A stretch of 64,000 bases of DNA from Bradyrhizobium barranii subsp. apii. GTDB lineage: Bacteria; Pseudomonadota; Alphaproteobacteria; Rhizobiales; Xanthobacteraceae. The DNA lies in assembly GCF_011516635.5 (NCBI RefSeq), contig NZ_CP096255.1, positions 2,540,501 to 2,604,500 on the forward strand. Direction: 5' to 3'. Made by a program: the position numbers and the translations under genes. Positions 1-64,000 of the stretch are shown here, in pieces (within the stretch, counting starts at the first letter, position 1; each line of letters begins with the position of its first letter). The notes under the pieces are model-generated. The model searched no databases, had not been told where the DNA came from, and was given only the letters and a program-made list of their open reading frames with translations.

Positions 1-147
1 ATAGTCCGAGCCCCAGTCGAACGTCTTGACGTTGAAGGCGAGGTCGCCGCTGCGTTTTGCGAGCGCCTCCAGCACGCGGACGCCGGCCGAGATAACCTCG
101 GGGCCGATGCCGTCGGCCGGAATTGCTGCGATCGAATGAGTGCGCAT
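1..147 (-). CDS. Tartrate/D-malate dehydrogenase family protein, N-terminus (cut by window edge)
   Basis: Only the first 49 codons are present; the gene runs off the left edge. The translation begins MRTHSIAAIPADGIGPEV and later reads FDWGSDY, which matches the start of the isocitrate/isopropylmalate dehydrogenase superfamily. The FDWGSDY segment is typical of its tartrate dehydrogenase/decarboxylase (TtuC) branch. Those cytoplasmic enzymes oxidise tartrate or D-malate with NAD and a divalent metal. The usual PGDGIG reads PADGIG here. The MFS carrier follows upstream in the same orientation only 21 nt away, which fits a tartrate-type uptake and oxidation unit. 3-Isopropylmalate dehydrogenase is the alternative but is less likely from the FDWGSDY segment. 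Confidence 0.75.
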   Translation of the reverse strand, partial: MRTHSIAAIPADGIGPEVISAGVRVLEALAKRSGDLAFNVKTFDWGSDY

Positions 148-168
148 GAAGATGCTCCGTTTGAGATG

Positions 169-1521
169 TCAGTGGGATTGCGGGACGGGTTCGACGGGCG
201 CGGTCTGCGCGCGCGACAATAGCAGGGTCAGGACCGCCGAGAGAACGAGCAGGCCGCTGACGAAATAGAGTCCGCCGACAAAACTGCCGGTCTGGTCCTT
301 GATCCAGCCGATCATGGCCGGACCGACGAAGCCGCCGAGATTGCCGATCGAGTTGATGGTGGCGATCCCAGCCGCGGCCGCGGGGCCGGACAGGAACAGC
401 GTCGGCATGCTCCACAGCGGCGGCTTGGCCGAGGAGATGCCGATGTTCACCAGCGCCAACGCCACCAGCACGGCGACGACGCCGGCCGCAAGCCCGGCAT
501 AGGCGAGGCCCGCAGCGGCGATCAGGCAGGCCCACACGACGTGCCAGGTACGCTCGCCGGTGCGGTCCGAGTGCCGCGCCCAGAGGATCATGGCGACGAC
601 GGCGGCGGTTGCAGGCAGGGCGTTGAGGAAGCCGACCTGAAGCGAGGAGAGGCCGAACTGCTTGATGATCTGCGGCGCCCAGACGCCGAGCGTGTAGAGG
701 CCGGCCGAGGTGCCGAAATAGATCAGCGACAGCGCCAGCACCCGCGGGTCCGCAAGCCCGCGCCAGATGCTGTGGCTCGCGGTCGCGGCCTTGCTCGTGG
801 TCTCAGCGTTCATGGTCTCGACCAGCCAGCGCCGCTCGTCCTCCGCAAGCCATTTCGCCTTCTCGGGGCGATCGGTCAGGAAACCGAGCACGACGAAGCC
901 GAGCACCACGGCCGGCAGCGCCTCCAGCACGAACAGCCATTGCCAGCCCTTGAAGCCGAGATGGCCGTCCATCTCCAGCAGCGCGCCTGATATCGGCGAG
1001 CCCAGCACGGTCGAGAGTGGCGCGGCCGCCATGAACAGCGCGGTCACCGCGGCGCGCTGGCGCGCCGGGAACCAGTAGGAGAGGTAGAGGATGATGCCGG
1101 GAAAGAAGCCGGCTTCGGCGACACCAAGCAGGAAGCGCAGCACGTAGAAGCTGGTCGCGCCTTGCACGAACGCCATCGCCGCCGACACGAGGCCCCAGGT
1201 GATCATCACCCGCGCGATCCAGATCCGCGCGCCGACCTTGTGCAGGATGATGTTGGACGGCACCTCGAACAGGAAGTAGCCCCAGAAGAAGATGCCGGCA
1301 CCGAAGCCGTAGACCACGGACGACAGGCCGATGTCCTTGTTCATCGTCAGCGAGGCGAAGCCGATATTGACGCGGTCGATGAAGGCCACGAAGTACAGCA
1401 GCATGATGAAGGGAACGATGCGCCAGGTGATCTTGCGCAGCACGCGCGTCTGAATCTCGCTCGCCACCCTGGCCTCCTCGAGTTCCGGTTCGTTGTTGTA
1501 TCGGCGGACCCGGAGGTCCAC
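169..1521 (-). CDS. MFS transporter, anion:cation symporter (ACS) family
   Basis: A 450-residue inner-membrane carrier with about 12 hydrophobic segments. The first helix reads VPFIMLLYFVAFIDRVNIGF, followed by GYFLFEVPSNI and the LGVAEAGFFPG segment, all hallmarks of the ACS family (tartrate, phthalate, hexuronate and related carboxylate carriers). The substrate is probably tartrate or a similar hydroxy-dicarboxylate, inferred only from the tartrate dehydrogenase-like gene 21 nt downstream on the same strand. A LysR regulator is divergent 102 nt away and is the likely controller. A second ACS-type carrier in this window (53487-55747) is a pseudogene with the same helix-1 motifs. Confidence 0.85.
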   Translation of the reverse strand: MDLRVRRYNNEPELEEARVASEIQTRVLRKITWRIVPFIMLLYFVAFIDRVNIGFASLTMNKDIGLSSVVYGFGAGIFFWGYFLFEVPSNIILHKVGARIWIARVMITWGLVSAAMAFVQGATSFYVLRFLLGVAEAGFFPGIILYLSYWFPARQRAAVTALFMAAAPLSTVLGSPISGALLEMDGHLGFKGWQWLFVLEALPAVVLGFVVLGFLTDRPEKAKWLAEDERRWLVETMNAETTSKAATASHSIWRGLADPRVLALSLIYFGTSAGLYTLGVWAPQIIKQFGLSSLQVGFLNALPATAAVVAMILWARHSDRTGERTWHVVWACLIAAAGLAYAGLAAGVVAVLVALALVNIGISSAKPPLWSMPTLFLSGPAAAAGIATINSIGNLGGFVGPAMIGWIKDQTGSFVGGLYFVSGLLVLSAVLTLLLSRAQTAPVEPVPQSH

Positions 1522-1572
1522 GCCGGCAACGAGCCTAGGCGGGGGAAGGAGGCATACTCAATTGGCGCTGGT

Positions 1573-1593
1573 TTATACAAAAAAATGATATAA
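1573..1593. promoter_or_regulatory. Candidate LysR-type operator (TTATA-N11-TATAA)
   Basis: In the 102-bp gap between the divergent MFS and LysR genes, the arms TTATA and TATAA are separated by 11 A-rich bases. This is the T-N11-A dyad expected of LysR-type recognition sites. It lies about 30 bp before the regulator's ATG, a usual place for autoregulation combined with divergent activation. Assignment is by motif and position only. Confidence 0.45.
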
Positions 1594-1623
1594 TCCTCGC
1601 CTGGCGAGACGAGAGGACCTTGG

Positions 1624-2541
1624 ATGGAATTGCATCAGTTGCGATGCTTCGTGGCGGCGGCCGAGCAGCTGCATTTCGGCCATGCGGCGCAGCAGCTTCA
1701 GATGCTGCCCTCCGCGCTCGGCCGGCAGATCAGGCTGTTGGAAGAAGATCTGGGAACGCGGCTGTTCGCACGGACCACGCGCGCGGTGTCGCTGACGGAA
1801 GACGGTTCGACGCTGCTGCGCGATGCCCGCGCCATCCTCGCCAAGGTCGAGGCGGTCGAGAGCAATCTGCGCAACCGCTCGCGTGCCGGCGCCGCGCGGC
1901 GGCTGCGGGTCGGCGCCATCGACAGCGCGGCGGCGGGATTGCTGCCGCCGCTCTTGCGCGATTTCCGCGACAAGCATCCTGAGATCGCGGTGCAGCTGCT
2001 CGAGGACAAGACCGTCCGGCTGCTGCCGAAGATTTTGACCGGCGCGCTGGATCTCGCCTTCGTCCGCCCGCCCGACAGTGCGGACAAGCGGCTCGAATTC
2101 CGCGATCTGCTCCAGGAGACCGCCATCGTGGCGTTTCCGCAGCGGCATGCGCTCGCCGAGCGCAAGTCGATCACGCTGGCGCAGATCGCCGACGAGGCGA
2201 TGCTGGTGCCGGACCGCCGCTCGCGGCCGCACAGCCATGACCTCACGATCAAGCTGTTCGAGCAGGCCGGACTGACGCCGCGCATCGTGCAGGTCGCCGA
2301 CGAGAAGCAGACCATCATCCATCTGGTGGCAACGAAGCTCGGCGTTGCGATCGTGCCGCGCTGGACCACGCGGATGGCGGTGACGGGCGTGCGCTTCGTG
2401 CCGCTGCGGCCGAAGCAGAGCGGCCCCATCGGCCGCCTGCCGCTTGCCGCCGCATGGCTGCGCGGTTCGCGCGACCCGGCCCGCGATGCCATGCTGGCGG
2501 TGCTGGAGGCGCGCCTGCGCAGCTATGCGCGGGAGGCGTGA
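1624..2541 (+). CDS. LysR family transcriptional regulator
   Basis: A 305-residue regulator. Residues 1-60 form the winged helix-turn-helix (MELHQLRCFVAAAEQLHFGH, then LPSALGRQIRLLEEDLGTRL and LTEDG). Residues about 90-300 form the periplasmic-binding-protein-like effector domain, which starts RLRVGAIDSAAAGLLPPLLR. The length is normal for the family. It is divergent from the ACS carrier and dehydrogenase, so it probably controls them in response to an organic acid. The aspartate dehydrogenase gene starts 38 nt downstream on the same strand and may be co-transcribed. The effector is unknown. Confidence 0.9.
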   Translation: MELHQLRCFVAAAEQLHFGHAAQQLQMLPSALGRQIRLLEEDLGTRLFARTTRAVSLTEDGSTLLRDARAILAKVEAVESNLRNRSRAGAARRLRVGAIDSAAAGLLPPLLRDFRDKHPEIAVQLLEDKTVRLLPKILTGALDLAFVRPPDSADKRLEFRDLLQETAIVAFPQRHALAERKSITLAQIADEAMLVPDRRSRPHSHDLTIKLFEQAGLTPRIVQVADEKQTIIHLVATKLGVAIVPRWTTRMAVTGVRFVPLRPKQSGPIGRLPLAAAWLRGSRDPARDAMLAVLEARLRSYAREA

Positions 2542-2579
2542 GCGGCTATGACATTGGCCTGGCGAGAAGGTGGGATGCG

Positions 2580-3404
2580 ATGACTGGACAGAAAGCTTCG
2601 AACGAATTGCGGGTTGCCATCGCAGGCCTGGGCTCGATCGGCACCAAGATCGCGTCGGCGCTCGATCAGGGTATCGAGGGCTTGACCCTGTCGGCCGTCG
2701 CGGTGCGCAATCCCGCCAAGCATCAGGCGTTTCTGGGCGGCCTGCGTCGTGCGCCATCCGTGCTGCCGATCGATCAGCTCGGTGACGCCGCGGATATCGT
2801 GGTCGAATGCGCGCCGAGCAGCCAGTTGCGCGCGATCGTCGAACCCGCGGTGAAACGCGGCAAGGCCGCGGTCGTCGTCAGCGTCGGCGGGCTGCTCGAC
2901 AATTTCGATCTCGTCGATCTCGCCCGCGCCAATGGTGGCCGCATCATCGTGCCGACCGGGGCGTTGATCGGGCTGGACGCCGTCAACGCCGCCGCAATCG
3001 GCACCATCAACTCGGTGAAGATGGTGACGCGCAAGCCGATCGACGGCTTGAAGGGCGCGCCCTTCATCGTCGAGAACAACATCGATATCGACAATCTGCG
3101 CGAGCCGCTCAAGCTGTTCGAGGGCACCGCGCGCGAGGCCGCAAAGGGCTTTCCGGCCAATCTCAACGTCGCGGTCGCGCTGTCGCTCGCGGGCGTCGGG
3201 CCCGACCGCACCTCGGTGCAGATCTGGGCCGATCCGACCGTGACGCGCAACGTTCACCGCATCGAGGTCGAAGCGGATTCGGCGCGCTTCTCGATGTCGA
3301 TCGAGAACATCCCGTCGGAGAATCCCAAGACGGGCCTGATCACGGCGCTCTCCGTGATCGCGCTGCTACGCAAGCAGCGCGCCACGCTTTGTGTCGGGAC
3401 GTAA
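2580..3404 (+). CDS. L-aspartate dehydrogenase
   Basis: A 274-residue cytoplasmic NAD(P)-dependent enzyme. Family members convert L-aspartate to iminoaspartate or oxaloacetate plus ammonia, a route that can feed NAD synthesis. An N-terminal Rossmann motif AGLGSIGTKIA is followed by VECAPSSQLR. The DUF108 catalytic part has GALIGLDAVNAAA, VTRKPIDGLKGAPF and FPANLNVAVALSLAG. The His in TRNVHRIEVE is the expected catalytic histidine. The ATG at 2580 was chosen because it begins directly before the Rossmann fold; upstream in-frame codons overlap the LysR gene and look non-native. No nadA or nadC gene is near, so a catabolic role with the neighbouring organic-acid genes is equally possible. Confidence 0.82.
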   Translation: MTGQKASNELRVAIAGLGSIGTKIASALDQGIEGLTLSAVAVRNPAKHQAFLGGLRRAPSVLPIDQLGDAADIVVECAPSSQLRAIVEPAVKRGKAAVVVSVGGLLDNFDLVDLARANGGRIIVPTGALIGLDAVNAAAIGTINSVKMVTRKPIDGLKGAPFIVENNIDIDNLREPLKLFEGTAREAAKGFPANLNVAVALSLAGVGPDRTSVQIWADPTVTRNVHRIEVEADSARFSMSIENIPSENPKTGLITALSVIALLRKQRATLCVGT

Positions 3405-3407
3405 CCT

Positions 3408-4712
3408 CTACGCGCCCGTGACGCGCCAGATCACGTTGCCGACGTCGTCGGCCATCAGCAGCGACTTCTTGTCGGGGCCGATCACGACGCCAACCGGGCG
3501 GCCGTAGGATTCCTTCTCGTCCGGGGACAGGAAGCCCGACAGGATGTCGCGACCGGGGCCGGAAGGCTTGCCGTTCTCGAACGGGATGAACACCAGTTTG
3601 TAGCCGGACAGCGTGCTGCGATTCCACGAGCCGTGCTGGCCGATCACCATGCCGTCGGGGAAGCCGGGCAGCGTGCCCGCCGGCATCCAGCACAGGCCGA
3701 GCGAGGCGGTGTGGCCGCCAAGCGCATAGTCCGGTTGAAGCGCCTTGGCGACCATCGCCGGATCCTGCGGCACGCGATCGTCGACCGTCTTGCCCCAGTA
3801 GCAATAGGGCCAGCCGTAGAAGCCGCCGTCGCGCACCGAGGTGAGATAGTCCGGCGGCGTCTCGTCGCCGAGCCCGTCGCGCTCGTTGACGACGGTCCAG
3901 AGCACGTTCGTATTGGGCTCCCACGCGAGTCCAACCGGGTTGCGCAGTCCCGCACCAAAAATGCGATGCGTGCCGGCGGCGAGATCGAGCTCATAGACCG
4001 CGGCGCGGCCTTCCTCGACCTCCATGCCCATCTCGGCGATGTTGCTGAGCGAGCCGACACCGGCATAGAGCTTCTTGCCGTCGGGGCTTGCGAGCAGGCT
4101 GCGCGTCCAGTGGCCGCTCGGCTTGAACGTCGTGAGCCGCTTGCCCGGCGCGGTGATGCGGTCGGCATTGGCGACATAGGGGAAGGCCATCACGCCGTCG
4201 GTGTTGCCGACATAGAAGGTGTTGCCGACCAGCGCCATGCCGAAGGGCTGGCTGAGGTTCTCCATGAAGGCGCCGCGCACTTCGGCGACGCCGTCGCCGT
4301 CCTTGTCGCGCAGCAGCGTGATGCGGTTGGCGCTGACGCCGAGCGCTGCGGCGCGCCGCATCGTCGCCTGCATCGCATAGTGAAACACCGACCTTGGCGC
4401 GCCCGCAATCTGCGTCGCCTCCGCGATCAGCACGTCGCCATTCGGCAGCACCTCGATCCAGCGCGGATGGTCGAGTCCAGTCGCGAACGCATTGACCTTG
4501 AGCCCGGGGGCGACCGTCGGCTTCTGCCCCTCGCTCCAGCCCCTGGCCGTCGGCATCTTCAAGGTCGGCAGCGCCCCCTGCGGCTTCGCTTCGGGAATCG
4601 CCGGCGCCTGGCCCCAGGCCGGCGCGGGCGCGGTGCCCGACAGCCGCCGCCATTGCAGCGCGGCACCGCCGATCAGCGCGACGAACTGCGCGAAGATGCT
4701 GGAAAAGGTCAT
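3408..4712 (-). CDS. PQQ-dependent sugar (sorbosone-type) dehydrogenase
   Basis: A 434-residue protein of the soluble-glucose/sorbosone dehydrogenase beta-propeller family, probably periplasmic or anchored by its N-terminal hydrophobic stretch (FAQFVALIGGAALQW). Family blocks are GLDHPRWIEVLPNGDVLIAE, FGAGLRNPVGLAWEP, GGFYGWPYCYWG and GQHGSWNRS. These enzymes oxidise aldoses or sorbosone with PQQ and pass electrons to the respiratory chain. The ATG at 4712 was preferred over one nine codons upstream because AGGGGA lies 6 nt before it. The gene is convergent with the aspartate dehydrogenase, with only 3 nt between the stops. The substrate cannot be told from sequence. Confidence 0.85.
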   Translation of the reverse strand: MTFSSIFAQFVALIGGAALQWRRLSGTAPAPAWGQAPAIPEAKPQGALPTLKMPTARGWSEGQKPTVAPGLKVNAFATGLDHPRWIEVLPNGDVLIAEATQIAGAPRSVFHYAMQATMRRAAALGVSANRITLLRDKDGDGVAEVRGAFMENLSQPFGMALVGNTFYVGNTDGVMAFPYVANADRITAPGKRLTTFKPSGHWTRSLLASPDGKKLYAGVGSLSNIAEMGMEVEEGRAAVYELDLAAGTHRIFGAGLRNPVGLAWEPNTNVLWTVVNERDGLGDETPPDYLTSVRDGGFYGWPYCYWGKTVDDRVPQDPAMVAKALQPDYALGGHTASLGLCWMPAGTLPGFPDGMVIGQHGSWNRSTLSGYKLVFIPFENGKPSGPGRDILSGFLSPDEKESYGRPVGVVIGPDKKSLLMADDVGNVIWRVTGA

Positions 4713-5076
4713 GGAAATCCCCTGTTGAACGTACGGCACAGTCCAACGACGGATCGCCCAAAGCCCCGCGCGGGCTCAGACCTTATCGTCGACCTCTCCA
4801 TATCCACGATGGGATGTCGTCGTGCCTTTTTGCGCGCGCATCCAACTGGGTAGCGGCAAAAAGGTCAACCGTTACGGAACTAGATCAGCGCCTATTCCCG
4901 AGGAATGGCAGCCGACCAAATTTGCATGGAGAGGAAAGTCAGCGGCCGATTTGCCGGTCCAGCCGCCGGCGCGAGCCTCTGCTCCTACGCTAGGCACGCC
5001 CAAAGGACGTTGCTGACTGATTTTCGGTGCCATTGCCCGCCGCGCGCCGTTACGACATCTCCAAGCATGCAACTGT
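4713..5076. other. Intergenic region without recognised gene
   Basis: About 360 bp between the sorbosone dehydrogenase and the CtrA-type box. It must hold the promoter of the minus-strand dehydrogenase gene. I see no convincing reading frame, RNA gene or terminator in it. Confidence 0.5.
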
Positions 5077-5092
5077 TTAACCATCCGTTAAC
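5077..5092 (+). promoter_or_regulatory. CtrA-type box TTAA-N7-TTAAC
   Basis: The bases TTAACCATCCGTTAAC match the full CtrA consensus TTAA-N7-TTAAC without mismatch. The box ends about 55 nt before the ATG of the coiled-coil protein gene at 5148, a normal promoter distance. CtrA is the cell-cycle master regulator of alphaproteobacteria. Regulation of this gene by CtrA is inferred, not shown. Confidence 0.6.
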
Positions 5093-5147
5093 CATAGCTA
5101 TTCATGATACTGCCCGTGTATGTGTGTTCGCGACGAGCTTGAATTGC

Positions 5148-5630
5148 ATGGCGCAGCGTGGTTCCAGAGCGCCAGTTGGAGGGGATGAGGGCGTCCTGAG
5201 CTTTCCCTCACCGCTGGCACCAGACAAGGGAGCAACGGCTCTCGATCTGGTATATCAAGCGGCCGATGTCTTCCGCGATATGGAGAAGCACGCCCGCGTG
5301 ACCGAAGCGCGTGCCCAATCACTTTGCACGAGCGCCATAGAAAGATTGCGGCTGGCCGAAGGGCGAGCGGAGGCCGCCGAGCGGGCACAGCGTGAACTCA
5401 CCGTAGCCACCCAAACTAAGCTGCAAGATGCTTGCCGAGCGCTGGAGCAAGCCCAGTGCTGCATTGAAGCTCAGAAGGATAAGTTGACGGCCGTAGAGCT
5501 TCGCGCCGAAGTTGCGGAAGCCGAAGCGCGACAAGCCAAGGAAGCGCTCGCGCTCGTTGAAGAGGCCATTCGCAAGCGTCTGCTTTGCGCAAATCCGCAT
5601 GCCGATGGCAGGTTGGCAGCGGTAGCCTGA
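5148..5630 (+). CDS. Hypothetical coiled-coil protein
   Basis: A 160-residue protein not assigned to a named family. After an N-terminal part (MAQRGSRAPVGG) comes GATALDLVYQAADVFRDME. From about residue 60 to 145 there is a long Ala/Glu/Arg/Gln-rich heptad region, with segments such as LRLAEGRAEAAERAQRE and ELRAEVAEAEARQAKEAL, that should form a coiled coil. No signal peptide or membrane helix is seen. The frame is open further upstream, but the ATG at 5148 was chosen because it lies downstream of the CtrA box and starts the conserved-looking part. A structural or scaffold role in a cell-cycle-controlled process is only a guess. Confidence 0.6.
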   Translation: MAQRGSRAPVGGDEGVLSFPSPLAPDKGATALDLVYQAADVFRDMEKHARVTEARAQSLCTSAIERLRLAEGRAEAAERAQRELTVATQTKLQDACRALEQAQCCIEAQKDKLTAVELRAEVAEAEARQAKEALALVEEAIRKRLLCANPHADGRLAAVA

Positions 5631-5857
5631 TCAATTGCGACTGCAATGACTCACTGGGTGCTACCGCGCGGGCAGGCGCGGAGCGGGCGAACTCACCCTG
5701 CTGTGAGCCTGGCGGTAGCCACCGCCTTCAGCATTTGAAATCGGGCGGGATGGGGTTCGACCCAAATAGGGCCGGTGCAGCCTGAGAGGCTCATTTTACT
5801 TACGGGACAACACCCCGCGTTACCCGCGCGCGCCAATTCCAATGACAGAGCCAAACG

Positions 5858-5873
5858 ATAACGAACCATTAAC
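5858..5873 (+). promoter_or_regulatory. CtrA-like box (ATAA-N7-TTAAC, one mismatch)
   Basis: ATAACGAACCATTAAC differs from TTAA-N7-TTAAC at one base. Before the IS256 insertion it would have stood about 80 nt upstream of the small gene at 7391. The IS now separates box and gene by about 1.5 kb. Confidence 0.4.
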
Positions 5874-5937
5874 CATGTTGGGCTATCTGGAGAATTGGGC
5901 ATTCGGGGCGCGTGTGCTGGCTTGCGGGCCAGCCGGT

Positions 5938-7365
5938 GGGGATGTCCCGGGTTCTGTTGAATTTCTGAAGAGGTCGGCGTTGCCCACCTTGAGCCGGTAG
6001 GCTCGGGGTGCTGATTCCACAAAGGAGAGCAACGCCATGACGAGAGATATCACACCGGCTGGTTGGCCGGCGACCGGGGCTGTGGAGAATCATTTGCGGA
6101 AGTGCGAGCGAGCTTCGATCGGTTCTGCCTTGCGGCAGGAATCGAGGCGCTCGGCACGATGATGGAGGCGGATGTGACAGCGGCCTGCGGGCCGCGCCAC
6201 GGTCGTGATGCGGCGCGGCGGGCGCACCGTTGGGGCCGAACGCGGGGGCGGATCGGTTTCCACGGCGGCAAGATCGAGGTCGGTCGCCCGCGGGTCCGGG
6301 GCATGGACGGCCGCGAGGTCACGATCCCGAGCTGGGAAACGGCGGCGCAGGAGGACTGGCTCGGTCGCTGGGCGATGAACCTGATGCTGATCAATGTGTC
6401 GACGCGCCGGTTCGGCCGCGCCGTCCGGCTGCCCGAGGGTGACGTGCCGGCACCGCCCGGATCGGGGATTTCGAAGTCGGCGGCCTCGCGGAGGTTCGTG
6501 GCTCTGTCGGCGGCGCGGCTGGCCGACTTCATGGCTGCCGATCTGTCCGCGCTCGACCTTCTGGTGGTCCAAATCGACGGGCTGCATCTCGACGACGATC
6601 TCGTGCTGGTGGCCGCGATCGGGGTTGACGGCGAAGGCAACAAGCATCCGCTGGCGCTGGTGGAAGGGGCGACCGAGAATGCAGCAACGGTTCAGGCCCT
6701 GCTGGACAACCTGGTCTCGCGCGGGCTCGACCCGACGGTGCCAAGACTGTTCATCGCCGACGGCGCGAAGGCGTTGTCGAAGGCGATCCGCCGCACCTTC
6801 GGTTCGGCCGCTGCGATCCAGCGCTGCCAGATCCACAAGGCGCGCAACATCATGGAACGCCTGCCGAAAGAGCATCATGCGGCCACCCGCCGGGTGCTGC
6901 GCCAGGCCTGGGAGCTCGATGACGCCGACAAGGCTGAAAAATTGATCCGCAATCTCGCGCGTCGACTCGACCAGCAATGGCCCGGCGTTGCGGCCAGTAT
7001 CCTCGAAGGCCTCGACGAAATCCTGACTGTCGTCCGGTTGAAGTTGCCGAAGGAGCTTCGCCGATCGCTCGCCTGTACCAATATCGCCGAGAACATGATG
7101 GGCACCATTCGCCGCGTCACGCGCAACGTTAAACGCTGGCGGGATGCCGGTATGGCCTTGCGATGGGTCGCGGCCGGTATGATCGAGGCCAACAAGGGCT
7201 TCCGACGATTGAAGGCGCATAAGCAATTGTCGGTTCTGCGTGCGGCCCTTCAAGCTCACCACGATCGCATGACAATCAAGTCCGTTGCCCACGTCACGAG
7301 GGCTGCGTAATATTCATTCCGGCAACGTCGACCCGACGTAGTTCAACAGCGATCGGGACATCCCC
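5938..7365 (+). mobile_element. IS256-family insertion sequence with 8-bp target duplication
   Basis: A 1428-bp element bounded by imperfect 24-bp terminal inverted repeats. The left end at 5938-5961 begins GGGGATGTCCC and ends TTGAA; the right end at 7342-7365 matches its complement at 20 of 24 positions. The 8 bp CAGCCGGT occur directly outside both ends (5930-5937 and 7366-7373), which is the target duplication expected for IS256. The element carries one mutator-type transposase gene. It sits between a CtrA-like box and a small gene at 7391. Confidence 0.93.
6063..7310 (+). CDS. IS256-family (mutator-type) transposase
   Basis: The conserved frame gives about 415 residues with the family's DDE catalytic domain. 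Asp is in VVQIDGLHLDDD and in RLFIADGAKAL, RCQIHKARN follows, and Glu lies in TNIAENMMGTIRRV. The well-placed start is elsewhere: an ATG at 6037 preceded by AAAGGAGA begins MTRDITPAGW but is in another frame. The conserved frame opens only from a TTG at 6063. This suggests a small indel between 6037 and 6063, so the N-terminus is probably damaged or made by a weak start. The rest of the protein looks complete. Confidence 0.88.
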   Translation: MAGDRGCGESFAEVRASFDRFCLAAGIEALGTMMEADVTAACGPRHGRDAARRAHRWGRTRGRIGFHGGKIEVGRPRVRGMDGREVTIPSWETAAQEDWLGRWAMNLMLINVSTRRFGRAVRLPEGDVPAPPGSGISKSAASRRFVALSAARLADFMAADLSALDLLVVQIDGLHLDDDLVLVAAIGVDGEGNKHPLALVEGATENAATVQALLDNLVSRGLDPTVPRLFIADGAKALSKAIRRTFGSAAAIQRCQIHKARNIMERLPKEHHAATRRVLRQAWELDDADKAEKLIRNLARRLDQQWPGVAASILEGLDEILTVVRLKLPKELRRSLACTNIAENMMGTIRRVTRNVKRWRDAGMALRWVAAGMIEANKGFRRLKAHKQLSVLRAALQAHHDRMTIKSVAHVTRAA

Positions 7366-7390
7366 CAGCCGGTAGCGTAGGCGTGGACCC

Positions 7391-7597
7391 ATGGCCCTTG
7401 ACCCGGAAGAACTCGTCACCCTGACAGATCACGGCTCGATGAAACTGCGCGCGGCAGTATCGCGCGCGATGACGTTGCCACCCAAGGAACGCAAGCGGAC
7501 GACAATCGTCCGCGAGGGTGAACCGGCGATCCTGCATTTCGAGCAGATCAAAAACCTTGCGGCGCGGTGGAACGAACGGCTCGCGCCAATCGACTGA
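7391..7597 (+). CDS. Small hypothetical protein separated from its promoter by IS256
   Basis: A 68-residue soluble, charged protein starting MALDPEELVTLTDHGSMKLR and ending ERLAPID. It has no signal peptide, membrane helix or recognised domain. Codon use resembles its neighbours. The IS256 target duplication ends 17 nt before its ATG, so native upstream signals, including a CtrA-like box at 5858, have been moved away. Whether it is still expressed is unknown. I do not recognise the family. Confidence 0.5.
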   Translation: MALDPEELVTLTDHGSMKLRAAVSRAMTLPPKERKRTTIVREGEPAILHFEQIKNLAARWNERLAPID

Positions 7598-7818
7598 CTA
7601 GTTTCGCTGTGCTGGTGTCAATCGAGCCCCGAGCCCCCAAAAGAGGCGGCCCGTGCACGGCCTCGTCGACCCTCGGTAAGCATGAGTTTGATGCCGGTCG
7701 CCGCATGCGGATTACCGTTCGTTGCGACCTGCGTCCGCGAAGGCCGCCGAGATTTCTCGCAATGAGCGCCGACCGCCCTTGGGCCGCACCCGCACGACTC
7801 ATGGCTTCCGCTGCCCCG
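7598..7818. other. Intergenic region without recognised gene
   Basis: About 220 bp between the 68-residue protein gene and the CtrA box. Short frames cross it on both strands, but none has a ribosome-binding site together with protein-like content. Confidence 0.4.
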
Positions 7819-7834
7819 TTAAGATTTCATTAAC
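7819..7834 (+). promoter_or_regulatory. CtrA-type box TTAA-N7-TTAAC
   Basis: TTAAGATTTCATTAAC is a mismatch-free match to the CtrA consensus. It ends 56 nt before the ATG of the DUF2934 gene at 7891, almost the same distance as the box before the coiled-coil gene at 5148. Confidence 0.6.
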
Positions 7835-7890
7835 CCTACTGGAGCAAGTCTTTTGGCCGGGCTGGGCGGATCATTCGCAAGGAAAATCCC

Positions 7891-8097
7891 ATGCCAAATC
7901 TGGAAGAGGCAATTCGCGAGCGCGCCTACCACCTCTGGGTCGCCGATGGGCAACCCGACGGAAAGGCGGAAGTCCATTGGATGCATGCTCAATACGAAAT
8001 TCTCGAGACGTCAGTTGCAAGCCCTGCTGTGGCTGACATCGTAGTGACAAAACCCGCCAGAAGGGTGCGATCCCCGAAAAAGCAAAACTCGCGCTAA
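7891..8097 (+). CDS. DUF2934 family protein
   Basis: A 68-residue protein whose N-terminal half, IRERAYHLWVADGQPDGKAE followed by HWMHAQYEIL, matches the DUF2934 family signature (RERAYxLWxxxGxPxGxxxxHW). The C-terminal tail is basic (ARRVRSPKKQNSR). Members are small cytoplasmic proteins common in rhizobia and of unknown function. A perfect CtrA-type box precedes it. The ATG at 7891 is the only reasonable start. Confidence 0.82.
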   Translation: MPNLEEAIRERAYHLWVADGQPDGKAEVHWMHAQYEILETSVASPAVADIVVTKPARRVRSPKKQNSR

Positions 8098-8360
8098 CGG
8101 GTCCAGCGCGAGGACGTGCGCCATTCGCAATTCGGTCGGCGGGCTGCCGGTCGTCGTTAGAAATGACATCCAACGATGCGGGAATTGGCAGCCTCGCTAA
8201 CCCAAATTTCTTCGAGAGGAACAGACAACAACACCTAGACTATTCGTCGGGTCGGCAGTTCAATTGGCATTGGTTGATCGAGTCGGTTTCTCGCACCATC
8301 CAGCGCCGAGAGCGACGAGCGCCGACGTGACCAGAGCCAATGGCAACCAGTGTCCGACGG

Positions 8361-8420
8361 GACCAGCGTCCATAAGGCCAGCGTCAAAGAGGCCAGGGTC
8401 CAGAAGGCCAGCGTAGAGCG
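8361..8420. repeat. Four imperfect 15-bp tandem repeats
   Basis: Four consecutive 15-base units follow the pattern GGCCAGCGTCNANAA: 8361-8375, 8376-8390, 8391-8405 and 8406-8420. The period is an exact multiple of three, so either strand would encode a pentapeptide repeat (plus strand ASVKE/ARVQK/ASVER), but no convincing gene surrounds it. Confidence 0.7.
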
Positions 8421-8516
8421 AGCATCAACCCTGCAAGCAGCCCGCCAAGTCTGCTCGCAGCCCAACTTGGCAAGACACGGCAAGGCCTTTGCCAGCGAAG
8501 AGCCTTTGAGGCTTTT

Positions 8517-8547
8517 GGGACCATCGGTTACTCCGATGGTCCCTTTT
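8517..8547 (+). terminator. Factor-independent terminator
   Basis: A perfect 11-bp stem, GGGACCATCGG pairing with CCGATGGTCCC, has a 5-base loop and is followed by TTTT. A weaker AGCCT/AGGCT hairpin with its own T run lies just upstream (about 8502-8516). The only T tract is on the plus strand, so it would stop a transcript coming from about 8100-8500, where no gene is evident. Confidence 0.75.
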
Positions 8548-8715
8548 CATTGTGGTGCCATTGGCGCGAGACATCGGGCGGCTGTTGCTTCCGCGTTCAC
8601 CATGCAATCGAGCGAGGAACGCTATTTGATCGTCGCGTGCACAGTGATTGCCGACGTGCCAGAAGCTGTCGGTCCCTGACCCGTCGCTTTGATGGCAAAG
8701 GTATCGCTACCCTTA

Positions 8716-9651
8716 GTGTCTGTTCCAAAACATGTTGAGTCGAATGAATCGGTTGTGATTCAAGGTGAGCGGCCTGATTCGATGGGGACGCGCCGCCAAT
8801 GTGGACTACCGAGAACCGTGCACGCTACGACCGCAGCCGCCTGCGCTATCCGAGCGACTTGACCGACGAGGAGTGGGCGCTGATCGCGCCTCGCATCCCG
8901 CCGGCCAAGCGCGGCGGCAACAAGCGTACGGTGGACCTGCGCGAGATTGCCAACGGGCTGATGTACATCCTGAGCACAGGTTGCCAGTGGCGCGCGATCC
9001 CCAAGGACCTGCCGCCGCGCTCGACGCTGTATGGCTACTTCGATCTGTGGAGCTGGAACGGCACGCTCGATAAAATTCATCACGCCCTCTATGTCGAATG
9101 TCGCGAAAGGGCCGAGCGCGAGGCTTCTCCCACCGCCGCCATCATCGATAGCCAGAGCGTGAAAAGCGCTGAAAAAGGGGGCCTCATGATCTCCATGGCT
9201 ACGACGCGGGCAAGAAGATCAAGGGCAAGAAGCGGCACATTCTCGTCGACACGCAAGGCCTCTTGATGCACGCCATCGTGCATGCGGCGGACATCCAGGA
9301 TCGCGACGGCGGCGTGCTCCTGATGGCAACGTTGTTCGGCCTCTATCCCTTTCTTCTGAAGCTCTACGCCGACGGCGGATATCAAGGGCCACATTTCCAG
9401 AAGGGGCTGCGTAGCGCTCTGAAGCGCGTGAACCTCGAAATCGTCAAACGCTCCGATCAGGCTCACCGTTTCGTCGTCTTGCCCAAACGCTGGATCGTCG
9501 AGCGTACCTTTGCCTGGCTCGGGCGATGCCGAAGACTGTCCAAAGATTGGGAATGCTTCAATCACAGGGCGCTCGCCTTTCTCAAGCTGGCCTCCATCCG
9601 ACTCATGCTGCGAAAGCTATGCAATCCAAGGTAATCTTTCCGGACAGACTC
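8716..9651 (+). mobile_element. IS5-family (IS427-group) insertion sequence with TTA duplication
   Basis: A 936-bp element. The left end is GTGTCTGTTCC; the right end, read inward, is GAGTCTGTCCG. The target trinucleotide TTA is present on both sides (8713-8715 and 9652-9654), as expected for the TNA target preference of this group. Fusing the flanks restores the reading frame of the pseudogene it interrupts. Confidence 0.88.
8799..9634 (+). pseudogene. IS5-family transposase in two frames
   Basis: Frame one (8799 to about 9180) gives MWTTENRARYDRSRLRYPSD to IIDSQSVKSAEKGG, with the first catalytic Asp in IIDSQS. Frame two (-1) continues HDLHGYDAGKKIKGKKRHI, then LYADGGYQG with the second Asp, and VERTFAWLGRCRRLSKDWE with the catalytic Glu. 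The switch lies in an A/G run (GAAAAAGGGGGCC, about 9169-9182). Programmed -1 frameshifting occurs in some IS5 relatives, but the codon phase here does not give a good slippery heptamer, so a one-base loss is more likely. All three catalytic residues are present across the two frames. Confidence 0.8.
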
Positions 9652-9939
9652 TTATATTTGGCCTTCGCCTTGTATTCGAACGTAGACAGGTTGACCCTTT
9701 TCAGCTTGCCGTGTGACGGCTTTTGAGAGATGTCCGAGCCACTCACCGTGCCGCGTATCTTGATTGGAAATTGGCAACTTCCTCCGGACGTGAGGTCAAT
9801 GTCGGCCGTCGAGTTCTCGCCCCAATCCGCTAGTGTGCCTGAGATTGAGCATTCAGAAACGGCCGCCGCCCGAGATACAGACAGTAGGCTTGGACAAGCT
9901 AGCGATGAGCGCCAACGCGGCGACCTTTGACAACTGCAT

Positions 9940-10173
9940 AATAGGCTTCTCCGTAGCGTTGTCAGTTTACGGACTTCACTCCTCTGGCACCACGGCTAGG
10001 GCTAGGCGCATGCCCTCGCAGACCCGCTCTCGTCCTGCGAGATATTTCGTATCGTCGCTTGCTTGGCTGACAAGCAAGCGACTGATGGTAAAACTTGGAT
10101 CGAGCGCAAGTCCGACACTAGCAGTAACGTCGTGCAGAGAAAGCGGAACGCAGCGACCGCGCCTTCAGGACGC
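9940..10173. other. Intergenic region
   Basis: About 230 bp holding the upstream region of the minus-strand secreted-protein remnant. No gene, terminator or operator could be recognised. Confidence 0.4.
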
Positions 10174-10800
10174 TCACCGCGGCGATAGGAACGGAATGAT
10201 CATCGGCACGCGGCGGCAATAGGCGCCGTAGGCGTCTTCGCCGAGCTCCTTGGACAGAAACACCTCTTCCATCCGGCCCTTCTGCCACATGCCGAGCGAG
10301 ATCAGGATGGCGCCGAGGATCGTCGTTACGAGGCCGATCGCGATGCCGGTGACGAGCATGCCTGCAATCAGTCCCGTGTAGATCGGGTGACGCACGATGC
10401 CGTAGGGGCCAGTGTCGATAACGCGGTGGTCTTCCTTGTGGGTGATGGTGTTGGACCAGAATTTTCCGAGATGCAGCCGGCCCCACCAGGCGAAGGCGAT
10501 GCCGGCGGCCGAGAGGACCGCGGCGATGTAGATGCCGGTGTTGCCGAGCACCCAGAGCGGCTTCCAGCCCAGGACCTGTGCAACCCACGGCGTGTACAGG
10601 ATTCCGCCGACCAGGATCGGCAGGCGATAGCGCTGCGACTCCAGCGTCATGACCTGCTTCTGGGTGCGGCCCTGCCAGAACGAGGCGCCGACCCAGCTGG
10701 CGAGAAAGGCGAGCCAGATCAAGGCCAGGAGTTCGGTCGGCCAGGTCGTGGTCCAGCCACCCCAGGCCACGGAGAGAAGCTTGCTGAAATCGAAGGACAT
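10174..10800 (-). CDS. Isoprenylcysteine carboxyl methyltransferase (ICMT) family membrane protein
   Basis: A 208-residue integral membrane protein with about five hydrophobic segments. The C-terminal catalytic signature is clear: DTGPYGIVRHPIYTGLIAG (the RHPxY motif), followed by EEVFLSKELGEDAYGAYCRR. Bacterial relatives are SAM-dependent methyltransferases or related lipid enzymes; none has a prenylated-protein substrate. The ATG at 10800 was chosen because the protein-like sequence begins there (MSFDFSKLLSVAWGG) and upstream codons lie within the next gene. It is the last gene of a three-gene operon, 28 nt after the epimerase. Confidence 0.82.
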   Translation of the reverse strand: MSFDFSKLLSVAWGGWTTTWPTELLALIWLAFLASWVGASFWQGRTQKQVMTLESQRYRLPILVGGILYTPWVAQVLGWKPLWVLGNTGIYIAAVLSAAGIAFAWWGRLHLGKFWSNTITHKEDHRVIDTGPYGIVRHPIYTGLIAGMLVTGIAIGLVTTILGAILISLGMWQKGRMEEVFLSKELGEDAYGAYCRRVPMIIPFLSPR

Positions 10801-10828
10801 GAAGGTTCTTTGCGTTTGGGCGGAGGCC

Positions 10829-11860
10829 TTAGCTCGCGCGCGAGGAAAGCGCGTGATGCTCGATGGCGCCGGAGGGCCGCTGGCCGTTGCGGGCGAGCAG
10901 ATGGGTGATGGTTTCGCGCAAGACCGGTTCGATCGGGCGCGGCGCGTAGCCGAGCTCGGTGCGCGCCTTGCCGATCGAGAGGTCGCTCGCGGCAAGCGCG
11001 ATGCGCACGCCCTCGGCGGTGCCGTTGGGCGGCCGGCGCGTGATGCGATCGGAGATGGATTCGAGCATGATCGCGGAGAGCTCGGCGATCTTGCCGGGCA
11101 CGACGACCGGGAACTGCCGGCGGCCGCTCATCGCCGACATCATCCGCAGGATGTTGCCGAGCGGGACGCAGTCGCCGCCGAGGATGTAGCGCTGGCCGAT
11201 GCGGCCGCGCTCCATGGTCAGCACAAGGCCCATCGCGACGTCGCGGACATCGACGAGATTGACCAGGAAGTTGAGATGCGGCTGCACCTTCTTCTGGAGG
11301 AAGTACCACAGCATTGCGGTCGGCGGCGTCAGGTTGTGGTCGGCGGCGCCGATCGGCATGGTCGGCGTGCCGATCACGAGCGGAAAGCCCGCGGCCGCCG
11401 CCTTCGCGGCGTGGTGCTCGGCGAGCGACTTCGACCGCGTATAGGCGCCGGGCATCGCATCGGCCGGCTGCAGCGCCTCTTCGGCGGCAACGCCGTTGAG
11501 GTCGGAATAGGGGAATAGGATCGATTCCGTCGAACAGTGCAGGAAGCGCGACACGCCGCGCTTCATCGCCGCGGCAAGCACGATTTCGGTGCCGCGGCAA
11601 TTGACGTCGTGGAAGTCCTGCTTGTTGGCGACCCACATGCCGGGCAGGCCGGCGAGGTGATAGACCTGATCGACACCGGCGATCGCGGCCTCGACCGCGG
11701 TACCGTCCAGCACCGAGCCGTGGATGTGTTCAACGTCCGCGTTCGCTGCGGCCGGCGCACGGACATCGAGAACGCGTACCCGCTGCCCACGGGCGCGGAG
11801 CGCTTCTACAAGATGATGTCCGATGAAGCCGCTGCCACCGGTAACCAGTACGAGAGCCAT
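10829..11860 (-). CDS. NAD-dependent epimerase/dehydratase (extended SDR)
   Basis: A 343-residue cytoplasmic oxidoreductase. The cofactor-binding start MALVLVTGGSGFIGHHL has the extended-SDR GxxGxxG. DQVYHLAGLPGMW and HCSTESILFPYSDL follow, and the catalytic YxxxK is in AYTRSKSLAEHH. The family acts on nucleotide sugars, dihydroflavonol-like compounds or sterol/hopanoid-type lipids. The neighbours, a DUF962/Mpo1-like protein 29 nt upstream and an ICMT-like methyltransferase 28 nt downstream, favour a lipid substrate, which is inference. The ATG at 11860 directly begins the Rossmann fold; the open frame upstream is not protein-like. Confidence 0.85.
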   Translation of the reverse strand: MALVLVTGGSGFIGHHLVEALRARGQRVRVLDVRAPAAANADVEHIHGSVLDGTAVEAAIAGVDQVYHLAGLPGMWVANKQDFHDVNCRGTEIVLAAAMKRGVSRFLHCSTESILFPYSDLNGVAAEEALQPADAMPGAYTRSKSLAEHHAAKAAAAGFPLVIGTPTMPIGAADHNLTPPTAMLWYFLQKKVQPHLNFLVNLVDVRDVAMGLVLTMERGRIGQRYILGGDCVPLGNILRMMSAMSGRRQFPVVVPGKIAELSAIMLESISDRITRRPPNGTAEGVRIALAASDLSIGKARTELGYAPRPIEPVLRETITHLLARNGQRPSGAIEHHALSSRAS

Positions 11861-11889
11861 GCAGAAGGTTTGCTGTTTCGCTTCTAGAG

Positions 11890-12426
11890 CTATCGGGTTG
11901 AAAGGGAATTGGTCGGAAGAGGCGCCAAAATCGCGGCAAGGTCGCGACGGAAGCCCAATGCAATGAATAATTTCGCCATGACAAACATCGGTCCAAGCAG
12001 GAAATGCGCGGGGTGGTCGACCATCGACGGCTGCCGTTCCTCGAAAACCCTGTGGCCCACGATCTGCGCCGCGACGCCAAATCCGATCAGCACCGCAAAA
12101 ATCGACCACATCATGACGATCGAGGCCTGATTGCCGATTGCGGTTGCGACCGAAAGCAGCACGGTCATCGCGGCAAGGATGCCGAGTCCAATCCCGGCGT
12201 CCAGCATCAGCCAGTAAACCAGCACCGGCAGGGCCGCAACCACGGCCAGGCTCACCTCGATCCCGAAGATGGGAAAACGCACGAGGGTGAGCGGCAGCAC
12301 GGCGCCGGTGAAGAGCAGGAGGATTCCGACCACGTGCATCGCGCAGTTCCAGGGATCGCGATGATATTCGACGTAATCGGCCAGTTGGCGTTGAAAATAA
12401 CCAGCCATCTCGGTCTCGTGCAGCAT
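11890..12426 (-). CDS. Mpo1-like (DUF962) membrane protein
   Basis: A 178-residue protein with four predicted membrane helices and the DUF962 signature YVEYHRDPWNCAMHVVGILL. Its spaced His residues and the later HPAHFLLGPMFVMAK segment are typical. Yeast Mpo1 is an iron-dependent dioxygenase that shortens 2-hydroxy fatty acids; bacterial members are uncharacterised. Two starts are possible, 12426 (MLHETEMAGYF) and 12408 (MAGYF), and neither has a strong ribosome-binding site. It is the first gene of the operon with the epimerase and ICMT-like genes, suggesting an alpha-oxidation or hydroxy-lipid modification role. Confidence 0.8.
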   Translation of the reverse strand: MLHETEMAGYFQRQLADYVEYHRDPWNCAMHVVGILLLFTGAVLPLTLVRFPIFGIEVSLAVVAALPVLVYWLMLDAGIGLGILAAMTVLLSVATAIGNQASIVMMWSIFAVLIGFGVAAQIVGHRVFEERQPSMVDHPAHFLLGPMFVMAKLFIALGFRRDLAAILAPLPTNSLSTR

Positions 12427-12577
12427 GGGGTCGGGGAAGGGCGAGAACTGGCTATAGCACCTGATAGGGCAGTGCACAAACCGGCTCGCGTGTCGCGCAA
12501 AGCATGGCTGTTGCGCTTTCGACAGGCCGCAAAACGGTCGGAACTTCAAAGAGTTCCGTCAGGGGAAGCGATCTCGC

Positions 12578-13240
12578 TCAGCGCTTCTTGGCGGGCTTTT
12601 TCGCCGCAGGCCCGGGCGCCGCAGCTGGATGCGCAGGCGCCTCCTCCGGCACCTTGGCATAGGTCAGGATTTGCAACTGACCGTTGACCGTCGAGGTCGG
12701 CTTGGCCCGGTCGAGAAACTGCTCCTCGCCGAGGCCGATCGGATGCAGCCGCTTGGTCGAGATCTTGAAGGTGTTCACCAGGACGTCGCGGATCGCATCG
12801 GCGCGTCGCTGGCTCAGGATCGCATTGGCCTCGCGCGTCTTCACATTGGATTCGACATGGCCGACGATCAGGAACGTGTACGGCAGCAGCGAGGAGTTAA
12901 CCAGCGCGTCCGCGATGCGGCCGACGGTCTGGTAGGACGCGGGCTGGATGATCGGCGTGTCGGCGTCGAACTGGATCTGCGCGTTGAAGGCGGGCAGGTT
13001 GGCGAGGTCAGGCGCGATCAGCGGGCGGTTCACTGGACCCGGATCGTTCTTGATCCTGGCCTTGGCGCGCTCCATCACCTGCTGCTTCAGCGCGGGAAGG
13101 TCGACCTCGGCGGCCTGTTCGAAATGGTTCAGCTTGCCGACGATGTCGTCACGGGTCGGCGCCGCCGTCTGCGCGCTTGCTGCGCCCGCGAGCAGGGCCA
13201 GGACCACGACCAGCGTGATGGCGATTCCGTTCGCGCGCAT
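12578..13240 (-). CDS. Exported OmpA-like domain protein
   Basis: A 220-residue protein. Residues 1-24 are a signal peptide (MRANGIAITLVVVLALLAGA, cut after ASA). A helical spacer follows, and residues about 85-190 form an OmpA-like peptidoglycan-binding fold: FDADTPIIQPASYQTVGRIA, VGHVESNVKTREANAILSQR, and RLHPIGLGEEQF. The tail is rich in Pro, Ala and Lys (AAAPGPAAKKPAKKR). The ATG overlaps the stop of the upstream Cys-rich gene (TGATG), so the two are translationally coupled. Likely periplasmic, tethered to peptidoglycan. Confidence 0.82.
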   Translation of the reverse strand: MRANGIAITLVVVLALLAGAASAQTAAPTRDDIVGKLNHFEQAAEVDLPALKQQVMERAKARIKNDPGPVNRPLIAPDLANLPAFNAQIQFDADTPIIQPASYQTVGRIADALVNSSLLPYTFLIVGHVESNVKTREANAILSQRRADAIRDVLVNTFKISTKRLHPIGLGEEQFLDRAKPTSTVNGQLQILTYAKVPEEAPAHPAAAPGPAAKKPAKKR

Positions 13241-13656
13241 CACCGATACCCCGCGTCGTCGACGGCCTTCAGGCAGTTGTTGCTGATGCCCTTGGGCGTC
13301 GAGACCAGACAGGGGATCGACTTGCTGGTCTCCTTGGTCGAGCCGCCGCAGACCTTGACGATCTCGCGCTGGCAGGCGTTCGCCACCGTGACGCGCGCGG
13401 CGACGCGCTTCTGGATGGCATCGAAGGCGCCGAGATAGTCGCTCTGGCATTGCTGCGAGAGCACGTCGCGGTTGCGGGACAGGCACTCTTTCAGCCGGGT
13501 CGAGTCCGGGTTGACGCCGCGGCAATTCGCGACGATTTCCGCGCCGCAGCTCTTGGCCAGGAGCCCGATCGAATCGCCAAAGCTCATGGTCTCCGCCGCC
13601 GCTAGCGACGGCATAACCAATGCCAGCAAGATCAGTGTGATGGAGCCCCGGACCAT
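13240..13656 (-). CDS. Exported cysteine-rich repeat protein (GLG1-type)
   Basis: A 138-residue protein with a signal peptide (MVRGSITLILLALVMPSLAA). The mature part has regularly spaced cysteines: SCGAEIVANCRGVNP, LKECLSRNRDVLSQQC, ACQREIVKVCGG and PCLVS...NNC. These match the cysteine-rich GLG1 repeat family that bacteria export with unknown function. The ATG at 13656 begins the signal peptide; a TTG 12 codons upstream is less likely. It is coupled to the OmpA-like gene by a 1-nt overlap, which suggests the two act together in the envelope. Confidence 0.78.
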   Translation of the reverse strand: MVRGSITLILLALVMPSLAAAETMSFGDSIGLLAKSCGAEIVANCRGVNPDSTRLKECLSRNRDVLSQQCQSDYLGAFDAIQKRVAARVTVANACQREIVKVCGGSTKETSKSIPCLVSTPKGISNNCLKAVDDAGYR

Positions 13657-13744
13657 GGGCGCATCTGATACGGGGAAGTTCGCGGTGGTCAAGGGGCGTT
13701 CGGGCGAGAACTGTCGAACGTCCGGCTAGTGCGGCGAACAGTCC

Positions 13745-14032
13745 TCACTCGGCCTCAGGGAGGGGTGGCCATTCGATCAGGGCGACCGTGTGTTTCCTGA
13801 GGTCGTCGGCCGCAGCAGGGTCGGCCTTGAGCTCGTCCAATGTCCGCGGCGGGGGAAGCTGGCGGCCGTCCGCGCGCAGCTCCTGCGCATAAAATGCGAG
13901 CGCCTCGGGCGCACCCTCCAGGGCCTCGTCGACGTCGTCGCCGCCGGAAATGCAGCCCGGCAGGTCGGGAAACCACAAGCCGACGGCGTCGTCCGGGCCT
14001 GCGTCCACGATGATGGCGACGTACCGAGGCAT
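13745..14032 (-). CDS. HicB-like protein, without HicA
   Basis: A 95-residue protein with the HicB N-terminal fold: MPRYVAIIVDAGPDDAVGLW, then FPDLPGCISGGDDVDEALEG and a tail ELKADPAAADDLRKHTVAL. Complete HicAB systems have a small dsRBD-like HicA toxin next to HicB; no such frame is present here. The protein also lacks an obvious C-terminal DNA-binding domain. It starts 8 nt after the UvrD helicase stop on the same strand, so it is probably co-transcribed with it. It is more likely a solitary HicB-like protein than an antitoxin. Confidence 0.78.
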   Translation of the reverse strand: MPRYVAIIVDAGPDDAVGLWFPDLPGCISGGDDVDEALEGAPEALAFYAQELRADGRQLPPPRTLDELKADPAAADDLRKHTVALIEWPPLPEAE

Positions 14033-14040
14033 ATCAGGCC

Positions 14041-16653
14041 TCACGCCCGCTGCACGAAGCTGTCCACGACCTTCTTCTCGCCGGCCTTGTCGAAGGCGAT
14101 GGTGAGCTTGTTGCCGTCGATCTTGGTGACGCGGCCGTAGCCGAATTTCTGGTGGAAGACGCGGTCGGAGAGGGAAAATTCCGAGGTGGTGCCGGTGGAT
14201 TTGGCGACCAGCTCGCCCTCGATCGTCATCGGCCCGCGGCGGCGTGAGGAGAAGCTGCCGAAATCCGGGCCGGATGAGGAGGAGAACGACGAGGCCTGTT
14301 CCTCGAAGCCGCCTTGGCCGCCGCCACTGCGGCCGCCGCCCCGGTTGCGGTTGGCCTGGGCGCGCTGCCAGCCCGGGGTCGAATAGGTGGAACCGAACGC
14401 CTCCATGTCGTCGAAACGCGAGGCGCCGTAGCCGCCGGTGCCGCCCCAGGCCGAGCCGCCCTTGGATTCCGTGATCTCGACATTGGCGGACGGCAATTCG
14501 TCGAGGAAGCGCGACGGGATCGTGGTCGACCAGGTGCCATGGATCCGTCGGTTGGTCGCAAAGTAGATCTTTGCGCGGCGCCTCGCGCGGGTCAGGCCGA
14601 CATGGCCGAGCCGGCGCTCTTCCTCGAGGCCGGCGCGGCCCTGTTCGTCCAGCGTGCGCTGGCTCGGGAACAGGCCTTCCTCCCAGCCGGGCAGGAACAC
14701 GTTGTCGAATTCGAGGCCCTTGGCCGAATGCAGCGTCATCAGCGACACCGCGTCTTCCTCGGCGCCGCCGTCGCGGTCCATCACCAGCGAGATGTGCTCC
14801 AAGAACCCCTGCAGGTTCTCGAACTCCTCCATCGAGCGCACCAGCTCTTTCAGGTTCTCCAGCCGACCCGCGGCATCCGCCGAGCGGTCCTTCTGCCACA
14901 TCTCGGTATAGCCGCTCTCGTCGAGCACGATCTGGGCGAGATCGGTATGCGCGGTGACCTCGCGCTGGGCGCGCCAGCGGTCGAACTGGGCGACGACGTC
15001 GCGCAAGCTTCCGCGCGCCTTCGGCTTCAGCTCGTCGGTCTCGACCACCGCGCGCGCCGCCTCGAACAGCGGGATGCGGCGCTTGCGGGCGTGGTCGTGC
15101 AGCATCTGCACGGTGGCGTCGCCGAGGCCGCGCTTGGGCACGTTGACGATGCGCTCGAAGGCGAGATCGTCGGCGGGCGAGTTGATGACGCGCAGATAAG
15201 CCAGCGCGTCGCGGATTTCGGCGCGCTCGTAGAAGCGCGGGCCGCCGATCACGCGGTAGGGCAGGCCGAGCGTGACGAAACGGTCTTCGAATTCGCGCAT
15301 CTGGTACGAGGCACGCACCAGGATCGCGATCTCGTTGAGCTTCTCGCCCTGGCGCTGGATCTGCTCGATCTCCTCGCCGATGCCGCGGGCTTCCTCTTCC
15401 GAATCCCACGAGCCGGTGACGGTGACCTTCTCGCCGTCATGGTCCTCGGTGCGCAACGTCTTGCCGAGCCGGCCTTCGTTGTGCGCGATCAGATGCGAGG
15501 CGGCGGCGAGGATATGGCCGGTCGAGCGGTAATTGCGCTCGAGGCGAATGACCTTGGCGCCGGGGAAATCGTGGTCGAAGCGCAGGATGTTGTCGACCTC
15601 GGCGCCGCGCCAGCCGTAGATCGACTGGTCGTCATCGCCGACGCAGCAGATGTTCTTGACGTGGGGCGACTGCTCCCTCGCCCCGCTTGCGGGGTCGCGA
15701 CGAGCTTCGCTCGCGCTGAGAGCGTCGGGGTGAGGGGCTGTCTCCACGAGTTCAGTCTGCGGAGAGTCCCCCTCACCCGCATCGCTTTGCGATGCGACCT
15801 CTCCCCGCACGCGGGGAGAGGTGAAGGAGGGAGACGTCGGCGCCTGCGACAGCAGTCGCAGCCACAGATATTGCGCGACGTTGGTGTCCTGATATTCGTC
15901 GACCAGGATGAATTTGAAGCGCTGCTGGTACTGCCGGAGGATATCCTGGTGCTCGCGGAAGATGCGGATGTCTTCGAGCAGCAGATCGCCGAAATCGGCG
16001 GCGTTCAAGATCTTCAGCCGCTCCTGGTAGCTCGCATAGAGCTTGCCGCCCTTGCCGTTGGCGAACACGGCGGCTTCGCCTGACGGCACCTGCGACGGCG
16101 TCAGGCCGCGGTTCTTCCAGCCGTCGATCAGGCCGGCCAGCATGCGTGCCGGCCAGCGCTTGTCGTCGATGTTGTCGGCCTGCAGAAGCTGCTTGAGCAG
16201 CCGCACCTGGTCATCGGTGTCGAGCACCGTGAAGTTCGACTTGAGCTGCGCCAGCTCGGCATGGGTGCGCAGGATGCGGCCGCCGATGGAGTGGAAGGTG
16301 CCGAGCCACGGCATGCCTTCGACCGCATGGCCGAGCATCTGGCCGAGCCGATGCTTCATCTCGCGCGCGGCCTTGTTGGTGAAGGTCACCGACAGGATCT
16401 CGGCGGGGCGGGCGCGGCCCTGGCTGAGGATGTGGGCGATGCGCGTGGTCAGCACGCGCGTCTTGCCGGTGCCGGCGCCGGCCAGCACCAGGACCGGGCC
16501 GTCCAGCGTCTCCACGGCGTCGCGCTGCTCGCGATTGAGCCCGGACAGATATTTCGGGCCCACGGACGCGCGCGCACGCGCGGCGATGCCGCCGGCTGCG
16601 GGCTGGTGGTCGGGTACGCTGGTGATTTTGCTCGGCTCGGTCATGCGAATCAT
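14041..16653 (-). CDS. uvrD: ATP-dependent DNA helicase UvrD/PcrA
   Basis: An 870-residue superfamily 1A 3'-5' helicase for nucleotide-excision and mismatch repair. Visible motifs are the Q motif [10 protein letters not shown], Walker [15 protein letters not shown], motif [11 protein letters not shown], motif [19 protein letters not shown], motif [21 protein letters not shown] and motif [11 protein letters not shown]. The C-terminal 45 residues form the UvrD/PcrA tail ([18 protein letters not shown]). Between motifs II and III, residues about 271-329 are an extra Pro/Ser/Glu-rich segment encoded by a palindromic repeat; the frame stays open. Start is ATG 16653; GTG 16662 and ATG 16644 are possible. 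HicB-like gene follows at 8 nt. Confidence 0.93.
15667..15842. repeat. Palindromic intergenic-type repeat inside the uvrD coding sequence
   Basis: About 176 bp with nested hairpins: CCCCGCTTGCGGGG, GCATCGCTTTGCGATGC and CTCCCCGCACGCGGGGAG. They belong to the G+C-rich repeat type found between genes in bradyrhizobia, and a related unit lies at 33837-33933. Here it lies inside the helicase gene without a stop, adding about 58 residues between motifs II and III. Confidence 0.8.
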
Positions 16654-16890
16654 TGGCCCCACGATGGCACCGCAGGGTGGTGGAAGGGAGCCTTCTTAAC
16701 AGGGATTGCTCCCTATATGGGGCGCCGGGCCGAGGTTTTCCACGTGCGCGGCGGGCCGATTTGTTCCCTCGGCGAGGGCGAATTTCCAGCTTGCGTGGGC
16801 CGGAACCATCGTTCCCGCGTCGAGATTGTCTGGACAGGTGGCGCGGCCAGCCGCGCCGACGCAGACAGACATCAAGACGAGGGTTTGACC

Positions 16891-17064
16891 ATGCTAGGCT
16901 GGGTTGTGACGTTTCTGGTTATCGCACTGATCGCCGGCATCCTGGGCTTCGGCGGCATCGCCGGCGCCTCGATCGAGATCGCCAAGATCATCTTCTTCAT
17001 CGCGGTCGTACTGTTCCTGGTCTCGGCCGTGGTGGGCCTTGCCCGAGGCCGCAACAGGGTGTAG
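16891..17064 (+). CDS. DUF1328 (YtjA-type) small membrane protein
   Basis: A 57-residue protein made of two hydrophobic helices: [20 protein letters not shown] and [20 protein letters not shown], with a short basic tail RGRNRV. This is the full length and pattern of the DUF1328 family, common in proteobacteria and often linked to stress responses, with unknown mechanism. It lies in the gap upstream of uvrD on the opposite strand, as a single gene. Confidence 0.88.
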
Positions 17065-17125
17065 CGCGGTCTGATGGGTGCATGGCCTTACCGGAAAACC
17101 GCTTCACACTTTTCCGGATCATGCA

Positions 17126-17620
17126 CTACCGCTTCGAGGGCATCGCCACGTTTCGGCCGATGCCCTCGGGCCGCGGCACGGCGCCGTGGGCGCCCACGAC
17201 GGCTGCAATGCGCTGCCGGATATCGGGCGGAAAGGCCGCCACCTTTCGCGAGCCCATGTCGATGTGGAGCGACATGTTTTCGGAGGTCGCCGACAGCCAG
17301 CCTTCGGTCGCGTGCCGCAACTCCTGGAACGTATGCAGCCGCTTGTCGTCGGCTTCGAGCAGCCAGACCGACACCTGCACGGGATCGCCGAGGTGGATTT
17401 CGCGCAGATGCCGCACATGGCATTCGGCAGTGAAGGTCGAGCCGCCTCGCTCCTTCATGTAGCCCGGCCCGATCCCGAGCTGTAACCACATCTGGTCGAT
17501 CGCGCGGTCGAACATCACGTTGTAATAGGCCATGTTGAGATGGCCGTTATAGTCGATCCATTGCGGCTCGATCTGCATGATCGACGAGCGGAACGGCTCG
17601 GCAGCGGCGGTCTCCGGCAT
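17126..17620 (-). CDS. Acyl-CoA thioesterase, hotdog fold
   Basis: A 164-residue protein of the 4-hydroxybenzoyl-CoA thioesterase-like group. The catalytic segment is WIDYNGHLNMAYYNVMFDRA, with Asp and the nearby NGHLN. STFTAECHVRHLREIHLGDP and LHTFQELRHATEG are typical beta-hotdog strands. Such enzymes hydrolyse acyl-CoA in the cytoplasm; relatives act in carnitine or betainyl-CoA metabolism. It is divergent from the FAD-linked oxidase gene by 45 nt, so the two may share control. Substrate not determinable. Confidence 0.82.
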   Translation of the reverse strand: MPETAAAEPFRSSIMQIEPQWIDYNGHLNMAYYNVMFDRAIDQMWLQLGIGPGYMKERGGSTFTAECHVRHLREIHLGDPVQVSVWLLEADDKRLHTFQELRHATEGWLSATSENMSLHIDMGSRKVAAFPPDIRQRIAAVVGAHGAVPRPEGIGRNVAMPSKR

Positions 17621-17665
17621 GTGTCTTTCCTGCTATGCGCGCGGTCGCTTGACTTGACCGGTTAG

Positions 17666-19129
17666 ATGTCCTTTGCCACGGTTCTTCTGTCGGGAGGAAT
17701 GTCCGTGGGTACGACCATCACCAATAATCCGCCGCGGGTCGAGCCGAAAGCCCTCGCAAGCGCGCTGGAGCAGCTTGCCGCACGGTTCGGCAACCGCCTC
17801 ATCACCTCGCAGGCCGTTCGCGAGCAGCACGGCCATACCACCACGTGGATCGTCAACCAGCCGCCGGACGGCGTGGTGATGGCGCAGGAGACCGCCGACA
17901 TCCAGGACGTGGTGCGGATCTGCGCCAGGAACCGCGTGCCCGTCATCGCCTTCGGCACCGGCACCTCGCTCGAGGGCCAGGTCAACGCGCCCGCCGGCGG
18001 CATCTCGATCGACCTGCGCGACATGAACAAGGTGCTCGCGGTGCATGCCGAGGACCTCGACTGCGTGATCCAGCCCGGCGTCACCCGCAAGGCGCTGAAC
18101 GAGCATCTGCGCGACCAGGGCCTGTTCTTCCCCATCGACCCCGGCGCGGATGCTTCGCTCGGCGGCATGGCCTCGACCCGCGCCTCCGGCACCAACGCGG
18201 TGCGCTACGGCACCATGCGCGACAGCGTACTCGCTTTGAAGGTCGTGCGCGGCGACGGCGAGATCATCACCACAGGCACGCGCGCCAAGAAATCATCCGC
18301 CGGCTACGACCTGACGCATCTGTTCGTCGGCGCCGAAGGCACGCTCGGCATCATCTCCGAGCTGACCATTCGCCTGCGCGGAATCCCTGACACGATCGCG
18401 GCCGGTGCGGTGTCGTTCGAGACCGTGCACGGGGCATGTCAGGCGGTGATCCTGGCGATCCAGACCGGCATTCCCGTGGCGCGCATCGAGCTGCTCAACG
18501 CCGCGCAGGTGAAGGCCTGCAACGCCTATTCGAAGCTGACGCTGCCGGAAACGCCGCTGCTTCTGATGGAATTCCACGGCAGCGAGGTCGAGGTCGGCGA
18601 GCAGTCCAAGGCCTTCGGCGAGATCGCAAAGGATTGCGGCGGCGGCGATTTCTCCTGGACCACCAAGCCGGAGGATCGCACCAAGCTGTGGCAGGCGCGG
18701 CACGACGCCTATTGGTCGGTGAAGGCGCTGCGTCCCGGCGACAGCATCGGCGTGGTTGCAACCGACGTCTGCGTGCCGATCTCGCGGCTTGCCGATTGCG
18801 TCGGCGAGACCGAGGAAGATCTCAAGCGCCTCAACCTGCTGTCGCCGATCGTCGGCCATGTCGGTGACGGCAATTTCCACTGCTCGCTGGTCTGCGACAC
18901 CAACGATGCCGACGAGATGGCGCGTGGCGAGGAGTTCATGCATCGCCTGGTCGAGCGCGCGCAGGCGATGGACGGCACCTGCACCGGTGAGCACGGCATC
19001 GGCCAGGGCAAGCAGAAATATCTCAAGGCGGAACTCGGCCCCGAAGCGCTCGACGCGATGCGGGCGCTGAAAAAGGCGCTCGATCCGCTGAATATCTTCA
19101 ATCCTGGCAAGATCGTGCCGGAGGCATAG
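17666..19129 (+). CDS. FAD-linked oxidase, D-lactate dehydrogenase (cytochrome)/GlcD type
   Basis: A 487-residue flavoprotein. The FAD-binding PCMH domain covers about residues 45-230, with FGTGTSLEGQVNAPAGGISI, FFPIDPGADASLGGMASTRA and the SSAGYDLTHLFVGAEGTLG block. The C-terminal FAD-oxidase domain ends with PIVGHVGDGNFHCSL and GTCTGEHGIGQGKQKYL, the latter carrying the conserved metal/substrate histidines. It oxidises D-2-hydroxyacids such as D-lactate or glycolate and passes electrons to the membrane chain. ATG 17666 is used, but GGGAGG at about 17692 suggests a GTG start at 17705 (MGTTITNNPP) is also likely. Confidence 0.88.
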   Translation: MSFATVLLSGGMSVGTTITNNPPRVEPKALASALEQLAARFGNRLITSQAVREQHGHTTTWIVNQPPDGVVMAQETADIQDVVRICARNRVPVIAFGTGTSLEGQVNAPAGGISIDLRDMNKVLAVHAEDLDCVIQPGVTRKALNEHLRDQGLFFPIDPGADASLGGMASTRASGTNAVRYGTMRDSVLALKVVRGDGEIITTGTRAKKSSAGYDLTHLFVGAEGTLGIISELTIRLRGIPDTIAAGAVSFETVHGACQAVILAIQTGIPVARIELLNAAQVKACNAYSKLTLPETPLLLMEFHGSEVEVGEQSKAFGEIAKDCGGGDFSWTTKPEDRTKLWQARHDAYWSVKALRPGDSIGVVATDVCVPISRLADCVGETEEDLKRLNLLSPIVGHVGDGNFHCSLVCDTNDADEMARGEEFMHRLVERAQAMDGTCTGEHGIGQGKQKYLKAELGPEALDAMRALKKALDPLNIFNPGKIVPEA

Positions 19130-19233
19130 CGCGCGGGCGGCTGCGTCGCGGTCGCGGAACTTTCGGCAGTCAGGCCGGTTCCAATCCCGTCAATTTCCGA
19201 TGCCTCGATGGCGCGGCTCTGCGGGAGGATGCG

Positions 19234-20580
19234 ATGTTGCGACCTGTCATTGGAATTGCCGTGATGGCGCTTGCCTGCATGCTGGCGGGCACGGCTCTGG
19301 GCAAGGGCGGGCACGGTGGCGGCCATGGTGGTGGGCACGGAGGCGGGCATGGAGGCGGGCATGGCGGTGGCCATCACGGCGGCGGTCATCATGGTGGTGG
19401 TCATCATGGAGGCGGCCATTTTGGTGGTCATGGCTTCGGGCACGCGCATGGCGGCGGGCATCATGGCGGGCCCCGCTTCGCAACTGGCGCGCGACATCGC
19501 GGCCCGAACTTCGGCCAGATCCGCAATGCGGCCGTCCGTCCTGCGAATTTTCGCAACGCCCTCAACGTGCATTCCAGCGCCTTCCGCAACGGCCGTCTGA
19601 TCAGCAATCCGGCCGCGCGAGCCCAGATCGCAGCGGCGGCCGCACTGGCCGGCTGGCACGGCGCCAGCAGCGGGTGGTGGCAACATGCGGGCGGCGGTTA
19701 TGGCTGGGTCGGACCGCTGTTCTGGCCGTTCGCCTACAACGATCTCTACGACTACACGATCTGGGGCGACGGTCTCGGCTTCTGGGGCTACGGCTATCCG
19801 GACATCTATGCCGGCATCTTCGGGCCCTACGGCTATGACGGTCTCTCGGCCTATCTGCCGCAGCGGCCGGTGGGACGGCGCCAGGCGCGCGGCGTCCCGC
19901 TGGATCGGCTCTGCGGCAGCGACCGCCGCGAAATCGTCGGTCTGCCGATCGACCAGATCGCCGCCGCGGTGCAGCCGACCGAGGCGCAAGGCGCAAGCCT
20001 CGACGAACTCGGCAATGCCTCGATCCAGGCGTCCGAGATGATCCGCGCGTCCTGCCCGTCGCAGGTCGCGGCGACAGCGCCAGGTCGGCTGACGGCGATG
20101 CAGCAGCGCATCGAGGCGATGGAGAAAGCCGTCGATCTCGTTCAGCCCGCGCTCGATCGATTCTACGGCTCGCTCACCGACGAGCAGAAGGCGCGCTTCA
20201 ATGCGCTGGCCGAGGATCAGCGTCGTGCGACGGCTTCCAGCAACACCGGGGGATCGCTGGTCCAGAATTGCGCGACGCCTGCTGCGCTCGATTGGCCCAG
20301 CACTGACATCGACGCGAGGCTTCATCCCAACGACACTCAGCGCGCCGCGCTACAGGTGCTCCAGGATACCAGCGCCAAGGTCAGCGCATCGCTCAAGGCG
20401 GCCTGCGAGCCCAGCGACGTGATGACGCCGCCGGCGCGAATGGCCGCGGTTCGCAAGCGGCTCGACACGATGCTCGACGGCGTCAAGTCGGTTCGCGCAG
20501 CGCTGGAGGATTTCTACGCCACGCTGAATGACGAGCAGAAGGCGCAGTTCGAGGCCATCGGACCACGTCGGACGTCCTGA
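19234..20580 (+). CDS. Exported His/Gly-rich protein with two LTXXQ (Spy/CpxP-type) repeats
   Basis: A 448-residue exported protein. Residues 1-23 are a signal peptide (MLRPVIGIAVMALACMLAG). Residues about 25-80 are an extreme His/Gly tract built of GGH and GHH units, a likely divalent-metal binder. A Trp/Tyr/Gly-rich middle (GFWGYGYPDIYAGIFGPYGY) follows. The C-terminal half carries two helical LTXXQ-type units, with LTDEQKARFNAL near residue 312 and LNDEQKAQFEAI at the end, each after a conserved Cys. LTXXQ proteins include the periplasmic chaperones Spy and CpxP. GGGAGG lies 6 nt before the ATG. Probably periplasmic metal or envelope-stress protein. Confidence 0.78.
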   Translation: MLRPVIGIAVMALACMLAGTALGKGGHGGGHGGGHGGGHGGGHGGGHHGGGHHGGGHHGGGHFGGHGFGHAHGGGHHGGPRFATGARHRGPNFGQIRNAAVRPANFRNALNVHSSAFRNGRLISNPAARAQIAAAAALAGWHGASSGWWQHAGGGYGWVGPLFWPFAYNDLYDYTIWGDGLGFWGYGYPDIYAGIFGPYGYDGLSAYLPQRPVGRRQARGVPLDRLCGSDRREIVGLPIDQIAAAVQPTEAQGASLDELGNASIQASEMIRASCPSQVAATAPGRLTAMQQRIEAMEKAVDLVQPALDRFYGSLTDEQKARFNALAEDQRRATASSNTGGSLVQNCATPAALDWPSTDIDARLHPNDTQRAALQVLQDTSAKVSASLKAACEPSDVMTPPARMAAVRKRLDTMLDGVKSVRAALEDFYATLNDEQKAQFEAIGPRRTS

Positions 20581-20698
20581 CTGCATATCGATAATGCGTG
20601 GCGGAAAAATCGCCTCGCCGATCTCGATCGGCCTCTCTATGCTGGGCGAGGCGGGAGCGCGAAACTACGGCGGCTGGAAGACCATTGGTGACGGGGCG

Positions 20699-21058
20699 AT
20701 GAAGTGGTTCGCAAAGCGGAAGCCGGCGGACATCTGGGACGAGACGATCGAAGGACCGCTCGGCGACATCGAGGCCGCCGAGCGCATCCGCGCGATTTGT
20801 GACGCCGCAGCCGCGAGCGCGGCCGGTTCGGCGCGCAACGACACGCGCGAAGGTGAGCGCTATGAACGCGCGGCCAAGGTGGCGATGGAAATCGCGATGA
20901 AGATCTCGGATGGATTGATGCGCGACGCCGCCGTCCATCGCATCGTCGATCTCTGCATGACAGCGAACGACCTCAAGACCGCGCAGATCCTGTTTCGCGC
21001 GATCCATGCCAGCTGGATCCGTGAGGCGATACAGCGGGATCATCCGACCCTGGCCTAG
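20699..21058 (+). CDS. Hypothetical cytoplasmic protein
   Basis: A 119-residue, mainly helical protein beginning MKWFAKRKPADIWDETIEGP and containing ERAAKVAMEIAMKISDGLMR and HRIVDLCMTANDLKTAQILF. No signal peptide or membrane segment. I do not recognise a named family. The ATG at 20699, preceded by GGGG, was chosen because conserved-looking text starts there; the frame is open back to an ATG at 20594, so a 154-residue form is possible. It follows the LTXXQ gene on the same strand. Confidence 0.6.
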   Translation: MKWFAKRKPADIWDETIEGPLGDIEAAERIRAICDAAAASAAGSARNDTREGERYERAAKVAMEIAMKISDGLMRDAAVHRIVDLCMTANDLKTAQILFRAIHASWIREAIQRDHPTLA

Positions 21059-21186
21059 AGGCGTGTACTCGTAAATCCGGTGTGCCCGGCAACGAGCCAA
21101 GTGCCATCGAGCTCTCCGGGCGTCATCGAAGCTGGTGACAAGAAGGCGAATTCCCGCTCACCGGTGGAATTGATCCTCTGCCGGGG

Positions 21187-22278
21187 TTAGATGGCCGCCT
21201 CGGTCTGCGCGTCGAAAACATGAAGCCTGGAAGGCCGCATGGCAACGCGCAGCCTGTCGCCCACCCTCACCCTCGCGGTCGGCTCGACGCTCGCCACCAT
21301 GATACTCTCGCCGACCTTCATATCGAGCAGGATTTCCGAGCCGAGTTGCTCGACCACCTCAATCACAGCATCGAAGCATGAGTGGCCGAGATCAGCGCTA
21401 CCCGCCACGGTAAGGTCCTCCGGCCGCACGCCGAGCATGACCTCGCGTCCGATATGGCCGCGCAGCCGCTGCGCGGTCTCGTCCGGCAGCTTGATGCGCA
21501 GGCCGGAGTTCTCGGCAATCAGCGATCCGTTCGCCTCGGTCACCGTAACGGCGGCGAAATTCATGGCCGGGGAGCCGATGAAGCCGGCGACGAACTTGTT
21601 GGCGGGCTGATTGTACAGTTCGAGCGGCTCCCCCACTTGCTGGACCACGCCGTCTTTCATGACGACGACCCGGTCACCCAGCGTCATGGCCTCGACCTGA
21701 TCGTGGGTAACGTAAATGGCGGTGGTGCCGAGACGGAGATGCAGTTTCTTGAGCTCAACGCGCATCTGTACCCGCAGCTTGGCATCGAGGTTCGACAGCG
21801 GCTCGTCGAACAGGAACACGCGGGGGTGACGCACAATGGCACGACCCAACGCCACGCGCTGGCGCTGGCCGCCGGACAGCTGGCGCGGCTTGCGCGTTAG
21901 CAATTCACCGATGCCGAGGATGTCGGCCGCCTCCCGCACGCGCTTGTCAATCTCGGGCTTTTCGAATTTGCGCATCTTCAGGCCAAACGCCATGTTGTCG
22001 TGCACGCTCATGTGCGGGTACAGGGCGTAGTTCTGGAACACCATGGCGATGTCGCGGTCCATCGGCGCCAATTCATTGACCACGTTTCCGTCGATGGAAA
22101 TGTCGCCGGAACTGATCGCTTCAAGCCCGGCGATCATTCTCAGCGTCGTGGTCTTGCCGCAGCCGGACGGTCCGACGAACACCACGAACTCCTTGTCGCG
22201 GATCTGCAGATTGACGTCTTTGACAGCGTGCACGCTGTCGTAGAACTTGTTGATCCCCTTGAGGACGACCTGGCCCAT
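21187..22278 (-). CDS. ABC transporter ATP-binding protein, MalK/UgpC type
   Basis: A 363-residue ATPase for a carbohydrate-uptake (CUT1) importer. Walker A is GPSGCGKTT, the Q-loop is FQNYALYPHM, the signature is LSGGQRQRVALGRA, Walker B is VFLFDEPLSNLD and the H-loop is YVTHDQ. A C-terminal TOBE/MalK regulatory domain follows (LGVRPEDL, then VRVGDRLRVAMRPSRLHVFD). The ATG at 22278 (MGQVVLKGINKFYD) is preferred over a GTG three codons earlier because it matches the usual family start and has GGTGGAG before it. Last gene of the four-gene importer operon. Confidence 0.92.
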   Translation of the reverse strand: MGQVVLKGINKFYDSVHAVKDVNLQIRDKEFVVFVGPSGCGKTTTLRMIAGLEAISSGDISIDGNVVNELAPMDRDIAMVFQNYALYPHMSVHDNMAFGLKMRKFEKPEIDKRVREAADILGIGELLTRKPRQLSGGQRQRVALGRAIVRHPRVFLFDEPLSNLDAKLRVQMRVELKKLHLRLGTTAIYVTHDQVEAMTLGDRVVVMKDGVVQQVGEPLELYNQPANKFVAGFIGSPAMNFAAVTVTEANGSLIAENSGLRIKLPDETAQRLRGHIGREVMLGVRPEDLTVAGSADLGHSCFDAVIEVVEQLGSEILLDMKVGESIMVASVEPTARVRVGDRLRVAMRPSRLHVFDAQTEAAI

Positions 22279-22329
22279 TCGCTCCACCCGCCTTCCGCAT
22301 GCCCACTTTCCTGATGATCCGGGGTGCTG

Positions 22330-23181
22330 TCAGCCCTTCACCGATCCAGTCAGTCCTGCGACGTAGTGCTCGACGAAAAACGAATAGGCGATAGCAACCG
22401 GGATCGATCCGAGCAGGGCGCCAGCCATCAGCGGTCCCCAGAAGAATACATCGCCGCGGATCAGCTCCGATGTGACGCCGACCGGCACGGTCTTCTGTCC
22501 AGGCGAGGACAGGAAGACAAGTGCGTAGATGAACTCGTTCCACGACAGGGTGAAAGCGAAGATGCCGGCCGAGAGGATGCCCGGGATCGCCACCGGGATG
22601 ACGATGTAGAGCATGGCCTGCCAGCGCGAGGCGCCGTCAATGCGCGCGCATTCCTCGAGTTCCTTGGGCACCGCCTTGAAGTAGCCCATCATGAGCCAGG
22701 TGCAGAACGGAATGAGAAAGGTCGGATAGGTCAGGATCAATGACCAGGGCGTGTCACCCAGCCGATAGTTGCGGATGATCTCTGCCAGCGGAATGAAGAG
22801 CAGCGTTTGAGGCACCAGATAGGTGATGAAGATGCCGGTGCCCAGGCTGCCTGCAAATGGAAAGTTCAGCCGCGAGAGAGCATAGCCGGCGAACACGCCG
22901 CACACGAGCGAGATGGCGGTTGACGCGAGCGCGATGAACGTCGTGTTCCACAGCCACGATGCAAACAGCGTCTCCTCGAACAGGTACCTGACATGGTCCC
23001 AGGTCGGGTTCCAGGTCCAGAACGGATTGTAGTTGATCGAATTCCAGGGTCGGTAAAGCTCGCCGTCCGGCCGCACCGAAGTGATCACCATCCAGTAGAA
23101 CGGGAACAGCAGGAAAAGCAGGAACATCGCCATGGGGACGTAGAAGAACGCCCACTTTCGCCACCTTGCGCCCTCGATCAT
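22330..23181 (-). CDS. ABC sugar-type permease, MalG-like
   Basis: A 283-residue inner-membrane permease with six helices. The cytoplasmic EAA loop is ELEECARIDGASRWQAMLYI, which docks on the ATPase. The N-terminus (FFYVPMAMFLLFLLFPFYWM) and the TSVRPDGELY segment fit the MalG/UgpE side of CUT1 transporters. It starts 3 nt after the stop of the MalF-like permease, so the two are coupled. Confidence 0.9.
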   Translation of the reverse strand: MIEGARWRKWAFFYVPMAMFLLFLLFPFYWMVITSVRPDGELYRPWNSINYNPFWTWNPTWDHVRYLFEETLFASWLWNTTFIALASTAISLVCGVFAGYALSRLNFPFAGSLGTGIFITYLVPQTLLFIPLAEIIRNYRLGDTPWSLILTYPTFLIPFCTWLMMGYFKAVPKELEECARIDGASRWQAMLYIVIPVAIPGILSAGIFAFTLSWNEFIYALVFLSSPGQKTVPVGVTSELIRGDVFFWGPLMAGALLGSIPVAIAYSFFVEHYVAGLTGSVKG

Positions 23182-23184
23182 GGC

Positions 23185-24114
23185 TCAGCGGACCTCCACG
23201 CGGCGGATGTAGAGAAGTTGGATGATAACGACCAGAAACAGGACCGGAAACATGGCGAGCGAGATGGCAGCGCCCTCGCTTAGGAGGCCGGTGCCGATGC
23301 CGATCTGATAGGCGTAGGTGGCGAACAGGTGCGTTGCATTGGCTGGTCCGCCGCCTGTCATCACATAGACGATCTGGAAGTCGGCGAACGTCTGAATCAC
23401 CGAGAACAGCACCACGACCATGGTCACGGGCAGCAGCAGGGGCCAGGTGATGTGCCAGAACCGCTGCCACAGCCTGGCACCGTCTATGGCGGCGGCCTCG
23501 CTAAGTTCGGGACTGATGGTCTGCAGGCCGGCGAGCAGGCTGATGGCGAAGAACGGCACTCCGCGCCAGATGTTGACGATGATGATCGAGATCATGGCGA
23601 GGTCTGGATCGCCAAGCCAATTGATCCGACCGCTGATCAAACCGAGATGGTAGAGGAGCCAATTGAGGACGCTAAATGTCGGGTCGAACATCCACTTCCA
23701 GGCGAAAGTCGAGAGCACGGTCGGGATGATGAAGGGCAGCAGGATGAAAGCACGGGTGAAAGCCTTGCCGCGGAAATTCCGGTTGAGCAGCATGGCCAGC
23801 CACAGCCCGAGCGCCAGCTTGAAGACGGTGGTTACGCCCGTATAAAGAAACGTGTTGTAGACGGAGGTGCGAAAGATCCCGTCATTGAAGATCTTGTAGA
23901 AGTTGGCGAGGCCGACGAACTCGCCTGGAACGCCGACGCGCGAGTTGGTCACCGACAACAAGATGCCGCGCAAGAACGGATAGGCGATGAACGTACCGAG
24001 CAGCGCCAGGGTCGGCACCAGCAGCACGAATGCGAGCCAACGCTCGTCCTCAAGCAGCCGGATTCTGGGCCGCGGCGCCTGCGGCATGTAGACTTGGGTC
24101 TCGGCGATCGCCAT
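23185..24114 (-). CDS. ABC sugar-type permease, MalF-like
   Basis: A 309-residue permease with six helices, a cytoplasmic N-terminus (PRPRIRLLEDERWLAFVLLV) and the EAA loop ELSEAAAIDGARLWQRFWHI. The spacing matches MalF/UgpA-type partners. It lies between the binding-protein gene, 149 nt upstream, and the MalG-like gene. The 149-nt gap contains a small GCGCCG/CGGCGC hairpin (24168-24192) that may lower permease expression relative to the binding protein. Confidence 0.9.
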   Translation of the reverse strand: MAIAETQVYMPQAPRPRIRLLEDERWLAFVLLVPTLALLGTFIAYPFLRGILLSVTNSRVGVPGEFVGLANFYKIFNDGIFRTSVYNTFLYTGVTTVFKLALGLWLAMLLNRNFRGKAFTRAFILLPFIIPTVLSTFAWKWMFDPTFSVLNWLLYHLGLISGRINWLGDPDLAMISIIIVNIWRGVPFFAISLLAGLQTISPELSEAAAIDGARLWQRFWHITWPLLLPVTMVVVLFSVIQTFADFQIVYVMTGGGPANATHLFATYAYQIGIGTGLLSEGAAISLAMFPVLFLVVIIQLLYIRRVEVR

Positions 24115-24263
24115 CTCGCTTCACCTCTAAGCGCACGCCAGCAGACGCGTCATGCGAAACTTTGATCGCGCCGCCTCACAGAGAGACGGCGCACCGTACA
24201 AGTCCGAGACGCGGGGCGCGCGGCAGCCACTTCGCAGCCGTGCGACTCGCTGCGCACGTACTT

Positions 24264-25577
24264 TCAAGAATAGACCTTCTTGAGTTCGACTTCCGCCCAT
24301 TTCACGGAATCCTCCGCCGGAGCGCCCTGGATCGCTTTGGCGTACATATCTGTGATGATGTATTTGGTGAGCACTTCGGCAGCCTTCTTGCCTGATGAGG
24401 GCAGAGGGTACCCGGGCGTCTGACCCAGGAGGCCGGCGATCTTGAAGGGCGCCATGACCTTGTCCTCTTCCCACAACTTGTGTTTCTCCCATTCGTGGGT
24501 CGGCGGTGTCGCGAAACCTTTCTGGGAGACGAACCACGGCTCGTAGTTCGCCTTGGTATGGACCCACTTCAACAACGCCTTCGCACCGTCCTGATTCTTC
24601 GAATAGTTCGGAATGACGTGAGAGAAATAGGTGTGCATGGCGAATTGGCCGGCCGGGCCTTTGGGCAACGGCGAGTGCTGGATGTCGGTCTTCAGCTGTG
24701 CGCCTTTTTCAGTAATATATTTGTCGGGGTTGCGCAGCGATTCGATGTAGATCGAAGCGCCGTTGAGGGTGGCGCAGATGGTTTGCGACAGGAACGCACG
24801 GTTGTTGTTGGTGTCATCCCAGGCAAGCCCGCCCTCGTCGTGGGCTTCCTTCCAGAAAGCCGTCATGAACTTGACGGACTCGATGACCTCTTTCTTGTTG
24901 ATGTTGACAGTCTTGCCGTCCTTCTCGACCTCGGTGCCGCCCCACGACCACATGTACGGGTAACTGAACGTCGGCGCGTCACCGAACGTGTGGCCGAGCG
25001 TCTGACCGATCGGCCGGCCCTGGGCCTTGAGCTTCTTGCCAACCTCGCGATACTTCTCCCAAGTGTCCGGGAAGGTCGATGAGCCGATCTCATCGAACCA
25101 GGATTTTCGGTAGGCGATCATGGCGCCGACGATGGTCCACGGCAAAGAGATCCATTTTTGGCCGTCGGCGGAGTTGGACTTGCACAGATCATAATAGCCA
25201 TCTTCGGCCTCGCTCACACGACCTGCGATGTCGGACAGGTCGATGACGCTCTCCGAATAGATCTGCGGGTGGTTATTGAAGAGCATGATGATGTCGGGAC
25301 CTGAGCCCGACTGGATCGCCGCGGTGATGCGCGGCTGCAGGTCGTTGCCATTCACAGTCTCAAGATTGATCTTGATTCCCAGCGCCTTCTCGGCAGCAGG
25401 CAGCAGCTCCTTGCGCAATAGCTGATCGGAAGCTGGCACGAAGTCATTCCAACGCAGCCAGTGTACCGTGGTGCCCTGTGCAAAAACGGGAGCCCTGCCA
25501 GTGGCCAGGATGCCGGCCATGCCGCCCACAAGCGCCGTGCCGCCCTTGAGGATGTTACGTCGGGTTACCGTCGTCAT
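24264..25577 (-). CDS. Sugar-type ABC transporter substrate-binding protein (Tat-exported)
   Basis: A 437-residue family-1 extracellular binding protein. The N-terminus has a twin-arginine signal (TRRNILKGGTALVGGMAG, cut near APVFAQG), so it is likely exported folded. The body shows the classic pattern QSGSGPDIIMLFNNHPQIYS, WISLPWTIVGAMIAYRKSWF, and DEGGLAWDDTNNNRAFLSQT. It delivers a sugar, polyol or glycerol phosphate-type solute to the two permeases downstream. No catabolic gene or repressor adjoins the operon, so the substrate cannot be narrowed. Confidence 0.9.
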   Translation of the reverse strand: MTTVTRRNILKGGTALVGGMAGILATGRAPVFAQGTTVHWLRWNDFVPASDQLLRKELLPAAEKALGIKINLETVNGNDLQPRITAAIQSGSGPDIIMLFNNHPQIYSESVIDLSDIAGRVSEAEDGYYDLCKSNSADGQKWISLPWTIVGAMIAYRKSWFDEIGSSTFPDTWEKYREVGKKLKAQGRPIGQTLGHTFGDAPTFSYPYMWSWGGTEVEKDGKTVNINKKEVIESVKFMTAFWKEAHDEGGLAWDDTNNNRAFLSQTICATLNGASIYIESLRNPDKYITEKGAQLKTDIQHSPLPKGPAGQFAMHTYFSHVIPNYSKNQDGAKALLKWVHTKANYEPWFVSQKGFATPPTHEWEKHKLWEEDKVMAPFKIAGLLGQTPGYPLPSSGKKAAEVLTKYIITDMYAKAIQGAPAEDSVKWAEVELKKVYS

Positions 25578-26104
25578 GCATTCCTCCCTCGGTGTGTCTG
25601 AGCTAATATCCTTTGGCCAGTCTAACGCCGGCCTGGAGTGCCTTTCAGTCTATCGCGCCTCCGTGGCCCAACGCATGCGCCCGCGACAACGTCCGCAATG
25701 TATTGGCTCGATGATCATTTGGTGGCGTTCCAGTTGCAGCGCCGGGGTGGCGAGTTCGCCGCGAACCAGGGGCGTTCTTCGCGGAGCAGCGGCGCGATTG
25801 CATCGCACCCAATCGTAACGGCGATACGATCGGCGGCCTGGATCATGTCGGCGCTGCAGCCAGCGCTTGAACCCTACCGTCATAACGATCCCTCCCGCGC
25901 AGCGACGGTATAGCCGCGGCCAAGCGGGTTTTCCCCGTCTTATATGAAGTTCGGTACCGGAAGCTGGCGCGACATCATTGTCGCCCGTCGCAGCAGGAAA
26001 TCAAGTGCTAGCTTTGACGCGGCGGCCATGGTCTTACTCCGCGAACTGGCCGGCGACCAAAAGTATCGCTCCCTTTGGGGCGGCGGACCGAGTGAAGGCG
26101 GTGG
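25578..26104. other. Intergenic region of about 530 bp
   Basis: This gap carries the promoter region of the ABC importer. A minus-strand ATG at 25883 has an excellent GGGAGGGA ribosome-binding site, but the following 77 codons are Arg-rich and not protein-like. An alternative frame (DMIQAADRIAVTIGCDAIAP) looks better, which could mean a frameshifted remnant. I do not call a gene here. Confidence 0.35.
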
Positions 26105-27772
26105 TTATTTCGCCAGCTGGCGCACGGCTTCATCCACGCTGTGGAAGACGTGTTCGCGGGGCAGGGCGTCGAACAGTCTGAAACGTTCGAACGCGTTCTG
26201 CGCGCGCACCGATTCCAGCCGCGCCAGCGCGACGGTGACGCCCTGTTCGCTGCACGCCTTGAAGACGTCGAGCAGGATCTGTGCGGCGGTGAAGTCGATC
26301 TCGACCATGCCGCTCGCCTCCAGCACCAGCAGTTGCGGCGTCGAGGTGCCGAGCACTTTGGCCACGTCGCTGCGAAAACCCGGCGCGTTGAGGAAGGACA
26401 GCGGCGCCTGGAGCCCGATCACGGCGACGCCGGCGATGCGCTCGCCGGTGATGTGCGGATGCGCCGGCCACCAGATCGTGGTGCCCGGCACGCGCTCGAA
26501 CTCGACGAGCCGCGCGCGCGTCGTGCTCCAGATGCCGTGCAGCAGCGACAGCACGATGCCGAGGAAGGCGCCCTGCTGGATCGGCAACACGATGATCAGC
26601 GCGGCAGTAGCGACGATCAGCAGGAACTCGCTGAACGATTGCCGGTAGATCATGGTGATCTGCTTCACCCGGATGATCCGCAGCGCCACGAACAGCAGGA
26701 TGCCGCCGAGCGCGGCGTCCGGAACGTGCTGCAGCAGCCCCGTTCCGAATGCGAGCAGCGCCAGCACGATTGCCCCGGCCGCAAGGCCCGCGAGCTGCGA
26801 TTGTCCGCCGGTCTCGGCAACGATCCCGGTTCGCGGCGGGCTGGCATTGACCGGAAACGCGCCGAACAGGCCGGACAGCACGCTGCCGGCGCCCGCACCG
26901 AGGAAGTCGCGGTCGACATCGGCAGGCTTGTCGGGATCGGACGGGAACGACCGCGTCGTCGCCGCGGTCTGCACCATCACCACGACCGTGATGACGAAGG
27001 CGAGCGGCACCAGGCGCACCCACAGCTCCGGCGCAAGGTCAGGCAAGGTCGGCCGCGGCAGCGTGCCCGGCACCGCGCCGACGACGCTGACGCCCTGGCT
27101 TTCGAGGCCGAGCGCGATTGTGGCCAGCGTCGCGGCGACGAGGCCGATCAGTGCACCCGGAATTTTCGCGCTGATCCTCTCGGCGATGAAGACCACGGCG
27201 AGCACACCAAGCCCGATGCAGAGCGTAAAGGGGTTGGTGCGGCCGAGTTCGGTCGCGAGCACGCCGATGCGGTCGAGCGTCGGCCCGCTCGGTGACGGAA
27301 GCCCGAGCACGCCCGGCAATTGCGACACGATGATGTGGACGGAAATGCCGGCGAGGAAGCCGACCATGACCGGCACGGACAAAAGATTGGCGATGCCGCC
27401 GAGGCGGAAAGCGCCGCTGGCCAGCATCATCGCGCCGACCATCAGCGCCAGCGCGATCGCAAGCCCCTGATACTCAGGCGAGCCGGTGGCCGCGAGCGCG
27501 GCAAGTCCGCCGGCGAAGATCGGCGTGATCGTGGAATCCGCGCCGCAGGACAGGAAGCGGTTGCCGCCGAGCAGCGCGAAGCCGAGCGAGCCCGCCATGA
27601 ACGCGAAGAAGCCGATCTGCGGCGCAAAACCGCCGAGCCGCGCCGTGGCCATCTGCTCGGGGATCGCAATCGCCGCCAGCGTCAGGCCCGCCATGAGGTC
27701 GCCGGGCAGGGCATAGGACGCGAGTGACCGGAACAGCGGCCATGAGTTCTTGGCGGGCGCGTCGTGCGGCAT
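26105..27772 (-). CDS. SulP family inorganic anion transporter with STAS domain
   Basis: A 555-residue inner-membrane protein. The N-terminal 400 residues have 10-14 helices and the SulP patterns LPGDLMAGLTLAAIAIPEQM, SCGADSTITPIFAGGL, and FPVNASPPRTGIVAETGGQS. The C-terminal 110 residues are a STAS domain (LLVLEASGMVEIDFTAAQIL). Bacterial SulP proteins carry sulfate, bicarbonate or dicarboxylates; sequence alone does not decide. No carbonic anhydrase or sulfate-assimilation gene is adjacent. It stands as a single gene. Confidence 0.9.
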   Translation of the reverse strand: MPHDAPAKNSWPLFRSLASYALPGDLMAGLTLAAIAIPEQMATARLGGFAPQIGFFAFMAGSLGFALLGGNRFLSCGADSTITPIFAGGLAALAATGSPEYQGLAIALALMVGAMMLASGAFRLGGIANLLSVPVMVGFLAGISVHIIVSQLPGVLGLPSPSGPTLDRIGVLATELGRTNPFTLCIGLGVLAVVFIAERISAKIPGALIGLVAATLATIALGLESQGVSVVGAVPGTLPRPTLPDLAPELWVRLVPLAFVITVVVMVQTAATTRSFPSDPDKPADVDRDFLGAGAGSVLSGLFGAFPVNASPPRTGIVAETGGQSQLAGLAAGAIVLALLAFGTGLLQHVPDAALGGILLFVALRIIRVKQITMIYRQSFSEFLLIVATAALIIVLPIQQGAFLGIVLSLLHGIWSTTRARLVEFERVPGTTIWWPAHPHITGERIAGVAVIGLQAPLSFLNAPGFRSDVAKVLGTSTPQLLVLEASGMVEIDFTAAQILLDVFKACSEQGVTVALARLESVRAQNAFERFRLFDALPREHVFHSVDEAVRQLAK

Positions 27773-27853
27773 CGATATGGAATCCCCGGAAAGGCTGGCG
27801 TCAGCAGATCAGCCTACAGTACTTCCGGAAGGCCACAGAAGGCGAAATATCCG

Positions 27854-27923
27854 CAACTCTCGTGTCCCGGACGATGCTTCGCATCGCCGGGAGTGCTGCG
27901 CTGCGTCCGGGGCACGAGAGTTG
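27854..27923. repeat. Palindromic intergenic repeat
   Basis: Arms CAACTCTCGTG and CACGAGAGTTG close a 70-bp G+C-rich hairpin that contains a second dyad (GATGCTTCGCATC). It lies between the SulP gene and the 3' end of the metacaspase gene and resembles the repeat at 37896. Confidence 0.75.
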
Positions 27924-27996
27924 CTGGCCGCTCACCATCAACAGAAATGTCCGCAGGCAGGGCCTGCGGACATCCATTCGCTTGGTGAACTGGGGC

Positions 27997-29481
27997 TCAG
28001 TACCTGCCGCGATTGTAGTCGCCGCGTCCGTAGCCGCCTCCGCCACGACCGCCCATGCCGAGACCAATCCCGACACCGATTCCGACGCCCACGGCTTCAG
28101 GCGGCAAGCCAGGGGGTGGCGCGCGCTCGTAGATCACTTCGTCGGGCGGCGGCCGGCGCGACTTCGGCGGCGTCTCGACCACTTTTCGCTTCGGTGGGGT
28201 GTCGTCGACGCGCTTCTTGATGACGGGCGCCACCGCCGGATTGACCGGCGTTGCCGGTGTCGACGGCGCCGAGCACGGGCAGGTGGGGGCCATTGCGACC
28301 GCGACCGGAGCAGGGGCGGCAGCAGCCGCGACCGGCAAGGCATAGTTGCGGTTCTGCACGCGGAGCAGCAGCCGGCGCGCGGTTGCGGCGAGATCGCTGT
28401 TGTCCCAATTCGCCAGATAGGCCTCGAACGAAGCGCGGGTGTTGATCGCGGTGGCGCGCTCCCAGGCCAGCATCTGGCGCCGGCGCTCCAGGATCGTGCG
28501 CAGACGCGGCGTGTAGGAGGCCTGTGCGTAGAGTTCGACATAGGCCTGATACGCCTCGACGGTGTCGTCGGCGATCACCAGCTCATAGGCAGCCTTCGGC
28601 TCCTTGCCCTGCAAATCCTTGCGCCAGTCCGCGACGCTGCGCGTGCCGCTGGCGAGTGCCATGGCGGATGCGCCCGGGAGAGCAGGCTGTCCGCCGCTGC
28701 TCTCGCCGCCGAAGAACCTGAAGTCGGTCGTCAGCGACGAGCTCTCCCACGGGATCTGCCGCCCGTCGGTCGATTGCGCCACGGCGATGCGGATGCGCTT
28801 GAACACTTCCTCGATTGGCAGGTTTGGCTGCTTGGCGACGGTCAGCGCCGCGGTGGTGTAGGGGCTGTCGACGCCGGAGCCGTCCTCGGCTTCGGCGCCG
28901 GGCGAGGTCGAGTAGGAGATGAAGGAGCCGGGTGCACCGGCCTTGGTGTCGACGATTGCAAGCCCGTGGCCGGCGCCGCTGAGCGCAGGGAACGGATTGT
29001 TGCGGCAGGCGTCGAGCATGAAGATGCGTGCCCGCGTCGGCAGCGCGCCGAGCGTGTTGAGCAGATCGTTCAGCCGCACGCCCTGCAGCGGAATGTCGGC
29101 CTCGCGCTTGGGATCGAGATCGACCGGCACCAGATAGTTCTCGCCGTCGATCTGCAGGCCGTGGCCGGCATAGAACACCAGTGCGACGGTGTCGGCGCCG
29201 CTGGCGCTGACCTTGCCGGCGAAATCGGAGATCGCAGCGCGCATCTCGTTCTGCGCCAAATTGGCCGCCGTGGTGACGGTGAAGCCGGCATTGCCGAGCA
29301 GTTCCGTCATGCCCTTGGCGTCGTTGGCGGCGTTGGGCAGCTCCGGCACCGTGCGATAGGCCGATTGGCCGATCACCAGTGCGAGCCGCGCCTCGGCGTC
29401 GGCGTCGGTCGGCGTCATCAATTGCGCGAGCGCGACAAGGCTGGAGGCAAGAAACAAATTGCGAAGGACTGGACGGCGCAT
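27997..29481 (-). CDS. Exported caspase-family (peptidase C14) protein
   Basis: A 494-residue protein with a signal peptide (LFLASSLVALAQLM, cut near residue 29). A caspase-like domain covers residues 30-265: the start ARLALVIGQSAYRTVPELPN, the catalytic His107 in VFYAGHGLQ and the catalytic Cys159 in FMLDACRNNPF. A helical region resembling tetratricopeptide-type repeats follows, then a Pro/Lys-rich stretch and a Gly/Arg-rich end (GGRGGGGYGRGDYNRGRY). Bacterial members cut after Arg or Lys, and their targets are mostly unknown. No partner gene adjoins it. Periplasmic location is inferred. Confidence 0.87.
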   Translation of the reverse strand: MRRPVLRNLFLASSLVALAQLMTPTDADAEARLALVIGQSAYRTVPELPNAANDAKGMTELLGNAGFTVTTAANLAQNEMRAAISDFAGKVSASGADTVALVFYAGHGLQIDGENYLVPVDLDPKREADIPLQGVRLNDLLNTLGALPTRARIFMLDACRNNPFPALSGAGHGLAIVDTKAGAPGSFISYSTSPGAEAEDGSGVDSPYTTAALTVAKQPNLPIEEVFKRIRIAVAQSTDGRQIPWESSSLTTDFRFFGGESSGGQPALPGASAMALASGTRSVADWRKDLQGKEPKAAYELVIADDTVEAYQAYVELYAQASYTPRLRTILERRRQMLAWERATAINTRASFEAYLANWDNSDLAATARRLLLRVQNRNYALPVAAAAAPAPVAVAMAPTCPCSAPSTPATPVNPAVAPVIKKRVDDTPPKRKVVETPPKSRRPPPDEVIYERAPPPGLPPEAVGVGIGVGIGLGMGGRGGGGYGRGDYNRGRY

Positions 29482-29908
29482 GGTGTCACCTCCATCGGCA
29501 ATGCGCGCGATGATGTCACCTTTTCTAGGTCGCGGCCACGCGTCTGTCTGTGCACTGGATCACGCAGCAAGCTGCGGCAAAATGGGGCAGGGCGTCTGCC
29601 GGAGCCGCCGGGTATCGCTCCGGCAGCATCCATGTGAATTGCGCATTGATCCATGCACCAATTGGATTGATCCGTGCTGCCGCGCGAAGCGTCCTGTCGC
29701 ACATCGACCCGCAGGCCGATCCGATCGAGAATCCCGGACAAACATGGTTGTTTTGACCGTGCCGATGCCGTCGATGTTCGCGACACGCCGCTTTGCGGCA
29801 GCCGGCCGCAACCCTTGCCTGCCCCGTCGCTTTGGCCATACAGTCCGCGCAACAGGCCGTGGCAGCGATCTCGGCCGTAAGCAAGAATATTCGGGGAGAG
29901 ACCGCGCC
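29482..29908. other. Intergenic region of about 430 bp
   Basis: Upstream region for both the minus-strand metacaspase and the plus-strand TRAP operon. Several frames cross it but none is protein-like. No clear operator or hairpin was found. Confidence 0.45.
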
Positions 29909-30940
29909 ATGACCATCGTGCCTGTGAGCCGTCGCACGTTCATCAAGTCGTCGACGGCGGTCACCGCCGGCCTCGTTCTCTCTCCTGCCATCATCGGTCG
30001 CGCCGAAGCGGCGACGCTGAAGCTGAAATGCTCCTCCTCGCTGCCGAACGATCCGAAATACGCCAACGGCCGCGTCTACTATGACAACCTCGTCAAGAAC
30101 CTGAAGGGCAACGGGCTCGGCGAGCAGGTCGAGGTCGCCTTCTTCCCGGACAACCAGCTCGGGCAGGAGATCGACGTCATCAATTCGGTGAAGCTCGGCG
30201 TCATCGACCTCATGGTATCGGGTTCGTCGATCTCCGCCAACCTGGTGCCGCTGGTCGGCACCTTCGACCTCGGCTTTCTGTTCTCGAGCTTCCCGCAGCA
30301 GACCAAGGCGTTCGATTCCGGCGCCGCCAAGCCGATCGAAGACGCGCTGCTCAAGAGTGGCAACATCCGCATCATCGCCTGGGCCTATAATTTCGGCTCA
30401 CGCAGCGTGCTCGCGAGGAAGCCGGTGAAGACGCCGGAGGATCTCGCCGGCCTCAAGATCAGGACGCTGCCGAATCCGGTGATCACGGAATGCCTGCGCC
30501 TGATGGGCGCCGCCGCGACGCCCCTGGCCTTCGGCGAGATCTACACGGCGCTCCAGGCCGGCGTGCTCGACGGGCTGGAGCACGATCCGCCGACGATCCT
30601 GGCCAGCAAGTTCTTCGAAACGGCAAAATTCTACTCGCTGACGCAGCACAATTTCTCGCCGCTTGCGATCTACTTCAGCGACGTGACCTACAACCGCATG
30701 GATCCGAAGCTGCGCGAGGGTTTCCTCGATGCCGCCAAGAAGGCCGCGGCCGACACGCGCGCCCACGGGCTTGCCGTCGAGAAGGAGGCGCTGACGGCTT
30801 TGACCGAGAAGGGGGTGACGGTGGCCGAATGCGACCGCGAAGCCTTCAAGAAGCGCGTCGCGCCGCAGCACGAGAACTTCATCAAGGCGCGGCCGGAGTC
30901 CAAGCCGGTCATCGACATCATCCGCGCGACGCAAGCTTGA
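29909..30940 (+). CDS. TRAP transporter substrate-binding protein (DctP family)
   Basis: A 343-residue periplasmic receptor with a twin-arginine signal (VSRRTFIKSSTAVTAGLV, cut after GRAEA). The conserved Arg-bearing core is ARKPVKTPEDLAGLKIRTLP, with GEIYTALQAGVLDGLEHDPP and FYSLTQHNFSPLAIYFSD, all typical of DctP/SiaP. These bind carboxylates, usually through the Arg in KIRT. The ATG at 29909 was chosen because it starts the signal peptide and has GGGGAGAG before it. The next gene starts 1 nt after its stop. Confidence 0.92.
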   Translation: MTIVPVSRRTFIKSSTAVTAGLVLSPAIIGRAEAATLKLKCSSSLPNDPKYANGRVYYDNLVKNLKGNGLGEQVEVAFFPDNQLGQEIDVINSVKLGVIDLMVSGSSISANLVPLVGTFDLGFLFSSFPQQTKAFDSGAAKPIEDALLKSGNIRIIAWAYNFGSRSVLARKPVKTPEDLAGLKIRTLPNPVITECLRLMGAAATPLAFGEIYTALQAGVLDGLEHDPPTILASKFFETAKFYSLTQHNFSPLAIYFSDVTYNRMDPKLREGFLDAAKKAAADTRAHGLAVEKEALTALTEKGVTVAECDREAFKKRVAPQHENFIKARPESKPVIDIIRATQA

Positions 30941-30941
30941 G

Positions 30942-32816
30942 ATGACCAAGTCTGAGATGGCGTTGACAGGCGCCGTACCCCTCTCGGGCGGCCGCCACGG
31001 GAGCATTACGCTGCTGCTTCGCCTCAGCGACGCGATCGCGGCCATCCTCCTGGCCGCCGATCTCGTGGTCGTCTGCGCCTCCGTGCTGCTGCGCTTCTGC
31101 TTCAATGCGCCGGTCGAATGGTCTGATGACGTCGCGCGCGGCCTGATGGTCGGCTCGGCCTTCTTCGGCGCGGCGAGCGCGCTCGCGCGTGGCGAGAATG
31201 TCGGCGTGTCCTTCTTCCGCGATCTGCTTCCGGTGCGGCTGCGCACGCTGGTGGATGCTGCGAGCGCGCTTCTGGTCGTACTGATCTCCGGCTATGTCGC
31301 CTACAACGCGATCAAGCTGGGATCATTGACTTCAGGCCAGACCACCGGGTCCGGCCTGCCGCTGGAGCTGACCTTCTACCCGATGGGCATCGGCGCGCTG
31401 TTCATGACGGTGTTCGCGATCGACCAGCTCGGCGCGCGGCCGCTGCCCGACATCGTCAGGGGCCTCGTTGCGGTCGTCATCGTCAGCGGCCTCTATCTCG
31501 CCTGGGATTATCTGTCGCCGTCCACGGTGCCGTCGGCGGGCACGCTGATGTTTATCGGCTTCTTCGCAACCCTGTTCGGCGGATTGCCGATTGGGTTCGC
31601 GCTGGCGCTGGCCGCGCTGATCTTCATCTGGGTCGAGGGCGCGCTGCCCGGCGTGATCTTCGCCCAGCAGATGGCGCGCGGCATCGACAATTTCGTGCTG
31701 CTCGCGATCCCCTTCTTCATCCTCGTCGGCTACCTCATGGAAGCCAACGGCATGTCGGTGCGGCTGATCGAACTGCTACAGCGCGGCGTCGGCCGTATGC
31801 GCGGCGGCCTGAATGTCGTGATGGTGGCCTCGATGGTGCTGTTCTCCGGCATCTCCGGCTCGAAGATGGCGGATGTCGCCGCGGTCGGCTCGGTGCTGAT
31901 CCCGGCGGCGCGACGCTCGAAGCAGAATCCGGGTGGCGCGGTGGCGTTGCTCGCCGCGTCCGCGGTGATGGCGGAAACCATTCCGCCCTGTATCAATTTG
32001 ATCATCCTGGGATTCGTTGCGAACTTGTCGATCGGCGGCCTGTTCGTCGCTGGCCTCCTGCCGGCGGCGCTGATGGCGCTGGTTCTGATCGCGGTGTCCA
32101 TCATCTTCGGCAAGCGGCCGGCGGATACCGAGGACGTTGCGCCGCAGATGCCGGTGTCGGGCCTGTGGAGCGGCGCCATCGCCTCGTTCGGCCTGATCTT
32201 CATGATCTTCTTCGGCTTCAAGAGCGGATTTGCGACGGCGACGGAGATCTCCGCGTTTGCCGTGGCCTATGCGCTCGTCGTCGGCAGCGTCGTGTTCCGC
32301 GAGCTCACCTTTAAGTCGGCCGCACACAGCTTCGTGCAGGGCGCGACGCGTGCGGGGCTCGTGCTGTTCATCGTCGCCGCCGCGCAGTCGCTGGCGTTCA
32401 CGCTGACCCTGCAGCAGGTGCCGCACGCGGTCGGCGACTTCATGTTGGGATTGTCCAAGACATCAGGGACGTGGCTGTTCATCCTGCTCGCGATCGGCGT
32501 GCTGATCGTGATGGGCTCGGTGTTGGAAGGCGCGGCCGCGTTGATCATCTTCGGGCCGCTGCTGCTGCCGGTGGCCGTGCAGCTCGGTGTCGATCCCCTG
32601 CATTTCGGTGTCGTGCTGGTCATTGCCATGGGCATCGGCCTGTTCGCGCCGCCGCTCGGGCTCGGACTCTACGGCGCCTGCCTGATCGGCAACGTGCCGA
32701 TCGAGCAGACGGTGAAGCCGATCATGGGCTATCTCGGCCTGTTGTTCCTCTGCCTGCTCGTCATCGCCTTCGTGCCATGGCTCTCGACCGCACTGCCGCG
32801 GGCATTCGGCTACTGA
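30942..32816 (+). CDS. TRAP transporter fused permease (DctQ-DctM)
   Basis: A 624-residue inner-membrane protein joining both permease subunits. Residues about 1-180 form the small DctQ unit (four helices, with RFCFNAPVEWSDDVARGLMV). Residues about 195-620 form the large DctM unit, with IGFALALAALIFIWVEGALP, GGLNVVMVASMVLFSGISGS, and MAETIPPCINLIILGFV. Fused forms are common in alphaproteobacteria. It completes a sodium-driven carboxylate importer with the upstream DctP. A 2-hydroxyacid dehydrogenase gene follows 12 nt later. Confidence 0.92.
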   Translation: MTKSEMALTGAVPLSGGRHGSITLLLRLSDAIAAILLAADLVVVCASVLLRFCFNAPVEWSDDVARGLMVGSAFFGAASALARGENVGVSFFRDLLPVRLRTLVDAASALLVVLISGYVAYNAIKLGSLTSGQTTGSGLPLELTFYPMGIGALFMTVFAIDQLGARPLPDIVRGLVAVVIVSGLYLAWDYLSPSTVPSAGTLMFIGFFATLFGGLPIGFALALAALIFIWVEGALPGVIFAQQMARGIDNFVLLAIPFFILVGYLMEANGMSVRLIELLQRGVGRMRGGLNVVMVASMVLFSGISGSKMADVAAVGSVLIPAARRSKQNPGGAVALLAASAVMAETIPPCINLIILGFVANLSIGGLFVAGLLPAALMALVLIAVSIIFGKRPADTEDVAPQMPVSGLWSGAIASFGLIFMIFFGFKSGFATATEISAFAVAYALVVGSVVFRELTFKSAAHSFVQGATRAGLVLFIVAAAQSLAFTLTLQQVPHAVGDFMLGLSKTSGTWLFILLAIGVLIVMGSVLEGAAALIIFGPLLLPVAVQLGVDPLHFGVVLVIAMGIGLFAPPLGLGLYGACLIGNVPIEQTVKPIMGYLGLLFLCLLVIAFVPWLSTALPRAFGY

Positions 32817-32828
32817 AGGAGTCTTGTC

Positions 32829-33806
32829 GTGAAAGTCTTGCTGGCTCACACGCCGGAGATGCGCCGCAATTACTACGGCGACCGCAGCCTGAACGGCCTG
32901 CGCGCGGCCGCCGAGGTGATCCTGCACGAGAGCGACGACACGCTGGACGCGGTTACCCTCGTGCGCGCGGCGAAAGATGCCGACATCATCGTCGCCGATC
33001 GCATGACGGAAGGGCGTAGCGAGATCTTTGCGCAGTTGCCGCGCTTGCGTGCCTTCGTCCGCTGTGCCGTCGACATCCGCAATGTCGACGTCGATGCAGC
33101 CTCGAACGCCGGCGTGCTCGTGACCCGCGCCGGCCCGGGCTTCGTGCAGGCGGTGGCCGAGCTTGCGATCGGCTACATGGTCGATCTCTCCCGCGGCGTG
33201 TCGCGGGCGACGGCGGATTACCAGGCCGGCCGCAAGGTCGAGGCACGGATGGGCCGCCAGCTCGCCGGCAGCAAGATCGGCATCATCGGCTATGGCAGCA
33301 TCGGGCGCTATCTCGCCGAGATCGCCAAGGTGATGCGCATGGAGGTACTGGTCTCCGATCCCTTCGCTGATGTCAGCGACAGCGCGATCCGGCAGGTCAG
33401 TCTCGACGAGCTTCTTGGTGCGTCCGACTACGTCGTCTGCCTCGCGATCGCCAACGAGCAGACCGAGAATCTGATCGGCGAGGCGGCACTGGCGCGCATG
33501 CGGAAGCATGCCGTCTTCATCAATCTCTCGCGCGGCAATCTCGTCGACGAGGCCGCGCTGGCACGTGCGCTGCGCGAGAACCGCATCGCCGGCGCGGCGA
33601 TGGATGTCGGCCGCGCGCCCGACCAGATGCCGAGCCCGGAGCTGGCGAGGCTTCCCAACGTTATCGCGACGCCACATGTCGGCGGGCTGACACCACAGGC
33701 GATCGAATACCAGTCGCTGGAAACGGTGCGGCAGGTCGAGGCGATCGTCAAAGGCGAGGTCCCGCAAGGCGCCGTCAACGCCGAGCGCTGGACGCGCCGG
33801 CCTTGA
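32829..33806 (+). CDS. D-isomer specific 2-hydroxyacid dehydrogenase
   Basis: A 325-residue NAD(P)-dependent enzyme in operon with the TRAP transporter. The Rossmann motif is GIIGYGSIGRYLAEIAKVMR; the substrate Arg is in NLSRGNLVDEAAL and the catalytic His in TPHVGG. The usual acid partner in DVFxxEP is missing: the text reads AAMDVGRAPDQMPSPE, with Pro where Glu is expected. The start is GTG at 32829 with AAGGAG 8 nt upstream. The TRAP system probably imports the 2-hydroxy or 2-keto acid that this enzyme handles. Confidence 0.88.
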   Translation: MKVLLAHTPEMRRNYYGDRSLNGLRAAAEVILHESDDTLDAVTLVRAAKDADIIVADRMTEGRSEIFAQLPRLRAFVRCAVDIRNVDVDAASNAGVLVTRAGPGFVQAVAELAIGYMVDLSRGVSRATADYQAGRKVEARMGRQLAGSKIGIIGYGSIGRYLAEIAKVMRMEVLVSDPFADVSDSAIRQVSLDELLGASDYVVCLAIANEQTENLIGEAALARMRKHAVFINLSRGNLVDEAALARALRENRIAGAAMDVGRAPDQMPSPELARLPNVIATPHVGGLTPQAIEYQSLETVRQVEAIVKGEVPQGAVNAERWTRRP

Positions 33807-33836
33807 AGACTTTCTAGCCGACAGCACAGCTCTCTC

Positions 33837-33933
33837 CGTTCCCTCCCCCCTTGCGGGGGAGGGGCAGGGAGAGGGGGGCCACTCGGGGACTCTATCCGTC
33901 GCGCACCGACCCCGTGTAAGGGGGGAGGGAACG
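33837..33933. repeat. Palindromic intergenic repeat with 14-bp arms
   Basis: The arms CGTTCCCTCCCCCC and GGGGGGAGGGAACG are perfectly complementary and close a 97-bp element with an inner CCCCCCTTGCGGGGG hairpin. It lies between the convergent hydroxyacid dehydrogenase and ABC binding-protein genes, and may also stop transcription. It belongs to the same broad type as the insert in uvrD. Confidence 0.8.
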
Positions 33934-33974
33934 CACCTCCATCGGTGCGCCAGTGGAGGTTCACCTTGTCGAGC

Positions 33975-35141
33975 CTACAGCCGATCCACTGCCCTGAACG
34001 TCCCGTCCTTCTGGATCACGGTCAAGAACACCTTCGGCGGCGCGTCGATCATGCGTGCGCCGACGGTGACGATGCTGCCGCTGATGTCGAAGCGGCCGAC
34101 GTCGTTGATGGCGCGCAACAGGCTCGCGCGGGTCGGCTGCGGCCCGGCCTTTTCCAGCGCCGCAGCCGCGAGGCGGCCGGAGAGATAGCCTTCGAGCGAC
34201 ACGAAGTCCGGTGTCAGCGTCGGGTCGAACGCGTTCTGCGCCGCCTGGTAGTCGGCGACGAGCTTTTGCGAGCGATCCCAGGGAAACGGCACGACCTGCG
34301 AGACGATGACGCCTTCGCCGTCGGGGCCGAGCTCTCTGGCGAGCGCATTGGCGCCGACGAAGGAGATGCTGACGAAGGTCGGATGGAAGCCGCTGCGATG
34401 CGCGAGCTTAATGAACTCCGCGCAAGGGCCGTAGGTCCCGACCATGACGACGGCTTCGGGCTCGGCGCGCTTGATCATGCGCCAGGCCGCGCCGACCGCG
34501 CGGGTGTTGCGCTCGAAGGTGCCTTCGGCGGCGAGCTCGAGGCCGCGCCTGGCGAGTGCGCGCTTTACGCCGGCGAGACCGTCGCGGCCGAAGGAATCGT
34601 CCTGGTAGAAGATGCCGATGCGGGTGAAGTGGCGATCCTCGGTGAGGTGCTTGACCCAGGCCTCCGCTTCAGCGCCATAGCTTGCGCGAATGTTGACGAC
34701 GTTCGCAAGCTCGAGGTCGCGCAGGAATTCGGCGCCGGTGAAGGGGCCGATGAAGGGGATGTTCCTGGTACTGGTGATCGGTATCGTCGCCATCGCGGTC
34801 GGCGTGCCCACCGCGCCGATCAGCGCGAACACCTTGTCGTCCTCGATCAGCCGCAGCGTTTGCGCCACCGAGCGGTCGGGATCGTAGCCGTCGTCGCGGC
34901 TGATGAGCTGGAGTTTGCGGCCGTGGACGCCGCCCTTTTCGTTGATCTCGGTGAACGCCGCGACGATGCCTTGCCGCATGCGCTGTCCGAGCGCGGAGGA
35001 GGGGCCTTCGAGCGCGGCGGCCTGGCCGAACAGGATCGCATCGTCGCTGACGCCGACCTCGTCGCCTTTCGCTGCAAGATTGGCCGCGGCGAGTAGCGCG
35101 ACGGCCAGAGCGACGCAGGCCGCTGATCGCGATCGTGTCAT
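33975..35141 (-). CDS. ABC transporter substrate-binding protein, branched-chain amino acid (LivK) type
   Basis: A 388-residue periplasmic protein with a signal peptide (AACVALAVALLAAANLAA). The fold I segments are VSDDAILFGQAAALEGPSSA, RMRQGIVAAFTEINEKGGVH and LISRDDGYDPDRSVAQTLRL, then RIGIFYQDDSFGRDGLAGVK, all typical of the Leu/Ile/Val-binding family. No permease or ATPase gene is near, so it is an orphan receptor. It is divergent from a CHASE-GGDEF-EAL gene, and some such orphans act with sensory proteins; that link is inference. The ATG at 35141 begins the signal peptide. Confidence 0.87.
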   Translation of the reverse strand: MTRSRSAACVALAVALLAAANLAAKGDEVGVSDDAILFGQAAALEGPSSALGQRMRQGIVAAFTEINEKGGVHGRKLQLISRDDGYDPDRSVAQTLRLIEDDKVFALIGAVGTPTAMATIPITSTRNIPFIGPFTGAEFLRDLELANVVNIRASYGAEAEAWVKHLTEDRHFTRIGIFYQDDSFGRDGLAGVKRALARRGLELAAEGTFERNTRAVGAAWRMIKRAEPEAVVMVGTYGPCAEFIKLAHRSGFHPTFVSISFVGANALARELGPDGEGVIVSQVVPFPWDRSQKLVADYQAAQNAFDPTLTPDFVSLEGYLSGRLAAAALEKAGPQPTRASLLRAINDVGRFDISGSIVTVGARMIDAPPKVFLTVIQKDGTFRAVDRL

Positions 35142-35428
35142 GAGGATGTTTGCCGGATAAGGGAATACCTGCCGGAAACGATAGTCCCGTCGTCCTGAAC
35201 AGCTCGCTAACCCCTGATGTGATGGTGCTCCGTAAGACTCCGGGGAAAAGCGGCAAATTGCTCGCACAATGGGCCCTGTTTGCAGGCCAATCGTTAACTA
35301 AGCCGCGCAATCTGCGATGACCCGGTTCTGAAATTGTGCGGTTTTTAACCTCGATCCTTGTCCGATAGCAGTTCCGGCAGCTCAACCAGAAGTGGGTTGC
35401 CGCGCTGAGGGGGACTTGCGGGATCAAG
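35142..35428. promoter_or_regulatory. Divergent promoter region
   Basis: 287 bp between the orphan binding protein and the CHASE-GGDEF-EAL gene. It contains two isolated TTAAC half-sites (about 35288 and 35345) but no full CtrA box. No other motif was recognised. Confidence 0.35.
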
Positions 35429-37858
35429 ATGGGCGGTCGGGGTCAGAACGATCAGGATCGGGAACGTAGGACCGGATGGTGGCGTGCCGCGCCGCTGCTC
35501 GGACTCTATCGCCCTGCGCTCGTCGCAGTCGGCGTCGGTCTTCTGTTCTCGCTCGTCGGCGCCGCCGCCGTGGCGCGATGGGAAAACCGCGTCAACAGGA
35601 TCGAGTTCGAGAACGCCGCCGAAACCGAAGCCATCGTCATGCAGAACGGCATGAGCGAGTACATCTCCAGGCTCGTCGCGCTGCGTACGCTGTTCGAATC
35701 GACCAACGAGGAAATCACCCGCAGCGAATTCGAGACCTTCAGCTCCCGGCTGTTCGAACGTCATCCCGGCATGCTGCGCATCTCCTGGCTGCCGCGCGTC
35801 AACCGCAAGGAGCGCGCCGAATACGAGGCCGCCGCGGCCACGGACGGCGTGTCCGGCTATCGCATCAAGTCGCTCCAGGGCGAGACCTTCGCGACCGCGC
35901 CGCAGGCCGATGAATATTTCCCGGTGTTCTACTCGACCCAGCCGAAGACGTCGTCGGTCTATGGCATGGATTACGCGACCGTTCCAGAGCGCCGCGCAGC
36001 CCTCGAGCGCGCGCGCGACAACGATCGCGTCGCCGCCATTCGCACACGCCTCTACGAGCCGAAGGAGGGTGGCCGGCAGCCCGACGTGCTCGTTGCCATT
36101 CCCGTCTACGCCAAGGGAACCTCGCGCGAGGCGGTGGCGGACCGGCGCCGCAATCTGGCGGGCTTCGTCGTCGGCGTCTTCGACCTGCCGCTGCTGATCC
36201 AGTCCATTCGCGTGACCACGGGAGCAAGCCCCGCGGTCAGCGTGAACGTCTATCCGCCTTTCACGGGACAGATCGTCAGCCTGGAACAAACCCTGCCGGA
36301 CTATGCGTCGGCCTCCACGTCGCCGCAATCGATGCGGGACGTCGCCCGGGCGCTGCACTGGTCGGGCAGCCTCAAGATCGGGGATACCGACTGGCAGGTG
36401 CGCGCCATGCCGACGGCCGGCGGTTCGCTGGAGACGGCCTACGACCGCGCCGTTGCCGTCATCGTCGTCGGCATGCTGCTGACGCTGTCGCTCGCAACCT
36501 ATCTCATGCTCGCCAGCCGCAACTCGCGGCGGCTGTCGCTGGCGAACCGGCGGGTGCTGGAGCTCGCCCAGACCGACATCCTGACCGGGCTGCCGAACCG
36601 CGCCTTCTTCCTCACCCGGCTCGACATGATGAACAGCCAGTTGGGCGTGCGGGGCCTGCCGTTCGCGATCCTGATGCTCGATCTCGACCGCTTCAAGAAC
36701 GTCAACGACTCGCTCGGCCACGGTGCGGGCGATGCGCTGCTGCGCCAGGTGGCGCTGCGGCTGAGATCCGCGCTGCGCGCCACCGACGTGCTGGCGCGGC
36801 TCGGCGGCGACGAGTTCGCCATCATCCAGGAGGCTTGCGACGATCAGCGGGCCTGCGCGACCGAGCTCGCCGCGCGGATCGCGAAGCTGGTCGCCGAACC
36901 GTTCCTGCTGCCCGGCCATCGCGTCGAGATCGGCACCAGCATCGGCATCGCGATCGCACCGGACCACGGCAGCGACCAGGAGCAGCTGCTGAAGAAGGCG
37001 GATCTCGCGCTCTACCGCTCGAAATCGGCCGGCCGCAACTGCTTCACCGTCTACGACGAGGCGATGTCGGCCGAGCTCGAGGCCCGCAATACGCTGGAAG
37101 GCGATCTGCGCGATGCCATCGCGCAGTGCCAGCTGGAGGTGCACTATCAGCCCTTTGTCGACGTCGCCGGCGGTGGCCGTCGCGGCTTCGAGGCGCTGGT
37201 GCGCTGGCGGCATCCGAGCCGCGGATTGATCCCGCCGGACCAGTTCATCGCGCTTGCCGAGGAAACCGGGCTGATCGTGCCGCTCGGCGAATTCGTGCTT
37301 CGGCGCGCCTGTGCGGACGCCGCCGCCTGGCCATGCGATTTCATGGTTGCCGTGAATCTGTCGCCGATCCAGTTCAAGGAAGCCGAGCTGTTCGAGACGA
37401 TCTGCGCGGCGCTGGCAGATTCCGGCCTGGCGCCGCAGCGGCTGGAGATCGAGATCACCGAATCCGTGCTGCTGGAACGCGGCGTCGAGAACCTTGCCTT
37501 CATGGAGCGGTTGAAGCACATCGGCATCGAGCTCGCGCTCGACGATTTCGGCACCGGCTATTCCTCGCTCAGCTATCTGACGACGTTCCCGTTCGACAAG
37601 ATCAAGATCGACAAGTCCTTCATCCGCAACCTCACGCATCAGCCGCGCAGCTCCGCGATCATCGCCTCGATCGTGACGCTCGCACGCGGACTCGATATGT
37701 CGGTTACTGCCGAAGGCGTCGAGACACGCGAAGAGTTCGAGCGGCTGACGGCGCTCGGCGTCAATTTTGCGCAAGGCTATCTGTTCGGACGCCCGCAGCC
37801 GGTCGACCAGATCGAGTTCGACGCGCCCGTCCGGGCTTCGCAGCGCGACGCGGCCTGA
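35429..37858 (+). CDS. CHASE-GGDEF-EAL cyclic-di-GMP turnover protein
   Basis: An 809-residue inner-membrane signalling protein. The N-terminal helix (ALVAVGVGLLFSLVGAAAVA) precedes a periplasmic CHASE domain (about residues 60-340; HPGMLRISWLPRVNRKERAE, SVYGMDYATVPERRAAL). A second helix (VIVVGMLLTLSLATYLML) leads to GGDEF (LARLGGDEFAII, near residue 458) and EAL (GFEALVRWRHPSRGLI near 587, with LALDDFGTGYSSLS and KIDKSFIRNL). Both active-site motifs are intact, so it may make and degrade c-di-GMP. The ligand of the CHASE domain is unknown; the divergent periplasmic binding protein is a candidate partner. Confidence 0.92.
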   Translation: MGGRGQNDQDRERRTGWWRAAPLLGLYRPALVAVGVGLLFSLVGAAAVARWENRVNRIEFENAAETEAIVMQNGMSEYISRLVALRTLFESTNEEITRSEFETFSSRLFERHPGMLRISWLPRVNRKERAEYEAAAATDGVSGYRIKSLQGETFATAPQADEYFPVFYSTQPKTSSVYGMDYATVPERRAALERARDNDRVAAIRTRLYEPKEGGRQPDVLVAIPVYAKGTSREAVADRRRNLAGFVVGVFDLPLLIQSIRVTTGASPAVSVNVYPPFTGQIVSLEQTLPDYASASTSPQSMRDVARALHWSGSLKIGDTDWQVRAMPTAGGSLETAYDRAVAVIVVGMLLTLSLATYLMLASRNSRRLSLANRRVLELAQTDILTGLPNRAFFLTRLDMMNSQLGVRGLPFAILMLDLDRFKNVNDSLGHGAGDALLRQVALRLRSALRATDVLARLGGDEFAIIQEACDDQRACATELAARIAKLVAEPFLLPGHRVEIGTSIGIAIAPDHGSDQEQLLKKADLALYRSKSAGRNCFTVYDEAMSAELEARNTLEGDLRDAIAQCQLEVHYQPFVDVAGGGRRGFEALVRWRHPSRGLIPPDQFIALAEETGLIVPLGEFVLRRACADAAAWPCDFMVAVNLSPIQFKEAELFETICAALADSGLAPQRLEIEITESVLLERGVENLAFMERLKHIGIELALDDFGTGYSSLSYLTTFPFDKIKIDKSFIRNLTHQPRSSAIIASIVTLARGLDMSVTAEGVETREEFERLTALGVNFAQGYLFGRPQPVDQIEFDAPVRASQRDAA

Positions 37859-37895
37859 GCGCGGGCTCGCAACATTTGAACATATACGAGAGGTC

Positions 37896-37980
37896 GTCAT
37901 GCCCGGGCTTGTCCCGGGCATCCACGTTCCTTGTTCCGCGTAGCAAAGACGTGGATGGCCGGGACAAGCCCGGCCATGAC
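37896..37980. repeat. Palindromic intergenic repeat
   Basis: An 85-bp hairpin. GTCATGCCCGGGCTTGTCCC at the left pairs with the GGGACAAGCCCGGCCATGAC end at the right, with CCACGT/ACGTGG inside. It follows the CHASE-GGDEF-EAL gene and resembles 27854-27923. Confidence 0.8.
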
Positions 37981-38087
37981 GATGTGGCAACTTCTGCGCC
38001 CCGCCAAGAAACACATTCGCGAAAATCGCTTGACCCAGACGGCCCTGGATGGTCGGTAGCACCATCTAGGGATGAAATAAGCACAAC

Positions 38088-39389
38088 ATGCGGCTTCCGT
38101 TCTTCTACGGCTGGGTCGTGGTCGCGGTGACCTTCGTGACCATGGCGATCGGCGTCAACGCGCGCACCGCGTTTTCGCTGTTCTTTCCTCCCATCATCTC
38201 GGAATTCGGCTGGGAACGCGGCGTCACTGCCGGCGCGTTCTCCTTCGGCTTCGTCGTGTCGGGCATCGTCAGCCCGCTGATCGGCCGCCTGATGGATCGC
38301 GCCGGCCCGCGCGCGGTGATGGAGCTCGGTGTCGTGCTGATGGGCGGCGGACTGCTGCTCGCGCCACTCACCAGCACGCCCTGGCATCTCTATGTGACCA
38401 TCGGCGTCATGGTCGGCGCTGGCTCGGTGTGTCTCGGCTATTCCGGCCAGTCGCTGTTCCTGCCGAACTGGTTCATCCGCAAGCGCGGCTTCGCCATCGG
38501 GATTGCCTTTGCCGGCGTCGGCATCGGCTCGGTGACGCTGCTGCCGTGGGTGCAGCACATGATCGAAGAGACCGGCTGGCGCACCGCCTGTACCGCGATG
38601 GGGCTGCTCATCCTCGTCGTGCTGGCGCCGATCAATCTGTTCCTGCATAAGCGACCCGAAGACATCGGCCTTCAGCCGGACGGCGATGCCACGCCGGCGG
38701 CGGGCGCGGCGACACCGGTCTCCAACATCGTCGATCCCGTCTGGGTCGGCACCGACTGGACGCTCAAGCGGGCGGTTGCGACCGCGCGCTTCTGGTGGAT
38801 CGCGCTCGGCTATTTCAGCGGCTTGTACATCTGGTACGCGGTGCAGGTGCACCAGACCAAATTCTTGCTCGACATCGGCTTCAGCCCCGGTGTCGCGGTG
38901 TGGGCGCTCGGCATCGTCAGCCTGCTCGGCATTCCCGGCCAGATCCTGCTTGGCCACGTCTCCGACCGGATCGGGCGGGAATGGGTGTGGGCGATCAGCT
39001 GCGCGGGCTTTGCGATCTGCTTCGCGGCGCTGATGGCGCTGAAATTCCAGCCGTCGCTGTGGCTGGTCTATGTCATGGTGTTCGCGCAAGGCGCGCTCGG
39101 CTACGGCCTCACCTCGATCATGGGCGCGGTGGTGTTCGAGATCTTCCAGGGCAGGCACCAGGGCAGCATTTTTGGAACGATCATGCTGGCGGCCCTGGCC
39201 GGCGGCGCGGCGGGTCCCTGGCTCACGGGTTTCCTCTATGATCGCACCGGCGACTACACGCTCGCCTTCGCCATCGCCATGGTTGTGAGCGGACTGTCGG
39301 CGCTCTCGGTCTGGCAGGCCGCTCCCCGCAACGTGCGGGCGGTGGCCGGCCGGCTGCACAAGCTCAAGCCCACAAGCGCGGCCGAATAG
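38088..39389 (+). CDS. MFS transporter, oxalate/formate antiporter-like (MCT) family
   Basis: A 433-residue 12-helix carrier starting MRLPFFYGWVVVAVTFVTMA, with IISEFGWERGVTAGAFSFGF, GLSVWQAAP near the end and PNWFIRKRGFAIGIAFAGVG. The FYGW-V start and WERG motif are typical of the monocarboxylate/oxalate-formate branch. Substrate is probably a monocarboxylate, but no enzyme gene adjoins it. It sits between the two GGDEF-EAL genes on the same strand, after a palindromic repeat. Confidence 0.85.
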   Translation: MRLPFFYGWVVVAVTFVTMAIGVNARTAFSLFFPPIISEFGWERGVTAGAFSFGFVVSGIVSPLIGRLMDRAGPRAVMELGVVLMGGGLLLAPLTSTPWHLYVTIGVMVGAGSVCLGYSGQSLFLPNWFIRKRGFAIGIAFAGVGIGSVTLLPWVQHMIEETGWRTACTAMGLLILVVLAPINLFLHKRPEDIGLQPDGDATPAAGAATPVSNIVDPVWVGTDWTLKRAVATARFWWIALGYFSGLYIWYAVQVHQTKFLLDIGFSPGVAVWALGIVSLLGIPGQILLGHVSDRIGREWVWAISCAGFAICFAALMALKFQPSLWLVYVMVFAQGALGYGLTSIMGAVVFEIFQGRHQGSIFGTIMLAALAGGAAGPWLTGFLYDRTGDYTLAFAIAMVVSGLSALSVWQAAPRNVRAVAGRLHKLKPTSAAE

Positions 39390-39437
39390 GTTCCGAATGC
39401 ATCGGATTGCCTTCGCATCTTTCGCGAGCCGTTAAGC

Positions 39438-42131
39438 ATGTCGCGTCTTGTCCGGACGCGACCCGGTTGCAAAAACGTCTTGGACACCATCGCGGCGCTA
39501 GCCTCGGCCCCCCTTGCCATCTTCCCGATGCATCCGGGTCCAACGATGTCTGCCGCCGATTGTCCCATGACAGAAATTCCGGACGTGCTGCTGGCTGCGC
39601 TCGAATGCGCCGACGGCGGTATCGTCATCGTCGACAGCGCCCGTCGCATCACGCATTTCAATGCCGGTGCAGAGCGGATCTGGAAACTCGCGCGCGCCGA
39701 GGCGCTCGGCCGCGACGCCGAACTTCTCACGCTCAAATGCCTTCAGGCCGATCCGGTCGCGGAGTTCCGCGACGAGATCAGCCTCGTGCGGCGCGACGGC
39801 ACCCGGATCCGGGCGGCGATCTCGCTTTCATCCGTCACGCGTGGCGGCGTCACCCATCACGTCGTGTTCGCGCGTGACGTCACCGCGGAGGCCGAGCGCC
39901 GCGTCAGAATCGGGCTTCTCCACGCCGTCTCCGACCAGACCAACCGCGCGGTGCTCATCACCGACACGGAGCAGAACATCGTCTACGTCAATTCCACCTT
40001 CGCGACGCTGTTTGGCTACTCCAGCGAGGAGGCCGAGGGCCGCCGCGCAGGCGAGTTGATCGCCGGCCGCCACACCGATCGGAAGGCCGTCGCGAAGCTC
40101 GTCAAGCGCCTGATGACCGGCGGCCGCCGCGGCGAAATCGAGACGCTGGTCTACAACAAGGGCGGCGAGGAGATCTGGGTCTGCGCCCGTATCGACGTCT
40201 TCCGCGACAAGAAGGGCCGGGCCAGGCACATCTTCGCGCTGCTCGAGGACATCACCGAGACCAGGCAGCTGCGCTCGCTCCAGCAGCTCATCATGAGTGC
40301 GCTGGCCGACGAGGTTCCGATCACCGATATCGCCGACAGGCTGTGCCGAAGGGTCGAGGAGATCGCGCCTGACGTGGTTTGCTCGCTGCTCCACGTCGAT
40401 GCCGCAGGCCTTGTCCATCCGCTCGGCGGGCCCAGCCTGCCCGAGGACTATTCGCGTGCGCTGGACGGCATCGCGATCGGTCCGAATGTCGGATCCTGCG
40501 GCACCGCCGCCTTCTACGGTGAACCGGTGCTGGCCGAAGATCTCGACACCGATCCGCGCTGGCAGCCCTACAAGACGCGTCCGCTCGAAGTGGGCCTGCG
40601 CGCCTGCTGGTCGACACCGATCAAGGCCAAGGACGGCCGGGTCATCGCCACCTTCGCCTTCTATTTCCGTGAACCGCGCGCGCCGAGCAACTGGCACCGC
40701 CGCATCGTCAACGCCTGCGTCGATCTCGGCGCCTTCGCGATCGAGCGCAAGGAAGCGCGGGCCGAGATCGCGCGGCTCGCCTATCACGACATTCTCACCG
40801 GGCTGCCGAATCGCGCGCAGCTGCGGCACCTGATCACCACGGCCATCGATGCCTGCCCGACCGGAAGCCACGTCGCGCTGGCCTTCCTCGACGTCGATCA
40901 TTTCAAGGACGTCAACGACACGTTCGGCCACGCTGCCGGCGATGAGCTGCTGATCCAGCTCGCGCAGCGCCTGCGCGAGCAGATAGGCCCTGAGGACATG
41001 CTGGGACGGCTCGGCGGCGACGAGTTCGTCATCCTGCTGCCGCAGCGCAACGCCGAGAGCGCCGAGCGCGTCGCGGCCGGGGTCACGGAGGCGCTCGCCG
41101 CGCCGCTGCGGCTTGGCTCCAGGCAGCTGCAGATGTCGGCAAGCATCGGCATCAGCCTCTATCCCGACCATGCGACCGACATCGACACCTTGATGCAGCA
41201 GGCGGACGCGGCCATGTACATGGCCAAGCAGGCCGGCCGCTCCACCCATCGCATCTTCAGCGCCGAAATGAACGGGCTCACCGAGCAGCGCCTGGCGCTG
41301 ATTGCCGCGCTGCGCCGCGCCGTCGCCGAGGGCGCGCTGACCCTCAGCTACCAGCCGCAGATCCGCAGTTGCGACGGTGCCGTCCACGGCGTCGAGGCAT
41401 TGGCGCGCTGGCACGATGCCGTGCTCGGCGACGTCTCGCCGGCGAAGTTCATCCCGCTCGCCGAAGAGTGCGGCCTGATCGACCAGATCGGCCTGTGGTC
41501 GGTGCGTGAGGCCTGCCGGCAGATGGCGGACTGGCGCCGCGCCGGGCTCAACATTCCCAGCGTGTCAGTGAACCTGTCGCCGATCAATTTCCGCAACGTT
41601 ACGCTGGCGGCGCGGCTCAAGGACATCCTCGCCGAATACGATCTGCGGTCGGACGCCCTGATGCTCGAGATCACCGAGGGCACGTTCATGCGGGACAGCG
41701 TCGCCGCGCTGGAGACGATGAACGCGATCCGCGAACTCGGCGTCGGGCTTTCCGTGGACGATTTCGGCACCGGCTATTCCAGCCTCAGCCGGCTCGCGCA
41801 TCTGCCGATCCGCGAGCTGAAGATCGACCGCAGTTTCATGCGCGACATCGAGAGAGACGCGGGCGCGCTCGCGGTCGCTACCGCCGTGGTGCGCGTCGGA
41901 CAGGGCCTCGGCATGACCGTCGTCGCCGAAGGCGTCGAGACAGAAGGCCAGCGCAGGACGCTGGCCGAGCTCGGCTGCGACGTCGTCCAGGGCTTCCTCT
42001 ACGCGCCCGCGCTGCCGCCGGTCGCGTTCGAGCGCTGGCTGATCGAGCACTGCACCGAGCAGGCGAGGGCGATGCTGGGGCGGCTCGATGTTACGCCGGC
42101 CGGTCGCGACGTGGTGAAGCGGTCGGCATAG
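39438..42131 (+). CDS. PAS-PAS-GAF-GGDEF-EAL protein (DosP-like layout)
   Basis: An 897-residue cytoplasmic c-di-GMP protein with no membrane helix. PAS 1 starts near residue 46 (ALECADGGIVIVDSARRITH), PAS 2 near residue 170 (RAVLITDTEQNIVYVNSTFA), and a GAF domain lies at about residues 295-445. GGDEF (GRLGGDEFVILL) is near residue 525 and EAL (VEALARWHDAVLG) near 651, with SVDDFGTGYSSLSRL. The order is that of E. coli DosP, but PAS 1 lacks an obvious His at the DosP heme position, so oxygen sensing is doubtful. In-frame starts at 39546 and 39567 are also possible. Confidence 0.9.
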   Translation: MSRLVRTRPGCKNVLDTIAALASAPLAIFPMHPGPTMSAADCPMTEIPDVLLAALECADGGIVIVDSARRITHFNAGAERIWKLARAEALGRDAELLTLKCLQADPVAEFRDEISLVRRDGTRIRAAISLSSVTRGGVTHHVVFARDVTAEAERRVRIGLLHAVSDQTNRAVLITDTEQNIVYVNSTFATLFGYSSEEAEGRRAGELIAGRHTDRKAVAKLVKRLMTGGRRGEIETLVYNKGGEEIWVCARIDVFRDKKGRARHIFALLEDITETRQLRSLQQLIMSALADEVPITDIADRLCRRVEEIAPDVVCSLLHVDAAGLVHPLGGPSLPEDYSRALDGIAIGPNVGSCGTAAFYGEPVLAEDLDTDPRWQPYKTRPLEVGLRACWSTPIKAKDGRVIATFAFYFREPRAPSNWHRRIVNACVDLGAFAIERKEARAEIARLAYHDILTGLPNRAQLRHLITTAIDACPTGSHVALAFLDVDHFKDVNDTFGHAAGDELLIQLAQRLREQIGPEDMLGRLGGDEFVILLPQRNAESAERVAAGVTEALAAPLRLGSRQLQMSASIGISLYPDHATDIDTLMQQADAAMYMAKQAGRSTHRIFSAEMNGLTEQRLALIAALRRAVAEGALTLSYQPQIRSCDGAVHGVEALARWHDAVLGDVSPAKFIPLAEECGLIDQIGLWSVREACRQMADWRRAGLNIPSVSVNLSPINFRNVTLAARLKDILAEYDLRSDALMLEITEGTFMRDSVAALETMNAIRELGVGLSVDDFGTGYSSLSRLAHLPIRELKIDRSFMRDIERDAGALAVATAVVRVGQGLGMTVVAEGVETEGQRRTLAELGCDVVQGFLYAPALPPVAFERWLIEHCTEQARAMLGRLDVTPAGRDVVKRSA

Positions 42132-42239
42132 TCGGCTCCAGGGCGTTCGCGCACAATCCGGCAGTCATCCCTCTCAACGGGTAGCTCCAGCCCCAGCTGA
42201 TGATCGGCTGGTCGGATTTTTGTTTCTGGATATTTCTAG

Positions 42240-42253
42240 TTGCCGATCGGCAA
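42240..42253. promoter_or_regulatory. Perfect 14-bp palindrome
   Basis: TTGCCGATCGGCAA is fully self-complementary and lies about 160 bp before the ATG of the hypothetical gene at 42412, in the 280-bp gap after the PAS-GGDEF-EAL gene. It could be an operator; no regulator is known. Confidence 0.3.
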
Positions 42254-42411
42254 TATCGAGCAATCGGAGCGGCGCCCTGCCAAATGCTCCGCGCCAGCTC
42301 CCGTTCCTACCACCGCGCAACCGGGCAAATCCAACTGCCAGGGCGAACTCAGGACTGGATGGGACTCGGGGCAACGTCACCTCGGGTCCGCCAAAAGCAC
42401 GGAAAGCCACC

Positions 42412-42969
42412 ATGACCTCGATTTCTGCGCTCTCCTCCCATCACCACCGCTCATCACCGTTGCAACAAATACAAGACGAACTGCAAACGGAAGTCGATTC
42501 CGGCGCGATCGATGCGTCGGATCAGTCGGCGCTGTCGGCCGCGCTCAGCAGCATCGGCTCCGCGTTGCAGTCAACCGGCGCCAGCGATCAATCCGGCGGC
42601 GGGACATCTTCGCCCGACGCCTTCGCGTCGAAGATTAATGGCCTCATCCAGCAGCAAGTGTCGGCCGGCAAGTTGACGGACGAGCAGGCCACCGAGCTGC
42701 AAGGAATTTTCAAGGCGGCGCTCTCGCATGGGCCGCACGGAGCGGGTGGACCGCCGCCGGACGGGCCACCGCCATCCGGCGAGCCTCCCTCGGTCAACGG
42801 CACGGACGACTCGTCAAGCGGCAATTCGACGGCGGAGCTGCTGCAACAGTTTCTCCAGCAGCTGAAAAGCTCGCTTGCCGACTCGACCTATAGCGCGACG
42901 AAAGCAGGCGATACGACCAATGCGAACGATCCGTCGTTGTCCGGCGTCCTGATCAACGATCGGATCTGA
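42412..42969 (+). CDS. Hypothetical Ser/Gln/Pro-rich protein
   Basis: A 185-residue protein starting MTSISALSSHHHRSSPLQQI. It has helical stretches (LQTEVDSGAIDASDQSALSA, INGLIQQQVSAGKLTDEQAT) and a Pro/Gly-rich linker (GAGGPPPDGPPPSGEPP), then LLQQFLQQLKSSLADSTYSA. LTDEQATELQGIFKAAL resembles EF-hand-like or LTXXQ-like helices, but no calcium loop is seen. There is no signal peptide, and the composition recalls proteins exported by flagellar or type III-like routes; this is a guess. Family unknown. Confidence 0.6.
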   Translation: MTSISALSSHHHRSSPLQQIQDELQTEVDSGAIDASDQSALSAALSSIGSALQSTGASDQSGGGTSSPDAFASKINGLIQQQVSAGKLTDEQATELQGIFKAALSHGPHGAGGPPPDGPPPSGEPPSVNGTDDSSSGNSTAELLQQFLQQLKSSLADSTYSATKAGDTTNANDPSLSGVLINDRI

Positions 42970-43010
42970 TATCGGCGGCGCGCCGCGCTGACTCGGTTCG
43001 CCGCATCGAA

Positions 43011-43041
43011 ACCAGGGCCCGCCATGAATGCGCGCCCTGGT
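43011..43041. terminator. Hairpin between convergent genes
   Basis: ACCAGGGC (43011-43018) pairs with GCCCTGGT (43034-43041). It lies in the 94-bp gap between the convergent hypothetical and MBL genes, so it could terminate both, but there is no clear T run. Confidence 0.4.
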
Positions 43042-43063
43042 CTCACGTTGGCTCAGCGAGCGA

Positions 43064-43981
43064 TCAGTAATCCCAGAACACCGGCACCCAGCGGAAGGCG
43101 TCGCCGGCGACCGCCACATGGCCGACGGACGGGAACGGCATGTGGGTCGCCACCAGCATCTCGCCGCTCGCGGCAATCTCTCGCAACAGACCGACCCGAA
43201 CGCGCGCCGCCTCTTCGGGGTCGTGTTCGAAACCGTTGTGCCAGTCGGGTTGATCGAACCCGACGGCAAACACGGCGTCGCCGGCGAATGTCAGCCCGTC
43301 GCCGCCGGATGCCACGCGAACCACGCTGTGTCCGGGGGTGTGACCGCCGGTGCGACGAACGACGACGCCCGGCGCAACCTCGTGCTGCTCATCGAACTTC
43401 CGCAATTGACTTCCGTACTCCTTGACGAATCGCTTGGCGGTCGCCCGAAGCGCGTCCGGGAAACCCGGCGGCATGGCGGTGTGGGAGAAATCGGGCGCCT
43501 CCCAGAATTTGACCTCGGCGGCCGCCACGTGGATCCGCAGGTCTTTACGCAGCCGCTCCTTCACCCCGTCGACGAGCAGTCCGCCAATGTGATCCATGTG
43601 CAAGTGGGTCAGCACCAGATCGGTCACGGACGAGAGGTCGATGCCGGCGGCTTCCAGTCGCTTGATCAACTGGCCGGCGCGCGGCAAGTGCAGATCCGGG
43701 TCTGACCCCAGTCCAGCATCGATCAGGATGGTCTTGTCGCCGCTGCGGACCACGACCGCATTCAGCGCCCAGTCGAAAGCGTCCTGCGGCAGGAACATGT
43801 CGTGCAGCCAGGTCGCACGGACGGCCGGGTCGGCATTGTGCGCCAGCATCGTGGTTGGCAGCGGCAGCACGCCGTCGCTGACCACCAGCACGTCGATTTC
43901 GCCGACCTTCAGCGCGTAGCGCGATGGAACGAGCTCTTCCGGCTTCGATGTCGCGGGGTATGAGGTGTTGTGCAGGTTCAT
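43064..43981 (-). CDS. MBL-fold metallo-hydrolase
   Basis: A 305-residue metallo-beta-lactamase-fold hydrolase. The zinc motif HxHxDH is in LVLTHLHMDHIGGLLVDGVK; further ligands are the His in TGGHTPGHSV, the Asp in LTFAGDAVF and the His in LVATHMPFPSVGH. Relatives include lactonases and thiol hydrolases. No signal peptide is present. ATG 43981 was chosen because GGAG lies 7 nt before it; a TTG six codons upstream is less likely. It is a single gene, convergent with the hypothetical gene at 42412, and downstream of the NDH-2-like gene on the same strand (92 nt gap). Confidence 0.87.
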   Translation of the reverse strand: MNLHNTSYPATSKPEELVPSRYALKVGEIDVLVVSDGVLPLPTTMLAHNADPAVRATWLHDMFLPQDAFDWALNAVVVRSGDKTILIDAGLGSDPDLHLPRAGQLIKRLEAAGIDLSSVTDLVLTHLHMDHIGGLLVDGVKERLRKDLRIHVAAAEVKFWEAPDFSHTAMPPGFPDALRATAKRFVKEYGSQLRKFDEQHEVAPGVVVRRTGGHTPGHSVVRVASGGDGLTFAGDAVFAVGFDQPDWHNGFEHDPEEAARVRVGLLREIAASGEMLVATHMPFPSVGHVAVAGDAFRWVPVFWDY

Positions 43982-44073
43982 GTTGGTCTCCTGTTTCAAG
44001 GTAGGGCTCCCGGCTGGTCTTGGTTGAGCAGGCCGCGCAGCCAGGGAGGTGCGGCCGTGATCGTTTCGTGCTT

Positions 44074-45280
44074 CTAGAGGCTCGTCACACGCTCCGGATC
44101 GGCCGAGGCGAGCGCTGCGGCACGCTCGGCGCGGGGCGGGTAGATCCAGACCGTGTTGATCTCCTGCTTGGTCTTCTTGGCGACGTCACCGACCATCTCG
44201 ACCTTGCGCTCCCAGCCGCGCGTGAACAGCGCGCCGGCTTCGCCGAGATCGAGGCAGGTGACGTAGGCCTTCTGGTGATACGGCCTGGTCGGGACGCGCA
44301 GGAGTTCAGCGGCCGCATTGTTGCCGGCAAAGGCGCCCATCCGCGTGGCGTGCTGGCAAGACATCAGCGCGTAATTGCCCTCGTCGTCGCATGCGGCTCG
44401 CGCCGCATCGCCGGTGGCGAAGACGCCGGCGACGCCGGACACGCGCAGATCGCGGTCCACCAGCAGCCGGCCGAAATTGTCGCGCTCGGCGGGAATCTGC
44501 GCTGTCAACGGCGCGGCGCGAATACCGGCTGCCCAGATCACCGTCTCGGTTTCGATGTGTTCGCCGGTCGACAGCGTCACGCCGGATTTGTCGAGCGAGG
44601 CAACGCCGGTGCCGAGCCTTGTCTCCACGCCGAGCTTGCGCAGCGCTTGCTCGATGACCGGGCGGGAGCCTTCGCCCATGTCGGGAGCGATTGCGCCGTT
44701 ACGCTCGACGATGATCACGCGCGTCCTGGCGTTTTGGCCGAAGATGGCGCGCAGGCGCGCGGGCAGCTCGGTCGCCGCCTCGATGCCGGTGAAGCCGCCG
44801 CCGGCGACCACGACCGTGTCGCGTCCATTGACGGCCGGCCGGTCGGCGAGGCCATGCAGATGCTTGTCGAGAGCAACCGCATCGTCGAGCGAGTCGACGC
44901 TGAAGCCGTGCTCGGCAAGGCCGGGAATGTTGGGTCGGAACAGGCGGCTGCCGGTGGCGATCACCAGGCGGTCGTAGGACAGGGTCTTGCGGGTGCCTTT
45001 GGGAGTCGAGATCTGCACCGTCAGCGCCTCGGTGTCGACAGTCTCGGCGCTCCCCTGGATGTAGTCGACGTCGATCGCCTTGAGGACATCGAGCAGCGGC
45101 GCCGTCAGGGTTTCCGGCTTCGGCTCATAGAGCCGAGGGCGGACCACCAGCGTCGGCTCCGGTGCGATGAGCGCGATCTCGAGCTCTTCCGGCGAGACGC
45201 CCTGAATGTCGCGCAGGCGGGCGGGCGGAGAGGGCGGCGTACATGCCGGCGAAGCCGGCGCCAATGATGAGCAGTCGCAT
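44074..45280 (-). pseudogene. NDH-2-like NAD(P)/FAD-dependent oxidoreductase, one-base frameshift
   Basis: A type II NADH dehydrogenase-like flavoprotein of about 402 residues. The start at 45280, with AGGAGTG 7 nt before it, reads MRLLIIGAGFAGMYAALSA with the FAD GxGxxG. Then the frame is lost in a C/G run (about 45218-45230; TCCGCCCGCCCGCC where TCCGCCGCCCGCC is expected). The main frame continues RLRDIQGVSPEELEIALIAP. The NAD motif VVVAGGGFTGIEAATELPAR and the second FAD motif GVFATGDAARA are intact. Without correction the product lacks the FAD-binding N-terminus. A sequencing error would restore a normal gene, so its status is uncertain. Confidence 0.75.
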
Positions 45281-45409
45281 GTGGTTCACTCCTGGATTTG
45301 GTTCTGGGTTTGTTGGTTCGAAACGCGCGCCATCGCCGCCGCTCGATGCGAGCAGTGCCTGTTGCGAGCGATGATGACGCGAAGAGGTGAGACGGAGACC
45401 GCCTGGTCC

Positions 45410-45700
45410 TTACGGCGCGGTGCAGTTGGGCAGCGAGGACAGCAGCGCAGGGCCTTCACATCCTGCGCGGCAGCTTCGCGGGCCCGATGGCCAGCCGCGC
45501 AGGGCGACCGGCAGCGCAGGTTTGTTGGTCCAGCCGCGATCGATCAGGATCGACGTCGAGACCTTGGCGTCTTGTGCGATCTGTGGCGGCGCCTCTTCGG
45601 CCGTCGGCGAGGTGAAACGCACGGTCAGTGAAAGCCCGTACATGAGCGCCGTCGAGACGGCCTTCCGTCGTGGCGCGATTGCAAGCCGTTTCCTGTCCAT
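45410..45700 (-). CDS. Small hypothetical protein upstream of the NDH-2-like gene
   Basis: A 96-residue protein starting MDRKRLAIAPRRKAVSTALM, with one moderately hydrophobic stretch (STALMYGLSLTVRF), then SILIDRGWTNKPALPVALRG and the end LLSSLPNCTAP. A GGAG lies 8 nt before the ATG. It is on the same strand as the NDH-2-like gene, 129 nt upstream. Family not recognised. Could be exported or membrane-associated. Confidence 0.5.
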   Translation of the reverse strand: MDRKRLAIAPRRKAVSTALMYGLSLTVRFTSPTAEEAPPQIAQDAKVSTSILIDRGWTNKPALPVALRGWPSGPRSCRAGCEGPALLSSLPNCTAP

Positions 45701-46012
45701 CGTTTGTCTCCGTCCCCATGATGTGACGTTGCGATGTTTAGCCAACCGGATCGTCGACTGCGCCAGAGCGATTGCCGTCCCTGTCGAGAGATTGCTGCTA
45801 ACCCACGCGCCTGCGCCAATCGCCCGGCGCCTAGCCGGTTAGCGGCGCGGAGGCCCGGCGTATTTCCCGAAGCGGCAATGCCTTGTCCGATCCTGCTGCA
45901 ATCAGGCGCACGTTTTCAAAAACGCACGATTGGGGCGGGCGGCGAGTTGTCGGAGAATTCAACGCCGGTCGGATGGTGGGTCCGGTCGTGCGACTGATAT
46001 CGGCGATCCAGG
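45701..46012. other. Intergenic region of about 310 bp
   Basis: Gap between the small hypothetical and the TetR 3' end. It contains the promoter of the small hypothetical. No supported gene, hairpin or operator was seen. Confidence 0.4.
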
Positions 46013-46624
46013 CTAGTTCGACGACAATCCGGTCCTGCGCCTCAAATCCGTGATCGCGCGCAGAAAACTGTCGGCCGGCGTCGTCTCCGGATCGATCAGG
46101 CGGTGCAGGCGAAAGCCGTCTTCCAGCGCCAGCACGACGGAGGCCATCCATGGCGGATTCAGCGTGTCGTTCCTGCCGTTGCTCTTCAACGTGGCCTCGA
46201 CGATGTCGGCGACCAGCTTGCGCCGCGCGCGCAGCCGCTTGGCAAGCTCCGGGCGGCGCTTCTCGGCGCGCGCGACGAACAGGATCATCTCCATGTGCAG
46301 GAGGGGCGAGCGGCCGAGCGGGTCTTGCCGGCTGCGATCCATCGTCTTCAGCGCCGCGATGAAATCGTCGAGATTGTCGTGCTGCGCGAGGATGTCGAGG
46401 TTGCGCCGGATCGACTGCTCGACATGATCCTCGAGCATGGCGATGATCAATTCATCCTTACTCTTGAAGTTGGAATAGAACGCGCCGCGGGTGAAGCCCG
46501 CGGCGGCCGCGATCGCCTCGATGCTGGCGCCGCCGATGCCGTCCGCCTCGAACACGCGCGCGGCCGCCTCGAACAGTTTGTCGCGCGTGTCGTCCCTGGT
46601 CGGCCTGGTTCTCAGCCTTGACAT
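46013..46624 (-). CDS. TetR/AcrR family transcriptional regulator
   Basis: A 203-residue repressor-type regulator. The N-terminal helix-turn-helix is in TRDKLFEAAARVFEADGIGG and IAAAAGFTRGAFYSNFKSKD; the C-terminal ligand domain starts near residue 80. It is divergent from the P450 gene, and a 24-bp palindrome lies between them (46649-46672), so it probably represses the P450 and itself until a small hydrophobic ligand binds. Confidence 0.92.
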   Translation of the reverse strand: MSRLRTRPTRDDTRDKLFEAAARVFEADGIGGASIEAIAAAAGFTRGAFYSNFKSKDELIIAMLEDHVEQSIRRNLDILAQHDNLDDFIAALKTMDRSRQDPLGRSPLLHMEMILFVARAEKRRPELAKRLRARRKLVADIVEATLKSNGRNDTLNPPWMASVVLALEDGFRLHRLIDPETTPADSFLRAITDLRRRTGLSSN

Positions 46625-46648
46625 CGGCGCAGGTTAGGGCAGAATGCA

Positions 46649-46672
46649 ACTCGATACAACAATGTATCGAGT
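46649..46672. promoter_or_regulatory. TetR-type operator palindrome
   Basis: The arms ACTCGATAC and GTATCGAGT are perfectly complementary around six central bases (AACAAT). The site begins 25 bp from the tetR start and ends about 80 bp before the P450 start, between the two divergent genes. Confidence 0.75.
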
Positions 46673-46753
46673 TTATAATCCTGGGGATGGTTACGCCGCG
46701 CGCAAGGGGACTGCCGGCGTATTCGTGTCATGCGGCAACCGATTGAGGTCACC

Positions 46754-47983
46754 ATGAACGAGCAAGTGCAACCCGCAGGCGGACCGCTGTTCAATCCGCT
46801 GTCGCCGGACTTCATCCGCGATCCCTATCCGCACTATGACCGGCTGCGCACGATCGAGCCGATCCATGTGACGCCGTTCGGGCAGTTCGTCGCAAGCCGC
46901 CATGCCGACGTCAGCTTCGTGATGCGCGACAAGCGCTTCGGCAAGGATTTTGTCGAGCGCTCCAAGCGCCGCTATAGCCCTGCCATCATGGACGAGCCGG
47001 TGTTCCGCAGCATGAGCCACTGGATGCTGCAATCCGATCCGCCCGACCACACCCGCCTGCGCGGCCTCGTCGTGAAGGCCTTCACCGCCCGTCGCGTCGA
47101 GGACATGCGGCCGCGGATCCAGGCGATCGTCGACCAGGCCATCGATGCGGTGATCGAGCGCGGCCACATGGACCTGATCGAGGATTTCGCCTTCCGCCTG
47201 CCGGTCACCATCATCTGCGACATGCTCGGCATCCCCGAGGATCATCGCGAGACCTTCTACAACAGCTCGCGCGATGGCGGGCGGCTGCTTGACCCCGTGC
47301 CCCTCACGCCGGAAGAGATCGCGAAGGGCAACGCCGGCAACATGATGGCGCAGATGTATTTACAGCAGCTGTTCGAGCTGCGCCGCCGCAATCCCGGCGA
47401 CGATCTCACCACCCAGCTGGTGCAGGCCGAGGAAGACGGCCACAAGCTCACCAACGAGGAATTGACCGCCAACATCATCCTGCTGTTCGGCGCCGGCCAC
47501 GAGACCACCGTCAATCTGATCGGAAACGGCCTGCTCGCGCTGCATCGCAATCCGGATCAGCTCGCGCTCCTGAAGGCGCGGCCCGAGTTGATGGTCAACG
47601 CGATCGAGGAATTCTTGCGCTACGATTCCTCGGTGCAGATGACCGGACGCGTGGCGCTGGAGGACATTGCGGATCTCGGCGGCAAGAGCATCCCCAAGGG
47701 CGAGACCGTGCTGTGCCTGCTCGGCTCGGCCAACCGCGATCCGGCGGTCTACCCTGATCGCCCCGACCGGCTCGACGTCACCCGGCCCAACGTCAAGCCG
47801 CTATCGTTCGGCGGCGGCATCCATTTCTGCCTGGGCGCCCAATTGGCGCGCATCGAGGCCGAAATCGCCATTGCGACGCTGTTGCGGCGGCTGCCGGATC
47901 TGCGCATCGACGACGTCGAGAACCCGGAATGGCGCCCGACCTTCGTGCTGCGCGGCCTGAAACGCCTGCCGGCAAGCTGGTGA
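46754..47983 (+). CDS. Cytochrome P450
   Basis: A 409-residue soluble bacterial P450. The I-helix oxygen-binding motif is LLFGAGHETTVNLIGNGLLA, the K-helix ExxR is in AIEEFLRYDSSVQM, and the heme-ligand loop is FGGGIHFCLGAQLARIEAEI with Cys359. It hydroxylates an unknown, probably hydrophobic compound and needs ferredoxin and a reductase, neither of which is adjacent. The ATG at 46754 was chosen over 46730 because GAGGT lies 5 nt before it. Controlled by the divergent TetR. Confidence 0.93.
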   Translation: MNEQVQPAGGPLFNPLSPDFIRDPYPHYDRLRTIEPIHVTPFGQFVASRHADVSFVMRDKRFGKDFVERSKRRYSPAIMDEPVFRSMSHWMLQSDPPDHTRLRGLVVKAFTARRVEDMRPRIQAIVDQAIDAVIERGHMDLIEDFAFRLPVTIICDMLGIPEDHRETFYNSSRDGGRLLDPVPLTPEEIAKGNAGNMMAQMYLQQLFELRRRNPGDDLTTQLVQAEEDGHKLTNEELTANIILLFGAGHETTVNLIGNGLLALHRNPDQLALLKARPELMVNAIEEFLRYDSSVQMTGRVALEDIADLGGKSIPKGETVLCLLGSANRDPAVYPDRPDRLDVTRPNVKPLSFGGGIHFCLGAQLARIEAEIAIATLLRRLPDLRIDDVENPEWRPTFVLRGLKRLPASW

Positions 47984-48015
47984 TGGCCGCCAGCGCTGCA
48001 TCTGCGCGCGCCGGT

Positions 48016-48118
48016 CCTCATCCTGAGGAGGCTGCAAAGCAGCCGTCTCGAAGGATGGCCGCGGGCGCGGGGCCTCTATGGTTCGAGACGGCGCTTAGCG
48101 CGCCTCCTCACCATGAGG
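48016..48118. repeat. Palindromic intergenic repeat
   Basis: A hairpin of about 100 bp. CCTCATCCTGAGGAGGC and AGCCGTCTCGAAGG at the left pair imperfectly with GGTTCGAGACGGC and GCCTCCTCACCATGAGG at the right. It is located between the P450 and AsmA genes. Confidence 0.75.
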
Positions 48119-48253
48119 GTCTTCCCGCCAGCGTTAACCTCCGCGCGCAACAGTCGCTGTGACTTCGCCACACTTCCCTTTATATAAGGGGCTGTTCCGG
48201 CGCGCCTGAGGCCCTCAGGTTCGGCCCGGGCCGGTTTGGCCGAGGGGAGACCC

Positions 48254-51200
48254 GTGCAGACGACGCTGCTCGGATTGGCGATTGCCTTCATCATTGCGCT
48301 GCTGACCGCGCTGATCGGGCCTTACTTCATCGACTGGAACCAGTTCAGGCCCCAGTTCGAGGCGGAGGCGGGCACGATCATGGGCGTGCCGGTGCGGGTG
48401 GCGGGCGAGCTGGATGCACGGCTGCTGCCGGCGCCGACGCTGCGGCTGCGCTCGGTCACCTTCGGCGGCAACAACGATCTCGGCCGCCTGCGCGCCGACA
48501 AGCTCGACGTCGAGTTCAGCCTCAGCTCGCTGATGCGCGGCGAATGGCGTGCCACCGAGCTGACTGTCAACGGCATGGCGGTGGATCTCGGCCTGGATGC
48601 CAAGGGACGGGTCGATTTGCCGTCCACCGCGAGCCGCACCTTCAATCTGGCCTCGCTTGCGATCGAACGGCTGAACCTCACCGGCCGCATCGCCCTGCAC
48701 GATGCCGCCAGCCGCTCGACGCTGGAATTGAACGACATCACCTTTTCCGGCGACGTGCGCTCGCTGGCCGGCTCGGTCCGCGGCGACGGCAGTTTCACCG
48801 CCACTGGCGTGCGCTATCCGTTCCGCGTCTCCTCCGGGCCGAGCGCCGACGGCAGCGCCACCCGTCTCCACCTCAACATCGATCCCGGCGAGCGCACGAT
48901 TTTGGCCGATTTCGAAGGCGTGCTCGCCTTCGACAACCGCCTGCCGAAATTCGACGGCGCACTGACGCTCGCTGTGCCCCCGGTCAAGAAGGCGGGCGCG
49001 GCGGGGCCGACACCCTGGAAGCTCACGGCAAAGCTCAAGGCCGATCCGGCCGGCGCCAAATTCGATCAGATCGATGCGAGCTTCGGCGCCGAGGACAATG
49101 CGCTCAAGTTTGGCGGTGTCGGCGATGTCAGGTTCGGGGCCTCGCCGCTGCTGCGCGCGGTGCTGTCGGCGCGCCAGGTCGATGCCGACAAGCTGGCGGG
49201 CAAGGACGATGCCGAGCCGCAGCGCGTCTTGCCGGCGCTGCGCGCGGGCCTTGCGGCGATCCCGCAGGCGCCGATGCCGGCGCAGATCGAGTTCAACTCC
49301 GACCAGATCATGCTGGGCGGGCGTCCGCTCCAGAACATCACGGCGGAGCTTCAGACCGACGGAAGGTCCTGGACTTTCCAGCGGCTCGAGCTGCGCGCGC
49401 CCGGCATGACGCAGCTCTCGCTCAACGGCGCAACGCCGGGCGCCGACAGCTTTAGCGGCCGTCTCAGCGTCGAGTCGTCCGACCCCGATACGCTGGTGGC
49501 CTGGCTCCAGGGCCGCAGCGAGATCAACCGCCGCAGCACGCGGCCGCTGCGCCTTGCCGGCGACGTGACCATCGCCGCCAACCATCTCGCCGTCGACAGG
49601 CTGAAGGCCGAGATCGAGGGCGGCGCGGTGGAGGGCCGCATCGCCTTCGTCCAGACCGGCGCGAGCAAGGGCTCGCGGATCGACGCCGAGCTCAAGGCCG
49701 ACCGTCTCGACCTCGATGCCGCCGCAAGCTTCGTGCGCGCGCTCGCGGGGCCGCAGGGCGAATGGCCGGAGGAAGCCAAGCTTTCGCTCGATGTCGGCCG
49801 CGCGATGTCGGCCGGACAGGAGCTGCGGCCGTTCACGGCGAAACTCGGCTACGGCCCGGCGGCGCTGTCGCTGGAGCAGTTGCGCTTCGGCCAGGCGAGC
49901 GGGGTGACCACCGAAGCGAGCGGCAGCTTCGACCGCGTTCATGCCACCGGCAAGCTCGCGCTGAAATCCTCGGCCAATTCGCTGCGTGAGCTCACCGCGC
50001 TGCTCGAGCCGATCGCGCCTTCGGTGCGCGCACGGTTCGACGCCATCCCGTCATTGCCCGGTGCGACGCGGTTGAAGCTCGACCTCAGCCTCGACAAGAA
50101 CGCCGACCATGCCGATCGCAACGACGCGCGCGCCGTGCTCGATCTCGATGCGCCGCAGCTCAAGGCCACCGCGACGCTGGCCGGGCAGACGCCGGTCGCG
50201 GCGGTCAACGGCATCGACATCGACCGCTTGCGCAACAGCGACTTCACGCTGGACTCGAAAATTTCGACGCCGAAGGCCGGCGCATTGCTGGCGCTGCTGG
50301 GCCTTGATCGCGTCGCCGCCGCGGGCGAGGGCGCCTCGCAGTTCGAAGGCCGGTTGAGCGGCGCGTGGCGCCGGCCGTTGCAATTGAACGCAAAGCTCAG
50401 TGGCGGCGGACTGGATGCGGATGCGCAAGGCAGCATCGAATTGTCGGACCCCAGTTCGTCCCAGCCGAAGGCCAGCGTGAATTTGCGCGTGCGCAATGCC
50501 AATCTGGCGCCGCTGTTCGGGACCAGCCCGGCGGACAAGTCAGTGCAGAGCGTCAACCTGTCCTCGCGCGTCGGCCTCTCCGGCAACCGCCTGACCTTCG
50601 ACGATCTCGACAGCAGTGCGGCCGGCTCGCATCTGCGCGGGCATCTCGCGGTGACGCTCGATCAGGAGAAGAGCGTCGATGGCGAAATCGGCCTCGACGC
50701 GCTCGATCTTGCGCCGGCGTTCGCAATGGCCATCGGCGCCGCCGGACGTGATGCCGGCGATCCCCTGAGTGCGGGGCTGCTCGGCGGCTGGCGTGGCCGC
50801 ATCGCCTTCCAGGCTTTACGCGGCACCTTGCCTGACGGCATCGAGCTGCGCCCCGTCGGCGGCACGATCCGTAGCGACGGCCAGTCGCTCGCGCTCGACG
50901 CGCTCAAGGGCGGGGTCGGCGGCGGTGAGATGTCGGCGAGCTTCGACGCGCGCAACGGTGCCAATGGCGTTGCGCTGAACGCGCGTATCGAGCTGCGCAA
51001 TGTCGATGCGGCGGCGCTGCGCTACCGCGATCTCGCATTGCCCAAGGGACGCGCCTCAGTGCAAATGGCCCTGACCAGCCAGGGCCGCAGCGTTGCGGCG
51101 TTGACCGGTGCGCTCGCCGGCAATGGTACGGTGACGCTCGAGGCCGCGGAAATCAGCGGCCTCAATCCGCGCGCCTTCGAGATCGCCATCCGCGCCAGCG

Positions 51201-51898
51201 ACGGCGGCCAGGTTGCCGACGACAACAGGCTGCGGCAGCTCGTCGAGCCCGCGCTGTTGGCTGGTCCGATCGCGGTCGCCTCGGCGCAGATCCCGTTCAC
51301 GATCCGCGACGGGCGCCTGCGCGTCGGCGCGACACCGCTGGAAGCAAAGAACGCCCGCGCCATTGTCTCCGGCGGCTACGACATTCCCGCCGACCAGGCC
51401 GACATCCGCGCCAGCCTGACGCCGATCATGACCGGGCTTTCCGGCGCGCCGCCGGAGATCCAGTTGTTCGCGGCAGGTCCCCCCGACAAGCTCAACCGCA
51501 CCGTCGATCTCGCGCCGCTGTCGTCATGGCTCGCGGTGCGCACGATCGATCGCGAGACGCGCCGGCTGGATGCGATCGAGCGCGGCGAGCCGCCGCCGGC
51601 GACTGCGGCGCTGCCGACGCTGGTCTCGCCCGATCCGGTGCCCGAGCCGTCGCTGACCGACGTGCCGTTGCCCGGCCGCGATCCGCGCCGCGCGCCGCCG
51701 AAGCCAAAGGCCGCGCCGACGCCGAAGGCGCCGCAGGCAGCGCCCGCGGTGCCGAGCCCGCCACTCACAAGCCCGCCGCTCGCGAGCCAGCAGATCGCCC
51801 CGCTGCCGCCGCCGATCGAGGTGAGGCCGGCGCCGGGCCCGCCGCCCGCAAAACCCAAGCCGAAGCCACCGCTGGTGCTGACGCCGTCGAATCCGTGA
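48254..51898 (+). CDS. AsmA family protein
   Basis: A 1214-residue envelope protein. The single N-terminal helix is LGLAIAFIIALLTALIGPYF, followed by the AsmA start FIDWNQFRPQFEAEAGTIMG. Long beta-rich repeats follow, and the C-terminal AsmA domain contains SGRLSVESSDP and later AIRASDGGQVADDNRLR. The end is a low-complexity Pro/Ala/Lys tail (about 110 residues). AsmA-like proteins are thought to bridge the periplasm for phospholipid transport and outer-membrane assembly. The start is GTG at 48254, supported by GAGGGGA 7 nt upstream. DUF2336 gene follows after 199 bp. Confidence 0.9.
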   Translation: MQTTLLGLAIAFIIALLTALIGPYFIDWNQFRPQFEAEAGTIMGVPVRVAGELDARLLPAPTLRLRSVTFGGNNDLGRLRADKLDVEFSLSSLMRGEWRATELTVNGMAVDLGLDAKGRVDLPSTASRTFNLASLAIERLNLTGRIALHDAASRSTLELNDITFSGDVRSLAGSVRGDGSFTATGVRYPFRVSSGPSADGSATRLHLNIDPGERTILADFEGVLAFDNRLPKFDGALTLAVPPVKKAGAAGPTPWKLTAKLKADPAGAKFDQIDASFGAEDNALKFGGVGDVRFGASPLLRAVLSARQVDADKLAGKDDAEPQRVLPALRAGLAAIPQAPMPAQIEFNSDQIMLGGRPLQNITAELQTDGRSWTFQRLELRAPGMTQLSLNGATPGADSFSGRLSVESSDPDTLVAWLQGRSEINRRSTRPLRLAGDVTIAANHLAVDRLKAEIEGGAVEGRIAFVQTGASKGSRIDAELKADRLDLDAAASFVRALAGPQGEWPEEAKLSLDVGRAMSAGQELRPFTAKLGYGPAALSLEQLRFGQASGVTTEASGSFDRVHATGKLALKSSANSLRELTALLEPIAPSVRARFDAIPSLPGATRLKLDLSLDKNADHADRNDARAVLDLDAPQLKATATLAGQTPVAAVNGIDIDRLRNSDFTLDSKISTPKAGALLALLGLDRVAAAGEGASQFEGRLSGAWRRPLQLNAKLSGGGLDADAQGSIELSDPSSSQPKASVNLRVRNANLAPLFGTSPADKSVQSVNLSSRVGLSGNRLTFDDLDSSAAGSHLRGHLAVTLDQEKSVDGEIGLDALDLAPAFAMAIGAAGRDAGDPLSAGLLGGWRGRIAFQALRGTLPDGIELRPVGGTIRSDGQSLALDALKGGVGGGEMSASFDARNGANGVALNARIELRNVDAAALRYRDLALPKGRASVQMALTSQGRSVAALTGALAGNGTVTLEAAEISGLNPRAFEIAIRASDGGQVADDNRLRQLVEPALLAGPIAVASAQIPFTIRDGRLRVGATPLEAKNARAIVSGGYDIPADQADIRASLTPIMTGLSGAPPEIQLFAAGPPDKLNRTVDLAPLSSWLAVRTIDRETRRLDAIERGEPPPATAALPTLVSPDPVPEPSLTDVPLPGRDPRRAPPKPKAAPTPKAPQAAPAVPSPPLTSPPLASQQIAPLPPPIEVRPAPGPPPAKPKPKPPLVLTPSNP

Positions 51899-52097
51899 AC
51901 GCGGCAGCCTGTTCGGCAAGCGCTGGCCCTTGCCCGCCGGTAAACCGATTCCCGCGCATTTTAACGAATTTTGCTCGGCAAAACTGATCTGCCGACTTTA
52001 CTGGATTCTCGCGTTTGATCTCTAGTGTCGGTTCCCAGAGGAATTCGGCGTCCTGCCAGCACAAGCAGGATGGCTAACCAAGAACTGGGGTAACGAG

Positions 52098-53216
52098 ATG
52101 AACGGGGCGAAATCGCTTCTGCAGGATCTGGACGACGCGATCGCGCGCGGCACCGACGAGAGCCGGGCGAAGGCGTTGTGGCATGCGACCGACATCCTGA
52201 TCACCGGCCGCTACAGCGACGACGAGATCAGCATGTTCGGCGAGGTCATCGGGCGGCTCGCCGACGAGATCGAGGTCGCCGCGCGGGCGCAGCTCTCCGA
52301 GCTGATGTCGGCCTGCGACCACGCTCCGCTCAATGTCATCGAAAAGCTCGCCCTCGACGACGAGATCGACGTGGCCGGTCCCGTGCTGCGCGACTCCGCT
52401 CGTATCGACGAGAAGATGCTGGTCGAGAGCGCCATGACCAAGGGCCAGGCGCATCTGCTTGCGATCGCCCAGCGCAAGTCGATCGGCGAAGCCGTCACCG
52501 ACGTGCTGGTCAAGCGCGGCGACCAGGCGGTCGTGACCTCCGTCGCAAGGAACGAGGGCGCGCGCTTCTCGGGCTCGGGCCTGCTGCACATGGTCCGGCG
52601 CGCGGAGGGCGACTCGATCCTCGCCGAGCAGCTCGGCCTGCGCAAGGACGTGCCGCGCCACATCTTCCAGCAGCTCATTTCCAAGGCGTCGGAAGACGTC
52701 CGCCGCCGCCTCGAGCACGAGCGGCCCGAGATGATGGCGCAGATCCAGAGCTCGGTGACCGACGTCACCGGCGATCTGCAGTCCAAGTTCGGTCCGTCCT
52801 CGCGCAGCTATTTCGTCGCCAAGCGCGTGGTGACGACGCAGTACCGCCAGGGCAACCTCAACCAGGACTCGATCTCGAACTATGCGCGCCAGCACCGTTT
52901 CGACGAGGTGCAGATCGGCCTGTCGCTGTTGTCGTCGCTTCCGGTCGACGTGATCGAGCGCGCGATGATGGACCGCAATCGCGAGATACTTCTGGTGCTG
53001 TGCAAGGCGCTCGACTTCTCGTGGGACACGACCATGTCGCTGCTGTTCCTCGGCGCCAAGGATCATCTGATCACGGCGCGCGAGCTCCATGACAGCGAGC
53101 GCGAGTTCGGCAAGCTCAAGATCGAGACGTCGCGCAGCATTCTGAAGTTCTACCAGTCGCGCAAGACCGGCGCGGGTGCCGATACGGGCCGTCAGCCCGA
53201 ACTCCAGGTGCACTGA
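52098..53216 (+). CDS. DUF2336 domain-containing protein
   Basis: A 372-residue soluble helical protein starting MNGAKSLLQDLDDAIARGTD. It matches the alphaproteobacterial DUF2336 family: the repeat-like helices ALWHATDILITGRYSDDEIS, APLNVIEKLALDDEIDVAGP and DEKMLVESAMTKGQAHLLAI, and the end LFLGAKDHLITARELHDSER. The family has HEAT-like helical repeats and unknown function. It is followed 19 nt later by a 77-residue protein, probably co-transcribed. Confidence 0.88.
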   Translation: MNGAKSLLQDLDDAIARGTDESRAKALWHATDILITGRYSDDEISMFGEVIGRLADEIEVAARAQLSELMSACDHAPLNVIEKLALDDEIDVAGPVLRDSARIDEKMLVESAMTKGQAHLLAIAQRKSIGEAVTDVLVKRGDQAVVTSVARNEGARFSGSGLLHMVRRAEGDSILAEQLGLRKDVPRHIFQQLISKASEDVRRRLEHERPEMMAQIQSSVTDVTGDLQSKFGPSSRSYFVAKRVVTTQYRQGNLNQDSISNYARQHRFDEVQIGLSLLSSLPVDVIERAMMDRNREILLVLCKALDFSWDTTMSLLFLGAKDHLITARELHDSEREFGKLKIETSRSILKFYQSRKTGAGADTGRQPELQVH

Positions 53217-53235
53217 GCGAGAGGGAGTAGTTGCA

Positions 53236-53469
53236 ATGTTGCCTCAATTCGGCACCGCAATTCGCAAGAACAAGAGCCTGCCCGTCGATGCCGGCGGTTC
53301 GGCTCCCGAGAAGGCTTCCGTCGACGCCGCCTGGCTCGTGCTCGAAGCCGCCAACGATCTCGGCGATCACGCCGCGATCGCGGCCTGCCGCCGCGTCATC
53401 GACGCCGAGCTCAACGGCACGGTTGCCGGCAGCGCGGATATCGATCTCGTGCTCGGGTATTTCAGGTAG
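53236..53469 (+). CDS. Small hypothetical protein downstream of DUF2336
   Basis: A 77-residue acidic helical protein starting MLPQFGTAIRKNKSLPVDAG, with VDAAWLVLEAANDLGDHAAI and AACRRVIDAELNGTVAGSAD. GAGGGAG lies about 9 nt before the ATG. No domain recognised. It is 19 nt after the DUF2336 gene on the same strand, so the two likely form an operon. Confidence 0.65.
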   Translation: MLPQFGTAIRKNKSLPVDAGGSAPEKASVDAAWLVLEAANDLGDHAAIAACRRVIDAELNGTVAGSADIDLVLGYFR

Positions 53470-53642
53470 CGACGGTCACCAGCGTCTAGTGCGCCATCGC
53501 GATTTCGCCGGACACTTGCTCGCGCCTTGCATCGATGCGTAGCAGCACGACAACGACTGCGCCCACCAGCGCGCAACCCGCCAGCAACAGAAGACCTGCG
53601 GTAAAACTGCCGGTTAAATCCTTCAGGTAGCCCATTGCGTAA

Positions 53643-54574
53643 GAGCCTGACTCAAAATTGCATTGCTGTTTTTATCGCTGCGATGCGCCTTGTCATGAGT
53701 TGGACAGAGGCGAGGAAGAGCCAGGCAGTTGCGCTTTCGATGGTTCGCTCGAAGTCCTTGGCCAATCTGCGGTTGCGGCCGAGCCAGGCGAAGGTTCGTT
53801 CGACCACCCAGCGGCGCGGAAGCACCTCGAAGCCCTGTGCGGCATCGGAGCGCTTGATGATCTCGACAGTCCACCGGCCGATCTTTTCCAGCACCGCCTT
53901 GAGCTTTTCGCCGGCATAGCCGCCATCGGCGAAGATATGGCGCAGCCAGGGGAAGCGGTAGCGAATGCTGCACAGGACATCTGGCGTGCCGTCACGATCC
54001 TGGACGTCGGCAGCGTGAACGATCGCTCCGACCAGGAGCCCTTGGGTGTCGGTGACGATGTGGCGCTTTCGACCCTTGATCTTCTTTCCCGCGTCGTAGC
54101 CGCGAGGGCCGCCACTTTCCGTGGTCTTGACCGATTGGCTGTCGATCACGCCGGCCGTCGGCGAGGCCTCCCGGCCGATCGCCTCGCGCGCCAGCATCAG
54201 GAGTGCGTGGTTGATCGATTGCCACAATCCGCTGTCGCGCCATTGGTAGAAATAGTACTGCACCGTGGTCATTGGTGGAAACAGAGTGGGCGGCAGCATG
54301 CGCCACGGCAATCCGCCGCGCAGCAGATAGAGTACTGCCTCGACGATGTCGCGATAGCTCCATTTCGGGCGCCGCCCGCGCTTGGCCCGCACAGGAAGCA
54401 ACCTCTCCAGCACGCCCCATTCCGCATCCGTCAAGTCGCTTGGCAAACGCAGCTCCTCTCGGGCAAACTGTGCCCGGGTGATATCAGTCCACATTCTCGA
54501 TCCCTTTGATGCTTCGCAACACCGATGGAATCAGAACTCGCTGATATCACTCAACTTATTTTTCGGTCGGACAC
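53643..54574 (-). mobile_element. IS5-family (IS427-group) insertion sequence with TTA/TAA duplication
   Basis: A 932-bp element with ends GAGCCTGACTC (plus strand, left) and GTGTCCGACCG (read inward from the right), which match at most positions. The trinucleotide TAA flanks both sides (53640-53642 and 54575-54577). One intact transposase gene is inside. Its target is the MFS pseudogene, whose frame is restored exactly when the element is removed. Confidence 0.92.
53652..54494 (-). CDS. IS5-family transposase
   Basis: A 280-residue single-frame transposase starting MWTDITRAQFAREELRLPSD. The DDE residues are Asp in AGVIDSQSVKTTESGG, Asp in HIFADGGYAGEKL and Glu in WVVERTFAWLGRNRRLAKDF. The related element at 8716-9651 has its transposase split into two frames, so this copy is the better candidate for an active enzyme. 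Confidence 0.92.
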   Translation of the reverse strand: MWTDITRAQFAREELRLPSDLTDAEWGVLERLLPVRAKRGRRPKWSYRDIVEAVLYLLRGGLPWRMLPPTLFPPMTTVQYYFYQWRDSGLWQSINHALLMLAREAIGREASPTAGVIDSQSVKTTESGGPRGYDAGKKIKGRKRHIVTDTQGLLVGAIVHAADVQDRDGTPDVLCSIRYRFPWLRHIFADGGYAGEKLKAVLEKIGRWTVEIIKRSDAAQGFEVLPRRWVVERTFAWLGRNRRLAKDFERTIESATAWLFLASVQLMTRRIAAIKTAMQF

Positions 54575-55747
54575 TAAGGACCGGCGAAACCGGAAAGATT
54601 TCCAAGCGAGTTGATCGCGGCGATGCCGGCGGCAGCCGATGCTCCCGTTAGAAAGCTCGCCGGCAGCGGCCAAAACATCGGGGGGACCGCGGAGACGCCG
54701 ATCTGTGCGAAGCAAAGCAATGCCATGACAAGGACGGAGTTGGAAACGAGACCCGCCACTCCGATTCCCACCGCTGCCATCAACAGTGCCGCGGCGACGT
54801 GACCCTTTCTTTCCATGGTCCGATCGGAATGACGACCAAGCAGCACCATGCCCGCGGCCCCGAAAATAAAGGGCAACGCTGCGAGCAAGCCGGTCTGGGT
54901 ATCACTGACGCCAAAACCCTTGATGATGGTTGGCAGGAAGAACGCCACACCATAACTTGCAGCGTTCAGGCAGAAGTACACCAGAGCGCACAACAAAATG
55001 CGGTAATCGGTGAGCGCCTGACCCAATGACAGGTGTTCGACTTTCTCCTTGTTTCGCTTCTCGGTGGCCTGCACGTCTTCCAGCCAGGCAATCTCGTCTT
55101 GTTGCAGCCAGCGGGCCTGGCGCGGAAAATCGGTCAGATAGAGCAGGACGCAGATGCCTACCCACGGCCGACGGCAGCGCCTCGAGAATGAACAGCCACT
55201 GCCAGCCTTCCAATCCCCAACCGGTCACGCCGAGCAGAAGCCCGGAGATGGGCGATCCGATGATGGACGAAATCGGGATCGCCAGCATGAACAGGCTGAT
55301 GACCCGAGCCCGGTAAACCGCCGGGAACCACAGGGTCAGATAGAAGATGATGCCCGGAAAGAATCCCGCCTCGCAGGCACCGAGCAGCAACCGAAGAGAG
55401 TAGAAGACGCCCGTCGTCGGTATTCCCGTTGCTGCCGATATCGATGGGATGAATGCGAAGGCCGCCGAGACGATTCCCCACGTAATCATGATGCGGGCGA
55501 TCCAGACGCGCGCGCCGACTCGTTCCAGGAAGATGTTGGAGGGGACTTCAAACAGGAAATACCCGACGAAAAACAAGCCCGCGCCCAGTCCGAACGCTGC
55601 TTCACTTAAACCCAGCGCCTGGTTCATGTGCAGCTTGGCAAAGCCGACATTGACGCGGTCAAGATAGGCCACGAAATAGCAGACGATCAGGAACGGTATA
55701 AGCCGCCACATAACCTTGCCAATGACACGCTTCTCGACGTCTTGCAT

Positions 55748-56047
55748 GGCAAGGCCTCCCGCTTGATCACCGGAACCCGCTCAACATCCGGGCGGCGTTG
55801 CGAAACAATGACGGGGGCGAACGATGAGTGCAAACGGCATTTTGACGTTCAAGCCAAAGTGACAGTCGTGCTGTCATGCTCGAAGCTGGACGAGAGACGA
55901 AGCACGCGACACGCTCTATCTAACGTTCGGGGGCGGCCCAGGCATCGGCCGCCCGCCATGATGATCGCGAACATCATCTTATTTTGCCATCGCAGTCATG
56001 GCCAGCTTCTCAACCTCCTGTTGGACGAACGCGAAGCGCCAGAATGT
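55748..56047. other. Intergenic region of about 300 bp
   Basis: Gap between the MFS pseudogene start and the SDR 3' end. It contains the former promoter of the MFS gene. No gene or clear motif recognised. Confidence 0.4.
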
Positions 56048-56785
56048 CTAGGCGTTCGCGCCGCCGTCGACGGTCAAGGTCGAGCCGGTGATGTATTTTG
56101 CCTTCGCGCTCGCCAGGAATGTCACGGCATTCGCGATGTCATCCGTCGCGCCGTACCGGCCGAGCGCCATGAACTGTTTCAGCGTCTCCGCGGTCGGGCC
56201 GTGCGCCGGATTCATGTCGGTGTCGATCGAGCCCGGTGCCACGAGGTTGACCGTGACGTCCCTCGGGCCAAGCTCCCGCGCCAGCGCCTTCGTGAATGCG
56301 GTTAGCGCCGACTTCGACGCCGCGTACACGCCGAGCGCCGGCGAGGGCACGCGGTCCGCAAAATAGCTGCCGATGGTGATGATGCGGCCGCCCTTGCCAA
56401 GGTGCGGCAGCGCGGCCTTGCTCGCGGCGATCGGCGAACGCACGTTGACGTTCAGCAGCGCGTCGATGTCGGCGAGCGAGATGTCATTGAGGCCTCCCAA
56501 TCGCAGAATGCCGGCATTGTTGACCAGGATGTCGAGCCCGCCCAGCTCCTTGACGGTCTTGTCGACCGAAGCCTGAACGGCAGCGACATCGGCGCTGTCG
56601 GCCTGGATCGCTACGGCTTTCCGGCCCGTCGCCTTGATCGCGTCCACGACCTTGGCGGCGCTCTCCGCAGACTTCTCGTAAGTAATCGCGACATCGGCGC
56701 CTTCCGCGGCTAGCGCCTTCGCGATGGCCGCACCGATACCCCTGCTTGCGCCCGTCACCAAGGCCCGTTTTCCTGCCAGCGTCAT
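56048..56785 (-). CDS. Short-chain dehydrogenase/reductase (SDR)
   Basis: A 245-residue classical SDR. The cofactor motif is RALVTGASRGIGAAIAKALA (TGxxxGIG); NNAG is in DILVNNAGILRLGG; catalytic Ser is in IITIGSYFADR and YxxxK in LGVYAASKSALT. NADP(H) use is likely from the Arg in ASRG. GGAGAG lies 6 nt before the ATG. It is divergent from a TetR regulator with two matching operators between them, so it is probably a ligand-induced detoxification or oxidoreductase gene. Substrate unknown. Confidence 0.92.
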   Translation of the reverse strand: MTLAGKRALVTGASRGIGAAIAKALAAEGADVAITYEKSAESAAKVVDAIKATGRKAVAIQADSADVAAVQASVDKTVKELGGLDILVNNAGILRLGGLNDISLADIDALLNVNVRSPIAASKAALPHLGKGGRIITIGSYFADRVPSPALGVYAASKSALTAFTKALARELGPRDVTVNLVAPGSIDTDMNPAHGPTAETLKQFMALGRYGATDDIANAVTFLASAKAKYITGSTLTVDGGANA

Positions 56786-56798
56786 GTGATCTCTCCAA

Positions 56799-56820
56799 TT
56801 CTGTAATGATCGACACAGAA
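56799..56820. promoter_or_regulatory. TetR operator, copy 1 (next to SDR)
   Basis: A 22-bp dyad of TTCTGT-N10-ACAGAA, ending 13 bp from the SDR start. It matches copy 2 at 20 of 22 positions in inverted orientation. Confidence 0.65.
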
Positions 56821-56853
56821 TATGTGGAGTCTTGATTGCCGCGGTCAGGTGAA

Positions 56854-56875
56854 TTATGTGTTGATCATTACAGAA
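56854..56875. promoter_or_regulatory. TetR operator, copy 2 (next to tetR)
   Basis: A 22-bp dyad of TTATGT-N10-ACAGAA, ending 9 bp before the tetR start. It is the inverted near-copy of the site at 56799, so each divergent promoter appears to have its own operator. Confidence 0.6.
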
Positions 56876-56884
56876 AGACGGGCG

Positions 56885-57478
56885 ATGGCAGGCCGGCCAC
56901 GGGAATTTGATCGCGACGCGGCGTTGGAGGCCGCCATGCTGCTGTTTTGGCGCAAGGGCTTTGCGGCAGCCTCGATGCACGACCTCTGCGACGCCATGGG
57001 CGTCAGCTCGCCCAGCCTCTATGCGGCCTTCGAAAGCAAGGAGGCACTCTACCTTGCCGCGATCGAGCATTACGTCGAGACCCAGGGCCAGCCGGTCTGG
57101 GACCGGCTTGCGGAAGGCGCGACCGCGCGCGCCGGCATCGAGAATCTGCTGATCGGGGCGGCCGAGACCCTGCCGAAATCCCGGAGAGCGCCGGCCGGCT
57201 GCATGGCCGTGCTGGGCGCCGTCAGCGACGAATGGCCGGCAACGATTGCCCGCGAGATCAAGAAGGCCCGGCTCGACATGCTCGGCAATTTGCGCGGGCG
57301 GCTGGAGGCTGCGGTCGCGAGCGGCGAACTGCCTGCCGCAACCGACATCGATGCGCTGAGCCGGTTCTACCTCAGCGTCTTCGAAGGCATGGCGATCCAG
57401 GCCAAGGACGACGCGACGCCTGAGGAGTTGAGAGGCGTAGCGAAGGCGGCCATGGCGATGTGGCCGGGCGAGCGGTAG
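56885..57478 (+). CDS. TetR family transcriptional regulator
   Basis: A 197-residue regulator. The helix-turn-helix is GRPREFDRDAALEAAMLLFW, then MHDLCDAMGVSSPSLYAAFE; the ligand domain has the APAGCMAVLGAVSDEWPATI segment seen in the YxaF/AcrR-like subgroup. It is divergent from the SDR gene, which it probably represses through the paired operators. The ATG at 56885 was chosen because upstream text lies across the operator. Confidence 0.9.
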   Translation: MAGRPREFDRDAALEAAMLLFWRKGFAAASMHDLCDAMGVSSPSLYAAFESKEALYLAAIEHYVETQGQPVWDRLAEGATARAGIENLLIGAAETLPKSRRAPAGCMAVLGAVSDEWPATIAREIKKARLDMLGNLRGRLEAAVASGELPAATDIDALSRFYLSVFEGMAIQAKDDATPEELRGVAKAAMAMWPGER

Positions 57479-57493
57479 CTCGCGGCCTGTACC

Positions 57494-57570
57494 ATGGGTA
57501 GAGCGCAGCGAGACCCATCGTTCCATCCAGGCGTGTTGATGGGTTTCGCTCCGCTCTATCCATCCTACGA
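57494..57570. repeat. Palindromic intergenic repeat (copy A)
   Basis: ATGGGTAGAGCGCAGCGAGA at the left and TCGCTCCGCTCTATCCAT at the right form an imperfect hairpin. The same family recurs at 59008-59096. It lies after the tetR gene. Confidence 0.8.
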
Positions 57571-57584
57571 GCTAGGCCGAGAGA

Positions 57585-57598
57585 TTGATCTATCTCAA
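57585..57598 (+). promoter_or_regulatory. FixK/FNR-like box TTGAT-N4-CTCAA
   Basis: TTGATCTATCTCAA differs from the FixK2 consensus TTGAT-N4-ATCAA at one position and fits TTG-N8-CAA. It lies 73 bp before the start of the universal stress protein gene, the usual distance for an activated promoter (box centred about 41 bp before a start near 57633). Confidence 0.6.
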
Positions 57599-57671
57599 GA
57601 CCGTATCCGAAACGCGGGCCCAGCTTACATTCGGAAGGCAGCGATACGTCCAGACAGGCGGGAGGTGAAGC

Positions 57672-58100
57672 ATGTACCGGCATATTCTCATTCCGACAGA
57701 TGGGTCGGAGCTAGCGGAGCACGGCGTGGCGCATGGGTTGGCGCTGGCGAAATCCCTTGGAGCCAAGGTATCTCTAATCTTCGTTGTGGAGCCGTTTTCA
57801 GAAATGACAGGGCGGTTCCGTGAAGCAGTCGCAACATATGCCGAGCTGCGCAAGGAACAGGCCACGAGCGCGTTGGATCGCGCGGCAAATGCGGCCAAGG
57901 AGGCCGGCGTTTCCTGCGAACCGATTCAAGTGGAGAACGGGCAACCCCATCAAGCCATCATCGCAGCAGCCGAGAATAAAGGTTGCGATCTCATCGTGAT
58001 GTCATCCCATGGCCGCAGCGGACTCTCCATGCTTCTCATCGGTAGCGTGACAAACAAGGTGCTGGCACAGGCGAAAACTCCCGTACTGATTTGTCCGTGA
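57672..58100 (+). CDS. Universal stress protein (UspA family)
   Basis: A 142-residue protein with one Usp domain: MYRHILIPTDGSELAEHGVA at the start and the ATP-binding G-2x-G-9x-GS motif in SHGRSGLSMLLIGSVTNKVL, then KTPVLICP at the end. The full ATP motif suggests it binds ATP. A GGAGG lies 7 nt before the ATG. The FixK-like box upstream suggests microaerobic induction, which is common for rhizobial Usp genes. Confidence 0.92.
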   Translation: MYRHILIPTDGSELAEHGVAHGLALAKSLGAKVSLIFVVEPFSEMTGRFREAVATYAELRKEQATSALDRAANAAKEAGVSCEPIQVENGQPHQAIIAAAENKGCDLIVMSSHGRSGLSMLLIGSVTNKVLAQAKTPVLICP

Positions 58101-58500
58101 ATGTGCGGATCGGCTGACAGAGTTCTCGCTCGCCGCGAGGACTAGAAAACTCAACGGCCGCATAAACCGCCTTGTCTGCTTTTCGTCATCTGCGGGCCTT
58201 ACCTGCCGGTCAGGCCTTGTCGGCCCGGCACCCGGGTAGCCGGTGACAGTGCGCTTAACTCGAAGCCGGGGACCCCGTGCGCATCAATTGAATGCACTGT
58301 CACCGCAATTGCGGCGACGGCTAGAGCCTGTCGATCCGAAATGCGCGAGTCTCGACCGTGGTGCGGACACGCGCGTTGCACGCAGCTGTGATCGTGGAAC
58401 CCCGCCGCGGATGTAACGACGGACGCTCCCCTCCGAATAGCCCGTAGCGGACGCTTCGTTCGCCAATAGATGGATGCGCAATCCGGGGAGAAATCGTCGC
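58101..58500. other. Intergenic region of about 400 bp
   Basis: It contains an 11-bp inverted repeat (58242-58304) and otherwise no recognisable gene. Short minus-strand frames are present but lack ribosome-binding sites and protein-like content. Confidence 0.4.
58242..58304. repeat. Inverted repeat with 11-bp arms
   Basis: GGTGACAGTGC (58242-58252) and GCACTGTCACC (58294-58304) are perfectly complementary, with 41 bases between them. It could form a hairpin at the end of the usp transcript or be part of an intergenic repeat. Confidence 0.55.
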
Positions 58501-58989
58501 ATGATGGGATTCAACGTCGCGGAGAATGGTGGAGGCTCTTATCGTCCGCTCGCCATTCTGCGCTGGGTCATGGTGGTCATATTCGTATCGTTTGGAATGC
58601 AGAAATTCACACTGCAATCCGCACAGGGTATCGCCCAGTTCATCAGCCACAGCCCGTTCATCTCCTGGCTGTCGGTATTCGGCCTGAGGGGAGAGGCCTA
58701 TGTTCTCGGTGTCGCCGAATTCGTGATCGCGGCGCTGCTCGTGGCAGGCAGCTTCAGTCCGGTCTTGTCGGCGCTGGGTTCGTTCATGGGCATGGTGACC
58801 GCGATCACGTGGTCGTTCTTCTTTACGACGCCGGGCGTCGTCACATGGAGCCTGTCAACCGATCCGATGGCGTGGAATCTGGCCGGCGAGTTCCTGTTCA
58901 AGGACATCGTCCTGCTGTGTGTTTGCGCGGTGTTGTTTCTCGCCTCGTTGCCGCAATCGGTTGTCCGGCTCCGCACCGGCGGAGCCTAA
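58501..58989 (+). CDS. DUF417 (YkgB/RclC-type) membrane protein
   Basis: A 162-residue inner-membrane protein with about four helices. It shows the DUF417 pattern: LRWVMVVIFVSFGMQKFTLQ, SAQGIAQFISHSPFISWLSV, and the C-terminal GEFLFKDIVLLCVCAV. E. coli RclC of this family is part of a reactive-chlorine defence unit; the role here is not known. The ATG at 58501 is preceded by GGGGAGA; a start nine codons upstream is possible. No rclA or rclB-like gene adjoins it. Confidence 0.85.
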   Translation: MMGFNVAENGGGSYRPLAILRWVMVVIFVSFGMQKFTLQSAQGIAQFISHSPFISWLSVFGLRGEAYVLGVAEFVIAALLVAGSFSPVLSALGSFMGMVTAITWSFFFTTPGVVTWSLSTDPMAWNLAGEFLFKDIVLLCVCAVLFLASLPQSVVRLRTGGA

Positions 58990-59007
58990 AGCGGCTTTGC
59001 GATAGCC

Positions 59008-59096
59008 CGTAGGATGGGTAGAGCACAGCGAAACCCATCACGCTTCAACGCGCCCGGAAGCAAGGATGGGTTTCGCTTCGCTCTACCCATCCTGCG
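59008..59096. repeat. Palindromic intergenic repeat (copy B)
   Basis: CGTAGGATGGGTAGAGCACA at the left and the CGCTCTACCCATCCTGCG end at the right form a long hairpin. Same family as 57494-57570. It lies between the DUF417 gene and the 3' end of the GNAT gene and may end both transcripts. Confidence 0.85.
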
Positions 59097-59105
59097 AGAC
59101 GCAGC

Positions 59106-59603
59106 TCACCGCCGAGCGCGGTAAATCACGACATCATTGCCATGACGCGTCGTGCTCTTCTCGAGGATGTAATTGGCCTTTTCCAGCACGCGGCGGGATG
59201 CGCCGTTGCTGACATAGACAAGGCCGATGAGAGACGGCAGTTCGTGGTGCGACAGCCCAATGTCCGTCAGCGCGATTGCGACCTCGCTCGCAAATCCGCG
59301 GCCCCAGAACTCGCGCTTGAATGCGTAGGCAATCTCGATCTCGTCGATGTCGTCCACGAGGATGTGCCGGATCCCCGCTCGCCCGGCGAAGGCGCCGTCC
59401 TTCGTTCGCAGCATCCACAGCCCAAAACCGTGCTGGTCCCAATGCGCCATGTTGGTCGCGAGATAGGTCTTGGTGACCTCGGGTGCACGCACGCCGCCGA
59501 GATAGCGGGACACCTCGGCATCGAGATGCAGCGTGACGAGGTCGTCGAGGTGGTCTTCGCGAAGCCTCTCGGCGGTCAATCTGTCGGTGCTGAAGCGGTC
59601 CAT
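59106..59603 (-). CDS. GNAT family N-acetyltransferase (RimJ/RimL-like)
   Basis: A 165-residue acetyl-CoA-dependent transferase. It starts MDRFSTDRLTAERLREDHLD, with IEIAYAFKREFWGRGFASEV carrying the acetyl-CoA loop (RxxxGRG-like WGRGFA) and SLIGLVYVSNGASRRVLEKA near the end. The TDRLxLRxL-type start is typical of the RimJ/RimL branch. ATG 59603 was chosen over an upstream GTG because the family start begins there. Substrate unknown. Confidence 0.85.
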   Translation of the reverse strand: MDRFSTDRLTAERLREDHLDDLVTLHLDAEVSRYLGGVRAPEVTKTYLATNMAHWDQHGFGLWMLRTKDGAFAGRAGIRHILVDDIDEIEIAYAFKREFWGRGFASEVAIALTDIGLSHHELPSLIGLVYVSNGASRRVLEKANYILEKSTTRHGNDVVIYRARR

Positions 59604-59666
59604 GGAGACTGATAGCCGCTTTGGCGGCCGGTCGTCGATCGCTTTCGCGATGCGACACCGCACGCG

Positions 59667-61373
59667 TCAGCAGCGGCTGGACCGCTTGGACTCCATGTCG
59701 CGCCCGGGTTCTGACTTGGCCGCGCTGAGCGCCGCGGCCAGCTCGTCGATATGGTAGGGTTTCGGCAGAATCTGCAGACCCGCCAATTCGGCGTCTTGAA
59801 CCGCGGCTTCGGAGTATCCGCTGGTCAGAAGCACGGGGATGTCGCTTCGCCTTCTCTTGATCTCCCGCGCCAGCTCGACCCCATTCATGCCGCCGGGCAT
59901 CATGATATCGGAAAAGACGAGGTCGACGGCGCGGCCGTCGGCCAGGGCACCGAGCGCGGCCGCGCCACTCGCCGCGTGCGTGACCTCGTAACCGAGCTGG
60001 CCCAGCATCTCGCTCACCAGTGCGGCAACCTCGTCATCGTCCTCGACCAGGAGGATGCGGCCATGATTGCTCTTCTTCGGCCGCACCATGTTGAGATCGA
60101 TCAGGTGTCGCTCCCTGGAAGGAATGCTGAGCGATCGCGGCAAATAGAGTTCGATGCTGGAGCCTCGGCCGACTTCCGATCGAATGCGGACCGTCCCCCG
60201 CGACTGCGTCGCGAATCCATGGACCTGGGCGAGCCCGAGCCCCGAGCCCTTTCCGACCTCCTTGGTCGTGAAGAATGGTTCGAAAACGCGTGACAGGATC
60301 TCCGGACTCATGCCGACACCGGTATCGACGACGGACAGGCGCACATAGTCTCCGGCGATCTGCTCGTCATTCAGATCGGGCAGATTTTCCCCGCGCACGA
60401 GAATCGTGCCGCCATTGGGCATGGCGTCGCGGGCGTTGACGGCGAGGTTGAGGATCACGAGTTCGAGCTCGCCGGGATCGACCTCCACCGGCCAGAGCGT
60501 GTCCGGAAAATCGAACTCGACGTGGACGTCGCCTCTCAGGCTTCGATCGAGCAGTTCGCGCATGCCGCCCATCTGTGAGGCGACGTCGACAGGCTCCGGC
60601 CGGAGCGTCTGCCGGCGGGAGAACGCGAGAAGCTGCCTGGTCAGGCTGGCCCCGCGCTGGGCGGCCTGGACCATCCCGTCCATGAGCCGGCGACGACGGT
60701 CCGGATCGGTCTGGCGGTCGAGCATGTCGAGGCCGCCGGAGATCACCATCAGCAGATTGTTGAAGTCGTGCGCCACCCCGCCGGTCAGCTGTCCGATGGC
60801 TTCGATCTTCTGGGCTTGCCGAAGCGTCTCCTCGACCCGGGCCCGCTCGTCGATCTCGACGCGCAGTTGTTCGACGGCTTCCGCAAGGGCCCGCGTGCGC
60901 TCGACCACCAGCGTCTCGAGCTCCTGAGCCGCCTGTTCGCGCGCCGCAAACAGGGCCCGGATTTCATATTGGCGCCGCCGCGCGCGCAGTGCCGATTGAA
61001 CGGCGCTGGTCAGCGTCATTGGCTGAACCGGCCGCTCGAGCAGCGAGACGTTACGGAGAAGCGCGACAATGCTGCGGCGCCAGGCGAGGACGGCCGGCTG
61101 CTCGCGATGGCTGGTCAGGACGACGAAGGGCAGGTCGGACCAGGGCGGCTGGCTCTCGATCCATTGTGCCAGCGGCGAGGTGTCTTTCCCGAACAGAGCT
61201 TCCTCGGCAAGGAAAACGGCGCCGACGCCGGCTGCCATCTCGCTGACGAGTTCGGGCAGACTGCGGCAGCTGGTCGCTTCCAGGTGCGAACTCCGGAACA
61301 GCTCGACGGAGGCAAGCCCGTCGCGCCCGATCGGAGCAAAGACGAGAACATGGTGATCTCGCTCAACGCTCAT
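59667..61373 (-). CDS. Hybrid sensor histidine kinase with degenerate N-terminal receiver
   Basis: A 568-residue cytoplasmic kinase. Residues 1-125 resemble a receiver domain without the phosphoacceptor Asp (GAVFLAEEALFG) and with Arg for the usual Lys (LERPVQP). A coiled coil (about 135-185) leads to the HisKA domain with His202 in GGVAHDFNNLLMV. The ATPase domain has NLAVNARDAMPNGG, VVDTGVGMSPEI and GKGSGLGLAQVHGF. The C-terminal receiver has Asp489 in LVFSDIMMPGGMNG. Its ATG overlaps the stop of the KaiC-like gene by 4 nt, so the two are coupled. A KaiC-to-kinase output is inferred. Confidence 0.92.
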   Translation of the reverse strand: MSVERDHHVLVFAPIGRDGLASVELFRSSHLEATSCRSLPELVSEMAAGVGAVFLAEEALFGKDTSPLAQWIESQPPWSDLPFVVLTSHREQPAVLAWRRSIVALLRNVSLLERPVQPMTLTSAVQSALRARRRQYEIRALFAAREQAAQELETLVVERTRALAEAVEQLRVEIDERARVEETLRQAQKIEAIGQLTGGVAHDFNNLLMVISGGLDMLDRQTDPDRRRRLMDGMVQAAQRGASLTRQLLAFSRRQTLRPEPVDVASQMGGMRELLDRSLRGDVHVEFDFPDTLWPVEVDPGELELVILNLAVNARDAMPNGGTILVRGENLPDLNDEQIAGDYVRLSVVDTGVGMSPEILSRVFEPFFTTKEVGKGSGLGLAQVHGFATQSRGTVRIRSEVGRGSSIELYLPRSLSIPSRERHLIDLNMVRPKKSNHGRILLVEDDDEVAALVSEMLGQLGYEVTHAASGAAALGALADGRAVDLVFSDIMMPGGMNGVELAREIKRRRSDIPVLLTSGYSEAAVQDAELAGLQILPKPYHIDELAAALSAAKSEPGRDMESKRSSRC

Positions 61374-62884
61374 TCAACCGACCCTTCGGGCTTAGGTGCC
61401 CCGGTATAATGCGGATTGCCGGAAAAGATGCCGCTGAACTCCCTCAGGGGCGGGCCGAGCGTGATGCCGGCGCTGCTAAGCCGAAATTCCCGGATGGTAT
61501 GCTCGTGTCGGCCGCTGCGCTTCTTGACGACAGACAGAGCGCGCCGCACCGTTCCGCCGACCTCGAAATAGCGCAGCATGACCACGGAATCGCTGAGATA
61601 GCTGATGTCGAGAGGCGTATCCATCGGACCGACGAGGCCATGCTGGGCGAGGACCAGGATGGTCAGCACACCCTGCTGCCCCAGGTAGCTCAAGAGTTCG
61701 TGCATCTGCAGGATGAGAAATCGCTCGTCGGGCATCGCGGCCAGATAGCCGTTCAGACTGTCGATGATGACGAGGCGGGCATTGTCGGCCTCGACGCTCT
61801 TTCGCACGTTTGCGGCGAACTCACCCGGCGACAGCTCGGCGGGATCGATCTGCTGAAACCGGACAAGCCCCGAATCGACGTGTTCTTGCAGGTGCAGGCC
61901 AAGTGTCCGGGCGCGCGCTTCGACCGTGCCGCGGCCTTCATCGAACGCGAAGAACACCGCGTGCTCGCCACGTTCGGCCGCCGCGATCGCGTAGGTGAGC
62001 GCAACCGATGATTTGCCCACGCCGGCGGCGCCGATGAGCAGCGCATTGGTGCCGCGCTCGAGGCCGCCTCCCAGGAGCTGGTCGAGCTCGGCGTTGCCGC
62101 TCGGGGTGAAGTCGCCGACGAAGGTCTTGTGATGTTCGGCCGCCACCAGGCGGGGGAATATCTGCAGGCCGCCTCGCTCGATCGTGAAATCGTGAAACCC
62201 GCCGCGAAACCGGATGCCGCGCATCTTGATCACGCGGAGCCGGCGCCGCTCGGCGCCGTAATCGATCGCGACCTGTTCGAGCATCACCACGCCGTGAGCA
62301 ATGGAATGGAGCTGCAAATCGTCCTGAGATGACGAAAGATCGTCGAGCAGGACCACTGTGCAATTGCGGTTGGTGAAAAAATGTTTCAGGGCCAGCACTT
62401 GGCGCCTGTAACGAAGCGGGTTCTGGGCAAGCAGGCGCAGTTCGGACAGGCTGTCGAGCACGACGCGGTTGGGATTGACCCGCTCGACTTCCCTAAAGAT
62501 CAGGCCGGTCGTCTCGCTCAGCTCCATTTCGGCGGGATGAAACACCGTGAGCTCGCGCTCCGGATCGAGCGTCGTCTCCGGCGGAACCAGTTCGAAGATG
62601 TCGATGCCGTCCAGCGTCCAGCCGTGCCGCTGTGCCACGACGTCCAGCTCGCGCTTGGTTTCGGACAGCGAAATGTAGAGCACGCGCTCTCCGTTCCGCA
62701 CCCCCCTCAGCAGGAACTGAAGCGCGATGGTGGTTTTGCCCGTGCCGGGCTGCCCCTCGTAGAGATACATCCGGTTGGCGTCGAAGCCGCCTCCCAGGAT
62801 GTCGTCCAGGCCGGCGCTGCCGGTCGATATTCTGGACAGCTCTCGGGGCGCACTGTCCGCAACAGTGCAGGATGGACTGCTCAT
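61370..62884 (-). CDS. KaiC-like double-domain RecA-type ATPase
   Basis: A 504-residue protein with two KaiC/RecA domains. Walker A motifs are at residues 44-51 (GQPGTGKTT region) and 285-292 (GAAGVGKSS). KaiC features are STGSAGLDDILGGGF and SGNAELDQLLGGGLERG before each Walker A, then VVLDSLSELR and VIIDSLNGYL as Walker B. The C-terminal phosphosite pair reads S428-Y429 (LDISYLSDS) where cyanobacterial KaiC has Ser-Thr. The catalytic Glu pairs read SE and DE. ATG 62884 has AAGGGAA upstream. The kinase gene overlaps it by 4 nt, but no kaiA or kaiB is present. Confidence 0.9.
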   Translation of the reverse strand: MSSPSCTVADSAPRELSRISTGSAGLDDILGGGFDANRMYLYEGQPGTGKTTIALQFLLRGVRNGERVLYISLSETKRELDVVAQRHGWTLDGIDIFELVPPETTLDPERELTVFHPAEMELSETTGLIFREVERVNPNRVVLDSLSELRLLAQNPLRYRRQVLALKHFFTNRNCTVVLLDDLSSSQDDLQLHSIAHGVVMLEQVAIDYGAERRRLRVIKMRGIRFRGGFHDFTIERGGLQIFPRLVAAEHHKTFVGDFTPSGNAELDQLLGGGLERGTNALLIGAAGVGKSSVALTYAIAAAERGEHAVFFAFDEGRGTVEARARTLGLHLQEHVDSGLVRFQQIDPAELSPGEFAANVRKSVEADNARLVIIDSLNGYLAAMPDERFLILQMHELLSYLGQQGVLTILVLAQHGLVGPMDTPLDISYLSDSVVMLRYFEVGGTVRRALSVVKKRSGRHEHTIREFRLSSAGITLGPPLREFSGIFSGNPHYTGAPKPEGSVE

Positions 62885-63206
62885 TGGTTTCCCTTGACGC
62901 TTCGAGAGAACGGCGCCACCGCCCCTGCACGAGCTCCGGGGCTCGCACTCGGTTAAGGCCGAACGGCCTTGGAACGAACTCTCAGATCGGCGCCGGGTTC
63001 CCTGCTGATGGGGTGGCGGTCGGCCCTGATCACGACGCCGATCCAGCCCGAAGACGGTACCGCACCGCCACTCGCAGGACGGAGAAGGTCGCGAGCCGGA
63101 TGTCACTGAAGCCGACGATGCCATCGTGCTCCTGTGTTGCCCGACGGGTCAACCGATCCTCCGTTCGCAGCCCGGCGCGTCAAGCGTTCGCAGTCAAGTC
63201 GCTGCT
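62885..63206. other. Intergenic region without recognised gene
   Basis: About 320 bp carrying the promoter of the KaiC-like/kinase operon. Frames extend through it but are not protein-like. The FixK box lies at its right end. Confidence 0.4.
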
Positions 63207-63220
63207 TGATCTGAATCAAA
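63207..63220 (+). promoter_or_regulatory. FixK/FNR box TTGAT-N4-ATCAA
   Basis: TTGATCTGAATCAA is a perfect palindromic match to the FixK2/FNR consensus. It lies 47 bp before the ATG at 63268, and a CATAAC element about 30 bp after its centre could be the -10 box. It points to induction under low oxygen. The KaiC-like operon starts 320 bp away in the other direction, so control of that operon is less likely. Confidence 0.7.
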
Positions 63221-63267
63221 CAGGCGGATGACAGCCGCACCATAACGCGACTCCAGGGACTGGTGAC

Positions 63268-63549
63268 ATGTTGGTGTGCGCAATGAGTCCGACCTGGTAC
63301 GTCACCTTCGAAGTGCAACGGCGAGGCGTTCTGCCGAGACAACGAAGTCCGCGCGAGACGAAGACCTTCGCGACTGAACATGAAGCCAAGCTGTTTGCGC
63401 GCGCCAAGCGCGATGATGGACTTTCCGTCTTTGCAGGCACGATCAACCCGCACCTGCCGAAGCGGGTGATCCCATCCTCCGGCATCGGCGCGTGGCTTGC
63501 TGACGAACAGGACGGTGCTGGAGCGCACGGCACTTCAAAGACTGACTAA
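63268..63549 (+). CDS. Small conserved hypothetical protein under a FixK box
   Basis: A 93-residue basic protein, starting MLVCAMSPTWYVTFEVQRRG, with SPRETKTFATEHEAKLFARA and FAGTINPHLPKRVIPSSGIG. The pattern of aromatic start, KTFxTExEAKxFA and GTINPHLPKR recurs in small rhizobial proteins as far as I recall; no function is known. ATG 63268 is used, with AGGGA about 10 nt upstream; ATG 63283 is possible. The FixK box suggests low-oxygen expression. Confidence 0.68.
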   Translation: MLVCAMSPTWYVTFEVQRRGVLPRQRSPRETKTFATEHEAKLFARAKRDDGLSVFAGTINPHLPKRVIPSSGIGAWLADEQDGAGAHGTSKTD

Positions 63550-63711
63550 GCACGCTTCTGTGCACAGCGATGGCCCTTGGGTGTTGCCATTTTGATACGG
63601 GCCCAAAATCCTCTCGCGCGTAAACTTCAGGATGCTCGCAAGCTTTATGCACGCCAGCCTGCATTAGGGCTCGCTTCTGACGGAAGAGATTTGAGCAAAG
63701 GGGATGAGACG

Positions 63712-64000
63712 ATGAAAAAGCTTTCGATCGCGGCGATCGGCTTCGCGGCGCTGAGCATGTCGGCTCCGGCCATGGCGGCCGATATGGCCGTCAAGGCGCC
63801 GCCGCCGGCACCGGTGGTGGCGGTTTACAATTGGACCGGATTTTACATCGGCGCCAACGGAGGCTGGGGGCAGAGCCACGGTTGCGTCGATTTGATAACG
63901 CCCGCAGGCAACGTCGCAAGTGGTTGCGCCGATCGCTCCGGAGGCCTCGTCGGTGGACAGATCGGTTATCGCTGGCAGACCAATCAGTTCGTGCTCGGCC
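63712..64000 (+). CDS. Outer-membrane beta-barrel protein, N-terminus (cut by window edge)
   Basis: The first 96 codons are present; the gene runs off the right edge. A signal peptide (MKKLSIAAIGFAALSMSAPA, cut after MAA) is followed by the ADMAVKAPPPAPVVAVYNWT start and GFYIGANGGWGQSHG, which are typical of Omp25/RopB-like eight-stranded porins of rhizobia. AAGGGG lies about 8-10 nt before the ATG. Structural or surface role. Confidence 0.88.
   Translation, partial: MKKLSIAAIGFAALSMSAPAMAADMAVKAPPPAPVVAVYNWTGFYIGANGGWGQSHGCVDLITPAGNVASGCADRSGGLVGGQIGYRWQTNQFVLG

Follow-up and report, generated by a model that had tools for sequence, protein, structure and literature searches.

In yeast Mpo1, conserved histidine residues bind iron, Fe(II), and the 2017 work of Kitamura is said to place this enzyme in the phytosphingosine degradation pathway. 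To our knowledge, no role has been assigned to bacterial Mpo1-like proteins. The yeast protein, and with it the family PF06127, we take to be a 2-hydroxy fatty acid dioxygenase, presumably as described in Kitamura 2017 and Mori 2020. The Mpo1-like protein of the window (the whole stretch of DNA analysed here, 64,000 nucleotides from a genome of 10.58 Mb) resembles yeast Mpo1, compared via the family rather than via an aligned sequence, in its score over the Pfam cut-off, in conserved His, Asn and Glu positions and, according to an AlphaFold model (pLDDT 84.6), in being a small multi-helix membrane protein. No usable match to this model was found among PDB folds, and no solved relative was found by sequence at E <= 1. 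Unlike the yeast gene, the window gene shares its operon with genes for an extended SDR and an ICMT-like methyltransferase.

The best curated family of the SDR is HpnA (TIGR03466), followed by SdmB and OleD. In excerpts of PMC12583986, the role of HpnA is described as not established. The SDR scores 259.9 bits against TIGR03466, under the cut-off of 367.65, as do the SDRs of L106, L176 and L220 (268.3, 249.9 and 272.0 bits); the HpnA of G039, one of the relatives searched (see below), scores 489.7. That HpnA matches the solved protein 3wj7 strongly, and 3wj7 is also the best solved relative of our SDR. Because 3wj7 was deposited as an oxidoreductase, we lean towards a predicted redox role for the SDR over that of a sugar epimerase. 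Its nucleotide-binding glycines and YxxxK motif are kept in 9 of 9 aligned rows. The two proteins are nevertheless only about 35% identical, and the locus lies outside any hopanoid cluster, with uvrD, Cys-rich, OmpA and hydrolase-like genes as neighbours; the HpnA of G039 adjoins genes that we take to be HpnK-, HpnM- and HpnN-like.

The third protein resembles ICMT in exceeding the cut-off of PF04140 and in carrying the RHPxYTG and EE motifs, which are kept in 9/9 and 32/32 rows of two alignments, and its sequence matches the solved ICMT 4a2n at E 1.2e-5. It differs in failing the equivalog cut-off of NF040696 (protein-S-isoprenylcysteine O-methyltransferase), with 54.7 against 160 bits. Its AlphaFold model (pLDDT 69.8, too poor to interpret) gave no usable fold match in the PDB.

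At the level of alleles, other two-class systems spread by recombination exist in bacteria. The pneumococcal competence pherotypes are an example (PMC5629823). The locus studied here is like the pherotypes in having two divergent classes at one locus that are moved between lineages by recombination. The pherotypes are a signal, whereas here two putative lipid enzymes of one operon are concerned; moreover, the two dimorphisms flank a non-dimorphic gene and are seen between species, with one genome each.

Layout and conservation of the operon

The three genes occupy 12426-10174 of the window on the minus strand (Table 1). Gaps of 29 nt between the Mpo1-like gene and the SDR gene and of 28 nt between the SDR and ICMT-like genes, as claimed in the original prediction, were found at 11861-11889 and 10801-10828, and its superfamily calls (a DUF962/Mpo1-like protein, an extended SDR and a membrane methyltransferase) are borne out by Pfam scores over the cut-offs. 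Translation of the Mpo1-like gene probably begins at 12408 rather than 12426, because the second in-frame ATG is the one present in every row of an alignment of 77 upstream regions. A TTTGT...TATAG pair occurs upstream of the operon in 12 of the 17 displayed rows of the upstream alignment. The promoter assigned to it remains tentative, because a consensus promoter scan returned nothing just upstream of the operon and TTGTGC-17-TATAGC is absent from its output.

Table 1. Features of the three-gene locus, in window coordinates.
Feature	Position	Strand	Basis
Mpo1-like gene, 172 aa	11890..12408; ORF reaches 12426	-	PF06127 57.3 bits (cut-off 24); start at conserved ATG
Extended SDR gene, HpnA-like, 343 aa	10829..11860	-	Epimerase 106.2 bits (20.9), 3Beta_HSD 85.8 bits (22)
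ICMT-like membrane methyltransferase gene, 208 aa	10174..10800	-	PF04140 40.9 bits (cut-off 24); PF04191 (PEMT) 34.4 bits, over cut-off
Dimorphic segment of Mpo1-like gene (window is class A)	11981..12400	-	Raised between- minus within-class distance, ~0 either side
Dimorphic segment of ICMT-like gene (window is class a)	10301..10780	-	Class divergence lies here; gene ends alike
Sigma-70-like promoter TTGTGC-17-TATAGC, tentative	12451..12479	-	TTTGT...TATAG pair in upstream alignment

Just upstream of the operon, two overlapping genes on the same strand (12578-13692) code for a Cys-rich-repeat protein (PF00839) and an OmpA-domain protein. Downstream, the ICMT-like gene is separated from a sorbosone-dehydrogenase-like gene at 3408-4739 by about 5.4 kb (4740-10173), which contain one transposase of the Mutator type (6063-7310) and a split one of the IS4/5 type (8799-9634); this distance is about 0.2-0.8 kb in six main-clade loci (L035, L036, L060, L062, L063 and L065).

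We searched 60 relatives, comprising 36 genomes of the same genus, Bradyrhizobium (host included), and 24 from other families of the order. The genes were found in 27 of the 36 same-genus genomes, and in all 27 carriers they are adjacent and in a single order. Counted singly among the 60 relatives, Mpo1 has 27 carriers, the SDR 28 and ICMT 32; the 28th SDR match is the HpnA of G039 (35% identity), and the five surplus ICMT matches are weak. A contig search for the SDR yielded 136 relatives, the best 80 of which were taken as named loci; 72 of these 80 have Bradyrhizobium in the record title, and 76 hold the whole trio. The other four are two loci at contig ends (L144, L150), an additional SDR copy that stands alone in B. 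jicamae (L153), and a Pseudolabrys MAG (L176) with Mpo1 and SDR genes but no ICMT, beside an ssb-like gene. The Mpo1 and SDR genes overlap in 14 of the 76 complete loci, abut in one and lie at most 34 nt apart in 75, and no more than 75 nt separate the SDR and ICMT genes in 75 of 76. Order and adjacency are kept beyond chance, and the tight three-gene operon proposed in the original prediction is real and conserved across genomes.

A full trio at 43, 56 and 52% identity is also carried by a Xanthobacteraceae MAG of another genus (L106/L143). The neighbourhood of uvrD, Cys-rich, OmpA and trio genes is conserved as a whole, and gene order is common to BTAi1 (L220) and the main clade and, as far as the ICMT side is concerned, to L106 as well; a mobile module was rejected on these grounds, and the common order points to mainly vertical inheritance. 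One record titled Frankia sp. RB7 (L198), probably a mislabelled Bradyrhizobium, has a trio 89-95% identical to that of the window. Across the class, PF06127 was found in 96 of 337 genomes. We fetched 26 long-type Mpo1 loci from the rest of the class (PF06127 matches spanning about 410-440 nt) and found no SDR or ICMT of the trio kind near them, so most Mpo1 relatives appear to work without such partners. The trio is a unit of its own family and not the general context of Mpo1.

All three genes are missing from 9 of the 36 same-genus genomes. uvrD was detected in eight of the nine, with uvrD, Cys-rich and OmpA genes in place in four, and the trio was not found in the stretches beyond uvrD in any of the eight. 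A single branch of the uvrD tree sets these eight genomes apart, so the absence may go back to as little as one event and cannot be taken as support for functional linkage. This grouping also led us to reject, as proof of linkage, the co-occurrence of a LysM hydrolase-like gene, which is present in 27/27 same-genus carriers and 0/9 non-carriers, with one further weak match in G050. In BTAi1, L106 and more divergent Bradyrhizobium (5720-7809 in L220, 3255-5022 in L106, 1125-2096 in L038), two related genes for secreted, hydrolase-like proteins, one of them with LysM, converge on the trio; in the main clade they sit farther from it.

Two allele classes in the Mpo1-like and ICMT-like genes

The most notable property of the trio, unforeseen in the original prediction, is a dimorphism of its Mpo1-like and ICMT-like genes. 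We compared the window with 37 of the 80 named loci (n = 38), a B. japonicum-like main-clade set defined by SDR >= 84%, ICMT > 80% and a match starting at 4001, with L143 removed as itself a query. Nucleotide distances of Mpo1 are bimodal, at 0.104 within and 0.238 between classes, with 1 of 703 pairs falling between 0.16 and 0.20; those of ICMT are likewise bimodal, with a dip at 0.10-0.12. The divergence is confined to one segment of each gene (Table 1), the gene ends being alike, and the SDR, OmpA, Cys-rich and uvrD genes differ little by Mpo1 class. All four combinations of Mpo1 class (A, B) and ICMT class (a, b) occur (Aa 10, Ab 4, Ba 14, Bb 10), and the distances of the two genes show a rank correlation of 0.01. 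Residues without overlap between classes number 20 in Mpo1 and 12 in ICMT; the SDR has 0 of them, whichever label is applied. Eight of those in Mpo1 (124, 126, 127, 129-132 and 136) adjoin the conserved E123 and H135. Two loci outside the main-clade set, L207 with its incomplete flank and L219 at 78%, fall with class B in the Mpo1 tree, which has 76 rows against 77, L220 being missing from it.

A second set of 16 genomes, which overlaps the named loci (for example, contig 5 of G022 is L215, B. betae) and is not independent of them, gave between/within ratios of 2.36 for Mpo1 and 1.91 for ICMT, whereas none of 10 nearby genes exceeded 1.33. Among the 17 other genes of window 169-46624 that could be scored, SDR included, the ratio in the 16 genomes reaches at most 1.42; in this regional scan, 21 of the 40 query genes were represented in fewer than 10 genomes and left unscored. 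A control gene at 35429-37858 has a small clean split into groups of 3 and 10 genomes, with a ratio of 1.42, well below those of Mpo1 and ICMT.

The possibility that the Mpo1 classes are paralogues was rejected, as 24 of the 27 carriers have one Mpo1 copy. In G001, G017 and G028, the extra copies share 53-57% identity with the query and resemble neither class, so they are not class paralogues. Among the literature matches listed, with most subscription journals outside the scope, we found nothing on the operon for DUF962/Mpo1 or for ICMT in Bradyrhizobium, and nothing on such alleles in that genus.

Exchange, age and possible maintenance of the classes

On a tree of the flanking DNA and SDR, the classes need at least eight changes for Mpo1 and at least six for ICMT, and each class as one clade is rejected by the AU test (p 7.1e-31 and 1.5e-6, respectively); an origin of the dimorphism in lineage splitting was rejected by this tree. 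The class changes of the two genes show no association on it, a comparison of 7 independent pairs with little power. Close pairs of loci reveal how local the replacements are: L201 and L202 have 88-100% identity per 100 bp along the flanks and drop to 66% inside Mpo1, and L218 and L205, of a common Mpo1 class (95-100%), drop to 69% inside ICMT. Allele segments smaller than a gene have repeatedly been exchanged between species.

In the centre of Mpo1, A and B differ by a pS of 0.495 and a pN of 0.199, either class differs from the outgroup L219 by a pS of 0.45 and 0.46, and the SDR has a pS of 0.28. For ICMT, the between-class pN is 3.8 times and the pS 1.4 times the within-class value; L184 and L185 are included in this comparison and excluded from the Mpo1 pS class means. 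In the Mpo1 tree, class A splits before B, L219 and L172, the node uniting L172 with B being weak (0.484). The allele classes are intermixed among species and older than the species, as in trans-species polymorphism, with weaker evidence of age for ICMT (pS 0.323) than for Mpo1. Judged from these sequences, the pattern fits old alleles that may have been maintained or repeatedly re-imported.

A rival explanation of the dimorphism is that neutral recombination with divergent, unsampled relatives brought in the second classes and that no selection keeps them, for which we see the chances as evenly balanced. Homologous recombination in Bradyrhizobium core genes is reported (PMC3538991), one genome per species cannot reveal within-species frequencies, and classes B and b are common to early branches (L184, L185), which leaves room for A and a having come in later. 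Against neutral import, at least eight and at least six changes fall in two genes of one operon, and neither the SDR nor 16 further genes have such a pattern; the ICMT between-class pN is raised far more than the pS; and the breakpoints lie inside genes whose ends are conserved. Balancing selection on the classes is plausible, in a sample of one genome per species. A fuller version, in which such selection would keep two Mpo1 and two ICMT specificity alleles across Bradyrhizobium species, reassorted as cassettes into at most four lipid variants that a phage, a competitor or the legume host discriminates, seems to us unlikely. The swapped classes do hint at a lipid that differs between strains in a way that matters. 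Should both classes be kept by selection, the targets of diversifying selection would include a bacterial membrane lipid alongside surface antigens and signals.

A putative lipid-tailoring pathway and its rivals

A lipid-tailoring operon is the best reading of the trio, its chemistry being predicted from protein families. The full scheme, which we hold tentatively and consider slightly more apt to fail in some part than to be right throughout, is that of a co-transcribed operon tailoring one hydrophobic substrate at the inner membrane, inherited mainly vertically and with recombining allele classes. The Mpo1-like protein would act as a metal-dependent oxygenase and shorten a 2-hydroxyacyl lipid by alpha-oxidation. 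On the same molecule, a hydroxyl or carbonyl would be oxidised or reduced by the HpnA-like SDR, and the ICMT-like enzyme would use SAM to methylate a carboxylate or hydroxyl. In the B. japonicum-like clade, homologous recombination would swap the classes between species as cassettes of a few hundred bp, with the SDR not dimorphic. We infer the co-transcription, the order of steps, the common substrate and a difference between classes in substrate preference. The hydroxylated or polycyclic membrane lipid suggested in the original prediction is a reasonable candidate substrate and is compatible with the evidence.

The catalytic motifs of all three enzymes are intact. In Mpo1, Y12, H16, N21, H25, D70, H119, E123 and H135 (numbered from 12408) are invariant in 76/76 trio rows. 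In a wider alignment, H135 is not conserved throughout, and in a wider 15-row set two of H16, H25 and H119 are invariant, the first being lost in the lone copy L052. Against this scheme, each protein matches at superfamily level only, the methyltransferase is dispensable in L176, which has Mpo1 and SDR alone, one same-genus clade lacks all three genes, the 26 long-type Mpo1 loci suggest that most Mpo1 relatives do without such partners, and neither AlphaFold model yielded a usable fold match.

A hopanoid substrate, with the SDR as the Bradyrhizobium stand-in for HpnA and the trio modifying the side chain, for example for a hopanoid-lipid A conjugate, appears rather improbable. Excerpts of PMC12583986 report shc in all Bradyrhizobium genomes. 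When the best 29 candidates per genome were scored, the trio SDR came out as the most HpnA-like one in all 27 carriers, and within the 36 genomes of the genus no SDR exceeded the HpnA cut-off. However, the trio SDR itself is under that cut-off and outside any hopanoid cluster, and the nine trio-less same-genus genomes also have no HpnA above it, even though all Bradyrhizobium are said, in those excerpts, to hold shc.

We find it similarly improbable that the operon is catabolic and serves to break down the 2-hydroxy fatty acids of plant sphingolipids in soil and root, with Mpo1 performing alpha-oxidation and the other two enzymes processing or masking the products. The place of yeast Mpo1 in phytosphingosine degradation and the plant- and soil-associated hosts would suit this reading, but the operon showed neither a transporter nor a beta-oxidation gene or regulator, the methyltransferase would have no evident role, and the conserved housekeeping-like promoter, itself tentative, does not suggest induction. 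That the three genes are neighbours by common descent only and serve separate pathways is very improbable: synteny alone is weak evidence where uvrD, Cys-rich, OmpA and the trio are all conserved, and L176 does without ICMT, but the Mpo1 and SDR genes touch or overlap in 15 of 76 loci, and the trio is intact in L106 despite different genes on the Mpo1 side.

Under the preferred lipid-tailoring reading, the stability of the operon reduces the problem to three genes and a single substrate. For a comparison of substrate range, natural variants are at hand in the two classes, and close species pairs differ in class at one enzyme only. Extra Mpo1-like copies at L052, L054, L057 and L108 are 53-57% identical to that of the window; two of them are followed by degenerate SDR remnants, and the copy at L052 has Arg at the first conserved His.
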